DNA of 64,000 nt from Luteitalea sp. TBR-22 (GTDB lineage Bacteria; Acidobacteriota; Vicinamibacteria; Vicinamibacterales; Vicinamibacteraceae), in the NCBI RefSeq assembly GCF_016865485.1, contig NZ_AP024452.1:5292501-5356500 (forward strand). Direction: 5' to 3'. Below, in pieces: positions 1 through 64,000 of this stretch. Made by a program: the position numbers and the translations under genes. Positions within the stretch are counted from its first letter, which is position 1. The number at the start of each line of letters is the position of its first letter. The notes beneath the pieces were generated by a model, which saw nothing but the letters and a program-made list of their open reading frames with translations, was not told the DNA's origin and did not search any database.

Positions 1-1269
1 TGGCCGGCCCCGCTGTCCATCGTCCTGCTGGGCCTCGCCGCAGCCCAGAACCCCGCGTTGGGCGTCGCGGCCGCCACCTTCACGCTGGCGGCGGTGGCCG
101 CCGAGCCTGCGAGGCTCCGCTCGCGCGCCTGGCAGGTGGCGGTCCTTGTCGGCGTCCTGTTGGCGGCGCTGCCGGCCGCGTACTGCCTGGTGCGGATCGG
201 GCGCATCACGCCGCTGACCGTCTGGACCGATACGGCCGTGTGGCCGTCGTGGGCGGCCTTTGCCTTCCCGGTGCTCGACCTGAACCTCGGGTTCGTGCCT
301 CGCTTCCTCCCGGGCGCCCTGGCGATGGGGCTGGCAATGCTGGCCCCGGCGGCGTGGAGGGTGCCCGGCGCGATACCCGGGGCGGTGACGATGCTCCTGC
401 TGCTGCTCGCGGTGAGCCAGCAACCCAGCCACAACACCGGAGGCCACCCGGACTTCTCCCGGTACTGGCTGTGGGTCTGGCCCTTTGCGTTCCCCTTCCT
501 GCTGGCGCAGGATGCCTCGCCGACGCGCGGCGCTCGCCTCCTCGGCAGCTGCCTGCTGGCCGCTGCCCTGGCGTGGAGCACGATGGCGTTCCGGATGGAT
601 CGTCCGGAGACGTACCGCTACCCGACGCCACTGGCGGCGTGGGTGTGGCGCGCGCATCCCGGCTGGTCCTCGCCGCTGCCCGAGGCGTTCGCCGAACGGA
701 CGTCACACCGCGAACCGGGACTGGTGCCGACGTCCACGCCCGGCTGCGAGAAGGTGCTCCTGGCCAACGGCGCATGGCCGGCATCGTGCCCGCCGCGCGC
801 CGACGCGCCCGCCGGGTGCCTCGACGGGGGCGTGCTCTGTTACGCCAACAGGGGAGCCGACGGGACGTACACGTTCGAGGAGCTCGGGCGCCCGGCTCAA
901 TCCGATCTCGTGGTCCACGACCGCACGTGGCCGCGCGCCGACGACGCGAGCCGCTGGGTGGAGCGCGCGGTCAGGAGTGGCCGCGCCGGCGAGGACGGCG
1001 GAGTCGCGCAGGTCAGGGCGATCTGGGGCGCCGCGTGGCGCCAGTCGTGGGTTGCCGCCGACGGTCGGATGATCGTCTACGTCCGGGACGTGGGCGAGGC
1101 GGCCAGGATGGCCGTGCGCCATCCCCGGCCAGTGGGGATCCGCGTCACCACGCCGGATGGCCATCACAGCGAGACCACTGCCGCGCCGGGGACAGACCCG
1201 ACGATGATCCTCCTGCCGCCAGGCGCGCACGTGCTCGTGGACATCAGCGACGGGCCGACGCCGCGATAG
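1..1269 (+). CDS. Polytopic membrane protein, C-terminal part (5' truncated by window edge)
   Basis: The frame is open from the first base, so the true start lies outside the window; 422 residues are visible. The first ~190 residues contain several hydrophobic segments (for example VAVLVGVLLAALPAAYCLV and a Leu-rich stretch near residue 140), which points to an inner-membrane protein. About 215 soluble residues follow, with four cysteines (GCEKV, ASCPP, AGCLD, VLCYAN) that could form disulfides if periplasmic. The layout resembles lipid-linked-sugar glycosyltransferases with a membrane core and a periplasmic tail, but no catalytic motif is visible here. Function unknown. It faces the convergent HNH gene. 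Confidence 0.6.
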   Translation, partial: WPAPLSIVLLGLAAAQNPALGVAAATFTLAAVAAEPARLRSRAWQVAVLVGVLLAALPAAYCLVRIGRITPLTVWTDTAVWPSWAAFAFPVLDLNLGFVPRFLPGALAMGLAMLAPAAWRVPGAIPGAVTMLLLLLAVSQQPSHNTGGHPDFSRYWLWVWPFAFPFLLAQDASPTRGARLLGSCLLAAALAWSTMAFRMDRPETYRYPTPLAAWVWRAHPGWSSPLPEAFAERTSHREPGLVPTSTPGCEKVLLANGAWPASCPPRADAPAGCLDGGVLCYANRGADGTYTFEELGRPAQSDLVVHDRTWPRADDASRWVERAVRSGRAGEDGGVAQVRAIWGAAWRQSWVAADGRMIVYVRDVGEAARMAVRHPRPVGIRVTTPDGHHSETTAAPGTDPTMILLPPGAHVLVDISDGPTPR

Positions 1270-1317
1270 GCGTCATGCGGCGAGCGGTCGGGCTCCCTCC
1301 GCCCTGACGTGTGGCGA

Positions 1318-1337
1318 CCGTCGCCCAAGGGCGACGG
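1318..1337. repeat. Perfect 9-bp stem hairpin (CCGTCGCCC-AA-GGGCGACGG)
   Basis: This is an inverted repeat with a two-base loop in the gap between convergent genes, followed by CTACGCC. Its architecture (9-bp CCGTCG stem, 2-nt loop, then CTAC) matches one hairpin of the palindromic unit at 63314-63390, so the two may belong to one repeat family. No U-run follows, so a classical terminator role is unlikely. Confidence 0.6.
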
Positions 1338-1374
1338 CTACGCCCGGCGAGAGAGGCGCGACGGCCGTGCCGCG

Positions 1375-1423
1375 TTCCACCTTCCACGTTCGACCTTCCA
1401 CATTTGGCGTCAGGCGTCAGACG
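1375..1423. repeat. Heptamer-periodic intergenic repeat, 7 units
   Basis: Seven consecutive 7-mers can be read: TTCCACC, TTCCACG, TTCGACC, TTCCACA, TTTGGCG, TCAGGCG, TCAGACG. The stretch lies between the stop of the upstream membrane-protein gene and the convergent HNH gene stop. The last two units resemble units of the large array at 45063-45181. Confidence 0.65.
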
Positions 1424-1434
1424 CGTCCTCTCGC

Positions 1435-1803
1435 CTACTTCTGCCGCGCCGCGCGTCGCGCGAGCAGGGCCGCGATGACCTCGCGGGCCCTGGGATTCGA
1501 GGGGCCGTCGGCGTCGTGGGTCTTCCCCTTCTGGCGGTTGCAGCGTGCGCAGGCGACGGCAAGGTTGGCCAGCGCCTCCACGTCGCCGACCTCGGCCACG
1601 AGCACGCGGGCGGGACCGCGCCCGAACCAGCTGCGGGGGACGATGTGCTCGAGGCTCGCTTCTCCGAGGGGGGCGCCGCCTGGCGCGATCGCCAGCTTCG
1701 ACTGGCAGTGCAGGCACGGCACGATCCACGACCCGTCGTCGGCCTGCGTGGCACGGGCGTCGCTCTCGACGACGCGGAGGAGAAGCGTGTGGAGGCGGGA
1801 CAT
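1435..1803 (-). CDS. HNH endonuclease family protein
   Basis: This 122-residue protein shows the HNH/McrA-type zinc-ribbon nuclease fold. A first Cys pair (CLHCQSK, residues ~34-37) is followed by EHIVPRSWFG with the catalytic His, then NLAVACARCNRQKG, which gives the Asn and the second CxxC. Such proteins cut DNA with one divalent metal ion, and small stand-alone members occur in defence, in mobile elements and as genes of unknown role. It starts 43 bp downstream of the NIPSNAP gene stop and may be co-transcribed with it. No mobile-element neighbours are visible. The family call is firm; the biological role is unknown. Confidence 0.85.
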   Translation of the reverse strand: MSRLHTLLLRVVESDARATQADDGSWIVPCLHCQSKLAIAPGGAPLGEASLEHIVPRSWFGRGPARVLVAEVGDVEALANLAVACARCNRQKGKTHDADGPSNPRAREVIAALLARRAARQK

Positions 1804-1846
1804 GGGGCGAGCGGCAGCCGGGTGGCCGCCGCCCTTGCGGCGCGTG

Positions 1847-2281
1847 CTACTTGATCGCCGAGTAGTCGGTGGCGTCCATGAACACGGAGTCGACCTTCTC
1901 GACGATCTTGCCGTTGGCCTCCGACTCGGTGCGGACCTTCTGCCACACCGGGTCGGCGCCGAACGCCGCCCAGTTCTTCTTGGCCTGCTCGCGGCTCTCG
2001 TGCGAGATCACGTAAATCAGCGTGTTGCTGTGGGCCGGCTCGTCCTGCGGCACCCAGTAGCCGACGTTGGTCATCCCGTGCTTCTCGAACAGCTTCGTGG
2101 TGTGGTTGCGGAAGCGTGCCTGCAGGTCGGGCAGCTTGCCGGGGTGCGTGTAGTACGTGCGAAGCTCGAAGACCTTCTGTCCCCCACCCTGCGCAGCGAG
2201 ATCGGCGCGCGAGAACTGCCCGGCGACGTAGCCGGCGGCGAAGATGAGGACGAGGACCAACAGCGGGCGGACGTGACGCAT
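1847..2281 (-). CDS. NIPSNAP family protein with N-terminal membrane anchor
   Basis: The 144-residue protein begins with a hydrophobic segment (RPLLVLVLIFAAGYVAG) and continues with a NIPSNAP-type dimeric alpha/beta-barrel domain: FELRTYYTHPGKLPDLQARF, a NVGYW strand and LIYVISHESREQA. The start at 2281 is chosen because AAGGAG lies 8 bases upstream; an in-frame extension to 2344 would run into the end of the TonB receptor gene. NIPSNAP proteins are small and poorly understood. The upstream receptor gene ends only 19 bp away on the same strand, so the two are probably transcribed together. Confidence 0.85.
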   Translation of the reverse strand: MRHVRPLLVLVLIFAAGYVAGQFSRADLAAQGGGQKVFELRTYYTHPGKLPDLQARFRNHTTKLFEKHGMTNVGYWVPQDEPAHSNTLIYVISHESREQAKKNWAAFGADPVWQKVRTESEANGKIVEKVDSVFMDATDYSAIK

Positions 2282-2300
2282 CGGGACGACTCCTTGGGAA

Positions 2301-5300
2301 CTAGAACGTGAATCGTGCGGCGAGCTGGAACTGGCGCCGCGCATATGCCGACAGCGACTGCCCGAACGTCGGCCGGTCCACGAAGCTGTCGGGCAGTTGG
2401 AGGTTCGTGCGGTTGAGCAGGTTGAAGGCCTCGAGCCGGAGTTCGAGGACGCGGGTGAGGCCGAGCGACAGTCGCCGCGCGAGCACCGCGTCGACGCTGG
2501 CGTAGCCCGGCCCGATCAGGGTGTTGCGCCCGGCGTTGCCGTAGGTGTACTGCGGCGCCACGACGAACGATCGGCCCTGATACGACACGACGGTCGCGCC
2601 GGCCGGCGGGGTCGTGCCGGTCACCTCGTTGGGCCGGTCGTAGGCGAACGTGCCCCCGCCCGTGTTGCCGCTGTTGCTGTTGTCGTAGCTGACGCGCGGC
2701 GTGAACGGCCGCCCGGACTGCACCGAGACGACGCCGCTCAGCAGCCAGCCGCGGCCGAGGGCGCCGGCGCCGAGGTCGGGCAGCAGCCACGAGCCGGTGA
2801 ACACGGCGCGATGCCGCACGTCGAAGTCCGACAGGCTCCACTCGGCGGCGAGGTTGCGGCTGTCCTGCGGTGTGTTGTCGTTGCCGTCGGTGGCCAGGAA
2901 CGCCGACTGGTCGTCCATCGACTTGGACCAGGTGTACGAGCCGCGGAAGGTGAAGCGGCTGCCGGCGCGACGCACCGCCCCGACCTGCAATGCGTGGTAA
3001 TCGGAGGTGGCGCCGGACTCCACCATGAGGATGTCGCCGTACTGCGGCAGCGGGCGGCGCGGCGGGAAGGGGCCGGGGCCGGGTGCGGCCTGATTGATGT
3101 TCCGCTTGCGGACCAACTGGTTCCCGAACGAGCCCACGTACCGCGCGTCGACGGTGGTCTTCGCCCACGCGTGCTCCACGCCGAGGCTGGCCTGGTGCGC
3201 GTACGCAGTGCGCATGTGCTGATCGAGCGAGTTGTAGGTCGGCGTCGTGCCGATCGCCTGACCGGGAAACGGGTTGTCGAGCGTGAGCAGCCGCTGCTGC
3301 GACGGGAAGTAGAGCCCGATGCCGAAGTACGGCGGGTTGAAGTACAGCGCCGAGGTCTCGATCAGCGTGCCGACGTTGTAGAAGATGCCGTAGCCGCCCT
3401 GCAGCATGGTGGTACCCATGCCTGTCAGGTCGTAGTTGACGCCGATGCGCGGCGCGAAGTTGTTCAGGTCGGAGGCGATGCCCGAGCGCGGAATCCCGTT
3501 GGTCCCCACCTGGACGATCTGCTGGGTGTCCTGGTCGAAGATGCGCATGCGGTCGTCGGCATCGACCGGTGGCGCGTTGAACTCGTATCGCAGGCCGGCG
3601 TTGACCGTGAGCCGCGACGAGAGCCGCCAGTCGTCCTGCACGAAGCCGTTGATCGACCAGGTGCGCAGTTTCTGCGGGTTGTCGTTGGTGCCCAGCAGCG
3701 ACAGCGTCGGGTACCCGAGCAGCAGGTCGGCCATCGGGTTGCCGCTGATGGCGCCGGCGAAGGTCACCTGTCCGCGCGCGAACAGGTGGTTGAGGCCGTC
3801 CGACTGGTAGTGGCGGAACTCGCCGCCCGCCTTCAGGTGGTGCCGCCCGACCTGCGCGGTGAACGTGTCGGCGAGGTGGATGGTGCGCGTGCTGCGCAGC
3901 ACCGGCAGGTTCGGGTCGTCGCCGAGCGTCTCGTAGCCGCTGACGACGAAGGCCGGGTAGCCCATGTCGACGGCCGGCAGCGACGGTCCGGTGATGCCGA
4001 GCGCGCCGTACGCGTCGTATCCCGCGTTGGTGGGCAGGCTGTCGCGCTTCAGCGCGTTGACGCCGACGCGGAACTCGTTGACCACCCGGCTCGAGATCGC
4101 CTGGTTGAAGCCGGCGGCGAGGTTGTGCCCCTGATCGAGGACCGACGTGCCGAAACCGGGCAGGTTCCGCGCCCGCGCCGGGTACGGCAGGTCGCGGTCC
4201 TCGCGCCCGAACGTGTAGCGCACGTGGAAGGGCTTGTCCTGCCAGCCGTGGTGATCGGTCTTGATCGTGAACTGGATGGCGTCGCGCGCGCCTTCGGGCG
4301 AGTCGACGTGGTTGGCCGACCCGTAGTTGCTCGTGTTGGCCCGGGGGTACAGATCGGCGACGGCCCGACCCGCCGCGCTGATCCGCGACGCGGGAATCAC
4401 GTTGCCGGGGAACGGGCGCTGCGTGAACGGGTCGATGATCGGCCGCGACAGCGCCGAGAAGTCGCCGGCGCGCTCGGCGTCGGTGGGCACGCGCGCGAGC
4501 CGCGTGTCGGCTTCGTTGGCCTGGATCGCCTCGACGTTGAAGAAGTAGAAGGACGGCAGCCGCCCGAAGGGACCGCCGATCGTGCCGCCGAACTGGTGCT
4601 TGCCCAGCGACGGCTTGTCGGTGCCCTCGGGCAGGAAGGCCGGCCGCGCATCGAGGGCCTCGTCGCGGAAGTACTCGTAGGCCGACCCGCGCACGGTGCG
4701 CGTGCCGGACTTGATCACGACGTTGACCTGCGCGCCGGCGCTGCGGCCGTGCTCGGCGTCGTACGTGCTCTGCAGCATCGACACCTCCTTCACGGCGTCG
4801 AGGCTGGGGTTCACGACGAGGCGATTGAGGAAGAGGTCGTTGTTGTCGACGCCGTCGAGCAGGAAGTTGTTGGCGGCCTCGCGCGAGCCGCTGTTGTTGA
4901 GGCCGGTGTTGCCCTGCGTGGAGAGCCGCGAACCCGGCGCCGGCGGCGCCACGCCGGGAGCCTGGAACGTGAACTGGATCACGTCGCGCTCGGAGACCGG
5001 CACGGTGACCAGCGTCTCGCCCTCGAACACCTCGCCCACGGCACCGCTGCCGGCGCGCAGCGTGGTGAGATCGGCACTGACGACGACCTGCTCGGTCACC
5101 GCCCCCGGCTGCAGCACCACGGCGACCGTGCCGCGCACGCCCGCCTGCACGGCGATGTCGCGGACCACTTCCGTCTTGAAGCCGTCGCGACCGGCCTGCA
5201 GCGTGTAGGTGCCTGCCGTCAGTAGCGGGATCACCAGCAGTCCGGACGAAGACGTGGTGCCCTCGCGCATGAGCTGCGTCTGCTGATCGGTGAGCGTGAT

Positions 5301-5471
5301 CGTGACGTCGGGCACCGAGGCGCCGCCCTGGTCGCGGACCTCCACGAACAAGGTGGCCGCCATCGTCTGGGCACGCACGGTCGGCGGAAACACCGCCAGC
5401 AGCGACGCCAGCAGCGCCAGGGCCACGCCCCGGCGCAACGACAGGAATCTGGAAAGGGAGTACTCGGGCAC
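2301..5471 (-). CDS. TonB-dependent receptor, Oar-like, with carboxypeptidase-regulatory-like N-terminal domain
   Basis: The protein has ~1056 residues from the GTG chosen here. A signal peptide (LSLRRGVALALLASLLAVF ending VRAQ) is followed by a carboxypeptidase regulatory-like beta-sandwich (DQGGASVPDVTITLTDQQT, GTYTLQAGRDGFK). Next comes a plug region (NFLLDGVDNNDL, SMLQSTYDAEHGRSAGAQVNV) and a long beta-barrel ending in FTF, the typical outer-membrane C-terminus. This layout is the Oar-like family expanded in Acidobacteriota, which takes up glycans or other large ligands using TonB energy. The reading frame opens at 5606 (GTG). The later GTG at 5471 puts the signal peptide near the N-terminus, and a GATAGT -10-like hexamer at 5597-5602 also favours it. 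The true start remains uncertain. Confidence 0.88.
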   Translation of the reverse strand: MPEYSLSRFLSLRRGVALALLASLLAVFPPTVRAQTMAATLFVEVRDQGGASVPDVTITLTDQQTQLMREGTTSSSGLLVIPLLTAGTYTLQAGRDGFKTEVVRDIAVQAGVRGTVAVVLQPGAVTEQVVVSADLTTLRAGSGAVGEVFEGETLVTVPVSERDVIQFTFQAPGVAPPAPGSRLSTQGNTGLNNSGSREAANNFLLDGVDNNDLFLNRLVVNPSLDAVKEVSMLQSTYDAEHGRSAGAQVNVVIKSGTRTVRGSAYEYFRDEALDARPAFLPEGTDKPSLGKHQFGGTIGGPFGRLPSFYFFNVEAIQANEADTRLARVPTDAERAGDFSALSRPIIDPFTQRPFPGNVIPASRISAAGRAVADLYPRANTSNYGSANHVDSPEGARDAIQFTIKTDHHGWQDKPFHVRYTFGREDRDLPYPARARNLPGFGTSVLDQGHNLAAGFNQAISSRVVNEFRVGVNALKRDSLPTNAGYDAYGALGITGPSLPAVDMGYPAFVVSGYETLGDDPNLPVLRSTRTIHLADTFTAQVGRHHLKAGGEFRHYQSDGLNHLFARGQVTFAGAISGNPMADLLLGYPTLSLLGTNDNPQKLRTWSINGFVQDDWRLSSRLTVNAGLRYEFNAPPVDADDRMRIFDQDTQQIVQVGTNGIPRSGIASDLNNFAPRIGVNYDLTGMGTTMLQGGYGIFYNVGTLIETSALYFNPPYFGIGLYFPSQQRLLTLDNPFPGQAIGTTPTYNSLDQHMRTAYAHQASLGVEHAWAKTTVDARYVGSFGNQLVRKRNINQAAPGPGPFPPRRPLPQYGDILMVESGATSDYHALQVGAVRRAGSRFTFRGSYTWSKSMDDQSAFLATDGNDNTPQDSRNLAAEWSLSDFDVRHRAVFTGSWLLPDLGAGALGRGWLLSGVVSVQSGRPFTPRVSYDNSNSGNTGGGTFAYDRPNEVTGTTPPAGATVVSYQGRSFVVAPQYTYGNAGRNTLIGPGYASVDAVLARRLSLGLTRVLELRLEAFNLLNRTNLQLPDSFVDRPTFGQSLSAYARRQFQLAARFTF

Positions 5472-5655
5472 GTTCAGGATGTCGGCGCGACACGCCACCG
5501 GTCCGTCACGCCGGGACGCACGCGCGGTCCAGCAGGCCGCACGACCAAAGGGCGTGGCGCCGACGACGCGCCACCTTCGCCAACCGCAGACGTTCGACAC
5601 TATCACGGTCCACGACCGGATTGCCCCGCCCGCTGCGGACCCCGGGCGAGCGCTC

Positions 5656-7197
5656 CTACATCAGCAATCTTTCGACCAGCGCCCCCTCGTTCATCGCCGC
5701 GTCGTAGGGAATCGCGCAGAAGGTGAACGGCCCGTCCTTCCGCTGCAGCGTGATGAAGGGAATGAAGCTCGGCCGGTAGTCGGCCCCGTCGGCGCAGGAC
5801 GTCCTGCCGGCCGGACCGTACTTGTAGCGATAGCCGGCCACCTCCGGCTCCTGCGTCAGGAACTCGACGAACCAGCCGTCGGTCGATTCGCGGATCGACA
5901 GCGGCGGCGTGATCCGCGGGGGCACGGTGTCGATGCGCACCTTGACGACCGTCGGGAACGCCACCGATTGCCAGCCGCTGCTCCAGCGCTCGTCCGGACC
6001 GGCAAGGATGCACAGGTACCAGGTGCCGTCGCGGGTCGGTAGGGGATCGTCGATGACGGGCGCGACCAGGGTACGGCGCGGCGGCCCGTAGCCGCGCAGG
6101 TCACGACATTCCTGGCCGGGCGTGGCGACGACCTTGTAGCGGTGGTACGGCAGGTCCAGCCGATCGGCGAGCACGACGTCCCAGCGCGTGCGCACGCGAC
6201 CAATGGGCGAGGACGCCAGAGTGGGGTTGAGGGCGCCGAGTTGCGAGGGCGTGGCGCCGATCTGCCGGCCGGGATCGAGGGGACACCCGTGCCCCGCCAG
6301 GTCGAACCGCCCGGCATCGTCGAAGCAGCGGCCGAGGCGGACCAACGGCGTGGCGTACGACATCTCCTGGAGGCCGACGGGATCGGCGCTGCCCTGCGGC
6401 TCGCAGGGATGATCGAGCGCGCAGGCCGTGTAGGGCGCGCGGCCGCCTTGCGTGGTCGTGTTGAGCAGGCCGATGACGTGGCCGCTGACGCGCGAGATCA
6501 CCGGCGACCCCGACGAGCCCGGGGCGACCCCGCGACAGGCGAGGCGCATGAAGTCGTACCAGTGCCAGACGTACTCCTGGACCACCGGGGCATGCCCCTC
6601 GAGATCGCAGGCCGCGAGGCGGAGGTACGCCTTCGAGGAATCCTGCTGCAGCGGCGCGCCGACGGTCACCACCGGCTCGGTATCGGCGGGCAGTCGCTCG
6701 GCCGGGCGCCAACCCGCGAGCCCCTGCCTGGCCAGGTCGGCGTAGCGCGCCTCGAGCTCGAGCACCGCGATGTCCTGCCCCTTCATCGAGGCGTAGACCA
6801 CGCGGGACACGGGCACGATCACCTGCGACGCTCGCGTGTCGACGAAGTAGTCGAAGGTCACGGTGTGCCGCGACACTGGCCTGTCTGGCAGCACCTCGTT
6901 GGGCCCGGGGAAGTCGGAGCAGTGGCCGTTGGTGGCGACGTACGCCGGCGCGTCGCCCGGATCCTCGCCGTCGGGGATGACATCGAGCAGCACCCCCGAA
7001 CACGACGCGCGGCCGTTGTAGCGGACGACGCTCGCGTAGGCGTTCTGCCCGTCGGCGTTGGACAGGAGCACCGCATCCCCGCCGGCCACCGCGCCGTAGG
7101 TCGGCACGCCGCGACTGCCGTGGAGGACGAGACCGAGGAGGACGCAGGCCGACGCGGTGGCCGTCACCTGCAGCCGGCGCACGCCGCGGTGCGTCAC
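5656..7197 (-). CDS. Secreted trypsin-like serine protease
   Basis: The 513-residue protein has an N-terminal hydrophobic segment (ASACVLLGLVLHG) and an S1-type catalytic triad: His in ATNGHCSDFPG (~residue 92), Asp in GQDIAVLELE (~142) and Ser in APGSSGSPVI (~229). It departs from the usual TAAHC around the His. About 250 residues follow the protease domain, with further Cys and strand-rich sequence that may be a substrate-binding or anchoring module. The GTG at 7197 is chosen because it overlaps the TGA of the upstream outer-membrane protein gene (GTGA), which suggests translational coupling. A periplasmic or extracellular location is likely; the substrate is unknown. Confidence 0.8.
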   Translation of the reverse strand: MTHRGVRRLQVTATASACVLLGLVLHGSRGVPTYGAVAGGDAVLLSNADGQNAYASVVRYNGRASCSGVLLDVIPDGEDPGDAPAYVATNGHCSDFPGPNEVLPDRPVSRHTVTFDYFVDTRASQVIVPVSRVVYASMKGQDIAVLELEARYADLARQGLAGWRPAERLPADTEPVVTVGAPLQQDSSKAYLRLAACDLEGHAPVVQEYVWHWYDFMRLACRGVAPGSSGSPVISRVSGHVIGLLNTTTQGGRAPYTACALDHPCEPQGSADPVGLQEMSYATPLVRLGRCFDDAGRFDLAGHGCPLDPGRQIGATPSQLGALNPTLASSPIGRVRTRWDVVLADRLDLPYHRYKVVATPGQECRDLRGYGPPRRTLVAPVIDDPLPTRDGTWYLCILAGPDERWSSGWQSVAFPTVVKVRIDTVPPRITPPLSIRESTDGWFVEFLTQEPEVAGYRYKYGPAGRTSCADGADYRPSFIPFITLQRKDGPFTFCAIPYDAAMNEGALVERLLM

Positions 7198-7964
7198 GGG
7201 ACGATCCTGAAGCCGAACGTCACGCCCCAATCCTGCCCGCGATCCTCATCGGACCCCAGGCCGAACGTCGGCCCCGCGTAGGTGCTGACGCGGTCGAGGA
7301 GCATCCAGCCGACCTCGCCGCTGAGGTCGCCGTAGCGCCGGTCGTACCGGCTGTCGATCACGTACCGGGCGCGGCCCGACACCCATGTCCGTTCGGTCGT
7401 GCGCCAGACGATCGACGCGCCGGCCGTCGTGTCCTCCACCTCGAAGGCGTACTGGTCGCCGCCGACACTCTTGCGATACGAGACGAACGGCGCCACCAGC
7501 GCGCGCGGCGAGAACCGGAACACGAACTGCGCCGTCGGCGCGAGCGTGTTCGTGCCGAGCCCGACCGCATCGGAGGTCGCGGTGTCCCACGTGGTACGGA
7601 ACGCGACGAGCAGCCCGCCACGCCGGGTGAGCCACGGCGTCCACTCCACGTCGGCGCCGATGTCGGACAGTCCGCCTTCGGTCAGGCCCGTGAGGTTGCT
7701 GAACCCGATGGGGACGGTGCCGACCACCCGGAGGCGCCGCGCCATCAGCGGCACGGCATGCCGGTAGGACGTGGTGTCGACGTAGAAGTCCTCGAGCGTG
7801 GCGTACACGTTGCGCACGTCCACCTGCTGCTGGAGGTTGAGCGGGTCGGTGCCAGTCTTGTCCGAGGTGGGCGGCTGGTAGGGCGAGGCGCCGAACAGGC
7901 CCTGCGCCGAGGCGGGGCCGGCCAGGCCGAGGACGAGCAGGAGGCTGGCAAGCGAGGAGCGCAT
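7194..7964 (-). CDS. Outer-membrane beta-barrel-like protein of unknown function
   Basis: The 256-residue protein has a signal peptide (MRSSLASLLLVLGLAGPASAQ) followed by alternating strand-like segments with many aromatic residues, for example VVGTVPIGFSNLTGLTEGG, LAPTAQFVFRFSPRALVAPF and a C-terminal WGVTFGFRIVP. This pattern fits a small outer-membrane beta-barrel. The frame extends upstream to 8126, but the ATG at 7964 places the signal peptide at the N-terminus. Its stop overlaps the GTG of the downstream protease gene by four bases. No family was recognised. Confidence 0.65.
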   Translation of the reverse strand: MRSSLASLLLVLGLAGPASAQGLFGASPYQPPTSDKTGTDPLNLQQQVDVRNVYATLEDFYVDTTSYRHAVPLMARRLRVVGTVPIGFSNLTGLTEGGLSDIGADVEWTPWLTRRGGLLVAFRTTWDTATSDAVGLGTNTLAPTAQFVFRFSPRALVAPFVSYRKSVGGDQYAFEVEDTTAGASIVWRTTERTWVSGRARYVIDSRYDRRYGDLSGEVGWMLLDRVSTYAGPTFGLGSDEDRGQDWGVTFGFRIVP

Positions 7965-7987
7965 CCTGCCATCAATAACACGTTGGC

Positions 7988-8015
7988 AATCTGGAATTCG
8001 ACATCCGGAATGCGC
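7988..8015. repeat. Heptamer-periodic intergenic repeat, 4 units (degenerate)
   Basis: Four 7-mers follow one another: AATCTGG, AATTCGA, CATCCGG, AATGCGC. The similarity is weaker than in the other arrays, but the AT-rich start of each unit recurs every 7 bp. It lies just upstream of the outer-membrane protein start, between two minus-strand genes. Confidence 0.4.
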
Positions 8016-8124
8016 GAGCCCGGGACTTCGGCGCGGCACGGCGAAGTGCCCGGCCTGACAGGGTCGAGGTTGTGGGCAGCGCCGGAATCGCCGGCCTGGT
8101 GCGCCGAGGAGTCCTGGAAACAGC

Positions 8125-8156
8125 AAAAGGGGCGAGAGCCGCCAGGCCCTCGCCCC
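8125..8156 (-). terminator. Rho-independent terminator of nrdJ
   Basis: Read on the minus strand, a perfect 8-bp stem (GGGGCGAG / CTCGCCCC, loop 12 nt) is followed directly by TTTT. It lies 66-97 bp after the nrdJ stop codon in the direction of transcription, so it would separate nrdJ from the outer-membrane protein and protease pair downstream. Confidence 0.75.
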
Positions 8157-8221
8157 CGTGAAACCACACCTGCTCGTGCCGCCCGTCGACGTCGCTCAGG
8201 GCTGGCCCGACCAGCGGATGC

Positions 8222-10990
<2,769 letters not shown>

Positions 10991-11315
10991 TCCTTCCTCC
11001 ATGCAGCCGGCGCGGACCCGCCCCGGGTCGGCACCAGCGATATCTCTGTCTACGCCTCGGACCGAACACGTCGAACCGTCCCCACACCGCGGTCGATCAC
11101 GCGCAAGCCCACCATCGTGAGGAGCATGCCCAGGGGCATGTCGGGCGCGGACATCGAACCAGTGTGGGAGGCGTGATCCGTCCTGCGGCGTAGCCTTCGA
11201 ACACTTCGTTCGCAGGCCCGTCGCTCCGAGTGGCTGGGTGCTCTCGGGTGGAGCGGACTTCGGCGCTTCGGACAGCCACTATGCGCCGCGGCTCGAGGGT
11301 TGTCAACGGGAATTT

Positions 11316-11331
11316 ACACCACATCTTGTGC
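11316..11331 (-). promoter_or_regulatory. Candidate NrdR box 1 (proximal)
   Basis: The 16-mer reads GCACAAGATGTGGTGT on the minus strand and matches 12 of 16 positions of the known NrdR consensus ACACWATATMTWGTGT. It starts exactly 30 bp from the second candidate box, about three helical turns, which is the paired spacing usual for this repressor of ribonucleotide reductase genes. It lies upstream of nrdJ. Confidence 0.55.
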
Positions 11332-11345
11332 CCGCTCGACTGACC

Positions 11346-11361
11346 ACACCCAATATACAGG
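11346..11361 (-). promoter_or_regulatory. Candidate NrdR box 2 (distal), overlapping a -10-like TATATT
   Basis: On the minus strand it reads CCTGTATATTGGGTGT, matching 10 of 16 NrdR consensus positions, including the central TATAT and terminal GTGT. TATATT could serve as a -10 element, so NrdR binding would block the promoter. No convincing -35 was found 16-18 bp upstream. Confidence 0.5.
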
Positions 11362-11761
11362 CGAGTGACCCAAACTCTCGCAACGCCTTCCAGTGCCGCC
11401 ACTTACGGGCAGCCTGCCCTCCAGGTCGAGTTGGCAGGAGCTTTGCGCATGGCCGTTTTTCGACGAGCGCGCCACAGAGTGTGTGGCTGGGCGGAGCGGC
11501 AGACACAATCCCTTGTGGGTTGCGCCGCAACTGCCTATCGGAAGGAAGGGAGGAGCGGGAAGCCGGGTGCGTCCGGCCTCCCGCGGGGTGCTGCGGGTCT
11601 CAGGAGGAGTTGTGCTCCGTGCGGAGCGAGGTACCTTCCTCCATAGCAAACGGAATGCCGCGATGCGGAAGGCCGAAAGTGGCGGGCTTTCACCACTCCC
11701 ACAGGCCCGTGGGTCGCCCGGCCACAGTCAACGGCTGACCAGATGTTGGCAATTGCTGCAA

Positions 11762-12385
11762 CTAGCGGCTGAGCCCCTTGGCGAGCGTCTCGGCCTTGTC
11801 GGCCAGGTAGGAGGCCAGCACGAAGTTGCGCTCGGTGAGCGCCTGCTTGGCCTGCACCACGAAGCGCCGCGCCGTCTCGTGCTGCTGCCGCGCCTGCGCT
11901 CCGAGGGTCTTCTGGTCGACGCGGTCGAGCAGCCCCGACGCCCGGGCGAGCACTTCCTGCGTGCGGCGTTCCGCGTTGGACTCGTCGGCGGTCTGCGGCG
12001 TTCGCAGCAAGGGCGCGGGCGCGGCAGGGGGTTCGGGCGTCGCGACGGGCGCTGCCGCCTCCACGGCGCCCTCGGCCCTGGCCGGCTCGGCAGGCCGCGG
12101 GGACTCGGCTCGCGTCGACGATCCACGCGCGGTGCGCTGCGGACGCGCCGCCGGCGCGGGACGCTCCACCGTGGAGGCCTCGGTCGGGGCGACCGGCTCG
12201 GGCGGCGTGGAGATGACCCGCGGCGGGGCGGGCGGTACGTCGAGCGCCAGGTCCACGGGCGCGGCGGCTGGCCTGGGCCTGGCGCAGCCCGGCGCCACGG
12301 CCAGCACGCACGCCACCACGCCCCAGACGAGCGGGGCGAGATGGCAACGATGAGCACGGCCGGGCTGAAGCATCGGGATCCCCAT
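11762..12385 (-). CDS. Lipoprotein with C-terminal helical domain, unknown function
   Basis: The 207-residue protein has a lipoprotein signal (WGVVACVLAVAPGC, lipobox Cys near residue 33). A ~100-residue Pro/Ala-rich linker follows, then a helical C-terminus (ERRTQEVLARASGLLDRVDQ, ARQQHETARRFVVQAKQALT, FVLASYLADKAETLAKG). The paired amphipathic helices resemble the helical-hairpin domains of envelope lipoproteins, but I do not recognise the family. The ATG lies 1 bp after the stop of the sensor-kinase gene, so it is probably the last gene of the regulator-kinase-lipoprotein operon and may act in the same envelope response. Confidence 0.7.
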   Translation of the reverse strand: MGIPMLQPGRAHRCHLAPLVWGVVACVLAVAPGCARPRPAAAPVDLALDVPPAPPRVISTPPEPVAPTEASTVERPAPAARPQRTARGSSTRAESPRPAEPARAEGAVEAAAPVATPEPPAAPAPLLRTPQTADESNAERRTQEVLARASGLLDRVDQKTLGAQARQQHETARRFVVQAKQALTERNFVLASYLADKAETLAKGLSR

Positions 12386-12386
12386 C

Positions 12387-14225
12387 CTACGCGTGTGGCA
12401 GCCGCATGCGGAACGTCGAGCCTCGTCCGGGCGTCGACTCCACCTCGATCGTGCCGTCGTGCAGTTGCACCGTGCGGTACACCATCGAGAGGCCGATTCC
12501 ACTCCCCTGCTCGCGGGTCGTGAAGTACAGGTCGAAGATGCGCCCGAGGTGCTCCGGCTTGATGCCGACGCCGGTGTCGGCGATCTCGATCTGCACCTGC
12601 TGCTCGTCGACGGGCCGGGCCCGCAGCGACAGCCGGCCTCCCGCCGGCATCGCGTCGATGGCATTGAGCGCGAGGTTGAGCAACGCCTGCCGCACCATCG
12701 CGCGATCGACCTGCACGGCCACCGCGTCGGTGCCCTCGACTTCGACGTCGATGCCCTGCTGACCGGCCTGCGGGCGCACGACGTCGACGATGTCCTGCAG
12801 CAGGGCGAGCACGCCGACCGGCTCGAGCTGCAGTTCCTCGGGCCGGCTGAAACGCAGGAAGCCCTGCACCACGTGGTCGAGCCGCCGGATCTCGTCGCCG
12901 ATGATCGACACGTGACTCATCAAGGCCTCGGTCGGGGCGGGCTCCGTGGGCGGCGCCCCACCTGCCGCGACGGCAATCGGCGCCCGCCGCCCGAGCTTCT
13001 GGCGCAACAGCTCGAGGTGGATCGTCATCGCGTTCAGCGGGTTCTTCACCTCGTGCGCCACGCCGGCCAGCAGCCGGTTGAGCGAGGCCAGCTTCCTGGA
13101 GTACCGCAACATGGTCTGCAGCTGCGAGAGCGCGCCGACGTTGCGCGCCACCAGCATCACGCCGACCAGCCCGCGCGCCGGATCGGCGATCGGGTGCGCC
13201 ATCAGCTGCTGCTGGCTTCGCCCCTCGCCGTGCGCGGCCGGCAGGTCTGCCATCTCGGGCCCGCGCGAGGCCCTCAGGCTGAGCGCCTGCTCGACAATCT
13301 GCCGACACGGATGCGACGCGGCGACGGTGGCGGCCAGCGCCTGTCCGGGCTCGATGGCCGGCAGCAGCGCCTTCATCGCGGCGTTGGCGAAGACGACCTC
13401 GCCGTGCGGGCCGACGATCGCCACCGCGTCCTCCAGTCGCTCGACCACCGACTCGGCGCGCCGCGCCTGTTCCACGAGCTGGGACCGGATCGTGGACACC
13501 GACTGGCTGAGCGCGTTGAAGGAGGTGCCGAGGTCCTTGAAGTCCTCGTCGGGCAGATCGAGGCGGACGTCCTCCTCACCCTGCCCGAGTCGGGCGATGC
13601 CGCTCTGCAGCACGTGGATGGGTCGCAGGAAGCGACGCGCCATCAGCCACGACACGGCCGTGGCGAGCACGATGGCGGCGGCGGCCACGGCGGCAATCGG
13701 CTTGAGCGCCTGCTTGAGCCCGGCCCAGATCAGGACCGTCGATACGCCGATGCGAATCGACCCGAACCGCTCGTCGCCGAGCAGCAGCGGCTGCGTGACC
13801 TCGTAGTTGCGCTGCTCCCACACGCCGCGCAACTGCGTGTACGGCCCGCCGGCGAGCAACTGCTCGAGCGAGGCCTGCGGCGGCACCAGCGTGCCCTCGA
13901 GGGTGGGCGAGCTGTGCACGAGCGCCTTGTCGTCGACGTCGGTGATCGTGGCGTAGGTGACGTTCTCGGCAAAGCCGATGGCCGACAGCAGGATCGCGCG
14001 CAGGCCGGCGTCGGCCTGCAGGTCGGCGGCGGCGGTCTCGCGGCTGCGCACGAGGGTGAATGCCCGCTGGTAGGTGGCGTTGGCGAGCATGCGCCCGCGC
14101 AGCTCGCTCTCGGCGAGCAGGGTGTGCGCCTGGGCCGCGAGGTAGACCAGGCTCAGCGCGATCACCGTCAGCGCGACGATGCACGTGACGCCGAGCGCCT
14201 GCCGTGTCTGGTAGCTCAGACGCAT
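12387..14225 (-). CDS. Membrane sensor histidine kinase (NtrB-type, HAMP-PAS-HisKA-HATPase)
   Basis: The 612-residue protein has a TM helix at ~11-31, a periplasmic sensor region (~32-165), a second TM helix at ~172-196, a HAMP linker (~197-250) and a PAS-like region (~255-345). The dimerisation box LLAGVAHEVKNPLNAM contains the phosphorylated His at residue 391. The ATPase motifs are LNLALNAIDAM (N box), DTGVGIKPEH (G1) and GSGIGLSMVYRTV (G2). It starts 12 bp after the stop of the NtrC-type regulator gene on the same strand, so the two form a cognate pair. The periplasmic domain shows no recognised ligand motif. Confidence 0.92.
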   Translation of the reverse strand: MRLSYQTRQALGVTCIVALTVIALSLVYLAAQAHTLLAESELRGRMLANATYQRAFTLVRSRETAAADLQADAGLRAILLSAIGFAENVTYATITDVDDKALVHSSPTLEGTLVPPQASLEQLLAGGPYTQLRGVWEQRNYEVTQPLLLGDERFGSIRIGVSTVLIWAGLKQALKPIAAVAAAAIVLATAVSWLMARRFLRPIHVLQSGIARLGQGEEDVRLDLPDEDFKDLGTSFNALSQSVSTIRSQLVEQARRAESVVERLEDAVAIVGPHGEVVFANAAMKALLPAIEPGQALAATVAASHPCRQIVEQALSLRASRGPEMADLPAAHGEGRSQQQLMAHPIADPARGLVGVMLVARNVGALSQLQTMLRYSRKLASLNRLLAGVAHEVKNPLNAMTIHLELLRQKLGRRAPIAVAAGGAPPTEPAPTEALMSHVSIIGDEIRRLDHVVQGFLRFSRPEELQLEPVGVLALLQDIVDVVRPQAGQQGIDVEVEGTDAVAVQVDRAMVRQALLNLALNAIDAMPAGGRLSLRARPVDEQQVQIEIADTGVGIKPEHLGRIFDLYFTTREQGSGIGLSMVYRTVQLHDGTIEVESTPGRGSTFRMRLPHA

Positions 14226-14237
14226 GCGTGTGAGGCG

Positions 14238-15665
<1,428 letters not shown>

Positions 15666-15727
15666 ACGGCATCCTTTCGAAAAAGCCGAGGTGGCAACAC
15701 GGCGCGTTTCCACAGCGTAACATCTAC

Positions 15728-16537
15728 ATGGTGAGCAACCCGGACACGCTCGACGCCGCGCCTCAGCCTTACGACGGCCCCGAGCCTGTGACGGTCGAGG
15801 TGGCTCCGGAGCCGTCACCGCTGCCACGCGCCCCCGTGCAATCGTTGCTGGAGGTCGTGCTGTGCTCGGGTTTCCCGACGCAGTTGCTGATCGGTGGCCT
15901 GCTGCTCCTGCTGGGCCTGCGCATCACGCCCGGCGCCGCCCTCCCCTACCACTTCATCGTCGCCGTCTCGCTGATCGACACCGTCGTGCTGGTTGGGCTG
16001 GTGATCCTGTTCCTGCGGGCACGCGGCGAGGACCCGCGCGCCGTGCTGCTCGGCCACGTCCCCGTGTGGCCCGAGGTGCGACGGGGCGTGCTGTACCTCC
16101 CGCTGGTGTTCGCGCTGGTCATCGCGCTCGGGGGGCTGATTCGCACGCTCATGCCCTGGCTGCACGACGTGCCGGAGAACCCGCTGCAGATGATGCTGAC
16201 CTCGCCGATGCGCGTGGTGACCTTCGCGCTGGTGGTGGTGCTGGCCGGCGGGGTGCGGGAGGAGGTGCAGCGCGCCTTCATCCTGCACCGGTTCGATCAG
16301 GACCTCGGCGGGGTGGTGCTCGGCCTGGTGCTCTTCAGCGTGGCGTTCGGCGCCGGCCATTTCGGCCAGGGCAGCGACGCTGCGGTCATCACCGGCGTGC
16401 TCGGCCTGCTGTGGGGCATCATCACGCTGGCGCGCCGCAGCCTGATCGCCTCGGCGGTCTCGCACGCCCTCTTCAACCTCGTACAGGTGGGGCTGTATCA
16501 GTACGCCTCACGGCACGGGCTGCTGCCGCCGACCTAG
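15728..16537 (+). CDS. CPBP-family intramembrane metalloprotease
   Basis: The 269-residue polytopic membrane protein carries the Abi/CPBP motifs: EE-x-x-R in GGVREEVQRAFIL (Glu178, Glu179, Arg182), a His in FGAGHFGQ (211), and H-x-x-x-N in SHALFNL (His246, Asn250). Known relatives process prenylated proteins or anti-sigma factors, or give bacteriocin immunity; nothing here identifies the substrate. A Pro-rich cytoplasmic N-terminus of ~35 residues precedes the first TM helix. It is divergent from the response regulator gene and convergent with the O-antigen-ligase-like gene. Confidence 0.88.
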   Translation: MVSNPDTLDAAPQPYDGPEPVTVEVAPEPSPLPRAPVQSLLEVVLCSGFPTQLLIGGLLLLLGLRITPGAALPYHFIVAVSLIDTVVLVGLVILFLRARGEDPRAVLLGHVPVWPEVRRGVLYLPLVFALVIALGGLIRTLMPWLHDVPENPLQMMLTSPMRVVTFALVVVLAGGVREEVQRAFILHRFDQDLGGVVLGLVLFSVAFGAGHFGQGSDAAVITGVLGLLWGIITLARRSLIASAVSHALFNLVQVGLYQYASRHGLLPPT

Positions 16538-16554
16538 GGCCGGGCAGCCCGGCC
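16538..16554. repeat. GC-rich palindrome between convergent genes
   Basis: The sequence GGCCGGGC-A-GCCCGGCC directly follows the CPBP stop codon and lies 9 bp before the stop of the convergent O-antigen-ligase-like gene. It could act as a bidirectional transcription barrier, but no U-run follows on either strand. Confidence 0.4.
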
Positions 16555-16562
16555 TGCGGTCG

Positions 16563-18608
16563 TCACGGCAATCGCTCCACCTTCCACTCGCCCACGACCA
16601 CGCCCAGGACGCGCGCGTCGCCGGGCGCCTGCCAGGTCGGCGTGACGCGCATCTGCAGGCTGTGCCAGCGGCGCTGCGTGCCAGCGAGGAATCGGTAGTC
16701 GAGGGTCACCCACGGCCCGGGCGGCAGTCGAACGCGATCGGCCGGCCGGCCGTCGATCGTCACCTCGACGTGCTGCGTCGCCGACGACAGGTTGCGCACG
16801 GGAATCGTGATGCGATGCGCGTCGGCCGGCACGTAGAAGACCGACTCGCCAGTGCTCCATCGGTAGGTCTCGCCGCGGGCGCCGATCTGGTCTTCGTGGA
16901 GACCCTCGTTGGCCGGGAGCGCCACCGGCGGCGGCGGGCCGGCTATCCAGCCGGTGCGCACCGGGACGGACGCGAAGGCCACCACGATCAACGAAAGGGC
17001 GATGGCCCGCCACGCCCGCGGCAGCGCCGGCGCACCGAGCGTCGCGACGCTGGCGCAGATCGTGAACACGACGACGTCCTCGCGCAGCAGGATGCGATCG
17101 CCGGTGAGCATGGTGAGCGCGTACCCGGCCAGCCCGCCGAGCACGCCGACGACCGGCCACGACTGCCGATCGCGGGGCACCAGGTTGCCTGGCGCGAAGG
17201 CAGCGATCGCGATGGCCGCCAGCATGCACAGGAAGGCCGCCACGCCGAGCAGGCCGAGTTCGCTGGCGACCAGCAGATAGGTGTTGTGCGGGGAGAGCTT
17301 GGCGTCATGTGGCAGCGAGTCGATGCCAAGCCGCGCCCGGACCACCTCGAACTCGAGGGGCGACCTGCCGAGCCCGATCCCCACCCACGGGTGCGCGCGG
17401 ACCATGTCGCGGGCGACCTGCCAGACCGCCAGCCGTCCCTTGGCAATTGCGTCGGGAGGCTGGCGCAGGTTGAACGTGAACAACCAGGTGTGCAGGTACG
17501 AGGTCTGCTGCTCGTGCCTGACGTTGAGCACCGTACCGGCGACCACGAGGGCGATCAGGACCGCCCCGAGCAGGCCGACGGCTCGGCGCACGAAGCCACG
17601 CGCGTGTTCGCGCACCAGACGCGAGGCATCGACCGCGTCGAGCCCGAGGCGTCCTGCCAGTCCGATCGCCACCAGGAGGCCGGCAGCCAGCGCGAGCAGG
17701 CCCGTCCGCCCGGCGGTCATCACCGTGGCGGCGACGGTGAGGGCGAGCGCGCTGCCCCAGGCGAGGCGCCAGCGGCCGGAGGCCCGCAGTGCGAGCCCGG
17801 CAATCACGGGCGCCACCAGGGCGTAGAACGCGGCCAGCGCATTGGGGTCGTTGTAGGTGGCGTTGATCCGGATGATCCCGGCGTCGAACACCCGCCAGGC
17901 CTGCTGCAGCCCCAGTCCCGTGTGGGCCTGGTACATGCCGAAGAGAGCCGTGAGCACGGCGGCGACACCGGCACCGGCCAGGACGCGATCCCGCGTGTCG
18001 CGCGTGATCGCCCAGCCGACCATCAGGCCGCACAGCAGTCCGTCGACCAGGACCGTCCATGCCAGCATCGGTCCGGCCTGGTCGGCGAGATCGGGCTGGA
18101 AGATGTAGGCCGGCACCTGCGCGCGCAAATCACGTGCGACGCGCCCGACGTCGAAGCCCCGCCAGGGCTCGGGCGTGAGCAGGACGAGCGCGGAAGCGGT
18201 GGCCACGGCGAGCAGCACGAGCCAGCCCGCCGGCAACGCGCTGCCTTCGCCGCTGCGTCCCGCGACGAGGCGCCGCGACAGCCACGGCACCGCCTGCGAC
18301 GCCACCAGCAGGTGCTCGATGCCTTCCGGCGTGCCTGGCACCAGCGACGGCCAGATCGGCAGGAGCGGCACCAGGACGATCAGCAGCACCGGTGACCACC
18401 GGGGACGCACCACGGCCATCAGGGTGCTCGCCAGCAGGGCGAGTCGGCACCACGGGGGCACCAGTGGCGAGGTGACCGCCGCCCACGTGGGACCGACCAG
18501 CAGGCCGGCCAGCAGGATCAGCAGTCCTGCGCGCCTGGCCAGTTCGGGGACCAGCCGCCCGCCCTGTCGTGTCGCCTCGGGCGGCGCGACCGCGGCCGAT
18601 CCGTTCAC
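16563..18608 (-). CDS. O-antigen ligase / polymerase family membrane protein
   Basis: The 681-residue protein has many TM segments across residues ~20-470 (for example [53 protein letters not shown]). The Wzy_C-type periplasmic region contains [18 protein letters not shown] and [20 protein letters not shown]; the HN-x-Y-L and G-x-G-x-x pattern is typical of O-antigen ligases. About 200 C-terminal residues are soluble. Such enzymes join or polymerise lipid-linked glycans at the periplasmic face. The GTG at 18608 overlaps the TGA of the upstream SurA-like gene (GTGA), so translation is probably coupled. The glycan substrate is unknown. Confidence 0.85.
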
Positions 18609-19228
18609 CGCGGCCCCGCGATCTGCACGGAGGTACGCCCGCGGATGCCATCGAGCCAGTCGGACACGAGCGCCGATCGGCGAGCCTGCACGAGCCGACG
18701 CCGCGCCGCGGCGAGTTGCTCCGCCGTGGGACTTCCGCCGTCGCGAGCGGCCTCCTGGCCGACCTCCGCGTCGGTGGGCTGGGCCGCCGCCGTGAATCGC
18801 TGGTCCACGTACACGTCGATGCGCAGGTCGTCGCTGACCCACTGGCGCGCTCGTGCCTCGGTGAGCCCGAGCCCCCGGAGCTGCCGCGCCCAGGGACCGT
18901 CGCCGCCGGCCCGCTGCCGTGCTCTCCCGAGCCGCTCGTCCACGGCTGCGGCGATGGGCTCGGCGACGCCGAGGCGATCGACCTCGATGTGCATCAGCTC
19001 GCGCGCGATGAGGCGCTCGACGCCATCGGCCGGCGTCCCCGTGGCGGGAATCGACCCGAGCAGGCGCGCGACCTCGACGTCGCGCCAGGTCAGCGCCTGC
19101 TCACCGACGACGGCCACGAGCCGGTCGACGAGGACGGCCTGTCGGGCCAGCAGTGGCGAGGCCCCGCCGGGAAGCGCCAACACGACCAGATATACTGTCG
19201 CGGCCGCCCGGCGGCGCCACGCCTGCAT
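18605..19228 (-). CDS. SurA-like periplasmic chaperone domain protein (no PPIase domain)
   Basis: The 207-residue protein has a signal peptide ([20 protein letters not shown]) followed by [21 protein letters not shown]. That is the opening of the SurA N-terminal chaperone domain, where proteins read as 'D-x-I-V-A-V-V-N...I'. Further helices include [19 protein letters not shown]. No parvulin peptidyl-prolyl isomerase domain follows, so this would be a chaperone-only member. It is translationally linked to the O-antigen-ligase-like gene downstream. Its start codon overlaps, on the opposite strand, the start of the GT2 gene. Confidence 0.65.
19191..19196 (+). promoter_or_regulatory. Candidate -10 element for the GT2 glycosyltransferase gene
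   Basis: TATACT on the plus strand lies 30 bp before the glycosyltransferase ATG and inside the 5' end of the opposing SurA-like gene. No good -35 is visible at 16-18 bp. It is listed because this AT-rich hexamer stands out in GC-rich coding sequence. Confidence 0.35.
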
Positions 19229-19913
19229 GAGACTGACCGTCGTCATTCCTGTCTACAACGAGGTGCACACGCTGCTGCACCTGATCGAACGGGTGCAGGC
19301 CGTGGCCGTGGAGAAGGACATCGTGCTGGTCGACGACTGCTCGACCGACGGCACGCGGGACCTGCTGCGCGGGACGACCTTTCCTCCCAACGTCCGCGTG
19401 TTGTACCACGAACGCAACCAGGGCAAGGGCGCCGCCCTGCGGACGGGCTTCACGGCCGCGACCGGCGACGTGGTGATCATCCAGGATGCGGACCTCGAGT
19501 ACGACCCCGAGGAGTACCCGAAGCTGCTGAAGCCGATTGCCGAAGGCAAGGCGGACGTGGTGTTCGGCTCGCGCTTCGCCGGCGGCGAGACCCACCGGGT
19601 GCTGTACTTCTGGCACTCGCTCGGCAACAAGTTCCTGACCCTCTGCTCCAACGCCTTCACGAACCTCAATCTCACCGACATGGAGACCTGCTACAAGGTC
19701 TTCCGCCGCGAGGTCCTGCAGCAGATCACCGTCGAGGAGAACCGCTTCGGGTTCGAGCCGGAGATCACGGCCAAGGTGGCCAAGCTCCGCGTGCGCATCT
19801 ACGAAGTCGGCATCTCGTACTCCGGTCGCACGTACGAGGAAGGCAAGAAGATCGGCTGGCGCGACGGCGTCCGCGCGCTGTGGTGCATCGTCAAGTACAA
19901 CTGGCTGCGCTGA
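19227..19913 (+). CDS. Family 2 glycosyltransferase (dolichol-phosphate-mannose-synthase-like)
   Basis: The 228-residue cytoplasmic enzyme starts [16 protein letters not shown]. It carries [17 protein letters not shown] (nucleotide-sugar binding), the [11 protein letters not shown] loop and the metal-binding [15 protein letters not shown] (DxD-like). Downstream signatures [22 protein letters not shown] and [19 protein letters not shown] are those of polyprenyl-phosphate sugar transferases of the DPM1/ArnC type. These enzymes charge a polyprenyl phosphate with a sugar. The longer open frame from 18645 is the antisense of the SurA-like gene and is discarded. The start codon overlaps the SurA-like start on the other strand. 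Confidence 0.9.
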
Positions 19914-19955
19914 ACGGCGACTCCTGAGCCCTGAGTCCTGAGCCTTGAGCCCTCC
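19914..19955. repeat. Heptamer-periodic intergenic repeat filling a convergent gap
   Basis: Directly after the GT2 stop codon the sequence can be read as ACGGCGA, CTCCTGA, GCCCTGA, GTCCTGA, GCCTTGA, GCCCTCC. Four units share the core CCTGA/CTTGA. The array occupies the whole gap up to the stop codon of the convergent tamA-like gene. Confidence 0.7.
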
Positions 19956-22915
19956 TAGAATGCCTGTCCCACCGTGATGTGCAGCGCGGTGCGGCCCTCG
20001 CGCGTGCCGTTGGCGAACGTCAGGCGATCGAGCTTGAAGCCGAGATCGACGCGGATGGGCCCGATCGGCGAGAGGTAACGCACGCCGAAGCCGGCGGCGC
20101 CGCGAATCTCGGTGATGTCGAGGTTGGAGACGCGCAGGAAGACGTTGCCGGCATCGACGAAGGCGGCCGCGATGAGCCCGCGCCAGACCGGGACGCGCAC
20201 CTCGCTGTTGAAGATCAGCAGTGCGTTGCCGCCGGTCGGCAAGCCGTTGCGATCGAGCGTCGCCGGCTCGCCGAGCCGGTCCTGCGCGAAGCCGCGGACC
20301 GTGTTGTCGCCGCCGGCGAAGAAGCGCTCCGCCGCCGGCAGGTCCGTCACGGTGTCCACCAACGGCTGGCCGTCCGGCCCGACCAGCGGCTGGCCGTCGT
20401 CACCGAGGCGCACGACGTCACGCGGCAGGCCGCGCGCGAGTCCGAGGCGTGCCCCGCCGGCGACGACAATCCGTCGCGCCCCGGGAAGGCGTCTGTAGAC
20501 GAAGCCCTGGAGCAGCGACTTGGCGAACCCCACCTCCGAGCCGATGGCGCGCCCGGCCAGTTCGCCGTCGACGGCCACGAACGTCCCCCGCCCCGGGTCG
20601 AGCGGGTCGTCGCGCGTGTCGCGGATGACCGAGTTGGTCACCGAGGAGATGCGGACCTGCGGGAAGAGGCGGTCGACGTTCAACTGGTCGTCGGCGGCGA
20701 TGCGAGCGTCGTACAACTCGGTACGGCCGACGCCATAGCGGGCGACGAAGGTCGTGTGCTCGCCGAACAGGCGTGACCAGTCGACGCGCGCCTGCTGGCG
20801 GCGAAAGCTGAAGCTCGATCTGATGGCCTGTTCGACGAAGGCCGTGACGTCGAGGTTGGCCGAGTCGAGGAACGCCCGCGGCTCTCGCCACGTGCCGAGC
20901 ACGCGGTACTCGTTGAGCGCGAGGCCGGTCCCGTCGCGCTCGGGATCGCCGGGATAGTCGCGCGGCCTGACGCTGGCGCGCATGAAGAAGTTGAGCGTGC
21001 GGTTCTTGCCCCAGAGGTTGCGCCGCCCGGCCTCGACGAAGCCACGGGCCGCGAACTCGAAGTCTTCCTCGACCGCACCGGTGTCACTCACGGTGCGCAG
21101 CCGCTGTCCGCCCTGCAACCCGGCGCCGTACCCGACGGTCGTCACGGGCGCTTCCTCCACCGTGACGATCACGTCGTGGGCGTCGACGTCCGACTGGCCG
21201 ACGTCGACGATGCGCACGCTGCGGAACAGGCCGAGGGCGGTCAGCCGGCGCTGGCTCTCGAACACGCGCGCGAGGCCGTAGGGTTGTCCGCGCTCGATCC
21301 GCAGCTCGCGCCTGATCGTGTCCTCGCTGGTCCGGACGTTGCCCACCACGAGGATGCGGTCGACGATCGTCTGGCGGCCCTCGACGAGCGCGAACGTCAC
21401 CGCGATCTGGCCCGGGGTGGCGGCGGTCTCGAGCCGCGCCTCGATCTGCGCCTGGCGGTACCCCTCGTCGAGGTACCGTCGCAGGACGGCCTCGCGACTG
21501 GCCAGCACCGCCGACGACGAGAACGCCTGTCCGGGTCCGATGGTCAGCACCGAGCGGAGGGCGCCCTCGTCGAGGGCCCTGACGCCCTCGAAGGCGATGC
21601 GCGACACGGTGGCGCGCGTCCCCTCGGCGACGCGCAGCCGGATCTCGAGCGCGCCCGGCACGTCGGAGGACAGCGACGGCGCACTGACGTCGACGAGCGC
21701 CTGCTCGACGCGCGCCGCAGGGAAGCCGCTGTTCTGGTACAGCTGCGTGATCGAGGCGATGCCTGCCGCGAGCGCCGAGGGCGCGAACGGCTGGCCTTCC
21801 TTGATGTCGATGCGCTGTCGCAGCACCGGCACGGGCAGCGCCTGTGCGCCGCCGATGACGACGGCCTGGACGCGATAGACCCGCCCGCGCGCGATCGTGA
21901 ACACCACGTCGAGGCCGCCCTCGGTCTGGCGGCGCAAGTAGGTGACGCGCGCGCGCCAGTATCCCCGCTCCTGCAGCCAGGTGGCGATGCGGGCGCGGGA
22001 GTCCTCGAGCAGGTCCTCGTCGACACTCGCCTCCTCGCGCACCGGCACGAGCTCGCGCCGCGCCGACTCGGGCAGTTGGTCGCCCTCGAAGGTGAGGGTG
22101 ACCAGCGGCCCGCGCGCGACGTCGAGCGTCACGTCGATGGTCGTCGGGTCCTGACCCGGCACCGGGGTGGTCCGCACCACGGCCTCGTAGTAGCCGGCAC
22201 CGCGCAGGCGCTCCGTGTAGCGCTGCACGCGACGGTCGATCTCGTCGCGGTCGTAGGGGGTGCCGGCGGCCAGGCCGATGGCGGCGCGGGCCTCGGCCTG
22301 CGCGGCGGCAGGCAGCCCGGTCACGGTGACGCGCCCGATCTCCCAACGAGGGCCGGGATCGCCGGTGATCACCAGCGTCACGACGTCGCGCCGGTCGGTG
22401 GCTTCGAGGCGCGTGGCCAGTTGCGGACGCAGGTACCCCCGCCCTCCCAGGACGTCCTGCGCGGCGGCCACCGCGTCGGGTGCCGACGCGGCCGGGGCGG
22501 ACGTGCCGAGGCGCTCGCGGGCCGCCCGGGTGATCGCGCCGCCGAAGGGCTTCAGCGCGCCGTCGACGCGCACCTCGCCGATGCGCTGCGCGGACGTCAG
22601 CTCCAGGCGCACGACGACGCCATCGGGCGCGGGGTCGGCGAGCACGTCGATGGCCGCGAACCGGCGCAGGTGCGTCAGGTGCTCGATCGACGAGCGCACC
22701 TGCGCGGGGTCGAGCGGCTGCCCCACCACGATGTCGAGCAGCGGCGGCAGGTCCGGGTCGGCAGCCGGCAGGCCGTCGAGCAGAATCCGCACGCCGGTCA
22801 CGCGCCGCCCCTGCACGTCGGTGGCCGTGATCGCCGTGGCCGGCGCCTGCGACCGGGCCGGCCCCGCGTGGCCGAGGGCCAGCAGCACGACGAGTGCGGC
22901 CAGGGAGCGACGCAT
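19955..22915 (-). CDS. tamA: BamA/TamA-family outer-membrane assembly protein
   Basis: The 986-residue protein has a signal peptide (SLAALVVLLALGHAGPARS), a long series of POTRA-like repeats (for example ITGDPGPRWEIGRVTVTGLP, VARGPLVTLTFEGDQLPESA, VSRIAFEGVRALDEGALRSV, VDRILVVGNVRTSEDTIRRE) and a C-terminal 16-strand-type barrel with RFFAGGDNTVRGFAQDRLGE and IGPIRVDLGFKLDR. It is much longer than E. coli TamA (577 residues) because it has more POTRA-like repeats. Its ATG overlaps the tamB TGA by one base (TGATG). This linkage favours a TamA role, moving or assembling outer-membrane components, over BamA itself. Confidence 0.88.
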   Translation of the reverse strand: MRRSLAALVVLLALGHAGPARSQAPATAITATDVQGRRVTGVRILLDGLPAADPDLPPLLDIVVGQPLDPAQVRSSIEHLTHLRRFAAIDVLADPAPDGVVVRLELTSAQRIGEVRVDGALKPFGGAITRAARERLGTSAPAASAPDAVAAAQDVLGGRGYLRPQLATRLEATDRRDVVTLVITGDPGPRWEIGRVTVTGLPAAAQAEARAAIGLAAGTPYDRDEIDRRVQRYTERLRGAGYYEAVVRTTPVPGQDPTTIDVTLDVARGPLVTLTFEGDQLPESARRELVPVREEASVDEDLLEDSRARIATWLQERGYWRARVTYLRRQTEGGLDVVFTIARGRVYRVQAVVIGGAQALPVPVLRQRIDIKEGQPFAPSALAAGIASITQLYQNSGFPAARVEQALVDVSAPSLSSDVPGALEIRLRVAEGTRATVSRIAFEGVRALDEGALRSVLTIGPGQAFSSSAVLASREAVLRRYLDEGYRQAQIEARLETAATPGQIAVTFALVEGRQTIVDRILVVGNVRTSEDTIRRELRIERGQPYGLARVFESQRRLTALGLFRSVRIVDVGQSDVDAHDVIVTVEEAPVTTVGYGAGLQGGQRLRTVSDTGAVEEDFEFAARGFVEAGRRNLWGKNRTLNFFMRASVRPRDYPGDPERDGTGLALNEYRVLGTWREPRAFLDSANLDVTAFVEQAIRSSFSFRRQQARVDWSRLFGEHTTFVARYGVGRTELYDARIAADDQLNVDRLFPQVRISSVTNSVIRDTRDDPLDPGRGTFVAVDGELAGRAIGSEVGFAKSLLQGFVYRRLPGARRIVVAGGARLGLARGLPRDVVRLGDDGQPLVGPDGQPLVDTVTDLPAAERFFAGGDNTVRGFAQDRLGEPATLDRNGLPTGGNALLIFNSEVRVPVWRGLIAAAFVDAGNVFLRVSNLDITEIRGAAGFGVRYLSPIGPIRVDLGFKLDRLTFANGTREGRTALHITVGQAF

Positions 22916-25900
22916 CAGAAGACGTGACGCACCCGCACGTCGATCGCGTAGGTCTGGTCCTCGTTCTGCGACACGATCCAGGACAGCCGGTCACTCTGCG
23001 TGAACTCGAGGAGGATCAGCTGGTCGCGCTGCTCGGAGGTCAGCAGCTGCGCGAAGGTGAGGTACAGGCGCTCGCTGATGCGCTTGCCGATGGTGAGGCG
23101 CGCGCCCGGGCTGAGGCGCGACGACTGCTGGCCGAAGTTGGCGAGCGACGGGGTGATCTGCACCGAGTCGACGCCGAGGGCCTGCTCGGCGACGCGGCTC
23201 ACGTTGGCCGAGATCGGACTCGCGAGCAGCCGTGCCGCCCGCGCGGCGATGAGATCCTGCTCGGTCTGGTTGGGCGCCCGCAGGGCCCGCAGTTCCGCGT
23301 TCACCGGGTCGCGGACGTCACCGAACAGGAGCGCCATGATGTCGACCGCGTTGAGCGGGGGATCGGAGGACAGGTCGAAGACGAAGCGGTCGGGCGTGCC
23401 CGACACCCGGAAGGTGACGTTGTAGATCTGCCCGGGCACCTGCGCGCGCGTCTCGGCCTCGATGTCGAAGAACGGCTCGATGCGTGTCGGGTTCGAGAAA
23501 TCGATCACGCCACGCCGCACGTTGTAGCGCTTGCCCTCGAAGAACACCTCGCCGCGCTCGACCTCCGCGCGGCCGAACAGCTGCGGCCGGTCGTACGTGC
23601 CCCGCAGCGTCAGGTCGGCGCTCGACACGAGCCGCGCGGTGTTGTTCTCGATGCGCAGCGTCGAGGGCGCCTCGACGCGCAGGTCGAACTTGAGGGGATA
23701 GCTCGACTCGGCCGCCGCCGGCCCGGCGGCCAGGCCACCGGCGGCGAGCCCGAACACGCCGGTGCCACTCGTGTCGATGCTGCGGGTGAGCACGGCATCA
23801 CGGACCCGCACCGCGCCGCTCAGGGTCGGCAGCGACAAAGGCCCGCGCAGCGTCAGCGACACGTCGACGATGGACCGGAACCCCTCGGGGTACCGGATGC
23901 GCATCTCGTAGCCGGTGGCCGTCACGTTGAACTCGCTGGGCGTGAGGCCCCTGAACGTCACGCCGCCGCCGAAGCGCACCGGACCGCCACCGAGGCGCGC
24001 GGTGACCCCCTCGAGCGAGGCGCCGCCGGTGTCGAACCGGACCGTGCCGTTGATCGACTCGAGCGAGTGCGGCAGGCCGCCGTAGCGGAGCCGGCCGTCG
24101 GCGATGAGCGCCGACCCGCTGACCACCGGCGATCGCCAGGAACCGCTGATCTCGGCCGACACCTCGGCGGCGCCCGACGCCCGCACGTCCTGCAGCGCGC
24201 CCTGCAGGAGCCCGAGGTTGGCATCTCCGAGGAGGCGGATGCTCATGCGCTCGGTGCCCATTTGCACGTCGCCGACGACGTCCAGGCGCGTGCCCTCGCC
24301 GACCAGGCGCATCCGCTCGATCGAGAGCCGGTCCTGGCCGAGCGCCAGGCGCAGCGGGCCGTCGTTGCGGATGGCGTAGTCGATGAACCGGACGCGCAGG
24401 CTGTCGACGCGCAGGTCACCGCGCAGGCGCGAGGAATCGTTCAAGGGCCCGACCAGGCGCAACTGGCCCGACCCGACCATCGAGGTGAAGGGCGAGAACG
24501 TCGGGCTGTAGACGCGGACGTAGGGATCGAGCGACGTGTTGGCGAACGTCAGCGTGATGTCGCTGTCGGCATCGTCGTCGAACGGCATGCGGCCGGTGCC
24601 CGAGACGGCCAGGCGTGACGATGCCATCTCGAGCGCGTCGATGTACATCTGCCGGTCACGGATGGACAGCTGCGAGGTGACCTGCCCGATGCCCTCGTCG
24701 CCGACATAGAGGTCGTCGATCGCGGCGCGCACGTCGTAGCGCGGCGCCTGGAAGGTCGCGTCGCCCTCGGCCGTCAACCGCAGCTGCCCGGTGAGCGGCA
24801 CGCCCTCCCAGGTCAGCGCACGGACGCTGGACACCGGGATGCCCCGCCCGTCCACCTTGAAGCGGTACGTGCCCGCCCACGCGACGTACGCGCCGCCGTT
24901 GACGTGGCCGCCCGCCTTGGTGATGACGATGTCGTCGAGGAACACGCCGAGGCCGTCGAAGCGGAGCACCGACGTGATGGTGTCGAACGGCTCGTCGTAG
25001 GCCACCCCGCGCTCGATGCGCAGCCGCCCGAAGCCGTGCAGCGCGCGGTAATCGCCCTGCAACTGGTAGTCGCCCGAGACGGGGCCGTCGATCGGATAGT
25101 CGTCGAGCACGAAGGCGTGTCGCAGGTCCTCGAGCGGCCAGTCGGTCATCGCGATCCGGGCCCGCATCTCCTCGCCGCCGTCCTTGCGCGGGAAGCCGAG
25201 CGAGAAGCGACCGGCCACCCGCATCCGAGCGCCGCCCTTGACGAGCTCGGCGTCGGCGATGTCGACGTAGCTGTTCTCGACGACGAGCGCGGTGCGCGCG
25301 GTGCCCCAGTCGACGTCCCATGCCCGCAGGTCGCGCCCGCTGAAGTCGCCGGCCACGCGCGGCGCCTTGAACCTGCCGGTCAGCCGGCCGTCGAACACGC
25401 CCGACCCGCCGACCGCCACCGGGCGGGTGCGCGCCCCTGCCGCCGTCATGATGCCGGCCAGCAGCCTGTCGCTCTGCTGCCAGTCGCGACTCGTGACGTG
25501 GAACGCGATGTCGGAGTCGTCGCCCTGCGCCGTGCGGCCACTGAACTCGATGTAGGTGTCCGGCGTCGCGGCGTAGCTGCGCGCCACCGTGATCAGCGAG
25601 CCCTGATAGGCGTACTTCAGTTCCGCGGTGACCGGCACGCGGCCGAGTGGCGCATCCCGATCGAGCGCGGCGGGCGGCCGCACCGCGGGCGCGCCCAGGT
25701 CGACGAGTTCGCGGCCCTGCATGCGCTGGCCATCGGGAGCGGTGACCACCATCTCGCCGTCGCCGGTGCGCTGGTCGAAGTGCCCCGACGGGAAGTCCAG
25801 CAGGTGGCGGCCCTCGGCGCGGCCGGCGACGGCCATGCCCTCGAGCCCGACGACGCGGGAGACCTGCTCGACGTCGACGTCCTTGTAGCGCGCGTCGAGC

Positions 25901-27048
25901 CGCTGGTGCGCCGGGACGGGCGCGCCGAGCGGCGCGTAGCGGTAGTTGATGTCGAGCTGCCCGCCGGCGAACCGCATGCGCGACTGCAGCACCTCGAAGC
26001 GGTCCTTCTCCCAGATGAGGGAACCGGCCACGTCGTCGAAGTCGAAGAGGGTGAGGCGGGTGCGCGGGCTCTGGAACGTGCCGGTCAACCGGCGGAGGCC
26101 CTTGCCGAGGGCGAATCGCCCCTGGAACCGGCCCGTGCCCGTGAGCGCGAAGTCCCGGCCCGGGAAGAAGAGCGCCTTCATGCGCGAGAAGTCGATCGTC
26201 GAGCGATCGATGTCGTACACCTGCTCGGGCCAGTTCGACAGGTTCACCAACCCGCGGATCTGCGACGTCGAGCCGTCGCCCTGCAGCTCGATGCGAGGCA
26301 GGCTCACCTTGCCGCCGTCGATCACGAACGAGGTCTGCATGTGCGCCCACATCGGCGCGAACTTCATGATCGAGATCACCCCGTCGTGGAACGTCGCGGT
26401 GCCACGGTAACGGTCGCTCTTGGCGATCGTGATCTCGAGGTTGCGCGCGTCGGCGCTCCACGGCGTGCCGTGGTCGACGAAGTACACGCGTCCCCTGGTG
26501 CCGGTGAACCGGCGCAGCGTCGTGACGAAGCGCTTCGGCCCGTCGGACCGCGGGAGCGTCAGTTTCGGGAAGTTGTGCCGGCCGCCGGCGAACTGCTCGA
26601 TGTTCATCGTCCAGTCGCGCATCGTCACGTCCTGGATGACGAGTTCACCGCGGACGATGGACCACCACGGCATGGCGATGGTGATGCGCTCGGCGGTGAA
26701 GAAGGGCGCGTCGGCCGGCGTGAGGCCGGCGATGCGCAGCCGATCGACGACGAACTCGCCGCGCAGGAGGCGGACCGAGAGGCCGCCGATCGACAGCGGG
26801 CGCTGAAGCCGCTTGCTTCCCTCGAGCTCGGCGTACTCGCGCAGGCCCGGACCGAGATCGATGGCGAGCAGCGAGACCACCGCGGCGGCGACCGTCGCGA
26901 CCAGCAGCGCGGAGGCGCGCTTGCTCAGGTGCCACACGAAGCGGCGCTTGCGGCCGCGCTCGCGCGGCGGGCGCGATTGCGGCGCCGGGTCCGGCGCCGG
27001 AGTGGCGTCGGGGGGGCCGGCCGGGGTGGGCTCGTCGGCCACGCTCAC
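22915..27048 (-). CDS. tamB: TamB-like translocation/assembly module protein (DUF490)
   Basis: The 1377-residue protein has a Pro/Arg-rich N-terminus, one TM helix at ~45-65 (ASALLVATVAAAVVSLLAID) and an AsmA-like start (RITIAMPWWSIVRGELVIQD). A very long beta-rich, groove-like body follows, ending in the conserved DUF490 C-terminus (FVFDLSSDPPLNAVDIMALLF, then a final RVRHVF). TamB spans the periplasm and is thought to move phospholipids and help assemble outer-membrane proteins with TamA. The GTG start at 27048 overlaps the TGA of the biotin carrier gene (GTGA), which is an unusual neighbour for tamB. Confidence 0.92.
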   Translation of the reverse strand: MSVADEPTPAGPPDATPAPDPAPQSRPPRERGRKRRFVWHLSKRASALLVATVAAAVVSLLAIDLGPGLREYAELEGSKRLQRPLSIGGLSVRLLRGEFVVDRLRIAGLTPADAPFFTAERITIAMPWWSIVRGELVIQDVTMRDWTMNIEQFAGGRHNFPKLTLPRSDGPKRFVTTLRRFTGTRGRVYFVDHGTPWSADARNLEITIAKSDRYRGTATFHDGVISIMKFAPMWAHMQTSFVIDGGKVSLPRIELQGDGSTSQIRGLVNLSNWPEQVYDIDRSTIDFSRMKALFFPGRDFALTGTGRFQGRFALGKGLRRLTGTFQSPRTRLTLFDFDDVAGSLIWEKDRFEVLQSRMRFAGGQLDINYRYAPLGAPVPAHQRLDARYKDVDVEQVSRVVGLEGMAVAGRAEGRHLLDFPSGHFDQRTGDGEMVVTAPDGQRMQGRELVDLGAPAVRPPAALDRDAPLGRVPVTAELKYAYQGSLITVARSYAATPDTYIEFSGRTAQGDDSDIAFHVTSRDWQQSDRLLAGIMTAAGARTRPVAVGGSGVFDGRLTGRFKAPRVAGDFSGRDLRAWDVDWGTARTALVVENSYVDIADAELVKGGARMRVAGRFSLGFPRKDGGEEMRARIAMTDWPLEDLRHAFVLDDYPIDGPVSGDYQLQGDYRALHGFGRLRIERGVAYDEPFDTITSVLRFDGLGVFLDDIVITKAGGHVNGGAYVAWAGTYRFKVDGRGIPVSSVRALTWEGVPLTGQLRLTAEGDATFQAPRYDVRAAIDDLYVGDEGIGQVTSQLSIRDRQMYIDALEMASSRLAVSGTGRMPFDDDADSDITLTFANTSLDPYVRVYSPTFSPFTSMVGSGQLRLVGPLNDSSRLRGDLRVDSLRVRFIDYAIRNDGPLRLALGQDRLSIERMRLVGEGTRLDVVGDVQMGTERMSIRLLGDANLGLLQGALQDVRASGAAEVSAEISGSWRSPVVSGSALIADGRLRYGGLPHSLESINGTVRFDTGGASLEGVTARLGGGPVRFGGGVTFRGLTPSEFNVTATGYEMRIRYPEGFRSIVDVSLTLRGPLSLPTLSGAVRVRDAVLTRSIDTSGTGVFGLAAGGLAAGPAAAESSYPLKFDLRVEAPSTLRIENNTARLVSSADLTLRGTYDRPQLFGRAEVERGEVFFEGKRYNVRRGVIDFSNPTRIEPFFDIEAETRAQVPGQIYNVTFRVSGTPDRFVFDLSSDPPLNAVDIMALLFGDVRDPVNAELRALRAPNQTEQDLIAARAARLLASPISANVSRVAEQALGVDSVQITPSLANFGQQSSRLSPGARLTIGKRISERLYLTFAQLLTSEQRDQLILLEFTQSDRLSWIVSQNEDQTYAIDVRVRHVF

Positions 27049-27551
27049 TCCACGACCACGAGCGGGCGCCCGGCCTCGACCGACTCGCCGGCCCGCACGA
27101 GGACCTCGCGCACCATGCCTGCCCGGCCTGCCGAGAGCGCGTTCTCCATCTTCATGGCCTCGATGACCACGAGGGGCTGGCGAGCCTCGACGAGATCGCC
27201 GACCGCGACCGGCACGCGCAGGACCTTGCCGGGCATCGGCGCGACGAGGCGCAGTGGCCCGCCGGCCGCGGCGCCGCTGCCGGCGGACCGACGAGCGCGG
27301 GTCGACGCCAGGGCGGGCAGTCGCCGGCCGTCCACGTGCACCAGGCGCTCGCCCGGCTGCGCGCCGCCCTCGACGACCATGTCGAGCATCGCGCCGTCGG
27401 GCAGGCGCAGGCTGAGTCGTCCATGTCCCAGATCACGGACGTCGCAGGACAGCGCGCGGCCGTCGAGGTGCAGGTCGAGCGTGCCGGCGTTGGCGCCGGC
27501 AACGATGGTGACCTCGCTGACCTGCCCGTCGAGCTCGATGTGAAGGCGCAT
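27045..27551 (-). CDS. Biotin carboxyl carrier protein (stand-alone subunit of acyl-CoA carboxylase)
   Basis: The 168-residue protein ends in a biotinyl domain (RLVAPMPGKVLRVPVAVGDLV, PLVVIEAMKMENAL, GESVEAGRPLVVVE) with the biotinylated Lys at residue 134. The first ~75 residues are strand-rich and correspond to the linker that joins biotin carboxylase to the biotinyl domain in PccA-type subunits. The start is ATG 27551; a GTG two codons upstream is also possible. It lies 15 bp after the biotin carboxylase stop. In most relatives these two are one ~660-residue chain; here they are split. Its stop overlaps the tamB start. Confidence 0.9.
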   Translation of the reverse strand: MRLHIELDGQVSEVTIVAGANAGTLDLHLDGRALSCDVRDLGHGRLSLRLPDGAMLDMVVEGGAQPGERLVHVDGRRLPALASTRARRSAGSGAAAGGPLRLVAPMPGKVLRVPVAVGDLVEARQPLVVIEAMKMENALSAGRAGMVREVLVRAGESVEAGRPLVVVE

Positions 27552-27566
27552 GCCCACCGGGCAATT

Positions 27567-29093
27567 CTACTTTCTGAGGGCGGCCTGCCTGGCCGCGGCA
27601 GCCCAGCCGCCGCGTGTCGAGCTGCGCGGCTGGGCCGCCGCGGCGGCAGGCCGCTGGCTGGCAAGGAACGCCGAGGCGGCCACGGCCAGCACCGCGGCCT
27701 CGCGGTGGCCGTCGCCGGCGGGCGCGAACGGCTCGCCGGCACGCCGCTCCAGCTCGGTGTCGAGCATCGTGGTGTCGAGCTCGCCGCGCACGAACGAGGG
27801 CTGCTCCAGCATCCAGCGGAAGAAGGGCAGCGTGGTCGGGATGCCGCCCACGTGGTACTCCGACAGGGCCCGCAGCATGCGCGTCCGCGCCTGCTCGCGG
27901 TCGGCGCCCCAGGCCACGAGCTTGGAAATCATCGAGTCGTAGTGGATGGGCACCTCGAACCCGACGTCGACGCCGCCGTCGTCGCGGATGCCCGGCCCGC
28001 CGGGGACGTGCAGCGAGGTGATGCGACCGGGCCGCGGCATGAAGCGCTGGTCGGGATCCTCGGCGTAGACCCGGCACTCGATGGCGTGGCCGCGCGGCAC
28101 GAGTGCCTGCTCGGGCGGGACCGTGAGGCGCTCGCCGCGGGCGATGCGGATCTGCCACTGCACCAGGTCCACGCCCGTGACCATCTCGGTGACCGGGTGC
28201 TCCACCTGCAGCCGCGTGTTCATCTCGAGGAAGTAGAACCGGTCCTCGGCATCGACGAGGAACTCGATCGTCCCGGCGTTGGTGTAGCCGACGGTGCGCG
28301 CGACCGAGGCCGCCGCCTCGGCCATGCGTGCGCGCAGCTCGACACTCATGCGCGGCGCGGGCGACTCCTCGATCACCTTCTGGTGGCGCCGCTGCACCGA
28401 GCACTCGCGCTCGACGAACGGCAGGACCGTGCCGTGCTGGTCGGCGAGCAGCTGGATCTCGACGTGCCGGGGGCGCAGGAGGCGGCGCTCGAAGTACACC
28501 GCCGCGTCGCCGAACGCGCCGAGGGCCTCCGACCGCGCGGTGTGCACGGCGTCGACGAGCGCCGCCGCGCTGCGCACCTCGCGCATGCCCTTGCCGCCGC
28601 CGCCGGCCACCGCCTTGACCATCAGCGGGTAGCCGACCGCGTCGGCGAGCCGTTGGACCTCGGCGTCGGGAACGTCGGCCAGCACGGGCGTCTGCGTGCC
28701 CGGCACGACCGGTGCGCCGGCGGCGATGGCCGCATCGCGGGCGGCGGTCTTGCTGCCCATGCGGGCGATGACGGCCGGCGTCGGGCCGATGAACGTCAGC
28801 CCGGCGTCGACGCAGGCCTGCGCGAAGTCCTCGTTCTCGGCCAGGAACCCGTAGCCGGGATGCACGGCGTCGGTGCCGCTCGCCTTCGCGATGGCGATCA
28901 GCTTGTCGATGCGGAGGTAGGTCTCGCCGGGCGCATTGCCCTGCAACGGGAACGCGCGATCGGCATAGCGCACGTGCCGCGCCTCGCGATCGACCTCGGA
29001 GTACACGGCGACCGTGCCGATGCCCATCTCGCGACAGGCCCGCATCACGCGGACGGCGATCTCGCCACGGTTGGCGATCAGGATGGTCTTCAT
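27567..29093 (-). CDS. accC: Biotin carboxylase subunit of an acyl-CoA carboxylase (ATP-grasp)
   Basis: The 508-residue protein starts MKTILIANRGEIAVRVMRAC and contains the biotin carboxylase signatures DAVHPGYGFLAENEDFA, the ATP-grasp glycine-rich AVAGGGGKGMREVRS, and FLEMNTRLQVEHPVTEMVTG. It carboxylates the biotin on the adjacent carrier protein using ATP and bicarbonate. A ~50-residue Ala-rich tail follows the catalytic domains. The neighbouring carboxyltransferase is of the PccB type, so propionyl-CoA or another acyl-CoA is the likelier final substrate than acetyl-CoA; the sequence alone does not decide this. Confidence 0.92.
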   Translation of the reverse strand: MKTILIANRGEIAVRVMRACREMGIGTVAVYSEVDREARHVRYADRAFPLQGNAPGETYLRIDKLIAIAKASGTDAVHPGYGFLAENEDFAQACVDAGLTFIGPTPAVIARMGSKTAARDAAIAAGAPVVPGTQTPVLADVPDAEVQRLADAVGYPLMVKAVAGGGGKGMREVRSAAALVDAVHTARSEALGAFGDAAVYFERRLLRPRHVEIQLLADQHGTVLPFVERECSVQRRHQKVIEESPAPRMSVELRARMAEAAASVARTVGYTNAGTIEFLVDAEDRFYFLEMNTRLQVEHPVTEMVTGVDLVQWQIRIARGERLTVPPEQALVPRGHAIECRVYAEDPDQRFMPRPGRITSLHVPGGPGIRDDGGVDVGFEVPIHYDSMISKLVAWGADREQARTRMLRALSEYHVGGIPTTLPFFRWMLEQPSFVRGELDTTMLDTELERRAGEPFAPAGDGHREAAVLAVAASAFLASQRPAAAAAQPRSSTRGGWAAAARQAALRK

Positions 29094-29097
29094 CGGT

Positions 29098-29145
29098 CGG
29101 CCTTCGTCACTGGGCCTTCCGCCTTCGCCAAGGCTTCGGCGGACA
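29098..29145 (-). repeat. Dispersed intergenic repeat, copy 1 (heptad-periodic)
   Basis: The minus-strand sequence is nearly the same as the plus-strand stretch at 32385-32430, sharing TCCGCCGAAGC, GGCGAAGGCGGAAGGCC and ACGAAGGCCG. The units are about 7 bp apart (GGCGAAG, GCGGAAG, GACGAAG). It lies in the 205-bp gap between the carboxyltransferase and biotin carboxylase genes. The same gap also holds CATTCCCGGCATT (29243-29255), which recurs at 52874-52886. Confidence 0.65.
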
Positions 29146-29298
29146 AGTCGTCATTGCAGACTCGCCGATGGGCGCCTCTGGCGCGCGGCGAGTTCGGCCG
29201 TCGGCCTTCGAAGCCGGCCTGCGCGGCGGCAATGGCCTTCGACATTCCCGGCATTCGCGGCATCGCGGCAGCTCTCGCTGTGGGCGCGCGTCGCGCGC

Positions 29299-30849
29299 TC
29301 ACAGCGGAATGTTCCCGTGCTTCTTCGGCGGCATCGTCTCGCGCTTGCCGTGCAGGCGCTCGAGCGCGCGACAGATGCGCATCCGCGTGGTGCGCGGGGC
29401 GATGACCTCGTCGAGGAAGCCGCGCGTCGCCGCGACGTACGGATTGGCGAACGCCTCGCGGAACTCCTCCACGCGCGCCGCCCGTGCCGCCACCGGGTCG
29501 GCAGCCGTCTCGATCTCGCGCTTGTAGAGGATGTTGACGGCGCCCTCGGGACCCATCACGGCGAGTTCCGCCGTCGGCCAGGCGAGGTTGACGTCGGTGC
29601 GCAGGTGCTTGCTCGACATCACGCAGTACGCGCCGCCGTAGGCCTTGCGGGTCACCACCGTGATCTTCGGGACGGTGGCCTCGGCGTAGGCGTAGAGCAG
29701 CTTCGCGCCGTGCCTGATGATGCCGCCGAACTCCTGCACGGTGCCGGGCAGGAACCCGGGCACGTCCTCGAAGGTCACCAGCGGGATGTTGAAGGCGTCG
29801 CAGAAGCGCACGAAGCGCGCGCCCTTCACCGAGGCGTCGATGTCGAGGACGCCGGCCAGGTGGGCCGGCTGGTTGGCGACGATGCCGACCGGGCGGCCGC
29901 CCATGCGCGCGAAGCCGACGACGAGGTTCCTGGCGAAGTGCTGCTGCACTTCGAGGAACACCCCCTCGTCGACGATCGCGCCGATCACCTCGTGCATGTC
30001 GTAGGGCTGCATCGCCGAGGCCGGCACGATGGTGTCGAGCTCGGGCGCCTCGCGATCGCTCGGATCGGTGGTCGGGGCGACCGGCGGGTCGTCGACGTTG
30101 TTGGACGGCAGGTACGACAGCAGGTCGCGCACCAGCGCGAGGGCCGCGTCGTCGTCGGCCACCGCGAAGTGGGCGACGCCGCTGCGCGCGTTGTGGGTCA
30201 TGGCGCCACCGAGTTCCTCCTTGGTGACGTCCTCGTGGGTGACCGTCCGGATGACGTCGGGCCCGGTCACGAACATGTAGCTCGTGGCCTCGGTCATCAC
30301 GGTGAAGTCGGTGATCGCCGGCGAGTAGACGGCGCCGCCGGCGCAGGGCCCGAGGATGGCCGAGATCTGCGGCACCACGCCCGAGGCGAGCGTGTTGCGC
30401 AGGAAGATGTCGGCGTACCCGGCCAGCGACGCCACCCCTTCCTGGATGCGGGCGCCGCCCGAGTCGTTGAGGCCGACGATGGGGGCACCCACCTTCACGG
30501 CCTGATCCATGATCTTGCAGATCTTGGCGGCGTTGGTCTCCGACAGCGACCCGCCGAAGACCGTGAAGTCCTGCGCGAAGGCGTACACCACGCGCCCGTC
30601 CACGCACCCGCTGCCGCAGACCACGCCGTCGCCGGGGATCTGCTGCGCTTCCATCCCGAAATCGCGGCAGCGATGGACGACGAGCTTGTCGACTTCCTCG
30701 AACGTGCCGGGGTCGAAGAGGCGCTCGATGCGCTCGCGGGCGGTGAGCTTGCCCGCCGCGTGCTGGCGGGCGATGCGATCGGCGCCGCCGCCGAGCTCGG
30801 CGCGGTGCTCGAGCTCGGCGAAGCGCGCGGACGGGCTCTGGTGGGCCAT
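29299..30849 (-). CDS. Acyl-CoA carboxylase carboxyltransferase (PccB/MmdA type beta subunit)
   Basis: The 516-residue protein is of full family length. It carries the N-terminal carboxyltransferase motifs [54 protein letters not shown] and [18 protein letters not shown], and the C-terminal half has [16 protein letters not shown] and [16 protein letters not shown]. It transfers the carboxyl group from biotin to an acyl-CoA, most likely propionyl-CoA by family resemblance. It starts 3 bp after the aldolase stop and is followed by the biotin carboxylase and carrier genes, so the three form one enzyme. Confidence 0.92.
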
Positions 30850-30852
30850 GGG

Positions 30853-31500
30853 CTACTTCTGCTGCGCTTTCTCCCAGTCCTTCAGGAACCGCTCGAGGCC
30901 GATGTCGGTGAGCGGGTGCTTGAAGAGCGCCTCGATGACCGCGGGCGGGCAGGTGCAGATGTCGGCGCCGAGCTTGGCGGCCTCGATGATGTGCAGCGGC
31001 CCGCGGGTGCTCGCCACGAGCACCTGCGTGGTGAACTCGTAGTTGTCGTAGATCTCGACGATGTCCTCGATGAGCCCCATGCCATCGTGGCCGATGTCGT
31101 CGAGGCGGCCGACGAACGGGCTGACGAAGTAGGCGCCGACCTTGGCGGCGATGAGGGCCTGGGCGGCCGAGAACACCAGCGTCACGTTGACGCGCGTGCC
31201 CTCGTCGCTGAGCGTCTTGCAGGCCTGCACGCCGGCGGGCGTGAATGGCACCTTCACGACGATGTGCTCGGAGATCTCGCGCAGCTCGCGCCCTTCGCGG
31301 AGCATGCCCTCGAGGTCGGTGGCGACCACCTCGCCGCTCACCGGGCCCTGCACGATGTCGCAGATCTCCTTGAGGATGGCCCTGGGGTCCTGCTTCTCCT
31401 TGGCCATGAGCGACGGATTGGTGGTGACGCCGTCCACGATCCCGAGCGCATGCAGCCGCTTGATGTCCGCGATGTTGCCTGTATCGACGAAGAACTTCAT
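30853..31500 (-). CDS. fsa: Transaldolase-like fructose-6-phosphate aldolase
   Basis: The 215-residue protein starts [20 protein letters not shown] with [12 protein letters not shown] and the Schiff-base Lys83 in [15 protein letters not shown]. Further signatures are [20 protein letters not shown] and [13 protein letters not shown]. The length and motifs are those of the small transaldolase subfamily (TalC/Fsa). Members act either as transaldolase (sedoheptulose-7-P plus glyceraldehyde-3-P) or as fructose-6-P aldolase; the sequence does not separate the two with certainty. GAGGAG lies just before the ATG. The longer frame to 31842 is not supported. It is closely linked to the carboxylase genes. 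Confidence 0.9.
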
Positions 31501-31574
31501 GTCTGCTCCTCTCGGCCGGGCTCGCCTGCCCCGACCGAAGTCGAGGGAAGAGCCGGCCCTTCCCACACCAGCCG

Positions 31575-32321
31575 CTACGAGGCGGCGATCACCGGGTTGC
31601 GCAGCGCGCCGATGCCCTCGACGTCCACCACGATTTCGTCGCCGGCCTGCAGCGGACCGATGCCGGCCGGCGTCCCGGTCGACACGACGTCCCCAGGCAG
31701 CAGCGTCATGATCCGCGAGATGTACGCGATGAGCATGGCCACGGGGAAGATCAGCTCCCGCGTGCTCGAGTCCTGCCGGACCACGCCGTTCAGCGTGCCG
31801 GTCACCCGCAGGTCCGCCGGCGAGAGGCCGGTGGCGATGCACGGGCCGAGCGGCGCGAACGTGTCGAAGCCCTTCGCCCGGGTGTAGCGCCCGTCCTTCT
31901 TCTGCAGGTCACGCGCCGTGACGTCGTTCATGCACGTGTAGCCGAGCACGTGCGTCATCGCCTCGGCCTCGGACACCCGCGTCGCGCGGCGGCCGATCAC
32001 CACGGCCAGTTCCGACTCGTAGTCGACGCGGCCGACGCCCTCGGGGATGACGATGGCGTCGCCAGGGTCGACGATCGCACTCGACGGCTTGAGGAAGATC
32101 AGCGGCTCGGCCGGCAGCGGCTTGCCCTGCTCGGCGGCGTGGTCCTTGTAGTTCAGGCCGATGCACACGATCTTCGATGGCGTCACGGGCGCCAGCACCT
32201 GCGACGGCGCCGCCACCTCGGCACCGGCGCGCCAGGCCCCGAAGATGTCGCCCTCGAGGGCGCGGAACGCGCCGCCCTCCTCCACCACGTACCCGTCCGG
32301 GGTCCTGAAGATCTTCGCCAT
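31575..32321 (-). CDS. Fumarylacetoacetate hydrolase family protein
   Basis: The 248-residue protein has the FAH C-terminal-type fold: [35 protein letters not shown], the metal-binding Glu pair in [41 protein letters not shown] and [18 protein letters not shown]. Members hydrolyse acylpyruvates or isomerise and decarboxylate catechol breakdown products; the genes around it do not indicate which. The ATG at 32321 gives [17 protein letters not shown], a natural N-terminus; upstream sequence is repeat DNA. It precedes the aldolase gene by 74 bp on the same strand. Confidence 0.88.
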
Positions 32322-32333
32322 CAACCCTCTGTG

Positions 32334-32361
32334 TCGGCCGTCGGCCGTCGGATGCTCGGAG
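32334..32361. repeat. Heptamer-periodic stretch upstream of the FAH-family gene
   Basis: Units TCGGCCG, TCGGCCG, TCGGATG and CTCGGAG follow in register just upstream of the FAH-family start codon. The 7-bp register can be continued with less similarity into the dispersed repeat at 32385-32430. Confidence 0.5.
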
Positions 32362-32384
32362 CCTTCACGATGGCCGACCACCGG

Positions 32385-32430
32385 TCCGCCGAAGCATCGG
32401 CGAAGGCGGAAGGCCGAACGACGAAGGCCG
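32385..32430 (+). repeat. Dispersed intergenic repeat, copy 2 (heptad-periodic)
   Basis: This is the opposite-orientation copy of the element at 29098-29145. Its end can be read as TCGGCGA, AGGCGGA, AGGCCGA, ACGACGA, AGGCCGT. It lies between the FnIII lipoprotein stop and the FAH-family start. Confidence 0.65.
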
Positions 32431-32447
32431 TCTGTGTCGATGCCTGC

Positions 32448-33839
32448 CTACCTGGCGCTCTCCCGGACCCTGTTGCTCTCCGGGCTGGCATTGGCCGGCG
32501 TCGCCTTGTCGACCGCGACAACGGCATAGATGTACACCACGCCGGGCTGCGCCGTGGTGTCGCGGAACGTCGACTCGGTCACCGGTGCCTCGGTGATCGG
32601 CTTGAGCGCCTCGCCTTCCACGCCGCGCAGCACCAGATATCCCGCCAGGTCGGCGGCCGTGACCGGCTCCCAGATCAGCGACACACCGCCGCCGCTGCCC
32701 ACCGCGACCAGGCCGGTCGGCGCCGGAGGCGGATAGGTGTCGACGGCGGTCACGCAGGCCGGCGGCGACAGCGGGCTCTCGATCGTGACCTTGCCCTGCT
32801 GCTCGACGGTGCGGACGGCGTAGCACCGCGGCGTGCCGAACGTGATGCGGGGGTCGGTGAAGCTCCCCGTCTCGAGGGGCGTCGCATTCAACGCCGCTGC
32901 CGGCACCGGGGTCGTCGCACCGGGCGCTGCGACCTCGTAGACGCGGTAGGTGTGCGGCGTGCCGTAGGTCACCAGGGGGCGCGCCGGCAGCAGTGCTTCG
33001 TCGGGCTTGGCCGACACGGCCTGCTTGAAGTCCTCGGCACTCACGGTGCGTTGCAGCGGCAGTTGCACTCCCGGTGGCGTCGCCCAGGTGACCGTCACCG
33101 ACGAGGCGTCGTGGGTGACCGTCGGGGCGGGCGGCGCCGGGGGCGCCGCGGTCATCGGCACCGCGATTGGGGCCGAGGGCGCGCCGGCGGTCCCTCGCGT
33201 GGAGTAGGGAACGGTGATGTACGCGCGGGTCACCTGTGGCGACGGCTGCGGCCAGAGCAGGGTGCGTCCCGAGCCGTCGGTGGACGGCACCGGCGTGTCG
33301 TCCACCTCGTCGCCGACGGCCGCGCGCACCTTGGCGATCTTCTCGCTGTCAGGATGCTCGAAGACCGTCGATCGGATGGCGTCTGTGAGTGTCTCCTCCA
33401 CCCGGACGACCTGCCCCTGCACGGGCCGTGGGTCGGCCACGGCAGGCGCGCCCGACGCATCGGCCGCCTTCTCCTTGGGGTCGGCGTCCTCGTCCTCGGG
33501 GGGAGGCGGGGGCTGGACCTCGACGCGTCCGACACGCGTCAGCAGGGTCTCGATCTCCCGGGTCGTCAGGGCGCGCCCCAGCGGCCCCTCGGCCTTGCCG
33601 GTCGCCGCGTATACGTCGACGTACGCGAGGTCGGCCGGGCTCGAGCTGTCGGCATTGCCCGTGGGGACCGTGAACTGGACGGCCACCGTGTCGCCGAGCC
33701 TCGAGGCAGAGACGTCCGAGATCAGAGCCGGGGCCGGGCGGAGCGGCGCCAGCGGCGGCCCCTTCTTCCCGCACGCCGCGGAGAGCGGGACCAGACTGGC
33801 GAGCAGGAAACCGAGCAGGAGCGGACGCGCAGGACTCAC
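32448..33839 (-). CDS. Fibronectin type III domain lipoprotein
   Basis: The 463-residue protein starts at GTG with GGGAG just upstream. Its lipoprotein signal is LLLGFLLASLVPLSAACGKKGPP; the CGKKGPP start after the lipobox is common in small lipoproteins of the LptM type. Repeated FnIII-like beta-sandwich stretches follow (for example VTVTWATPPGVQLPLQ, HTYRVYEVAAPG, CYAVRTVEQQGKVTIESPLS, GGVSLIWEPVTAADLAGYLV). Pro-rich linkers separate them. It is probably an envelope-anchored binding or structural protein. It is the first gene of the minus-strand run and diverges from the PEGA gene. Confidence 0.75.
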   Translation of the reverse strand: MSPARPLLLGFLLASLVPLSAACGKKGPPLAPLRPAPALISDVSASRLGDTVAVQFTVPTGNADSSSPADLAYVDVYAATGKAEGPLGRALTTREIETLLTRVGRVEVQPPPPPEDEDADPKEKAADASGAPAVADPRPVQGQVVRVEETLTDAIRSTVFEHPDSEKIAKVRAAVGDEVDDTPVPSTDGSGRTLLWPQPSPQVTRAYITVPYSTRGTAGAPSAPIAVPMTAAPPAPPAPTVTHDASSVTVTWATPPGVQLPLQRTVSAEDFKQAVSAKPDEALLPARPLVTYGTPHTYRVYEVAAPGATTPVPAAALNATPLETGSFTDPRITFGTPRCYAVRTVEQQGKVTIESPLSPPACVTAVDTYPPPAPTGLVAVGSGGGVSLIWEPVTAADLAGYLVLRGVEGEALKPITEAPVTESTFRDTTAQPGVVYIYAVVAVDKATPANASPESNRVRESAR

Positions 33840-34068
33840 GGGCTCCCTATCCTACCCTGCACGCCGCGCCGGGCCGGGCTGGCTGGCCCGCAGCAGGCCG
33901 GTGCGGGGGAAACGACACCCGCCGGCACCGTCCTGTGCGGGCGACGTCGCGCTGCTGCTTCAGGGGGACAGCACCGGACGGCGGCGAGCTCGCACCACCG
34001 CCAGGCGATCACGATGCCGTGGCAGGCTTGTTGCAAAATCAAGGGTGGACCTGCGTCCGGAGTGCATC

Positions 34069-34944
34069 ATGAAGAGCACAGTCAGCACCGCCATCGTCGC
34101 GGCCTTCCTCCTCGCCGGCGTGCCTGCCATCGTCGCCGGGCAGCGTCCCCGCAATCCGGGGGGCGACTCGGGTGGATCGTCGTCGGGTAGTTCGGGCGGG
34201 ACGAGCACCGGCAGCGTCGCGGTCCCGCGAGACGGCGGCAGTACGCCGTGGGGCGGTGGCGGGTCGGGGGCTTCCCGGCCGAGTGAACCGGTCTCGCGTC
34301 CCTCCGGCGGCAGTCGCACCACGCGCGGGGGCGGCGGTGGAGGCGGCGGCCCCGTCTACGGCGGGGGCAGCGGCTCGGCACCCGGCTATTCGCGACCGCG
34401 CAACGGTGCTCCCGTCACCGGCTACGGCGTGCCCCGCGGCTCGGTGGCCACCCTGCCACCCATCATCTCGGGTCCGATCTACTGGGGTCCCGGCGACTGG
34501 TATTTCTACCCGTGGGGATACGGAGCCCTGGGCCTCGGCTACTTCTGGGATCCCTGGATGTGGAGCGGCATGGGTTACGGCTGGGGCGGCTACGGCTACC
34601 CGTGGGCCGACCCGTACTGGGGCGGCGGCGGCGGGGGCGGCCTCGGCGGCAGTACATACGCCCCGGCCGACAGCAGCCAGAACGCCACGCCCGATCCGTT
34701 CGACCCCGACGCCCCGACCGGCGGCGTGCGCCTGAAGGTGGAGCCACGCGATGCGGCGGTCTATGTCGACGGGTTCTACGCGGGCCTGGTCGACGACTTC
34801 GACGGCGCCATGCAGAAGCTGAAGATCACGCAGGGCTCGCACCGCATCGAACTGCGCCTGGCAGGGTACGAGACGGCCACCTTCACGGTGACGATCGTCG
34901 CCGGCGAGACGACCTCGTACAAGACCACGCTGAAGCGGCAATGA
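34069..34944 (+). CDS. Secreted Gly-rich protein with C-terminal PEGA domain
   Basis: The 291-residue protein has a signal peptide (MKSTVSTAIVAAFLLAGVPA), a long Gly/Ser-rich low-complexity region (residues ~25-130) and an aromatic Gly/Tyr/Trp-rich stretch (YWGPGDWYFYPWGYGALG onward, ~140-195). It ends in a PEGA beta-sandwich (VRLKVEPRDAAVYVDGFYAG, SHRIELRLAGYETATFTVTI). PEGA domains are found in surface-associated proteins. The Gly-aromatic region resembles flexible surface or adhesive proteins, but function is unknown. The ATG at 34069 is chosen because it opens the signal peptide; the frame itself is open from 33214. Confidence 0.78.
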   Translation: MKSTVSTAIVAAFLLAGVPAIVAGQRPRNPGGDSGGSSSGSSGGTSTGSVAVPRDGGSTPWGGGGSGASRPSEPVSRPSGGSRTTRGGGGGGGGPVYGGGSGSAPGYSRPRNGAPVTGYGVPRGSVATLPPIISGPIYWGPGDWYFYPWGYGALGLGYFWDPWMWSGMGYGWGGYGYPWADPYWGGGGGGGLGGSTYAPADSSQNATPDPFDPDAPTGGVRLKVEPRDAAVYVDGFYAGLVDDFDGAMQKLKITQGSHRIELRLAGYETATFTVTIVAGETTSYKTTLKRQ

Positions 34945-34959
34945 GCTAGCCTGTGGCGC

Positions 34960-35328
34960 ATGCCGCCACGCCTGCTGGTGCACGTCCTGGGCCTCTGCAA
35001 CGTCGTTGCAGGGGCCCTCGTCGCATTCGGCCCCGGGTTGCTGATGCCCGGCGCCGATGGCCTCGGGACCACCGCGGCCCGGGTGTTCGGCGGCTCGCTC
35101 GGCGCCTTCCTGGCTGGCAGCGCCGTCGGCGCCTGGCTGATGCCGTCGGGCGCACGGCGGCCGTACCTGTGGGTGTTCGGAGTGGGTGTCAAGGTGGTCG
35201 CCGCCGCCCTGTGGGGCACGCTCGCCGTGTCGAGCGGCATCACGCAGCTCTGGAGTGGCGCGGTGGTCGATCTCGCTGTCGCCGCGCTGGTGACGACGAG
35301 CCTGATGCGGCACGAAAGCCAGGCCTGA
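34960..35328 (+). CDS. Small four-helix membrane protein, unknown function
   Basis: The 122-residue protein is almost entirely hydrophobic, with about four TM segments (LLVHVLGLCNVVAGALVAFG, GGSLGAFLAGSAVGAWLM, LWVFGVGVKVVAAALWGTLA, AVVDLAVAALVTTSLM). It lies 15 bp after the PEGA gene on the same strand, so they are probably co-transcribed. No family recognised. It converges with the APC permease gene. Confidence 0.65.
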   Translation: MPPRLLVHVLGLCNVVAGALVAFGPGLLMPGADGLGTTAARVFGGSLGAFLAGSAVGAWLMPSGARRPYLWVFGVGVKVVAAALWGTLAVSSGITQLWSGAVVDLAVAALVTTSLMRHESQA

Positions 35329-35357
35329 GGCTCGACGCGGGCGTTCGCCGTTCGCCC

Positions 35358-36755
35358 TTACCGTGCGCGCTGGAACAACCAGTACACGGGCACTCCGGTC
35401 GCGAGGATGGCGACGCCCGCCAGTGACGGCAATGGCTCGCGCCAGATCGCATTGACGACCATCGCGGCGCTCGCGACCACGAACAGTGCCGGCGCCACGG
35501 GATACCCGAGCGCCTTGAACGGACGCGGGGCGTCGGGTTCACGACGGCGCAGGACGAACAGCGCCAGGACGGCGATGCCGGCAAACAGCACCACCGTGAA
35601 GCCGGTGTAGTTGACCAACTGCGCGAAGGTCCCGGTCAGCACCAGCACCACGCACCACACCGCCTGCGCGACGATGGCGGCCAGCGGCGTCTGGGTCCTC
35701 GGGTTGACCTGGGCCGCAGCCCGCAGGAACAGGCCGTCGCGCGCCATCGCGTAGTACACGCGTGGCCCCGCGAACACGTTGGCGCTGATCGTCCCGAGCG
35801 CGATGAAGATGCCGACCACGACCAGCATCGTCGCGGCGCCGGGGCCGAACAGGACCTGTGCCGCAGCGTCGACGACGCGCACCTCCACGGCGGCCATGGC
35901 CTGCACGTCGAGGGCGTAGAGGTACACGACGTTCATCGCGACGAACAGCACGACGACCGCAATCGTCCCCATCGCGAGCGCCCGCGGCACGTTGCGTCCC
36001 GGATCCTTCACTTCCTCGGCGATGTAGGCGGCGGCGTTCCAGCCGGAGTAGCTGAACATCACCGGGATGAGCGCCAGCAGCAGGCCCGAGACCGTCCAGG
36101 TGGCGGTCGGCGACGCGATGAAGTGGGCGGTCGTGCCCTGCCCGAACGAGAGGCCAGCCGCGACGAAGACCACCAACGCCATCACCTTGACGAGCGCCAG
36201 CGCGTTCTGCACCACTCGCCCGGGCCCGAGCCCGAGCCCGTGCACCACCGACAGCGACACGATGATGACGATGGCCAGCAGCTGCTGAGGGGACAGGCTC
36301 AGCGAGATCACGCCGAGCGGCAGGCTCACCCAGGGCGTCGAGTTCCCGACGCCGGGGAAGAACCGGTCGAGCAGGCCGACGAGCCCCATCGACGTCGCGG
36401 CAATCGCCCCTGAGAAGCCGGCGACGAACGAGGCCCAGCCCGTGAGGAACGCCGCCAGCGGGCCGAAGGCCTCGCGCAGGTAGACGTACTCGCCGCCCGA
36501 GCGCGGGCGAAGCGCGGCGAGTTCGGCGTAGGCCATCGCGCCGGCGAACGCCAGGATGCCGCCAGCCAGCCACACGGCGAGCATGGCGCCCGGATGGCCC
36601 GCCATGCCGGCCACGATGGCGGGCATGAAGAGGATGCCGCTGCCGATGACGTTGGAGACGACGACGGCTGCCGCGTCGTACGCGGACAGGCGGCGCTCGA
36701 GGTGCGACGTCGCTGCCGACGGCACCGCTGCTTCTGAAGCCGGGCCGCGGCTCAC
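35358..36755 (-). CDS. APC-family amino acid permease
   Basis: The 465-residue polytopic protein opens with the APC signature SAYDAAAVVVSNVIGSGILFMPAIVAG (glycine-rich unwound TM1). It then shows LRPRSGGEYVYLREAFGPLAAFLTGW and PVMFSYSGWNAAAYIAEEVKDPGRNVPRAL (TM6 region), with about 12 TM helices in all. It probably imports or exchanges amino acids; the substrate is not evident. The GTG at 36755 overlaps the TGA of the upstream lipoprotein gene (GTGA). It is the last gene of the unit headed by the ECF sigma gene, which suggests stress- or envelope-linked expression. Confidence 0.9.
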   Translation of the reverse strand: MSRGPASEAAVPSAATSHLERRLSAYDAAAVVVSNVIGSGILFMPAIVAGMAGHPGAMLAVWLAGGILAFAGAMAYAELAALRPRSGGEYVYLREAFGPLAAFLTGWASFVAGFSGAIAATSMGLVGLLDRFFPGVGNSTPWVSLPLGVISLSLSPQQLLAIVIIVSLSVVHGLGLGPGRVVQNALALVKVMALVVFVAAGLSFGQGTTAHFIASPTATWTVSGLLLALIPVMFSYSGWNAAAYIAEEVKDPGRNVPRALAMGTIAVVVLFVAMNVVYLYALDVQAMAAVEVRVVDAAAQVLFGPGAATMLVVVGIFIALGTISANVFAGPRVYYAMARDGLFLRAAAQVNPRTQTPLAAIVAQAVWCVVLVLTGTFAQLVNYTGFTVVLFAGIAVLALFVLRRREPDAPRPFKALGYPVAPALFVVASAAMVVNAIWREPLPSLAGVAILATGVPVYWLFQRAR

Positions 36756-37276
36756 TGCGCGGCCTTGGCAGGAGCCGGGGCGATCGCGAGCAGCTGTCGA
36801 TCGACCACCTGCTCGGTCAGCTTGACCCACTGGTTGCCGCCCTGCTTGGCGAACACCTGCACGACGACGTCCTTGAACCCCTGGTGCTGGAACATCTGCA
36901 CGCGAGCCTGCTCCCCCGAGTAGCCGAAGCGCGATCGCATCACGAAGGGCCCGACGCTCTGGCCCGACGCCAGGCCCTGGTAGTCGATCGCCCACACCGA
37001 CTGCGAACCGAGTTCCTCGGGATCCTCGAGCACGCGGAAGACGGCGTTGACCTGCACGCTGTTGATCGAGCGCGACGCCTTGTTGCGCAACTTGAACGAG
37101 ACGGTCGGGAGGAGACGGTTCTGCCCTGCCTCGACGCCGCCATCGTCGTAGCCGGTCTTGAGCTCGTAGACCTCGAGCGCCTCGTCGGCCCTGGGAGTGC
37201 CGAAGCAGCCGGCAGTCAGCAGAAGTGCGGGCAGTGCGAGCAACAGGCGGCGGTCCCGGCGGAGCATGGACGGCAT
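36752..37276 (-). CDS. Lipoprotein of unknown function
   Basis: The 174-residue protein has the lipoprotein signal RRLLLALPALLLTAGC (Cys ~24). A mature part with beta-sandwich character follows (LLPTVSFKLRNKASRSINSVQ, GQSVGPFVMRSRFGYSGEQA, FKDVVVQVFAKQGGNQWVKL). This resembles a small immunoglobulin-like envelope domain, but I cannot name the family. The ATG at 37276 has GAGG upstream. It sits between the periplasmic protein gene and the permease, whose start overlaps its stop. Confidence 0.7.
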   Translation of the reverse strand: MPSMLRRDRRLLLALPALLLTAGCFGTPRADEALEVYELKTGYDDGGVEAGQNRLLPTVSFKLRNKASRSINSVQVNAVFRVLEDPEELGSQSVWAIDYQGLASGQSVGPFVMRSRFGYSGEQARVQMFQHQGFKDVVVQVFAKQGGNQWVKLTEQVVDRQLLAIAPAPAKAAQ

Positions 37277-37305
37277 TCTAGCCTCTCGGCTCGCGGACGC
37301 GCGGC

Positions 37306-38217
37306 TCAGAACTCGCGGATGACGACACGGGCGCGGGCCTCGTCGCGGGTGAGGCGCTGCGCCCGGAACTCGGCGAGATCGGCGACGCGCACGCTGAGCG
37401 TCACCGTGACCATGTCGGACACGGCATCGGGAAACGCCACGTAGCCGGCATCGCGCGCCGCCACGGTCACCCACTCGGTGGCGCCGAGCGGCAGGGAACC
37501 CGCGTAATCGAGCATGGCGTCGACGAGGGCCTGCTTGACCTCGGCTTCGTACACGGCACTGGGATCGGGCGTCGGCTCGGCGGCGGGCGCCTGGTTCGCG
37601 CCTGCGGCGCTGGGCGGGCCGTCAGCGGCGGCCTGCGACGCACGCCGCGGTGCCGGTGTCTGGCTCCCGGGCGGGGGCGCTACCACGGCCAGTTGCAGCT
37701 GCACCGTGCGCATGGCGCGCTCGAGGTCGGCACGCACGATCGGGTCCTGTTCGGCAGACGCGAGCTTCTGCAACGAGGCCAGCACGCGCTCGTCGCGGTC
37801 CTGGCTCAGCACGCGGAGCGCCCAGTTCACCGACTCGCTCAAACGCGGCACTTCCACCGAGAAGAACAGGCCGTAGCCCTCGATGCGGAAGCCCTGGGCC
37901 CGCGGGGCGCCAGCCAGGGCGAGCACGTCCGGGGTCACCGCCTGAAGGCGCCGGCGCATGAGGTCGGCGGCATGCTCCACCGCCCGTTCCAGCACGCTCT
38001 CCATCTGGCGCACGTGGTAGCGCGCCGTGAGGGTCGCGCCGCGACCGCCGTCGGGGCTGGGGACCGATGGCGTCGCCGCCGCAATCGCCGGCGACGCGAC
38101 GACCGCGCTGGGCACCGGGGACTGCGCCTGGGCTGCGGCGCCGACAAGGAGGAACGCCGACGTCAGGGCGGCGAGACGGCCGGGAGCGGGGCCCCGGCGA
38201 CGTGACGCGGAAGGCAC
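37306..38217 (-). CDS. Secreted protein of unknown function
   Basis: The 303-residue protein starts at GTG and has a signal peptide (LAALTSAFLLVGAAAQAQS), a helical region (YHVRQMESVLERAVEHAADLMRRRLQAV) and then strands (GFRIEGYGLFFSVEVPRLSE). A Pro/Ala-rich linker leads to a conserved-looking tail (VYEAEVKQALVDAMLDYAG, VTLSVRVADLAEFRAQRLTR). It lies 19 bp after the anti-sigma gene stop. Its position in the sigma/anti-sigma unit suggests an envelope-stress role. No homologous family recognised. Confidence 0.65.
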   Translation of the reverse strand: MPSASRRRGPAPGRLAALTSAFLLVGAAAQAQSPVPSAVVASPAIAAATPSVPSPDGGRGATLTARYHVRQMESVLERAVEHAADLMRRRLQAVTPDVLALAGAPRAQGFRIEGYGLFFSVEVPRLSESVNWALRVLSQDRDERVLASLQKLASAEQDPIVRADLERAMRTVQLQLAVVAPPPGSQTPAPRRASQAAADGPPSAAGANQAPAAEPTPDPSAVYEAEVKQALVDAMLDYAGSLPLGATEWVTVAARDAGYVAFPDAVSDMVTVTLSVRVADLAEFRAQRLTRDEARARVVIREF

Positions 38218-38236
38218 GGGAGTAAAGACGCCCGGA

Positions 38237-39085
38237 TCAGGGCCGTGGCTGTGTCGCGGCGACCCGGCGCAGCAATTCGTTGCGCTGCTGTTCCAGGCGC
38301 TGGAAGGCCTGCTCGACCTGGACGATGTCGTTCTGGCGCTGCAACTCGAACTGCCGCCCCAGTTCGGTGACGCGCAGCGCGAGGTTCTGCTGTTGACGGA
38401 CTTCGCTCTGGTCGAGGAGGTCCTGGACCTTCTTCAACAATTCCGCCTGGGCCACGTCGGGCCGCACCGGACCAGCCGCGGGAGCGACCGCCGACGCCCG
38501 CAACGCAGTGGTCGGGGCGGAGGCCTGCGCCTCCTGCAGGAGGCGCGACACGTCGGCGCGAATCTGCGTGGCGAGCAGGTCGAGGTCGGCGCGCCAGGGC
38601 GGTTCGCCGGAGGACGCCTGTGTCACCCACGCAGCAGAGGTCGAGGGCGGGGCGACGGCCGTAGTGGTCGGGCGGGACGGCTGCGGGACGGCCGGCGAGG
38701 CCATCGAGGCGACCTGCCCCTCCCCGGCGACAACACCCGTCCTGATCCGAAGTCCCTGGTCGTTGTAGGTGATGTCGATCCTGGCCAGCGACGCGGCGGC
38801 GGCCAGCAGCAGGACGGCGGCGGCGGCCAGTCCACCCGTCCAGACGACGGAGCGCCACCGGGATGGCGGCGGCGTGCGGACGATCGAGAACCCGAGGGGC
38901 AGCCGCGGAGCGTGCCAGGCGCCGAGGGCGCCCCTCGTGGTGTCGAGGCCCGCGAGCACGGCGGCGCACCGTGAGCACCGATCCACGTGGGCCTGCAGGG
39001 TCACCCGTTCGGAGGGCGTCCCCTCATCGTCGTAGAGCAGGACGAGCAGGGTTTCGGGGTCGGGACAGTGCGTCACATCGCTCAT
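38237..39085 (-). CDS. Anti-sigma factor with zinc-finger (HC2-type) domain and coiled coil
   Basis: The 282-residue protein carries the zinc-binding anti-sigma motif H-x3-C-x2-C (His33, Cys37, Cys40 in AHVDRCSRC) plus an upstream Cys7. One TM helix lies at ~82-105 (GGLAAAAVLLLAAAASLA). The periplasmic C-terminus ends in a Gln/Glu/Arg-rich coiled coil (~200-280, VRQQQNLALRVTELGRQFEL). It starts 11 bp after the ECF sigma stop and would hold that sigma factor at the membrane until a signal is sensed. Confidence 0.85.
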   Translation of the reverse strand: MSDVTHCPDPETLLVLLYDDEGTPSERVTLQAHVDRCSRCAAVLAGLDTTRGALGAWHAPRLPLGFSIVRTPPPSRWRSVVWTGGLAAAAVLLLAAAASLARIDITYNDQGLRIRTGVVAGEGQVASMASPAVPQPSRPTTTAVAPPSTSAAWVTQASSGEPPWRADLDLLATQIRADVSRLLQEAQASAPTTALRASAVAPAAGPVRPDVAQAELLKKVQDLLDQSEVRQQQNLALRVTELGRQFELQRQNDIVQVEQAFQRLEQQRNELLRRVAATQPRP

Positions 39086-39096
39086 TTACGTGGCCG

Positions 39097-39843
39097 TCAG
39101 CGTCGACGCGCCTCCGCGCCAGATGCCGGTCGTGCGTCGGGCAGGACCACGTCGGCCGTGATGCCCTGCCGCTCCAGCTCTCGCCGGAGCACGACCAGCC
39201 CCTGGTACAGGCGGGTCTTCACCGTGCTCAAGGGGCAGTCCAGCAGATCGGCGATCTCCTGGAACGTGAGCCCCTGGTATTCCTTGAGGACGATGGCCTT
39301 GCGCTGATCCTCGCTCAGCGCCGACATCGCCCGGTTCACGGCAGCGCCCAGATCGCGGCGCGCCACCAGATCCTCCACCGACTCGACCGGCCCGTGCTCG
39401 CCGGCCAGCTCGATGACATCCACGCCTTCGGGCGTCTCCACGAAGGGCGCCCGCTTCTGCCGACGGATCCAGTCGCGGCAGAGGTTGAGCGTGATGCGAT
39501 ACAGCCAGGACGAGAACTTGGCATCGCCCCGGAAACCGCCGAGCGAGCGATAGGCACGCAGGAAAGCCTCCTGCACCAGGTCGCGCGCTTCTTCCTCGCG
39601 CCCGATCACCCGGTACGCAAGGGCATAGATCGGCCGCTCCCAGCGAACCACGAGCTGGTTGAAGCTCTCCATGTCGCCACCCGCTGAACGGGTGACGAGA
39701 TCCTCGTCGCTGGTCATCGTCGCGGCAGGACCCGGGTCATCGCCTCCCCGTGTCCTGTTCTTCTGACGCACGGGGGATGAAATGGTCGGCTCGGACACCT
39801 CGAGGTGTCGGAGCTGGTCTCCGGTGAGGACAGAAACGGACAT
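39097..39843 (-). CDS. ECF RNA polymerase sigma factor with ~42-residue N-terminal extension
   Basis: The 248-residue protein has region 2 (LVVRWERPIYALAYRVIG, EEARDLVQEAFLRAYRSL, FSSWLYRITLNLCRDWIRR) and region 4 (LSEDQRKAIVLKEYQGLTFQEIADLL, STVKTRLYQGLVVLRREL), as in RpoE-type factors. AGGAG precedes the ATG at 39843 with 7-nt spacing. The internal ATG at 39717, closer to the usual ECF start, has no such site, so the extension is probably real. It heads a five-gene unit with its anti-sigma factor next. The 274-bp divergent region to the ABC-F gene should hold its promoter; no clear ECF motif was identified. Confidence 0.9.
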   Translation of the reverse strand: MSVSVLTGDQLRHLEVSEPTISSPVRQKNRTRGGDDPGPAATMTSDEDLVTRSAGGDMESFNQLVVRWERPIYALAYRVIGREEEARDLVQEAFLRAYRSLGGFRGDAKFSSWLYRITLNLCRDWIRRQKRAPFVETPEGVDVIELAGEHGPVESVEDLVARRDLGAAVNRAMSALSEDQRKAIVLKEYQGLTFQEIADLLDCPLSTVKTRLYQGLVVLRRELERQGITADVVLPDARPASGAEARRR

Positions 39844-40117
39844 TGGCACGCTCCTGCCCGGTCGATTGTGCAAGCTGACGGCCAAAATCGGCGCTCGAGC
39901 GTCGCCGACCCACACTTTCCTCGAATTGCCACACATTCCCGCCTTGAACGGCGGGATCGACCGTCCTCGAGCCCGGCCGCGGCGGGCACACCGACCGGCC
40001 CGGGGTCCCTCCCGAGGGGCAGCGTTTACGTGCACCGAAAGTACCCGACGCGTTGCGAATGCCGTCCCGGCCGAGCGACGGCGGCCTTCCTCGTGAGAGG
40101 CGGTACGATCACGGGCG

Positions 40118-42190
<2,073 letters not shown>

Positions 42191-42217
42191 GCCTCAACTG
42201 ACACTCGTGTCGTGCCG

Positions 42218-42242
42218 ATTCTTGTAATTGGATTACAAGAAT
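42218..42242. promoter_or_regulatory. Perfect 11-bp dyad (ATTCTTGTAAT-TGG-ATTACAAGAAT), candidate operator
   Basis: The two 11-base arms are exact inverted repeats separated by three bases, and they form a markedly AT-rich island in GC-rich DNA. The dyad lies 28 bp after the ABC-F stop and ~120 bp before the PAS-kinase start. There is no U-run, so an operator for a dimeric regulator is likelier than a terminator. Two further TGTAA motifs occur at 42316 and 42340. Confidence 0.6.
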
Positions 42243-42360
42243 TGTCGGATCAGGCTATCCAAGGCTATGGATCCGTGGCCCATGTGTCGCTCGAAATTTG
42301 CCCGCCGGTGGCCAAACTGTAACCGGCATACGCATTGAATGTAATCTGCCGAGCGGGCCC

Positions 42361-43587
42361 ATGCGCGCATACAGGCTGAAACCGTCACCAGCACCCGGAG
42401 GCGCCGGCGCGTCGAACCGGACCGTTGCCCACCAGCAGGTCGATCTGGTCCCCGAGCGGTTCTATCGGGACCTCATCTCCGGCATGCGCAATGGGGTGAT
42501 CGTGATTCGTCGCGACGGCACCCTGGTGGCGATCAACGACGCGGCGTATGCCTCGCTCGACATGCTGCCGGGCTCGGCCGACGTCGGCCGCCCCATCTCG
42601 GCCGTCCTGGCCGACGTCCCGGAAATGGTCCGAGTCCTCGAGGGGGCCTTCGGCAGCGACCCGCTGCCCAACCGGGCCGAGGTGAAGCTGGCCCGGACCG
42701 GGCGTTCGATCGGTTTCACGTTGTCGCTGGTCCGCGACGCCCTCGGCATCGTGTCTGGCGCGGCACTCTTCTTCCGCGACCTGACGCGTGTCGAGCAACT
42801 CGAGGAACGCGAGCGGCTGCGCGATCGCCTCGCGGCGCTCGGCGAGATGGCGGCCGCGATCGCCCACGAGGTCAAGAACCCGCTGGCCGGCATCGAGGTC
42901 ATGGCGGGACTGCTGAAGCGGCGCCTGTCGGACAACCCCGAGGCCCAGTCGATGCTGGCCGACATCATCGGCGAGGCCAAGATGGCCAACGCCATCGTCC
43001 TCGAGGTGCTCGACTTCGTGCGGCCCGTGCGGCTGCAGGTCGAGGACGTGTCGGTGGCCGAACTGGTGCAGGACTCGCTGCACATGGCCGACAGCCTGGT
43101 GAAGCGCGGCCATGTGGCCATCTCGGTGGATGTCCCGGAGGACCTGCCACCCGTGCAGGGCGACGGCCACCAGTTGCGCCAGGTGTTCACCAACCTGCTG
43201 ACCAACGCCCTCGAAGCCCTCGACGGGCAGGGTCGCCTGATCATCCAGGCCACCGCGCTCGATCGGCTGCCGATCCCGTCCACGCCGGATCACCCGCCCG
43301 GCGCGGGTGTCGAGGTCACGGTGATCGACGATGGGCCGGGCATCCCGGAAGCGATGCAGGAGCGGATTTTCAGCCCGTTCTTCACGACCAAGCCGCGCGG
43401 GTCGGGCCTCGGCCTCGCGATCGTGCGCAAGGTGGTGGACGCGCACGAGGGGCGGATCGACGTCCAGCCGGGGCTCGACGGCAGCGGCACCTGCTTCCGT
43501 CTGCTGCTGCCGCTGAAGCCGTCGATGGAGCACGCGCCACTCCCGCAGAGCGACAACGGGGCGCCAGGCGGGCCGAGGCCGCGGTGA
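42361..43587 (+). CDS. Cytoplasmic PAS-domain sensor histidine kinase (NtrB-like)
   Basis: The 408-residue protein has no TM helix. A PAS domain spans ~30-140 (YRDLISGMRNGVIVIRRDG, ALFFRDLTRVEQLEERER). HisKA follows with phospho-His169 in EMAAAIAHEVKNPLAGIEV, then an HATPase with TNLLTNALEALD (N box), VIDDGPGIPEAM (G1) and GSGLGLAIVRKVVDAH (G2). The ATG at 42361 is preferred; the frame runs back to 42298. A weak GC-rich site precedes it. It lies 61 bp upstream of an NtrC-type regulator on the same strand, so they form a cognate pair sensing a cytoplasmic signal. Confidence 0.92.
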   Translation: MRAYRLKPSPAPGGAGASNRTVAHQQVDLVPERFYRDLISGMRNGVIVIRRDGTLVAINDAAYASLDMLPGSADVGRPISAVLADVPEMVRVLEGAFGSDPLPNRAEVKLARTGRSIGFTLSLVRDALGIVSGAALFFRDLTRVEQLEERERLRDRLAALGEMAAAIAHEVKNPLAGIEVMAGLLKRRLSDNPEAQSMLADIIGEAKMANAIVLEVLDFVRPVRLQVEDVSVAELVQDSLHMADSLVKRGHVAISVDVPEDLPPVQGDGHQLRQVFTNLLTNALEALDGQGRLIIQATALDRLPIPSTPDHPPGAGVEVTVIDDGPGIPEAMQERIFSPFFTTKPRGSGLGLAIVRKVVDAHEGRIDVQPGLDGSGTCFRLLLPLKPSMEHAPLPQSDNGAPGGPRPR

Positions 43588-43610
43588 CGGCGGCGCCGTC
43601 ACCACGGCCA

Positions 43611-43638
43611 ATTTCAAATTTCGAATTGCGAATTCTCG
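43611..43638. repeat. Heptamer-periodic intergenic repeat, AT-rich, 4 units
   Basis: Units ATTTCAA, ATTTCGA, ATTGCGA and ATTCTCG follow in register between the kinase stop and the regulator start, ending 10 bp before the regulator ATG. The GC content differs strongly from the surrounding DNA, and no ribosome site is visible inside it. Confidence 0.7.
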
Positions 43639-43648
43639 AGACTCCACC

Positions 43649-45058
<1,410 letters not shown>

Positions 45059-45062
45059 GGGA

Positions 45063-45181
45063 GAGCCGGGAGTCGGGAGTCTCGGCACCGGGTACCGGAC
45101 ACCGGGCACAGGAGACCGGCCCTGGCGTCAGGCGTTGCAACGTCAGACGTCAGACGTTAGACGTCACACGTCACACGTCAC
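45063..45181. repeat. 17-unit heptamer-periodic array filling a convergent intergenic gap
   Basis: Seventeen consecutive 7-mers can be read without a register break. Early units are GAGCCGG, GAGTCGG, GAGTCTC, GGCACCG, GGTACCG, GACACCG, GGCACAG, GAGACCG; late units are ACGTCAG, ACGTCAG, ACGTTAG, then ACGTCAC three times. Adjacent units are most alike and the motif drifts along the array. It spans the whole gap between the NtrC-type regulator stop and the xerC stop, and the xerC TGA (45178-45180) lies inside the last unit. Confidence 0.85.
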
Positions 45182-46200
45182 TTCGCCTTCGGGTGCGCGG
45201 CGCGGTAGACCGCCAGCAGGTGCTGCACGTCCACCTGCGTGTACCGCTGCGTCGTCGTCAGCTCCACGTGGCCGAGCAGTTCCTGGATCGCCCGCAGGTC
45301 GGCGCCGCGCTCGAGCAGGTGCGTGGCGAAGGAGTGGCGCAGCGCGTGCGGGCTGATGCCGTAGCGCGTGGTGCACAGCGCCACGTACCGCGTCACGAGG
45401 CGATGCACGCTCCGTGGCGTGAGGCGGGTGCCGCGATAGTTCACGAACAGGGGATCCTCGGGCGCGCCCCGGCGCCTGCCGGGGACGCCGCCGGGGTCCA
45501 TCGCGGCCGCCTGCGCCACGAGCACGGCACGGTCCTTCAGCCACGCACGGACCGCATCGGTCGCCTTCTGGTGGCACGGCACGAGGCGTTCCTTGCGCCC
45601 CTTGCCCATCACGCGCACCATCCGCGACGTCAGGTTGACGTCCTGCACGTCGAGGCCGACCAGCTCGGACAACCGCAGGCCCGACGCGTAGAACAGCTCG
45701 AGGATGGCGCGGTCGCGACGGCCGAGCGGCGTGGACGTGTCGGGCGTCTCGATGAGCGCGGTGACTTCGTCCACCGACAGCACCTGTGGCACACGGTGCT
45801 CGCGCCGCGGGCTCCCCACCAGCGCCGCCGGGTCGTCGTCTCGCACGCCCTCCCGCCGCAGATAGCGCGCAAAGCTCCTGAGGGCGGAGATGCGGCGGGC
45901 TGCCGTCGATCGACTGTTGCCACGCGCGTGGAGCTCGCCGAGGAAGCCGCGGATCGCATCGGGCGTCACGTGGGCCGGCGTGAGGGCGTGACGGGGCGTG
46001 CCGGTCGAGGCGCCGAGGAAGTAGAGGAACTGCACCAGGTCGGCGTCGTAGTTCCGGACCGTGTGCTCCGACGCGTTGCGGTTGAGCGCGAGGTGATCGC
46101 CGAAGGCGCGGATGGCGTCGCGCAGCGGCGACGCGGCATCGACCTCGCGAGTGACCGGCTCGACCGGTCGCCCCGGCCGCGTCGTCGGGCCGCGCCTCAC
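45178..46200 (-). CDS. xerC: Tyrosine recombinase XerC
   Basis: The 340-residue protein has a SAM-like core-binding N-terminal domain (LNRNASEHTVRNYDADLVQF, ISALRSFARYLRREGV) and a catalytic domain with the tyrosine-recombinase residues. These are Arg in ASGLRLSELVGL, Lys in MGKGRKERLVP, H-x-x-R in PHALRHSFATHLLE, His in LLGHVEL, and the nucleophile Tyr in TTQRYTQV. It resolves chromosome dimers at dif. The GTG at 46200 overlaps the trmFO TGA (GTGA). Its place after dprA, topA and trmFO is the same as codV in Bacillus subtilis, supporting a housekeeping XerC rather than a phage integrase. Confidence 0.92.
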   Translation of the reverse strand: MRRGPTTRPGRPVEPVTREVDAASPLRDAIRAFGDHLALNRNASEHTVRNYDADLVQFLYFLGASTGTPRHALTPAHVTPDAIRGFLGELHARGNSRSTAARRISALRSFARYLRREGVRDDDPAALVGSPRREHRVPQVLSVDEVTALIETPDTSTPLGRRDRAILELFYASGLRLSELVGLDVQDVNLTSRMVRVMGKGRKERLVPCHQKATDAVRAWLKDRAVLVAQAAAMDPGGVPGRRRGAPEDPLFVNYRGTRLTPRSVHRLVTRYVALCTTRYGISPHALRHSFATHLLERGADLRAIQELLGHVELTTTQRYTQVDVQHLLAVYRAAHPKAK

Positions 46201-47693
46201 GCGCCGACGCCGACGGGCACGACCTCGCCCAGCCAGCCATCGAGGGCCGCAAGCGCTCGCTCGGAGAGCGCCCGGTTGCGCAGTTCCTTCTTGCCGGGAC
46301 CGCCCTGCCGGCGACCGCGACCGGCCCTGGGCCGTTCGGCGAGCGGAGGCATGATCCCGAACGTGATGTTGGACGGCTGGTAGTACTTCGCCTCGGCGTG
46401 CGACACGTAGTAGGCGAGCGCCCCGATGGCCGTCTCGCGCGGGGCGACGACGCACGCCTGGCCGAGGGCGACTCGTGCGGCGTTGATGCCGGCGAGCAGC
46501 CCCGAGGCCGCCGACTCGACGTACCCCTCGACACCGGACACCTGGCCGGCGAAGAACAGGTCGTCGCGCATCCGCACCTGCCACGTGGGACGCAGCACCG
46601 TGGGGCCGTTGATGTACGTGTTGCGGTGCACCATGCCGAAGCGGACGAACTCGGCATGTCCGAGCCCCGGGATCATCCGCAGCACGCGCGCCTGCTCGCC
46701 CCACTTCAGCTGCGTCTGGAAGCCGACGAGGCTGTAGTGGTCGCCCGCCAGCGTGTCCTGTCGCAACTGCACGACCGCGAACGGCAGGCGGCCGGTGCGT
46801 GGATCGGGCAGGCCGACCGGCTTCATCGGGCCGAAGCGCAGCGTGTCGGGACCACGATGCGCCATCACCTCGATCGGCAGGCAGCCCTCGAAGAACTGCG
46901 CCTTGTCGAAGTCGTGCACGGTGGCCGACTCCGCGGTGGTGAGCGCCGCGTAGAACGCGCGGTACTCGGCCTCGGTCATCGGGCAGTTCAGGTAGTCGCC
47001 CTCGCCGTCGTAGACGCCGCAGGCAGGGCCGGACACCGACGACTGGGGATCGGGCACCGTGTCGGCGCTCTCGCTGCGTCGGGCCGGCTCGGTTGCGCCG
47101 AACCGGCCGTCCTGCTCCGTCGCGCGCAAGCTTCGCCCCCAGCGTGAGGCGCGGTACACGACCGACATGTCGATCGTCTCGGCGAGCACGATCGGGCTGA
47201 TGGCGTCGTAGAACGACAGGTGTTCGGCGCCGACGAGGCGGACGATGTCCTGCGACAGGGCGTCGGAGGTCAGTGGCCCGGTGGCGATGACGACGGGACC
47301 GCCCGTGCTGGCCGGATCGGGAATCGCCGGCACCTCGCCACGTACCACCTCGATCAGGGGATGACTGGTGACCGCTTCGGTGACGGCCCTCGAGAAGAGC
47401 ACGCGATCGACGGCAAGCGCTGCACCCGCCGGCACGCGCGTCGCCTCCGCGCACCGCATGATGAGCGAGCCGAGGGATCGCATCTCGTGCTTCAGCAGGC
47501 CCACCGCGTTGTCGAGCTTGTCGCCGCGGAAGCTGTTGCTGCACACCAGTTCCGCGAGGCCGTCCGACTGGTGTACCTCGGTCGGGCGCACCGGACGCAT
47601 CTCGTGCAGCCGCACGGGGATGCCACGCGAGGCGACCTGCCACGCCGCCTCGCTGCCGGCGAGTCCGCCGCCGATGATGGTCACAGTCGGCAT
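46197..47693 (-). CDS. trmFO: tRNA (uracil-54 C5) methyltransferase, folate/FAD-dependent
   Basis: The 498-residue flavoprotein starts with the FAD-binding VTIIGGGLAGSEAAWQVA and has the TrmFO signatures EMRPVRPTEVHQSDGLAELV, CSNSFRG (catalytic Cys51), DYLNCPMTEAEYRAF, PMKPVGLPDPRTG and QPSNITFGIMPPL. It makes ribothymidine at position 54 of tRNA from methylene-THF. It is longer than usual (~435-450) because about 45 residues are inserted near 185-229, between VVYRASR and EGDYLNCPM, in a charged, apparently disordered stretch. It lies between topA and xerC on the minus strand. Confidence 0.95.
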   Translation of the reverse strand: MPTVTIIGGGLAGSEAAWQVASRGIPVRLHEMRPVRPTEVHQSDGLAELVCSNSFRGDKLDNAVGLLKHEMRSLGSLIMRCAEATRVPAGAALAVDRVLFSRAVTEAVTSHPLIEVVRGEVPAIPDPASTGGPVVIATGPLTSDALSQDIVRLVGAEHLSFYDAISPIVLAETIDMSVVYRASRWGRSLRATEQDGRFGATEPARRSESADTVPDPQSSVSGPACGVYDGEGDYLNCPMTEAEYRAFYAALTTAESATVHDFDKAQFFEGCLPIEVMAHRGPDTLRFGPMKPVGLPDPRTGRLPFAVVQLRQDTLAGDHYSLVGFQTQLKWGEQARVLRMIPGLGHAEFVRFGMVHRNTYINGPTVLRPTWQVRMRDDLFFAGQVSGVEGYVESAASGLLAGINAARVALGQACVVAPRETAIGALAYYVSHAEAKYYQPSNITFGIMPPLAERPRAGRGRRQGGPGKKELRNRALSERALAALDGWLGEVVPVGVGA

Positions 47694-47698
47694 TCAGA

Positions 47699-47722
47699 CG
47701 GCCTTCGTCGTTCGGCCCTTGG
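47699..47722 (-). repeat. Dispersed intergenic repeat, partial copy 3
   Basis: On the minus strand the stretch reads GGCCGAACGACGAAGGCCG with flanks, matching the end of the copy at 32385-32430 base for base over 19 positions. It sits in the 43-bp gap between topA and trmFO. Confidence 0.55.
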
Positions 47723-47736
47723 GGCAGGACACGGGC

Positions 47737-50397
47737 TCAGGCGGATCGCTTTGCGGCGCGCTTGCGGGCGCCGCCAGCAGGGGCTCGCTTGGCCGGGGCA
47801 CGGCCCCGGCCCTTCTTCGCCGACGTCCCTTCACGCGCCTTCAGCAACCCGACGGCCTCGTCGAGCGTGAGGCTGTCGACCGCGACGTCCTTGGGCACCG
47901 ACGCGTTGGTGGTGCCATCGGTGACGTAGGGCCCGTAGCGCCCCTCGAGGATCTCGACCTTGGCCTGCGACGCGGGATGCAGGCCGACCTCGCGCAGCAC
48001 GGTGCGCGTCGCGGTACGCCCGCGGCCGCGCTTCTTCTCCTGCTTGAAGAGCTCGATGGCCTGGTCGAGGGTAATCGTGAACACGTCGCTGTCGGCGCCG
48101 ATCGACCGGAACTCGTCACCACGCTTCACGTACGGACCGAACCGCCCGAAGTTGGCGATGATGTCCTGCCCGGTCTCGGCATCGTGGCCCACCGTGCGGG
48201 GCAGTGACAACAGCTCGAGCGCCCGCGCGAGCGTCATCGTGTCGGGCCGGTCGTTCTTGGTGAGCGAGGCCCGACGCGGCTTCTCTTTGCTGCCCTTCTC
48301 GGGGGCCTCCCCCAACTGCACGTACGGGCCGAACCGGCCGTTGAGCACGTACACCGGCAGGCCGGACTTCGGGTCGTTGCCGAGGCTCTGGGGCCCCTGC
48401 GTCTTCTCGCGGAGCAGCGTGAGCGCCTGCTCCAACGTGAAGTCGGCCGGCGCGACGTCCTCGGGGATCGAGGCGTTGGCCTCGCCCATCTGCACGTAGG
48501 CACCGTAGCGGCCGATGCGGATGACGATCTTCTGCCCGGAGTCCGGATCGACGCCGAGGTCGATCACCGGGTAGTCGATGCGGTCCTCGTTGGTCACCAG
48601 GTGGCGCAACCCGGGCCAGCCGTCCTGCCCGTTGTAGAACTGCTCGAGGAAAGCGGTGCGATCGAGCTCGCCGTTGGAGACCTGGTCGAGATCCTCCTCG
48701 ACGCGCCCCGTGAAACCGAGCTCCACCAACTGGCCGAAGTGGTCCTTGAGCAGGCGGGTGACGGCAAAGGCGGTGTAGCTCGGTACGAGCGCCTTGCCCT
48801 GCCGCCACACGTAGCCGCGACGCTCGATCGTCTGGATGATCGACGCGTAGGTGGACGGGCGGCCGATGCCGTCCTCCTCGAGCCGCTTCACGAGCGACGC
48901 GTCGGTGTAGCGGGGTGGCGGCACGGTCTCGTGCGCCTTGGGGTCGAGTCCGACGAGCGCGACCGGGCCGAGCCCGGGCGCGGTGATGCGATCGCCCACC
49001 GCAAGCTTGGGCAGGATCGTCTCCTGGTCGCCGAGTTCGCTCGCCGGATCGTCGCTGCCCTCCACGTAGGCCCGCAGGAAGCCGGCGAACTTGATCGCCT
49101 TGCCGGTCGCCGTGAACACGTGCGGCGTGCCGTCGGCGCCCGTGGCGGTGATCTCGAGGGTCGTGCGCAACAACTGCGCCTCGGCCATCTGCGACGCCAC
49201 GGTGCGCTTCCAGATCAGGTCGTAGAGGCGCGCCTCGTCGGGGGGCAGCGACAGCGACTGCGGCGTCTGCTCGAAGTCGGTCGGGCGGATGGCCTCGTGG
49301 GCCTCCTGCGCGTTCTTGACCTTGGTCTGATACTGGCGCGGGCCGCCGTAAAAGGGCTCCCCGTACATGCCCTTGATGGCCCGCGCCGCCTCGCGGAGGG
49401 CCTTGTCGCTCAGGGTCGTCGAGTCGGTGCGGTGATACGAGATCACGCCGTCCTGGAACAGCCGCTGCGCCGCGCTCATCGTGCGATCGGCCGAGAAGCC
49501 GAGCTTGCGGTTGGCTTCCTGCTGCAGCGTCGACGTCGTGAAGGGCGCCGACGGGCGCTGCGTGGCCGGCTTCTCCTCGACGCTGGTGACCGTCCACGGC
49601 AGCCGCTGCGACAGCGACTCGCGCATCCCTCGGGCCGCGGCCTCGTCGAGCAGGCGCACGTTGCGCCCGATGAGCGCGCCGGTCGTCGGATCGAAGTCCT
49701 TGCCGGAGGCGACGCGCTCCTGGCCGACCCGCACCAGGCTCGCGGTGAACTGCGTGTCGGCGGTCCTGACGCGGGCGTCGAGGTCCCAGTACGCGCTGCG
49801 CCGGAACGCGCGCCGCTCCTCCTCGCGCTCGACGATCAGGCGGACCGCCACGCTCTGGACGCGGCCGGCGCTGAGGCCCGTCTGCACCTTCTTCCACAGC
49901 ACCGGCGACAGCATGTAGCCGTACAGGCGGTCGAGGATGCGGCGGCTCTCCTGCGCGTCGACCAGCTTCAGGTCGATGTCGCGAGCATGGGCGATCGCGT
50001 CGCGGACGGCTTCCTCGGTGATCTCGTGGAAGACGATGCGCTTGACGGACCCCTTCGGCTTGAGCACCTCGCGGAGGTGCCAGCTGATCGACTCGCCTTC
50101 GCGATCCGGGTCGGTGGCCAGCAACACTTCCGGCGCGTCCTTGACGGCGGCCTTCAGCTCCCGGATCCGCGACTTCCGGTCCGACGAGACGACGTAGTAC
50201 GGCTTGAAGCCGTGCTCCACGTCGACGCCCATCCGCCCCCACGACTCCTTCTTGATGGATTCGGGGACCTCGCTGGCGTTCTCCGGGAGGTCGCGCACGT
50301 GCCCCACGCTCGCCTCGACGCGGAACTGGTTACCCAGGAACCGGGCGAGGGTCTTGGCCTTGGCGGGACTTTCGACGATGACGAGGGGCTTGGACAT
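47737..50397 (-). CDS. topA: DNA topoisomerase I
   Basis: The 886-residue type IA topoisomerase begins SKPLVIVESPAKAKTLARFL and has the Toprim acidic motif LLATDPDREGESISWHL and the strand-cleaving Tyr in GVISYHRTDSTTLS. After the catalytic core come four topoisomerase C-terminal repeats (KIVIRIGRYGAYVQMGE, VYVLNGRFGPYVQLGE, DIIANFGRFGPYVKRGDEF, VEILEGRYGPYVTDGTT). A basic Ala/Lys/Arg-rich tail follows (~860-886). The tail and repeats without Cys zinc ribbons set it apart from E. coli TopA. It relaxes negative supercoils. It follows dprA by 18 bp. Confidence 0.96.
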   Translation of the reverse strand: MSKPLVIVESPAKAKTLARFLGNQFRVEASVGHVRDLPENASEVPESIKKESWGRMGVDVEHGFKPYYVVSSDRKSRIRELKAAVKDAPEVLLATDPDREGESISWHLREVLKPKGSVKRIVFHEITEEAVRDAIAHARDIDLKLVDAQESRRILDRLYGYMLSPVLWKKVQTGLSAGRVQSVAVRLIVEREEERRAFRRSAYWDLDARVRTADTQFTASLVRVGQERVASGKDFDPTTGALIGRNVRLLDEAAARGMRESLSQRLPWTVTSVEEKPATQRPSAPFTTSTLQQEANRKLGFSADRTMSAAQRLFQDGVISYHRTDSTTLSDKALREAARAIKGMYGEPFYGGPRQYQTKVKNAQEAHEAIRPTDFEQTPQSLSLPPDEARLYDLIWKRTVASQMAEAQLLRTTLEITATGADGTPHVFTATGKAIKFAGFLRAYVEGSDDPASELGDQETILPKLAVGDRITAPGLGPVALVGLDPKAHETVPPPRYTDASLVKRLEEDGIGRPSTYASIIQTIERRGYVWRQGKALVPSYTAFAVTRLLKDHFGQLVELGFTGRVEEDLDQVSNGELDRTAFLEQFYNGQDGWPGLRHLVTNEDRIDYPVIDLGVDPDSGQKIVIRIGRYGAYVQMGEANASIPEDVAPADFTLEQALTLLREKTQGPQSLGNDPKSGLPVYVLNGRFGPYVQLGEAPEKGSKEKPRRASLTKNDRPDTMTLARALELLSLPRTVGHDAETGQDIIANFGRFGPYVKRGDEFRSIGADSDVFTITLDQAIELFKQEKKRGRGRTATRTVLREVGLHPASQAKVEILEGRYGPYVTDGTTNASVPKDVAVDSLTLDEAVGLLKAREGTSAKKGRGRAPAKRAPAGGARKRAAKRSA

Positions 50398-50415
50398 TGG
50401 CGTGCGAACTTTACG

Positions 50416-51546
50416 TTACCACTTCCGTTCCGGGGGCAAGAATCGGCCGGCGGCATCGCGCGCGAGCAGGCCGGCCAGTTCGAGATCGAGCAACTCTCCG
50501 AGCAGATCCGAGGAATTCCGGCCAGTTTCGCTGATCAACTCGTCGAGTGTGGCGCCGCCCTCGCGCGCCAGCAGCGCGCGCAACGACGCCCCGTCCGGCC
50601 CCCGACCGAACGTCGCGGGCTCGTCGGACCGGTCGTCCCGCGCCCCGCTGGCGTGTGTCTGGTCCGCACCTGAAGTGGCAACGGCGACGCCCCGATCCCA
50701 TCCCAACTGGTCGAGCACGTCGGCTGCCGTCTCGACCAGGCGGGCGCCGTCCCGGATGAGCGCATGCGCCCCGGCATGGGCGCCGGTGCGCACGTCGCCG
50801 GGCACGGCCATCACGTCGCGGCCCTGTTCGAGTGCCAGCCGGGCCGTGATCAGCGAGCCGCTGCGCAGCGCGGCCTGCACCACGACCACCCCCGAAGCCA
50901 GCCCGGCGAGCACCCGGTTGCGCAAGGGAAAGTGGTGGGCCAGCGGAGGCGTGCCCGGGGCGAACTCGCTGATCAGCACGCCCTGCCGGGCCAGGTGGTC
51001 GGCGAGCGGGGCGTGGTCGCGCGGGTACGACTGGTCGAGCCCGCACCCGAGCACGGCGACCGACCGGCCGCGGGTCAGGGCGCCGCGGTGCGCGGCCGCG
51101 TCGATCCCTTGCGCGAACCCGCTGGCCACCACCACGCCTGCTGCCGCGAGGTCGGCGGCCAACTGCCCGGCGACCTCCCGCCCCGACGCGGTGGCTCGCC
51201 GCGAGCCCACGATGGCCACGATGGGGGCATGAAGCGTCGCGACGTCTCCACGCGTCCACAGCAAGAGCGGCGGATCCACGAGGCTGCCGAGCAGAGGCGG
51301 ATAGAGGTCGTGGTCAGGCCAGATCAGGCCGTAGCCCAGCGTCGCGGCCCGCGCGGCCATCCGACCGGCCTCGGCGCGCCAGTGCGCCACGGCGCCCGGA
51401 CCGTGCAGGCCTGCCGCCTCGAGGCTGTCGGCCAGCGGCAGGGTGGGCCACAGGCCTGGCGCGGCCCTGAGCATCCGGGCGATGCAGGCCGGCTGGGCCG
51501 CGGCGGCCAGTCCGAGGGCGAGGGCATCGAGGGACGGGGCTGACAC
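50416..51546 (-). CDS. dprA: DNA-processing protein DprA (Smf)
   Basis: The 376-residue protein has an N-terminal helical region, then the Rossmann-like DprA core with YPPLLGSLVDPPLLLWTRGD, VAIVGSRRATASG, VVASGFAQGIDAAAHRGAL, SVAVLGCGLDQSYPRDHA, FPLRNRVLAGLASGVVVV and DVMAVPGDV. A C-terminal winged-helix-like domain (GATLDELISETGRNSSDLLG) follows. It protects incoming single-stranded DNA and loads RecA during natural transformation. With comF also in this window, part of a competence set is present. It heads the dprA-topA-trmFO-xerC unit and diverges from the TPR gene. Confidence 0.94.
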   Translation of the reverse strand: MSAPSLDALALGLAAAAQPACIARMLRAAPGLWPTLPLADSLEAAGLHGPGAVAHWRAEAGRMAARAATLGYGLIWPDHDLYPPLLGSLVDPPLLLWTRGDVATLHAPIVAIVGSRRATASGREVAGQLAADLAAAGVVVASGFAQGIDAAAHRGALTRGRSVAVLGCGLDQSYPRDHAPLADHLARQGVLISEFAPGTPPLAHHFPLRNRVLAGLASGVVVVQAALRSGSLITARLALEQGRDVMAVPGDVRTGAHAGAHALIRDGARLVETAADVLDQLGWDRGVAVATSGADQTHASGARDDRSDEPATFGRGPDGASLRALLAREGGATLDELISETGRNSSDLLGELLDLELAGLLARDAAGRFLPPERKW

Positions 51547-51663
51547 GCGTGCGGCTGGTGCAAAGTGGCCGCCATGCCGGCTGAAACGTGAGCTCGCGCG
51601 TCAATTGATCCTGTCGCGTGTCGGGAGGCAGGAACTGCGATTATCGGGGTTCCGGCACAGGTG

Positions 51664-51669
51664 TATAGT
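51664..51669 (+). promoter_or_regulatory. Candidate -10 element (TATAGT) for the TPR-lipoprotein pair
   Basis: TATAGT lies 14 bp before the TPR gene ATG in the dprA/TPR divergent gap, with a partial -35 (TTATCG) 17 bp upstream at 51641-51646. If used, the transcript would have a very short 5' leader. Confidence 0.4.
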
Positions 51670-51682
51670 GGCAATCAGTCCC

Positions 51683-52057
51683 ATGACCAAGACCCGTTCG
51701 TGGATGCTCGCGCTGGCGCTCGTGCTGGGTGCGTCTGCCGTCGCGTCGGCCGAGGACAAAGCCCGCGAGCAGGCCCGGGCGCAGGTCGAGTTCGGCATCG
51801 CCGTCGCCCAGAAGGGCCTCTGGCAGGAGGCCGTGTTCCGCTGGGAGCGCGCCACCGAGATCGACCCGACCTACGCGGCGGCCTACAACAACCTTGGCAT
51901 CGCGTTCGAACAGCTCGGAAAGTTCGATCGGGCGGGCAAGGCGTACGAGAAGGCGCTGGAGCTCGAACCCCAGAACCTCTCCATCCAGCAGAACTACGAT
52001 CTGTTCAAGGAAATCAATGACCGCGCCAAGAGGAACTCGGGCACTTCGGGCAGCTAG
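51683..52057 (+). CDS. Secreted TPR-repeat protein
   Basis: The 124-residue protein has a signal peptide (SWMLALALVLGASAVASAED) and two to three TPR units (GIAVAQKGLWQEAVFRWERATEIDP, AAYNNLGIAFEQLGKFDRAGKAYEKALELEP) that fold as a helical protein-protein interaction scaffold in the periplasm. Its 3' end overlaps the next gene by 41 bp in another frame, so the two products are probably made together. The partner is unknown but may be the following lipoprotein. Confidence 0.85.
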   Translation: MTKTRSWMLALALVLGASAVASAEDKAREQARAQVEFGIAVAQKGLWQEAVFRWERATEIDPTYAAAYNNLGIAFEQLGKFDRAGKAYEKALELEPQNLSIQQNYDLFKEINDRAKRNSGTSGS

Positions 52058-52826
52058 CCTCGCGCTCGCGGGCGCGGCACTGGCCATGGGCGTCGGCTGC
52101 ACCTCGGTGTACGAGGTGCCCATCGACACGCCCATCCAGGCCAAGCTGGACGTCACGCCGTTCTCGCGCGTCCACGTGGTGGGCTTCATCTCCGGTGGCG
52201 CCGAGGACGTCGACGCCAACATGGAAACGGTCCGCCTGCTGCGGAGCCAGTTGCGCACCAAGAGCAAGTTGCGGGTCATCGAGGCCGACCCACTGCCCCT
52301 GCAACAGGTCGCCCGTGACCAGGCCAAGGGCCCGTCCACGCCGGGCTCCCCCGTGCCCGCCGACGCGCCGTCGTCGATGGCGTTTCCCGAGAAGATCCTC
52401 GACGAGAAGGATCTCGAGGCCTACGAGCCGCTGTTTGCCAACGCGGCGTACTGGAAGAAGATCGGCGAGGAGTTCCAGCAGCCCCTCATCGTCACCGGCA
52501 CCGTCATCTTCCGGCCGCACCAGGCCTCCGGCATCGTCACGCAGGAGCGCGAGGTGTACGACCAGTTCGGCCGCCGCACGGTGATGCCGACCCGCGTGTA
52601 CATGGAGCGCAAGGGGTACATCCTGCGGCCCAAGCTCGTGTTCATCGACGGCCGGACCGGCGCGGTGCTGTACCAGGAGAGCTACCGCGAGGAGCGGCTT
52701 TACCCGAGCCAGCAGAACGTCCCGGCCCTGTCGTCGTTCTTCGAGCAGATGGATGCCGTGTTGCCGTCGTTCCTGAACACCTTGAGCACCACCCGCGTCC
52801 GCGGTTCGCGGATCATGCTGAAGTAG
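52017..52826 (+). CDS. Lipoprotein of unknown function, overlapping the TPR gene
   Basis: The 269-residue protein starts at the ATG at 52017, with AAGGA five bases upstream inside the TPR gene. Its lipoprotein signal is [18 protein letters not shown]. The mature part contains [39 protein letters not shown] and [21 protein letters not shown], which recall CsgG- or FlgT-like envelope proteins that read as 'DxxTGxV'. I cannot assign a family with confidence. The 41-bp overlap with the TPR gene is the longest same-strand overlap seen here among well-supported starts. Confidence 0.75.
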
Positions 52827-52920
52827 AAGGAAGGGCCAGGTACCGGGGACCGCGCCCTACCAAGGCATCGCGCCATTCCCGGCATTGCGGCATTTCTGGT
52901 TCCCCTCCCCAGACGGGCTG

Positions 52921-52929
52921 TGCTATGCT
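52921..52929 (+). promoter_or_regulatory. Candidate extended -10 promoter for rplU-rpmA
   Basis: TG-C-TATGCT (extended -10) lies 62 bp before the rplU start codon. The -35 region (TTCCCC, 52900-52905) is weak, as is common with extended -10 promoters. The ~55-nt leader would contain the AGGAG ribosome site. Confidence 0.45.
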
Positions 52930-52990
52930 CGTCGTCTTTGCCGGGTCCGGACAGCGGACACCGTAGCAGTAGCACGCAGGAGCAACGACC

Positions 52991-53305
52991 GTGTTTGCCA
53001 TCATTCAAAGCGGCGGCCGCCAGGTGAAAGTCACCCCGGGCGAGATCGTCACCGTCGACCGCGTCGACGTCGAGGCCGGCCAGGAAGTCACCGTCGAGCA
53101 GGTGCTGCTCGTGGGCAAGGACGGCGGCGACGTGCTCGTCGGCGCCCCGTTCGTCGCGGGCGCCCGCGTCGTCGGGACGGTGGCCGGCGAGTCGCGTGGG
53201 CCGAAGATTCGCGTGTTCAAGAAGAAGCGTCGCAAGGGGATGCGCCGGACCAAGGGGCATCGCGCGACCTACACGCGCATCCAGGTCAAGGACATCCTCG
53301 TCTAG
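52991..53305 (+). CDS. rplU: 50S ribosomal protein L21
   Basis: The 104-residue protein matches L21 over its full length: [40 protein letters not shown] and the basic C-terminal [20 protein letters not shown]. It binds 23S rRNA in the large subunit. It starts at GTG, with AGGAG eight bases before. rpmA follows 14 bp after the stop, the conserved L21-L27 pair. Confidence 0.98.
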
Positions 53306-53319
53306 CAGGGACGTACGTC

Positions 53320-53580
53320 ATGGCTCATAAAAAGGGACAGGGCAGTTCGCGCAACGGGCGCGACAGCAACGCGCAGCGCCTGGGCGTGAAGCAGTTCGAC
53401 GGCAACGTCGTGACGGGTGGGTCGATCCTCGTCCGTCAGCGCGGCCGTCGGTTCAACGCCGGCCAGAACGTCGGCCTGGGCAAGGACGACACGCTGTTTG
53501 CCAAGGTGTCGGGCGTGGTCAAGTTCGAGGACCACGGCGCCCGCGGCCGCTTCATCAGCGTCCACCCGGTCACCGAGTAG
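53320..53580 (+). CDS. rpmA: 50S ribosomal protein L27
   Basis: The 86-residue protein starts [20 protein letters not shown] and has [20 protein letters not shown] and [18 protein letters not shown], so it is full-length L27. The N-terminal tail reaches the peptidyl-transferase centre. There is no cleavable Firmicutes-type N-terminal extension. obg follows 39 bp after the stop. Confidence 0.98.
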
Positions 53581-55547
<1,967 letters not shown>

Positions 55548-55561
<14 letters not shown>

Positions 55562-55940
55562 CGCGCAGCGGGCCGAGCAGCAGCCAGCCCCGATCCCGGA
55601 CGACGTCCGCGCCGCGGTGGACGCGGCGCTCGATCGCAAGGCCACCAGGGTCACCCTGATGGACCTGCGGGGCGTCGGGGCGTTCGCCGACTTCTTCCTG
55701 ATCTGCACGGGCACGAACATCCGCCAGGTGCAGGCGATCGCCGACGCGATCGAGGAGAAGCTGAAGGCACACGGGATCCGTCCCGCGCACGTCGAGGGCT
55801 ACGACCGTGCCGAGTGGATCCTCCTCGACTACTTCGACCTCATCGTGCACGTCTTCACGCCCGACACGCGCGAGTTCTACTCGCTCGACCGTCTCTGGGG
55901 CACCGCCCCTCGCACCGAGCTGGCCGTCGAGTCCCGCTGA
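55548..55940 (+). CDS. rsfS: Ribosome silencing factor RsfS
   Basis: The 130-residue protein matches the RsfS/DUF143 family: KATRVTLMDLRGVGAFADFF, LICTGTNIRQVQAIADAIEE, HVEGYDRAEWILLDYFDLIV and HVFTPDTREFYSLDRLWG. It binds L14 and blocks subunit joining when nutrients are short. The ATG at 55548 lies inside the end of nadD, so translation is likely coupled. Confidence 0.95.
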
Positions 55941-56667
55941 GCCGGCGCCCCCGGGCCTGCTGGACGCCGCCCTGGCGCTGCTGCTCGCCCCGGCGTGCGT
56001 GGCGTGTCACGAGCCGCTGGCCCGGCCGACGGCCGGACCGGTGTGCGACACCTGCTGGGCCGCCGTGCCCTGGTACGAGGGGTCGCTCTGCGAGCGGTGT
56101 GGCCGGCCTCGACCCGCCGGAGCGACCTGCCGGTGCGACGACCGGCCGCCGCACCTGTCGGCCATCGCCTGCGCAGCCCGCTACGACGGCGTGATGCGGG
56201 CCATCGTGCAGGCGTTCAAGTACGGAGGCCACCAGACGCTGGCGCCCCGGCTGGCCGCGCACCTCGTCCTCCACCCGCACCTCCACCTCGACGCGATCGA
56301 CCTCGTCGTCCCCGTGCCGCTGCATCCCTGGCGACGGTTGCGCCGCGGCTTCAACCAGGCCGAGCGGGTCGCGCGCGCGCTCGGCGCGCCCGTCGCGCAG
56401 CCACTGGCACGCCTTCGCTGGCGGCATACCCAGGCCGGCCTCCCCGCCGAGGCGCGGCGACGGAACCTGCGTGGGGCGATTGGCCTGCGACCGGCGCTCA
56501 CGGGACGTGGAGCCGCACGCGTGCGGGCGATGGTCGCCGGTGCCCGCATCCTGCTGGTCGACGACGTGGTGACCACCGGGGGAACGCTGTCGGCGTGCGC
56601 ACAGGTCTTGCGGGAGGCCGGCGCGCGCGACGTGCGCGCCGCGGTCGTGGCCCGCGCGGAGCGCTGA
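55807..56667 (+). CDS. comF: ComF family phosphoribosyltransferase-like protein
   Basis: The ComF match begins at LLDAALALLLAPACVACHEPL, about base 55957. It has zinc-binding Cys pairs (CVACHE, CDTCW, CERCGRPRPAGATCRC), the family core FKYGGHQTLAPRLA, VPVPLHPWRRLRRGFNQA, and the PRPP-binding ILLVDDVVTTGGTL. ComF helps move transforming DNA. The only ATG in frame (55807) lies deep inside rsfS and gives ~50 residues with no family resemblance. No GTG or TTG exists between it and the conserved start, so initiation at CTG 55957 or 55960, or translation coupled to rsfS, is possible. The start is therefore uncertain. Confidence 0.85.
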   Translation: MPSGSSSTTSTSSCTSSRPTRASSTRSTVSGAPPLAPSWPSSPAEPAPPGLLDAALALLLAPACVACHEPLARPTAGPVCDTCWAAVPWYEGSLCERCGRPRPAGATCRCDDRPPHLSAIACAARYDGVMRAIVQAFKYGGHQTLAPRLAAHLVLHPHLHLDAIDLVVPVPLHPWRRLRRGFNQAERVARALGAPVAQPLARLRWRHTQAGLPAEARRRNLRGAIGLRPALTGRGAARVRAMVAGARILLVDDVVTTGGTLSACAQVLREAGARDVRAAVVARAER

Positions 56668-56798
56668 CGCCACCAGGGACTGGGCGATGCCGCGTCGGCG
56701 TCCCTCAGGGCAGGCGACCGCGCCGGGGTCACCATGACGAACGGCGGGGTAGACACTCCACCTGGCCTCTGTACACTTCGGCGCAGGAGATCCGTCCC

Positions 56799-57257
56799 AT
56801 GCCCCGATTCCGCTCGTTCGTGATCGCGTGCGCGCTGCTCGCGACCCTGCCGGCCACCAGCCTCGCCCAGGCGCCCGCCGCGTCCACGGCCGCCGCCCCG
56901 TTCGTCGTCGAGTATTACTACAAGACGCGCTGGGGCGCGTTCGACGAGTTCAAGGCGCTGTTCAGGAAGAACCACTACCCGGTGCTGATGAAGGAGCAGG
57001 CGCTCGGGCGCATCCTGAAGGTGACCGTCGACTACCCCGTCTACCACGGCACCGAGGACGGCCGCTGGGACATGCGCGTCACGATCACCTTCAAGGACGC
57101 GGCGACGGCCTTCGCGCCGTTCGACAACAGCGCGATCCTGAAGGAGCTCTATCCGGACAAGGCGCTGTTCGACAAGGAGGAGCAGCGCCGCTTCGAGCTC
57201 CTGCAGGCGCACTGGGACCTGCCCGTGAAGGCCGAGAACCTCGCAACCTGGAAGTAG
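56799..57257 (+). CDS. Secreted small protein of unknown function
   Basis: The 152-residue protein has a signal peptide (RFRSFVIACALLATLPATSLAQ) followed by a single compact domain (FVVEYYYKTRWGAFDEFKAL, YPVLMKEQALGRILKVTVDY, WDMRVTITFKDAATAFAPFD). The alternating strand-helix pattern fits a dimeric alpha/beta-barrel-like fold, similar in kind to the NIPSNAP protein at 1847-2281, but no family was identified. AGGAGA lies eight bases before the ATG. Confidence 0.72.
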   Translation: MPRFRSFVIACALLATLPATSLAQAPAASTAAAPFVVEYYYKTRWGAFDEFKALFRKNHYPVLMKEQALGRILKVTVDYPVYHGTEDGRWDMRVTITFKDAATAFAPFDNSAILKELYPDKALFDKEEQRRFELLQAHWDLPVKAENLATWK

Positions 57258-57332
57258 CGGTGCGGCTCGGCCGTCGAGGACGTTGATCAGCGAGGGTGCG
57301 CATCCTGCGCATCCGGGCGATCAGGAGGACAC

Positions 57333-58409
57333 GTGCGTCTCGACTCGGCTCGCAGCCTCAAGGCTGAACTCCTCGGCGACATCATCGAACCCATGGTGGT
57401 CGAGGCCAATCGGGTCCATCGGGCCGGCGCCCGGGCGGTCGATGCGCTCGAGCGGCTCTCGGGGCCGGATGCGACCTTCGGCATCCGCGCCCGCGCCCTG
57501 GACGCCGTGCCCGCCGTGCCCCGTTCGATCGCCCTGGGCGTGTCGCGGCACGACCGGCAATTCCGCCTCGCCGTCCGCATCCAGCGGCCGTCGCTGCGCC
57601 ACAGCACGGTCGTCGAACGACTGGTCGCGCGGGCGAAGGGCGAGGTCGACCTCCGGGTCGTCGGGCGCATCGACAAGCGCGCCGTCGCGGCGCGCGCGGC
57701 CGTTCCCTGGCATCGCTCGAAACTCCGCCCGTTGCTGATCGGCGGGTCGATCGGCCACGTCGACGTGACCGCCGGCACGATCGGAGCCTTCGTGCGTCAT
57801 CGCGGCTCGGTCCACGTGCTGTCGAACAACCACGTGCTCGCCAACGAGGACCTCGGGCGCAAGGGCGACCTCATCGTGCAACCCGGCGTCATCGACGGCG
57901 GCCGCGCGCCCCGCGACACGGTCGCCACGCTCGGCAAGTGGATCCGCTTCAGGACCCGTGGGGCCAACGCGGTGGACGCCGCGCTCGCGCGACTGCAACG
58001 CGGCGTGCCGTTCGATCACGCGAGGCTGCGCGGGCTCGTGCGCGGCAAGGACCGCGTGCTCGCCGGGCTCGGCCCCGAACTGGTCGACGAAGGGCACGTC
58101 GTCTACAAGGTCGGCCGCACCACGGGCGCCACGCGCGGCAGGGTCACCGCCTTCGACCTCGACAACGTCGTCGTCGAGTACGAGGTGGGCAACGTGCGCT
58201 TCGACGGGCAGATCGAGATCGAGGGCACCGGGCGCGGCCCGTTCAGCGACGGCGGCGACAGCGGCTCGCTGATCCTGGACGAGGACATGCGGGCGGTGGC
58301 GCTGTTGTTTGCCGGCAGCGACAGCGGCGGGCGCAACGGGCAGGGCCTCACGTTCGCCAACCCCATCCACACCGTGCTCGAGTCGCTGGGCGCGACGCTC
58401 TTGTCGTGA
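57333..58409 (+). CDS. Nal1-like trypsin-fold serine protease
   Basis: The 358-residue protein has a trypsin-like triad: His167 in VLSNNHVLANEDLG, Asp215 in GANAVDAALARL, and Ser310 in FSDGGDSGSLILDED. The HVLSNNHVLA and YKVGRTTGATRGRVT motifs are those of the Nal1-type bacterial family. It lacks a signal peptide, so a cytoplasmic location is likely. The ~130-residue N-terminal part contains a beta-alpha-beta stretch (FRLAVRIQRPS through EVDLRVVGRIDKR) resembling the small downstream protein. The substrate is unknown. It precedes the 82-residue gene by 26 bp. Confidence 0.82.
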   Translation: MRLDSARSLKAELLGDIIEPMVVEANRVHRAGARAVDALERLSGPDATFGIRARALDAVPAVPRSIALGVSRHDRQFRLAVRIQRPSLRHSTVVERLVARAKGEVDLRVVGRIDKRAVAARAAVPWHRSKLRPLLIGGSIGHVDVTAGTIGAFVRHRGSVHVLSNNHVLANEDLGRKGDLIVQPGVIDGGRAPRDTVATLGKWIRFRTRGANAVDAALARLQRGVPFDHARLRGLVRGKDRVLAGLGPELVDEGHVVYKVGRTTGATRGRVTAFDLDNVVVEYEVGNVRFDGQIEIEGTGRGPFSDGGDSGSLILDEDMRAVALLFAGSDSGGRNGQGLTFANPIHTVLESLGATLLS

Positions 58410-58435
58410 GGCGCGCACGGGTCCAAGATCAGGCC

Positions 58436-58684
58436 ATGGCTCACATCTCGCTCGAGCAGGCCCGGTCGGCCAAGCGCGCCACGCAGCAGCGCCTCGAGGC
58501 GAGCGGCCAGGATGCCGCCGTCGGCCTGACGCGCGTGGACGGGGAGTACGCCGTCAAGGTGAACGTGGCGCAGGCGCCTCCGACCGCGCGGCGGCTTCCC
58601 AGCTCGATCGAAGGGGTTGCGGTGAAGGTCGAGGTGGTCGGCCCGATCAAGCCCCGAGGACGAGCCGCCGCACGTCGGCCGTGA
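58436..58684 (+). CDS. Small protein resembling the N-terminal domain of the adjacent protease
   Basis: The 82-residue protein begins MAHISLEQARSAKRATQQRL and has a core (EYAVKVNVAQAPP, LPSSIEGVAVKVEVVGPI KPR). It can be aligned by eye with protease residues ~77-117 at the A-V-x-V strand, the central helix, the V-x-x-E/D-V-V-G strand and the terminal basic residues. It ends with Arg/Ala-rich residues. Its 3' end overlaps the convergent tmk gene by 38 bp. It could regulate or target the protease; this is inference. Confidence 0.68.
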   Translation: MAHISLEQARSAKRATQQRLEASGQDAAVGLTRVDGEYAVKVNVAQAPPTARRLPSSIEGVAVKVEVVGPIKPRGRAAARRP

Positions 58685-59234
58685 CCTGGTCGCGATCCTG
58701 CGCGGCGTCGACGACGTGCCAGTTGGGCGCCTCGCCGGCCTGGCGCAGGTAGCTGGCCCTGACACGCCCCAGGAGCTCGAGGTCCTGCTCGAAGGCATCG
58801 CGGTGCTGCTGCTTCCGACGGGCGGCAACCTCGGGGGCGATATCGAGCAGCACGGTGGTGTCGGCCGGCGGCAGCACCCGCTGGATGAGGCGCAGCCACT
58901 CGGGCTGCAGGCCCTGGGCCTCGCCGTAGGCCACCGACGAGGCCGTCCAGCGATCACAGACCACCCACTGCCCGGCCGCCAGCGCCGCCTCGATCGCCGG
59001 GCGATGCTCGCACCGGTTGGCCACGTACAGCAGTTGCAGGCAGTCGGGCGGGAACGTGCGCTCGCCCTTCAGGCGCGCGCCGATCTCCTTGCCGAGCGGC
59101 GTGGCGTAGTCCGGGAAATCGAAGTCGACGACGGTGAGGCCCCGCGCTTCGAGCGCCTGGCGCAGGCGAGCGGCCTGCGTCTGCTTGCCGCTCTGGTCGA
59201 GTCCCTCGAAGGCGATGAGTCTGCCGCGCGTCAT
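58647..59234 (-). CDS. tmk: Thymidylate kinase
   Basis: The 195-residue enzyme starts MTRGRLIAFEGLDQSGKQTQ, with a P-loop of the G-x-D-x-SGK-x-TQ type rather than the common bacterial DGAGKTT form. It has the dTMP-binding DFDFPDYATPLGKEIGARL, the CDRWTASSVAYGEAQGL (DR-x) motif and the C-terminal HVVDAAQDRDQVTADVR. It phosphorylates dTMP to dTDP. The ATG overlaps the lysA stop (ATGA), so the genes are translationally linked. The longer open frame to 59849 is antisense-like and rejected. Confidence 0.92.
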   Translation of the reverse strand: MTRGRLIAFEGLDQSGKQTQAARLRQALEARGLTVVDFDFPDYATPLGKEIGARLKGERTFPPDCLQLLYVANRCEHRPAIEAALAAGQWVVCDRWTASSVAYGEAQGLQPEWLRLIQRVLPPADTTVLLDIAPEVAARRKQQHRDAFEQDLELLGRVRASYLRQAGEAPNWHVVDAAQDRDQVTADVRRLVLGA

Positions 59235-60499
59235 GCCTGTTCGAGGGCGAGCATGTCGTCGATGGTCTGGCGGCGGCGCAGCGTGCGCCAGCTGCCGTCG
59301 GCCTGCACCAGCAGTTCGGGCGGCAATGGACGACGGTTGTAGGTGTTGGACATGACGGCGCCGTAGGCCCCGGCGTCCATGATGGCCATCAGGTCGCCGA
59401 CCTGTGGGTCGGGCAGCTCGCGGGGACGGCCGAAGCTGTCGCTGCTCTCGCAGACCGGTCCGACGACGTCGCACGACACCAGGGGCCGGTCGCTCGGCTC
59501 CACCGGGAGGATGCGGTGGAAGGCCCCGTACAGGGCCGGCCGCATCAGCTCGGTCATGCCGGCGTCGAGCACCACGAAACGGCCACCGCCGGCGTGCGGC
59601 TTCACGTCGATCACCCGCGCGAGGAGCACTCCGGCGGGCCCGACGACGGTCCGACCGGGCTCGACGATGAGCGTGAGCCCCGTCGGCCGCGCAACGTCCA
59701 CCAGGGCCTGCGCGAAGGCCTCGTAGGTCGGGACGTCGCCGCCCTCGTAGACGATGCCGAGACCGCCACCGAGGTCGAGGTGCGAGAGCGGGAACCCTTC
59801 CGCGCGCAGGGCCACGGCCAGGTCGGCCACCTTGCGGGCCGCCGCGCACAGCGGCCCGAGCGTGGTGATCTGGGACCCGACGTGCACGTGAAGGCCGATG
59901 ATCTCGAGCCCGGCCGCGTCCTTGCGCGCCCGGAGGAGGCCCGGTGCGTCGTCGATGGGGACGCCGAACTTGCTGGACTTGAGCCCGGTGGTGATGTGGG
60001 CGTGCGTCTGCGCGTCGACGTCGGGGTTGACGCGGAGCGCGACCCGGGTCCGACGGCCCTGCGTCCGGGCGATCGCGTCGATACGGTCGAGCTCCCCGGC
60101 CGATTCGGCGTTGATCGCCTTGAGATCGAGGCCGACGGCGTCGGTCAGTTCGGCGGGCGACTTCCCCACGCCGGTGAACACGACCTGATCGGGCCGGAAT
60201 CCGGCCCGCAGCGCCAGATGGATTTCACCGATGGAGTTGGCGTCGGCGTCCACGCCGGCCTCGCGCACGAGGCGGGCGATACCCAACGACGAGTTCGCCT
60301 TCAGGGCGTAGTGCAAGGCCCAGGGGTGGCCACAGGCGGCGAAGGCCTGCTGCAGGCCCGCGAGGCGAGCCTGGACGACCGGGGCGCTGTAGACGTAACA
60401 GGGCGTGCCTTCGGCCGCGGCGATGGCCGGCAGCGGGACCTCGTGGAGGGCGAAGACGGGTGCGTGCGTGGTGTCGGGTGCCGCCACGGCGAGGATCAT
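59231..60499 (-). CDS. lysA: Diaminopimelate decarboxylase
   Basis: The 422-residue PLP enzyme shows Lys67 in the HYALKANSSLGI Schiff-base motif, the phosphate-binding LGLHVHVGSQ-type stretch (IGLHVHVGSQITTLG), LDLGGGLGIVYEGG, EPGRTVVGPAGVLLARV, and the substrate-binding GPVCESSDSFG with the catalytic Cys. It forms lysine from meso-diaminopimelate. tmk follows with an ATGA overlap. The start ATG at 60499 lacks a strong ribosome site. It diverges from the ECF sigma gene with a 47-bp gap. Confidence 0.95.
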   Translation of the reverse strand: MILAVAAPDTTHAPVFALHEVPLPAIAAAEGTPCYVYSAPVVQARLAGLQQAFAACGHPWALHYALKANSSLGIARLVREAGVDADANSIGEIHLALRAGFRPDQVVFTGVGKSPAELTDAVGLDLKAINAESAGELDRIDAIARTQGRRTRVALRVNPDVDAQTHAHITTGLKSSKFGVPIDDAPGLLRARKDAAGLEIIGLHVHVGSQITTLGPLCAAARKVADLAVALRAEGFPLSHLDLGGGLGIVYEGGDVPTYEAFAQALVDVARPTGLTLIVEPGRTVVGPAGVLLARVIDVKPHAGGGRFVVLDAGMTELMRPALYGAFHRILPVEPSDRPLVSCDVVGPVCESSDSFGRPRELPDPQVGDLMAIMDAGAYGAVMSNTYNRRPLPPELLVQADGSWRTLRRRQTIDDMLALEQA

Positions 60500-60546
60500 A
60501 CGCTGGAGGTGGACTCCCCTGATATCATGCGACCCGCCCCCGCCCG

Positions 60547-61173
60547 ATGACCTCCGATACCACCCAGCCCCCCTCCGGCATCGATGCGTTGATCGAGCAG
60601 TGCCTCGCCGGCGACCAGGATGCCTGGGGCCAGATCGTCCGGCAGCACTGGCGCAAGGTGTTCAACGTCGCGTACAAGTTCACCGGCAAGCACGACGAGG
60701 CCGAGGACCTGACGCAGGACATCTTCGTCAAGATCTTCAAGTCGCTGCACACGTTCGACCGGCGGGCGAACTTCCAGACGTGGCTGATCAGCATCAGCCG
60801 CAACCTGTGCATCGACCACTACCGCAGCGTCCGCAAGGAGCGCGAGACGATCTCGCGCGACGTCGACTCGCGCGAGATGGGCACGGCGACGAAGGCCGAG
60901 CCCGGACCGCTGGCCGGCATCGAGCGGGAGGACCAGCGGGCGCTGCTCCGGCTGGCGCTCACGCAGCTGGCGCCGACCCTGCGGTCGGCCGTGCTGCTGC
61001 GCGACATCAAGGAACTGTCGTACCAGGAGATCGCGGTGATGCTCGACCTGCCCGAGGGCACGGTGAAGTCCCGCATCAACCGGGGGCGCACGGAACTTGC
61101 CCGGCAGATCCGCCGTCTGCAGGAATCGGGCCTCTCCACGCCGCGGCGCGCCACCGTCGGCCGCCGCGAGTAG
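60547..61173 (+). CDS. ECF RNA polymerase sigma factor
   Basis: The 208-residue protein has region 2 (IVRQHWRKVFNVAYKFTGKH, EAEDLTQDIFVKIFKSLHTF, WLISISRNLCIDHYRSVRKE) and region 4 (LALTQLAPTLRSAVLLRDIK, SYQEIAVMLDLPEGTVKSRI). There is no zinc-finger anti-sigma gene next to it. Instead, a STAS protein and a small helical protein follow within 24 and 4 bp, suggesting regulation by a different route. GATATCAT (60521-60528) in the short lysA/sigma gap could contain a -10. Confidence 0.92.
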   Translation: MTSDTTQPPSGIDALIEQCLAGDQDAWGQIVRQHWRKVFNVAYKFTGKHDEAEDLTQDIFVKIFKSLHTFDRRANFQTWLISISRNLCIDHYRSVRKERETISRDVDSREMGTATKAEPGPLAGIEREDQRALLRLALTQLAPTLRSAVLLRDIKELSYQEIAVMLDLPEGTVKSRINRGRTELARQIRRLQESGLSTPRRATVGRRE

Positions 61174-61197
61174 CGTTGGAACGGAGCCAATGACACG

Positions 61198-61539
61198 ATG
61201 AACCTCACGACCGAGCACCATGGCGACGTGGCCGTCGTCCGGGTCCTGGAAGCCCGCATGCTGTACCCGATCCTTCCGGACTTCGCCAGCACCGTGAGCG
61301 ACCTGGTGCAGCAGGGCCAGCGCAAGGTGCTGATCGACCTGACGCCAGTGACCTACCTCGACAGCGCCAGCATCGGCTGCCTCGTGGACCTGTACCGGCA
61401 GGTGACCGGCGCGGGAGGCACGCTCAAGCTCTCCGGCCTCCAGAAGCGCGTCGACACCATGCTGACGATGACCAACACGCAGAAGATCATCGAGGTGCAT
61501 CCCGACGCCGCGAGCGCACTGGCGAGCTTCGGAGGCTAG
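61198..61539 (+). CDS. STAS-domain protein (anti-sigma factor antagonist-like)
   Basis: The 113-residue protein is a single STAS domain: TEHHGDVAVVRVLEARMLYP, VLIDLTPVTYLDSASIGCLV with a candidate phospho-Ser in the DSAS motif, and GTLKLSGLQKRVDTMLTMT. Such proteins usually bind a serine-kinase anti-sigma factor and are switched off by phosphorylation. No such kinase lies in this window. It sits 24 bp after the sigma gene and 4 bp before the next gene. Confidence 0.88.
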   Translation: MNLTTEHHGDVAVVRVLEARMLYPILPDFASTVSDLVQQGQRKVLIDLTPVTYLDSASIGCLVDLYRQVTGAGGTLKLSGLQKRVDTMLTMTNTQKIIEVHPDAASALASFGG

Positions 61540-61543
61540 CGAC

Positions 61544-61816
61544 GTGAATGCCATCAAGACCAGCACTGGCGTCGAGATCCCGCTGGACGGCGACCTGCTC
61601 GCGGTGGTCGAGACCCTGTTCCAGGAAGTGACGGTCCGGCACGAACTGGCGCGGACCTACGAGGACATGATGCGGGAGATCCAGCACCTCGCCGAGCAGT
61701 TGTCGCCCGAGGAACTCCGCGCGTACTTCATCGAGAGCCTCTTCCTGAACACGGTGACCTACGAGAACGAACGTCTCGGCGCCCTCGTGAAGAAGCTGCC
61801 GGAAGACGGGGAGTAG
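61544..61816 (+). CDS. Small helical protein of unknown function
   Basis: The 90-residue acidic protein is almost all helix (LLAVVETLFQEVTVRHELAR, MMREIQHLAEQLSPEELRAY, NTVTYENERLGALVKKLPED) and looks like a short coiled coil. It starts 4 bp after the STAS stop, so the sigma-STAS-helical trio is probably one operon. No family recognised. It could be a third component of the switch. Confidence 0.7.
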   Translation: MNAIKTSTGVEIPLDGDLLAVVETLFQEVTVRHELARTYEDMMREIQHLAEQLSPEELRAYFIESLFLNTVTYENERLGALVKKLPEDGE

Positions 61817-61824
61817 AGAAGAGA

Positions 61825-61918
61825 TTTCAGAATTTCAGAAGTTCAGAATTTCGCCACCACCTCAGCGCCTCGAAGGATGGGGATGGTGATGAAATTCTGA
61901 AATTGTGAAATTCTGCAA
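61825..61918. repeat. AT-rich inverted repeat with 28-bp arms, each built of ~8-bp units
   Basis: The left arm (61825-61852) and right arm (61891-61918) are inverted copies matching at 25 of 28 positions, separated by 38 bp. Within each arm the motif AATTTCAG (or its complement) recurs every 8 bp. The element is far richer in A and T than its surroundings. It occupies the gap between the small helical gene and the radical SAM start, ending 6 bp before the ATG. Confidence 0.8.
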
Positions 61919-61924
61919 TTGCTG

Positions 61925-63283
61925 ATGTCCGAGAACTATCTCGCCACCCGCTATCGCTGCTCCTGGCCGTGGAGCACCGCCGTCCTGCTGTGTGATGGGC
62001 GGGTGGTGTGCGGCTGCGCCGACCCGTACGGCAAGCGGGTGCTCGGTGATGCACGCACCGACAGCCTCAACGCGATCTGGACCGGCCCCACCGCGTCGCG
62101 GCTGCGGCAGGAACTCAACGCCGGTGGCTCGGACTTCTGCGGCGACTGCCCGCTGAAGCTGCCGCTGGCCGAGGACGAGCAGCCGCCGCAGCGCCCGCTC
62201 GACGTCGGTCCGCTCCCCTCGCGCATGTACGTGGAGAGCACGGCGGCGTGCAACGTGTCGTGCCTCGACTCCTGCTGTGCGCCGGAGACCGGCATCACGA
62301 AGACGCGGCAGGCGGGCATGCTCGACGTCGACCTGTTCCTGCGCGTGCTCGGCGAGGTCGGGCCGACCCTCGAGCGCGTCGACTTCTTCAACTACGGCGA
62401 GGCCTTCCTCCACAAGCGCGCCGTGGAGATGTGCGAGATCGTCAAGCGCGACTACCCGCACATCTACCTGTACACGTCCACCAACGGCGGCGCGCTCAAC
62501 GAGGAGTCGGCGCGGCGCCTGGTGCGGTCGGGCATCGACGAGATCACCTTCTCGGTGGACGGCGCGTCGCAGGACGTCTACGCCACCTACCGGCAGCGCG
62601 GGCGCTTCGAGCACGTCATGAAGAACCTCCGTGCCGTGATGGACGAGAAGCGCAGGCTCGGCACCGACGTGCCGTTCGTGAACTGGCGCTACATCCTGTT
62701 CCGGTGGAACGACAACGACGCGGAGATGGCGCGCGCCAGGAAGCTGGCCGCCGAGATCGGCGTCGACCGCCTGTGCTGGGAGATCACCGATCACCCCGAG
62801 CACGCGTACTCGCGCCGCTTCGCGCCCGGCACCGAGGACTGGAAGCGGATCAGGCACGAGGTGTGGGACGACAACCACCTCGGGAGCGCGATTCCCGGCA
62901 CCACGCCGCGTGCCCGCATCGAGGTGCGGGGGCCATCGCGCGCCGAGACGCTGGTGCAGCCGGCCGGCGCGCCGCTGGCGCTCGACCTGCGCGTGCGCAA
63001 CCTGAGCCAGCGCCCGTTCCCGCACACGGCCACCTACGGTCGGCGGCTCGTGCGGGTCGGCGCGCAGCTGCTCGACGAGCAGCGCGAACTTCGGGATCGC
63101 GACTTCGTGCGCGCCTCGTTGCCGGCCACCATCGACGCCGGTGCGTGGCAGGACCTCCGCCTCGAGATCCCGCCCATGCCCCCCGGCCGGTATCACATCA
63201 AGCTGGATCTCGTGAGCGAGGGTATCGACTGGTTCGAGTCGTGCGGCTCGGAGGTCACCCTGCGCGAACTGCGCGTCGAGTAG
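61925..63283 (+). CDS. Radical SAM protein with N-terminal SPASM-like Cys region and C-terminal beta-rich domain
   Basis: The 452-residue protein opens with a region resembling SPASM: WSTAVLLCDGRVVCGCADPYG, VLGDARTDSLNAIW, FCGDCPL (Cys23, 29, 31, 72, 75). The radical SAM domain follows, with STAACNVSCLDSCC; its Cys spacing is C109-x3-C113-x3-C117 (plus Cys118) instead of the usual C-x3-C-x2-C. Later motifs NYGEAFLHKRAVEMC, YTSTNGGALNEESA and EITFSVDGASQDVY are typical. The last ~125 residues (LDLRVRNLSQRPFPHTATYG, GRYHIKLDLVSEGIDWFESC) resemble the glycan-binding domain on Wzt-type ABC proteins and some glycosyltransferases. No ribosome site precedes the ATG. Function unknown. Confidence 0.8.
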   Translation: MSENYLATRYRCSWPWSTAVLLCDGRVVCGCADPYGKRVLGDARTDSLNAIWTGPTASRLRQELNAGGSDFCGDCPLKLPLAEDEQPPQRPLDVGPLPSRMYVESTAACNVSCLDSCCAPETGITKTRQAGMLDVDLFLRVLGEVGPTLERVDFFNYGEAFLHKRAVEMCEIVKRDYPHIYLYTSTNGGALNEESARRLVRSGIDEITFSVDGASQDVYATYRQRGRFEHVMKNLRAVMDEKRRLGTDVPFVNWRYILFRWNDNDAEMARARKLAAEIGVDRLCWEITDHPEHAYSRRFAPGTEDWKRIRHEVWDDNHLGSAIPGTTPRARIEVRGPSRAETLVQPAGAPLALDLRVRNLSQRPFPHTATYGRRLVRVGAQLLDEQRELRDRDFVRASLPATIDAGAWQDLRLEIPPMPPGRYHIKLDLVSEGIDWFESCGSEVTLRELRVE

Positions 63284-63313
63284 GGGCGGGGCGCTGCGAG
63301 CTCGCGTCCAGCA

Positions 63314-63390
63314 GGTGTAGCCGTCGGCCTTGGCCGACGGCCTGTGAACCGTCCAGCACCTGACTGCCGGCCAGGGCCGGCACCTACACC
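63314..63390. repeat. Palindromic unit with two perfect hairpins inside 7-bp inverted ends
   Basis: The outer ends GGTGTAG (63314-63320) and CTACACC (63384-63390) are inverted copies. Inside lie CCGTCGGCC-TT-GGCCGACGG (63321-63340) and TGCCGGCC-AG-GGCCGGCA (63365-63382), both perfect. It sits between the convergent radical SAM gene and the truncated minus-strand gene, and it looks like a REP/BIME-type or miniature mobile unit. Confidence 0.75.
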
Positions 63391-63394
63391 ATCG

Positions 63395-64000
63395 TTATTC
63401 CGCCATGTCGTGCGTCGTGAGGTTGCGCGCGAGCAGCGTGTCGGCGCGGGCGCCCTGCCGCGCCTTGGCGAGGTGCTGCAGGTGCGCCGCCTTCTTGTCC
63501 GGCGCCGTCGTCATCAGGGCCGCCGCGAAGTGCAGGGCGGCATCGTCGGGTGCCTGCGCCATGGCCGCCCGCACCATCGCGTAGCCGTCCTTGCCCTGCA
63601 GCGACACCTTCATCGCCACGCCTCGATCGCCGAGCTGCCTGTAGGTCTCCACCAGGTAGCCCGCGTCGAACAACGCCAGCCCCTCTGCCTTCGTGCGCGC
63701 CACCTTGGGCGCGCGCGCCTCGAGCGCCGCGAGCAACGCCGACGCCAGGGCGGGCGATTCGGCCGCATACGCCGACGCGCGGCGCAACGTCTCCATGCGC
63801 ACGATGACCGGCGTGGTCGGCGTGAGCAGCGCGAGCGTGTCGGCGACCAGTCGCGCGCGGTCGTACGACGGCGCCGTCGCGTTCCAGCCGCGCCAGCCCT
63901 CGCTCGTGTCGCCGAACGGCAGCGACCTGGCCGTGCCGATGTCGAACGGATGGCAGATGAGCGGCGGCCCGGCCAGCGCCGGCGTGGGAGTGGTGATGAG
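63395..64000 (-). CDS. Protein of unknown function, 3' part only (truncated by window edge)
   Basis: The minus-strand frame is open from the last base of the window to a stop at 63395, so 201 residues of a longer protein are visible. The ATG at 63796-63798 region is probably internal, because the sequence upstream still looks coding (PPLICHPFDIGTARSLPFGD). The visible part is Ala-rich and helical (ESPALASALLAALEARAPK, YAMVRAAMAQAPDDAALHFA), resembling a tetratricopeptide or armadillo-like solenoid end. No family assigned. Confidence 0.6.
   Translation of the reverse strand, partial: LITTPTPALAGPPLICHPFDIGTARSLPFGDTSEGWRGWNATAPSYDRARLVADTLALLTPTTPVIVRMETLRRASAYAAESPALASALLAALEARAPKVARTKAEGLALFDAGYLVETYRQLGDRGVAMKVSLQGKDGYAMVRAAMAQAPDDAALHFAAALMTTAPDKKAAHLQHLAKARQGARADTLLARNLTTHDMAE

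Follow-up and report, generated by a model that had tools for sequence, protein, structure and literature searches.

The STRR heptamers of cyanobacteria are short tandem intergenic repeats like the AATTKCAG octamers described below, and differ from them in being heptamers in direct arrays. The GGGNATC heptamers of Xanthomonas and Nostoc (Rehm et al., 2015, PMC4692102) also form short-unit arrays with a preference for four units, and occur as inverted pairs, 70 of which are given for Xcc and 75 for Xac; they lie between aligned ORFs, near stops, and are under-represented between divergent ORFs. Their unit is a G-rich 7-nt word that forms G-quadruplexes in vitro (PMC4692102), whereas the AATTKCAG octamer is AT-rich, has no G run and flanks a partly shared core. 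REP/REPIN sequences of the GTAG and CGTC types are dispersed palindromes as well, found in tandem or convergent gaps close behind coding regions; as described in PMC3733652, REPs are 20-40 bp long and tagged, the GTAG types go with transposase genes, and CGTC repeats too lack such genes, whereas the present element measures ~98 bp and has periodic arms and no tag. The TAACTGA repeats of marine Beggiatoaceae (PMC4679880) are likewise intergenic tandem arrays of a short unit, present in many sets, and their forward unit supplies stops in all frames; they are direct arrays, mostly just before starts, with only one inverted set, in contrast to the inverted AATTKCAG arrays.

We analyzed a stretch of 64,000 nucleotides (the window) of Luteitalea sp. 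TBR-22, whose genome is one contig of 6,468,984 bases (PMC8852301). An inverted repeat of octamers lies there directly before a radical SAM gene. Our main reading, to which we assign a probability of about 0.6, is that this element is a copy of a dispersed palindromic family in gaps behind stop codons, with a generic hairpin effect and no role as a gene-specific, signal-sensing switch. The features of the locus are as follows.

61544 to 61816, + strand: upstream 90-aa ORF, no Pfam match; stop TAG at 61814-61816, 6 nt ahead of the element
61823 to 61853, + strand: left arm, four octamers GATTTCAG AATTTCAG AAGTTCAG AATTTCG(C), a AATTTCAG-type array
61854 to 61889, + strand: core, GC-rich, CCACCACC...GGATGGTGA, akin to the family core near CACCACCTCAGCGC.TCGAAGG.TGGCG.TGGT.ATG
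61890 to 61921, + strand: right arm, TGAAATTC TGAAATTG TGAAATTC TGCAATTG (four octamers), mirroring the left array
61925 to 63283, + strand: radical SAM/SPASM gene (Pfam PF04055, PF13186); ATG at 61925, 3 nt past the last octamer

Architecture of the Element and the Same Gap in Relatives

The first-pass annotation of this DNA had reported 28-nt arms at 61825-61852 and 61891-61918 that match at 25 of 28 positions and have an internal periodicity of ~8 bp, and both statements held: in either arm 16-nt copies recur at 8-nt steps, with a lag-8 identity of 0.88. The element is wider than the 61825-61918 then given, extending over ~61823-61921 with four octamers per arm; when extended, the inverted repeat has 36-nt arms with 86% match. 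It is the sole inverted repeat in the 64-kb window with 24-nt arms of at least 80% match. A Markov control of 700 kb contained 21 inverted repeats (22-nt arms, at least 80%), none of them with tandem-repeat arms. We concluded that the inverted repeat before the radical SAM gene is confirmed as real.

The RNA of the window element folds at -51.3 kcal/mol, compared with -30.3 ± 3.5 kcal/mol for 200 shuffles, none of which folded as well (z -5.9). The long stem once proposed for the transcript is thus borne out, but the proposed hiding of the start region is not, because the ATG at 61925-61927 lies outside the stem and is mostly unpaired (0.98/0.57/0.95). It had also been remarked that no ribosome site is visible; a Shine-Dalgarno-like purine run is indeed lacking just upstream, but by eye it is likewise lacking in the element-free genomes G001 and G002. 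Neither a sigma-70-like promoter nor an intrinsic terminator (GC-rich stem, then T run) was found at the window copy. As to a riboswitch or known structured RNA, a search of Rfam gave no match at the gathering score, and an alignment of family copies gave no consensus pairs; the three Rfam matches below that score (the best, MIR4227, with 26.2 bits where 100 are required) were set aside as chance.

The 90-aa ORF sits between a STAS-domain gene and the radical SAM gene, and many genomes of the order carry DNA 68-88% identical to it, mostly adjoining the radical SAM gene. Comparison of this gap in relatives, as the annotation had proposed, showed that four congeners (G001-G004) carry the gene pair with flanks at most 30 bp apart and with the element absent; in G001 the stop of the upstream ORF overlaps the radical SAM start codon (ATGTCTGA). 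In a farther relative of another genus (G017), the same gap holds a mirror built from another octamer: TGATCTGK, a word with 54 matches in that genome vs. none for the reversed control. Nested mirrors were seen by eye in another genome (locus L117 of G027, ~1440-1620), in which (GGGACGAG)n-like arms enclose (TGATYTGG)n arms. Behind the radical SAM gene, the convergent gap (window 63300-63390) has another type of palindrome, GTGTAGCCGTCGGCC... / GGCCGGCACCTACACC, and in G001 the corresponding gap has, by eye, a different GGTAGGG palindrome.

The Dispersed AATTKCAG Family

The family plan is ~98 bp long: about four AATTKCAG units, a 36-nt GC-rich core and a mirror array. A 14-mer of the arm (at most 1 mismatch) had 85 matches in the TBR-22 genome and none for the reversed control, and nhmmer (E ≤ 1e-6) yielded 48 distinct copies in the sequence examined, 33 from this genome and 15 from G001. 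Alignment of 26 copies from both genomes gave the AATTKCAG arrays and the core listed above. Position 6 of the octamer is C in 267 of 272 units and position 5 is T or G; three to four units were recognized in 79 of 86 arms, and the arms have 33% GC in a genome of 70.5% GC. Because RNAalifold gave no consensus pair on the 26 copies, our search model (R1) used sequence only. It matched in 8 of 60 genomes, namely 5/5 of the genus (at least 71, at least 68, 8, 16, and 27 matches) and three from a different family within the order (14, 16, and 2), counts in which many sites are scored on both strands and each genome is represented by at most 68 candidates; in two genomes that share the family of TBR-22 but belong to another genus, R1 had no match. 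The core was also tried as an independent repeat and rejected: of its 8 matches (at most 3 mismatches), 5 fell in family elements and 3 elsewhere, vs. 4 for the reversed control.

In other phyla, a 26-nt arm pattern found 12 stretches in genome contigs, in a scan that may leave out records near the TBR-22 genome; by eye, they are mostly direct arrays, with a mirror in the stretch from a gp6 acidobacterium. An arm pattern had no match in viral contigs and the window element lies between two ordinary genes, so that the suggested attachment site is without support. "Decayed repeat" comes nearest among the early readings in that the element is a repeat, a copy of a dispersed family. No description of the AATTKCAG family was found in the literature searched, a statement that holds for those searches alone, and the portions of PMC13155455 and PMC4060949 consulted contain nothing on repeats of the phylum Acidobacteriota. 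At loci L005 (1280-1535) and L067 (1485-1726), a terminator-like GGGGGCGCGCCC hairpin stands between two family copies within one gap, in both species.

Placement and Mobility

Gaps were typed with a purpose-written codon-usage gene caller, the starts of which are approximate. By gap type, the 48 copies divide into 35 tandem, 12 convergent and 1 divergent; within the TBR-22 genome 0/33 copies are in divergent gaps vs. 53/301 background gaps (301 gaps of at least 1 nt: 201 tandem, 47 convergent, 53 divergent). Copies at the tandem sites lie a median of 8 nt from the stop and 25 nt from the start and are closer to the stop in 26/35, and at the convergent sites both stops are -1 to 27 nt from the element. 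We concluded that siting behind stop codons is a real preference. As in REPs, the copies are sited between tandem or convergent ORFs (47/48), and as in the GGGNATC repeats they are inverted pairs of about four units near stops of aligned ORFs; the G-quadruplex heptamer was not found. No GTAG or CGTC tag was seen by eye at the foot of the aligned copies, which end in AATTKCAG units, and a RAYT partner was rejected: AATTKCAG copies show no linkage to Y1_Tnp genes, with 0 family copies in 14 Y1_Tnp loci. With no REP tag, no RAYT and no G runs, we filed the family as an intergenic palindromic/tandem repeat, without assigning it to the REP or the GGGNATC group. The best reading of its sequences would be a new family of intergenic palindromic repeats, near the Xanthomonas GGGNATC heptamers and akin to REPs in placement.

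The copies could instead belong to a non-autonomous mobile element (MITE- or REPIN-like) mobilized by a transposase in trans and kept where harmless, so that the 3'-end siting would reflect purifying selection on insertions. The dispersed copies with their partly shared core, the empty site in the congeners and a placement also typical of REPs (PMC3733652) are what such an element would leave behind, but the missing GTAG tag and the absence of copies around genes for Y1 transposases, the transposase family searched, speak against it, as do genomes G002 and G003, which have the family without a Y1_Tnp match. No target duplication was visible in the relatives compared, which are ~80-84% identical and whose gaps do not align. 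Since 16 of 24 TBR-22 sites are common to G001 at ~75-87% coding DNA identity, the element is not very mobile, and we consider this explanation somewhat unlikely.

What Is Conserved: Octamers, Core, and Pairing

At orthologous sites the left arms are 78% identical and the cores 56%, values equal to those of random family members (shuffled baselines: left arm 52%, core 49%). Since orthologs are as divergent as random members, the octamers persist while the core drifts; constant octamers beside drifting cores would follow from selection acting on the word as well as from fresh copies taking the place of old ones. Compensation between arms was not detected: complementarity within a copy was no greater than between copies (16800/20000 permutations as good), native arms folded no better than re-paired chimeras (17871/20000 as good), and ortholog chimeras were weaker in 8/14 pairs (p = 0.71; 2/16 pairs were skipped for length). 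There was a weak signal for pairing in the core (569/20000 in one test, 304/20000 in another) and a weak excess of G-U over A-C (67 vs. 48, p = 0.09). Without compensatory arm pairing, selection on the stem is unsupported by the arms, and the hint comes from the core alone.

These data bear on the idea that a sequence-specific protein, e.g., a nucleoid or termination factor, binds the arms as arrays of its AATTKCAG sites, the hairpin being a by-product of the inverted layout. Octamers that are conserved beside cores near random, with position-specific constraint in the unit and no pairing compensation, would be expected of such arrays, but re-copying could also explain the constancy of the octamer, and the unrelated octamers, heptamers and nonamers found with the same architecture in other genera and in other families of G001 would need a different protein each time. 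We regard the proposal as unlikely.

Other Mirrors With Periodic Arms

Inverted repeats with tandem arms were found outside the family too. Their share among all inverted repeats was 5/28 in the TBR-22 genome (400 kb), 14/55 in G001 (340 kb), 7/11 in G022 (80 kb) and 1/3 in G029 (period 12); the G001 density is not that of a random sample because its stretches were picked around expected orthologs of TBR-22 copies. None was tandem-armed in G005 (0/5), G031 (0/10), G002 (0/6) or G011 (0/5), and 50 kb of E. coli had no inverted repeats, hence no tandem-armed ones, in the periodic-arm scan. Arm periods of the 27 tandem-armed repeats were 7 (18), 8 (4), 9 (3), 11 (1), and 12 (1). The 25 with periods of 7-9 were distributed over tandem (13), convergent (8) and divergent (3) gaps and one gap of undetermined type, and none lay inside a gene. 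The unit words vary (GTCATTG, GGAGGAC, GTCTCAG, AAAAGGGCG, and others, with CGATGCCG by eye). Locus L134 of G001 (10100-10220) has a second octamer mirror family, (CGATGCCG)n, of which another site is present in G004 too.

A functionless mutational product, in which the units grew by replication slippage and were mirrored by template switching, would suit the 7-9-nt units of 25/27 tandem-armed repeats, and slippage has been linked to 7-nt units in work cited in PMC4679880. Units within one arm, however, differ from each other as much as do units taken from separate copies (1.81 vs. 1.80 differences; 1014/2000 permutations as low, and 368/2000 in the position-preserving control), so no local slippage is visible; in addition, a shared core requires copying and the arms remain at 33% GC. 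We judge this origin improbable.

Possible Exchange of Palindromes in Orthologous Gaps

We compared 114 orthologous gaps between the TBR-22 genome and G001, with extra windows because constant-offset synteny to G001 failed at many sites. At 24 TBR-22 element sites, the G001 gap held the same family in 16, another inverted repeat in 5, a heptamer-armed mirror in 1 and none in 2; the figure of 16/24 is inflated by G001 stretches that were chosen for holding the AATTKCAG family. The two sites scored as "none" by script are the window site and the convergent L061 site, where heptamer arrays enclose a palindrome by eye. Where TBR-22 has the element and G001 lacks the family, the G001 gap had another repeat in 6/8 cases, compared with 10/84 for gaps that are repeat-free in TBR-22 (Fisher p = 0.00025). 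With length matching (G001 gaps of 90-400 bp), a small sample that excludes one of the six, L014 with its 1170-bp gap, the figures were 5/6 vs. 7/28 (p = 0.014), the p value having risen from 0.0017 with 78 gaps to 0.014 with 114. The reverse direction gave no clear difference (3/9 vs. 5/22). These gap sequences are suggestive of replacement of the AATTKCAG element by other palindromes in the same gap. Among the palindromes found in its place are GGTAGGGACGCC and GTAGSCGTCGACC types resembling GTAG REPs. One GTAG-REP-like palindrome adjoins a Y1_Tnp gene: at L109 (1374-1461, near 4723300 of the TBR-22 genome) two GCGTCGACCTTCAGGTCGACGC palindromes lie beside it and probably form, with that gene, a resident REP/RAYT system.

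A possible, tentative extension is that gaps behind stops are heritable "hairpin slots" in which a palindrome is kept while its family is exchangeable, and that 7-9-nt tandem-armed mirrors are one class made by one process with a lineage-specific word. The occupants may then comprise AATTKCAG octamers, heptamer-armed mirrors, (GCGATGCC)n mirrors, GTAG-type palindromes and, in the radical SAM gap of another genus, TGATYTGK octamers.

Discussion

If the element is a family copy in a gap behind a stop codon, it would have entered the radical SAM gap in the TBR-22 lineage and parted two ORFs that, in G001, overlap by their stop and start codons. A transcript of the element would fold into a long hairpin that begins and ends within a few nt of the stop and the start, respectively. 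The most likely effect would be that of a generic intercistronic or 3'-end hairpin, with a putative shielding of the upstream mRNA end and an uncoupling or damping of the next gene. The element may be kept because gaps behind stops tolerate or favour a hairpin, its occupant being swappable for one of another family. A 5' regulatory switch specific to the radical SAM gene, as the first-pass annotation had suggested on seeing a stable hairpin directly before the start codon, is scarcely credible, unless its effect arose newly in the TBR-22 lineage, because 4/4 congeners lack the element in front of that gene (absence from close relatives had been named beforehand as evidence against it) and because the element has many copies beside other genes, no Rfam match at the gathering score and no compensatory change in its arm pairing, and leaves the start codon accessible.

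The analysis explains away an apparent riboregulator, and it gives a little-studied phylum a repeat family that can be searched for. The results further suggest that G-quadruplexes are not required for the placement rules of the G-rich heptamers. If the sharing of slots by unrelated palindromes is true, selection for a hairpin at a given place would be separable from the spread of any one element, a distinction also at issue for REP-like repeats.

Follow-up and report, generated by a model that had tools for sequence, protein, structure and literature searches.

The radical SAM enzyme BtrN (2-deoxy-scyllo-inosamine dehydrogenase, PDB 4M7S/4M7T) binds its catalytic cluster via C16, C20 and C23, corresponding to the motif C-x3-C-x2-C (PMC9012708). 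Its auxiliary cluster has four cysteine ligands and a low potential and likely serves as electron acceptor, as summarised in a review (PMC9012708). An auxiliary [4Fe-4S] domain located N-terminally of the core has been reported for the tetraether lipid synthase GDGT-MAS (PMC9433317). This enzyme differs from the protein described here in its ligands (C73, C77, C80 and a histidine) and in its additional rubredoxin and C-terminal cluster domains (PMC9433317). It was the only such case obtained from the open-licence literature, in which we found no paper describing an N-terminal SPASM domain, an N-terminal twitch domain or a C-x3-C-x4-C motif. Among the protein family models, the NCBIfam profile NF033640 (N_Twi_rSAM) also places a twitch domain (profile positions 5-75) before the radical SAM domain (about 106-315).

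The auxiliary clusters of SPASM and twitch enzymes are known from domains following the barrel, while in the radical SAM protein of Luteitalea sp. TBR-22 analysed here the corresponding domain is located at the other end. Its gene lies in a stretch of 64,000 nucleotides (the window) representing positions 5292501-5356500 of a single 6.47-Mb contig.

Domain order and spread of the family

The radical SAM gene (61925-63283, forward strand) encodes 452 amino acids that comprise, in this order, a twitch domain, a radical SAM core and an FW/Ig-like tail. Full-length orthologues sharing 60-86% identity confirmed that the open reading frame (61919/61925-63283) is real and also back the start methionine at 61925 (MSENYLATRY); reading from 61919 would give 454 amino acids. 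In this 454-aa reading Pfam detected SPASM at residues 14-78, followed by Radical_SAM at residues 106-244 (E 3.2e-11). The Radical_SAM score of 44.1 bits, compared to a cut-off of 29.5, assigns the protein to the superfamily. When the segments were searched separately, the N-terminal 94 residues alone matched SPASM (PF13186; residues 12-76, E 2.8e-10, 40.8 bits, cut-off 21.5) and the last 149 residues matched no Pfam family. The AlphaFold2 model of the whole protein, based on 44 sequences (pLDDT 89.3, pTM 0.86), consists of a beta-hairpin with helices (residues 18-65), six strand-helix units (100-312) and a beta-sandwich (330-451).

Orthologues at E<1e-100 were detected in 32 of the 60 nearest genomes, and matches at 1e-30 or better in 25 of 297 genomes across the phylum. 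Scanning the contigs of 84,980 species revealed 174 related stretches, 80 of which were kept and aligned together with the window (81 rows). The kept relatives belong to the Acidobacteriota (Vicinamibacterales), the Aminicenantes and CSSED10-310; a few records are labelled Cyanobacteria, Acidimicrobiia or Chrysiogenales, labels that may represent binning errors. The domain order is identical in 81/81 sequences and hence is not an annotation artefact. This bears out the claim of an earlier note on this DNA that a cysteine-rich segment of the SPASM type precedes the radical SAM domain. The gene is predicted to encode a conserved radical SAM enzyme with the auxiliary-cluster domain ahead of the catalytic domain. 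A match on a Rhodobacteraceae plasmid was rejected as an N-terminal-twitch relative, as from the start of the match Pfam gave only Fer4_12 and no SPASM.

Paralogues with the canonical order are encoded within the Vicinamibacterales (loci L062, L063 and L066; 318-332 aa). In these proteins the radical SAM domain with the motif CNAKCVFC comes first and the SPASM domain second, the latter sharing 42-46% identity with the N-terminus of the twitch-first protein. This relation is as expected of a circular permutation or a domain relocation, to judge from the sequences. A tree of 25 radical SAM core domains required three order changes on the best tree; given its weak support and long branches it appears too weak to argue for a single permutation event and leaves one origin neither shown nor excluded. 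The three paralogue genes adjoin genes for an NAD-epimerase and a glycosyltransferase of family 9 and represent an uncharacterised glycan-linked radical SAM/SPASM family. Furthermore, two divergent radical SAM genes are adjacent in locus L053 (136-4158), one encoding FW-rSAM-SPASM in normal order and the other FW-SPASM-rSAM-FW in permuted order.

Cysteine motifs of the twitch domain and the core

The N-terminal domain (61952-62158, forward strand; residues 10-78) contains Cys12, Cys29, Cys31 and Cys72, which are found in 81/81 rows of the alignment, and Cys75, which is found in 80/81 with one gap. By direct count the spacing is C-x16-C-x42-C-x2-C. As Cys12, Cys29, Cys72 and Cys75 together with the invariant Cys31 suit one cluster rather than a full two-cluster SPASM domain, the domain is better called a twitch domain with a putative single auxiliary [4Fe-4S] cluster. 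The SPASM region proposed by the earlier note was recovered by Pfam, although it suits a single cluster better than two. A SPASM/twitch domain with conserved cysteines is present but does not have its usual C-terminal position, being N-terminal in 81/81.

A search of the family profile against the PDB sequences gave BtrN as the best match (E 3e-17), with profile positions 100-222 aligned to residues 23-148 of BtrN and positions 9-80 to residues 186-260. This crosswise alignment indicates that both domains match in swapped order. Four conserved cysteines and Cys31 might, as far as can be told from sequence, provide for a four-cysteine auxiliary cluster of the BtrN type. The second twitch cysteine of BtrN (G-x4-C) falls on G30, so that Cys29 (G-x3-C) and Cys31 (G-x5-C) flank the ligand position and one putative cluster ligand is uncertain.

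The radical SAM core (62216-62860, forward strand; residues 98-312) is supported by the Pfam Radical_SAM match and by a predicted (beta/alpha)6 fold, for which radical SAM chains ranked first in VIA-align with Z scores up to 16.6 (NifB, 208 residues, rmsd 4.2). The cluster motif CNVSCLDSCC (62249-62278, forward strand) lacks the standard C-x3-C-x2-C spacing. Exceptions to the standard motif occur within the radical SAM superfamily, and its absence therefore does not exclude membership. According to the column counts of the 81 relatives, Cys113 and Cys118 are present in 81/81 and Cys109 in 80/81, whereas Cys117 is found in 62/81 and replaced by V or I in 19/81. Because Cys118 is invariant, the conserved motif is better written C109-x3-C113-x4-C118, with Cys117 as an additional cysteine. 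The cysteines named by the earlier note (109, 113 and 117/118) and their non-standard spacing were as described there, but its C-x3-C-x3-C reading does not represent the conserved form. Of Cys117 and Cys118 only the latter is never lost, a pattern that by itself does not decide which of the two would be the iron ligand. Further residues of the core (N156, Y157, N187, G188, D212) are conserved in 81/81.

More distant relatives with an N-terminal SPASM domain carry C-x3-C-x2-C (L060), C-x3-C-x3-C (L058, L059) or a CNYACTCC form (L061/L036), indicating that the length of the cluster loop has varied in this architecture and that its change is tolerated. In two genomes of one genus we observed a Cys109 to Tyr exchange in L028 (genome G019; L028/L049) and an in-frame TAG in the radical SAM gene of L025 (genome G028), either of which would reflect decay or an assembly error.

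C-terminal tail and gene neighbourhood

The tail (62903-63280, forward strand; residues 327-452) is predicted to form an Ig-like beta-sandwich of the FW/CARDB type and carries a near-invariant E-x3-W-F motif. It was also modelled separately (pLDDT 86). The predicted tail fold resembles ILRUN FW (Z 10.1, 105 aligned residues, rmsd 2.5), CARDB (Z 9.6) and NBR1 FW (Z 8.6), scores that are moderate for a common Ig-like sandwich, and the sequence identity to the FW and CARDB domains is low (12-17%). Two relatives match the Pfam family N_BRCA1_IG (PF16158), L053 with 28.9 bits at a cut-off of 28 and the other below the gathering score, while the Luteitalea tail, searched as the last 149 residues, gave no match of its own. 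The same tail is present in class I methyltransferases of the Vicinamibacterales and is therefore a mobile accessory module rather than a marker of glycan work.

In the Vicinamibacterales the gene typically ends a run consisting of a divergent lysA and genes for an ECF sigma factor (60547-61173; Sigma70_r2/r4 by Pfam), a STAS-domain protein (61198-61539; Pfam STAS) and a 90-aa protein (61544-61816), the last three on the forward strand in the window. It is followed by lpxC and uvrA on the opposite strand. The ECF sigma factor gene, the first of the conserved upstream run, is found upstream in most Vicinamibacterales loci, and the STAS and 90-aa genes are present in 58/80 named loci. These two genes are also kept in 54/60 and 53/60 relatives, respectively, including genomes without the radical SAM gene. 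The 90-aa protein has a conserved alignment, matches no Pfam family above the curated cut-off, lacks a core rich in Cys and resembles a folded helical protein. Nearly always encoded next to STAS, it represents a hitherto undescribed companion of the ECF-STAS genes.

A different run occurs in the Aminicenantes, where genes for RecR, a Roadblock protein and an MglA-like GTPase precede the radical SAM gene and a convergent aminotransferase gene follows; only a few bases separate the Roadblock, MglA and radical SAM genes. The remaining lineages have unrelated neighbours, one locus with a glycosyltransferase gene among them. As the neighbours differ among lineages, the simplest reading is that of a stand-alone enzyme attached incidentally to different regulatory gene runs.

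Two further observations concern the window itself. The gap before the radical SAM start is filled by a 36-nt inverted repeat (61824-61919, 86% complementary) with 8-bp TTTCAGAA/TGAAATTC units. The TTTCAGAA/TGAAATTC unit pair occurs in 42 copies genome-wide (at most one mismatch), compared to 0 for the reversed control, and looks like a dispersed REP-like element. Positions 57333-58409 gave weak matches to Nal1_C and Trypsin_2 and may encode a peptidase-like protein.

Proposed function and comparison with known families

From the domain order, the conserved residues, the predicted fold, the profile kinship with BtrN and the synteny we infer, at a probability of roughly 0.55, a BtrN-type radical SAM enzyme that performs an auxiliary-cluster-assisted oxidation and carries a docking tail. 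The core would hold a [4Fe-4S] cluster through C109, C113 and C118 and generate a 5'-deoxyadenosyl radical by cleaving SAM. An electron of the substrate radical would then pass to the four-cysteine auxiliary cluster in the twitch domain, a role also proposed for the cluster of BtrN, resulting in a two-electron oxidation (a dehydrogenation or a cross-link), while the FW-type Ig domain may dock a macromolecule, either as the substrate or as a partner. Across the lineages examined, no gene for a substrate or product was linked to the enzyme. That this is a widespread, active family with a natural circular permutation and a C-x3-C-x4-C loop which modifies a cytoplasmic protein recognised by the FW domain appears possible but rather unlikely.

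The earlier note had regarded the tail as a glycan-binding domain of the Wzt type and the enzyme as modifying a surface glycan or a glycan-linked peptide. The C-terminal domain of Wzt is indeed an Ig-like beta-sandwich, as is the predicted tail, the canonical-order paralogues adjoin the glycosyltransferase and NAD-epimerase genes mentioned above, lpxC lies downstream in many genomes and one locus has a glycosyltransferase neighbour. However, there was no Wzt_C match to the tail in Pfam at E<=10 and no Wzt chain in a sequence search of the PDB; nor was one among the structure matches listed, which FW and CARDB folds head, although absence from these excludes nothing. Furthermore, lpxC is convergent and hence outside the radical SAM operon, and the conserved neighbours are mostly housekeeping or regulatory genes, those for the ECF sigma factor, STAS and the small helical-looking protein or for RecR, Roadblock and MglA, with no conserved glycan genes among them. 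With neither a Wzt signal nor such neighbours, a glycan role found no support and seems quite improbable. The regulatory runs might instead point to a protein-modifying or regulatory enzyme that acts on a partner of the signalling proteins encoded with it (STAS or the MglA-like GTPase), since the radical SAM gene lies at their 3' end in two lineages. Yet the two modules are unrelated to each other, the ECF-STAS-90aa module also occurs without the enzyme and the other neighbours of the remaining lineages fit a stand-alone enzyme, so that this role, too, is doubtful.

It seems even less probable that the enzyme is a RiPP-like maturase acting on the 90-aa protein. Coordinate comparison placed the gene of the latter a short distance upstream of the radical SAM gene in 31/32 orthologue-bearing genomes, and it accompanies many of the named loci. 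However, it is more widespread than the enzyme (53 of 60 relatives compared to 32), was not found in the Aminicenantes loci and encodes a protein whose folded helical appearance and lack of a Cys-rich core speak against such a substrate; its retention in genomes without the enzyme disfavours it as obligate substrate. Equally improbable is a pseudo radical SAM protein unable to cleave SAM due to a displaced third cysteine. The third cysteine departs from the canonical x2 spacing, one orthologue carries Tyr109 and a sister genome an in-frame stop, but apart from this Cys109, Cys113, Cys118 and the remaining motifs of the core hardly vary from lineage to lineage, and the spacings of the distant relatives suggest a loop tolerating length changes. 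The BtrN-type oxidation is the reading we prefer.

BtrN shares with the family the radical SAM core and, as predicted here, a one-cluster, four-cysteine twitch domain; it differs in the C-terminal position of its twitch domain, in lacking an FW tail and in its C-x3-C-x2-C motif. All NCBIfam matches of the 452-aa protein remain below the curated cut-offs. The best matches of the core were the radical SAM/SPASM maturases TIGR04317 and TIGR04311 (93.8 and 74.2 bits), whose cut-offs of 380 and 400 are far above these scores and whose profiles have the SPASM domain at the C-terminus. Because the relatives match only general models (Radical_SAM, SPASM), the family is easily missed. Positions 5-69 of NF033640 match residues 12-75, in the same twitch-then-rSAM order, whereas the linker is longer in that profile and the score of 36.9 bits falls short of its cut-off of 170. 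The possibility, left open by the earlier note, that a family with this layout has already been described thus applies in part. The twitch-first layout has a precedent in NF033640, and the variant found here, with its C-x3-C-x4-C loop and FW-like tail, stays below that cut-off. If active, it would add a cluster loop with two additional residues to the radical SAM motifs that function, and the twitch-first family and its normal-order paralogues within one bacterial order offer a natural test of fold position against chain order.
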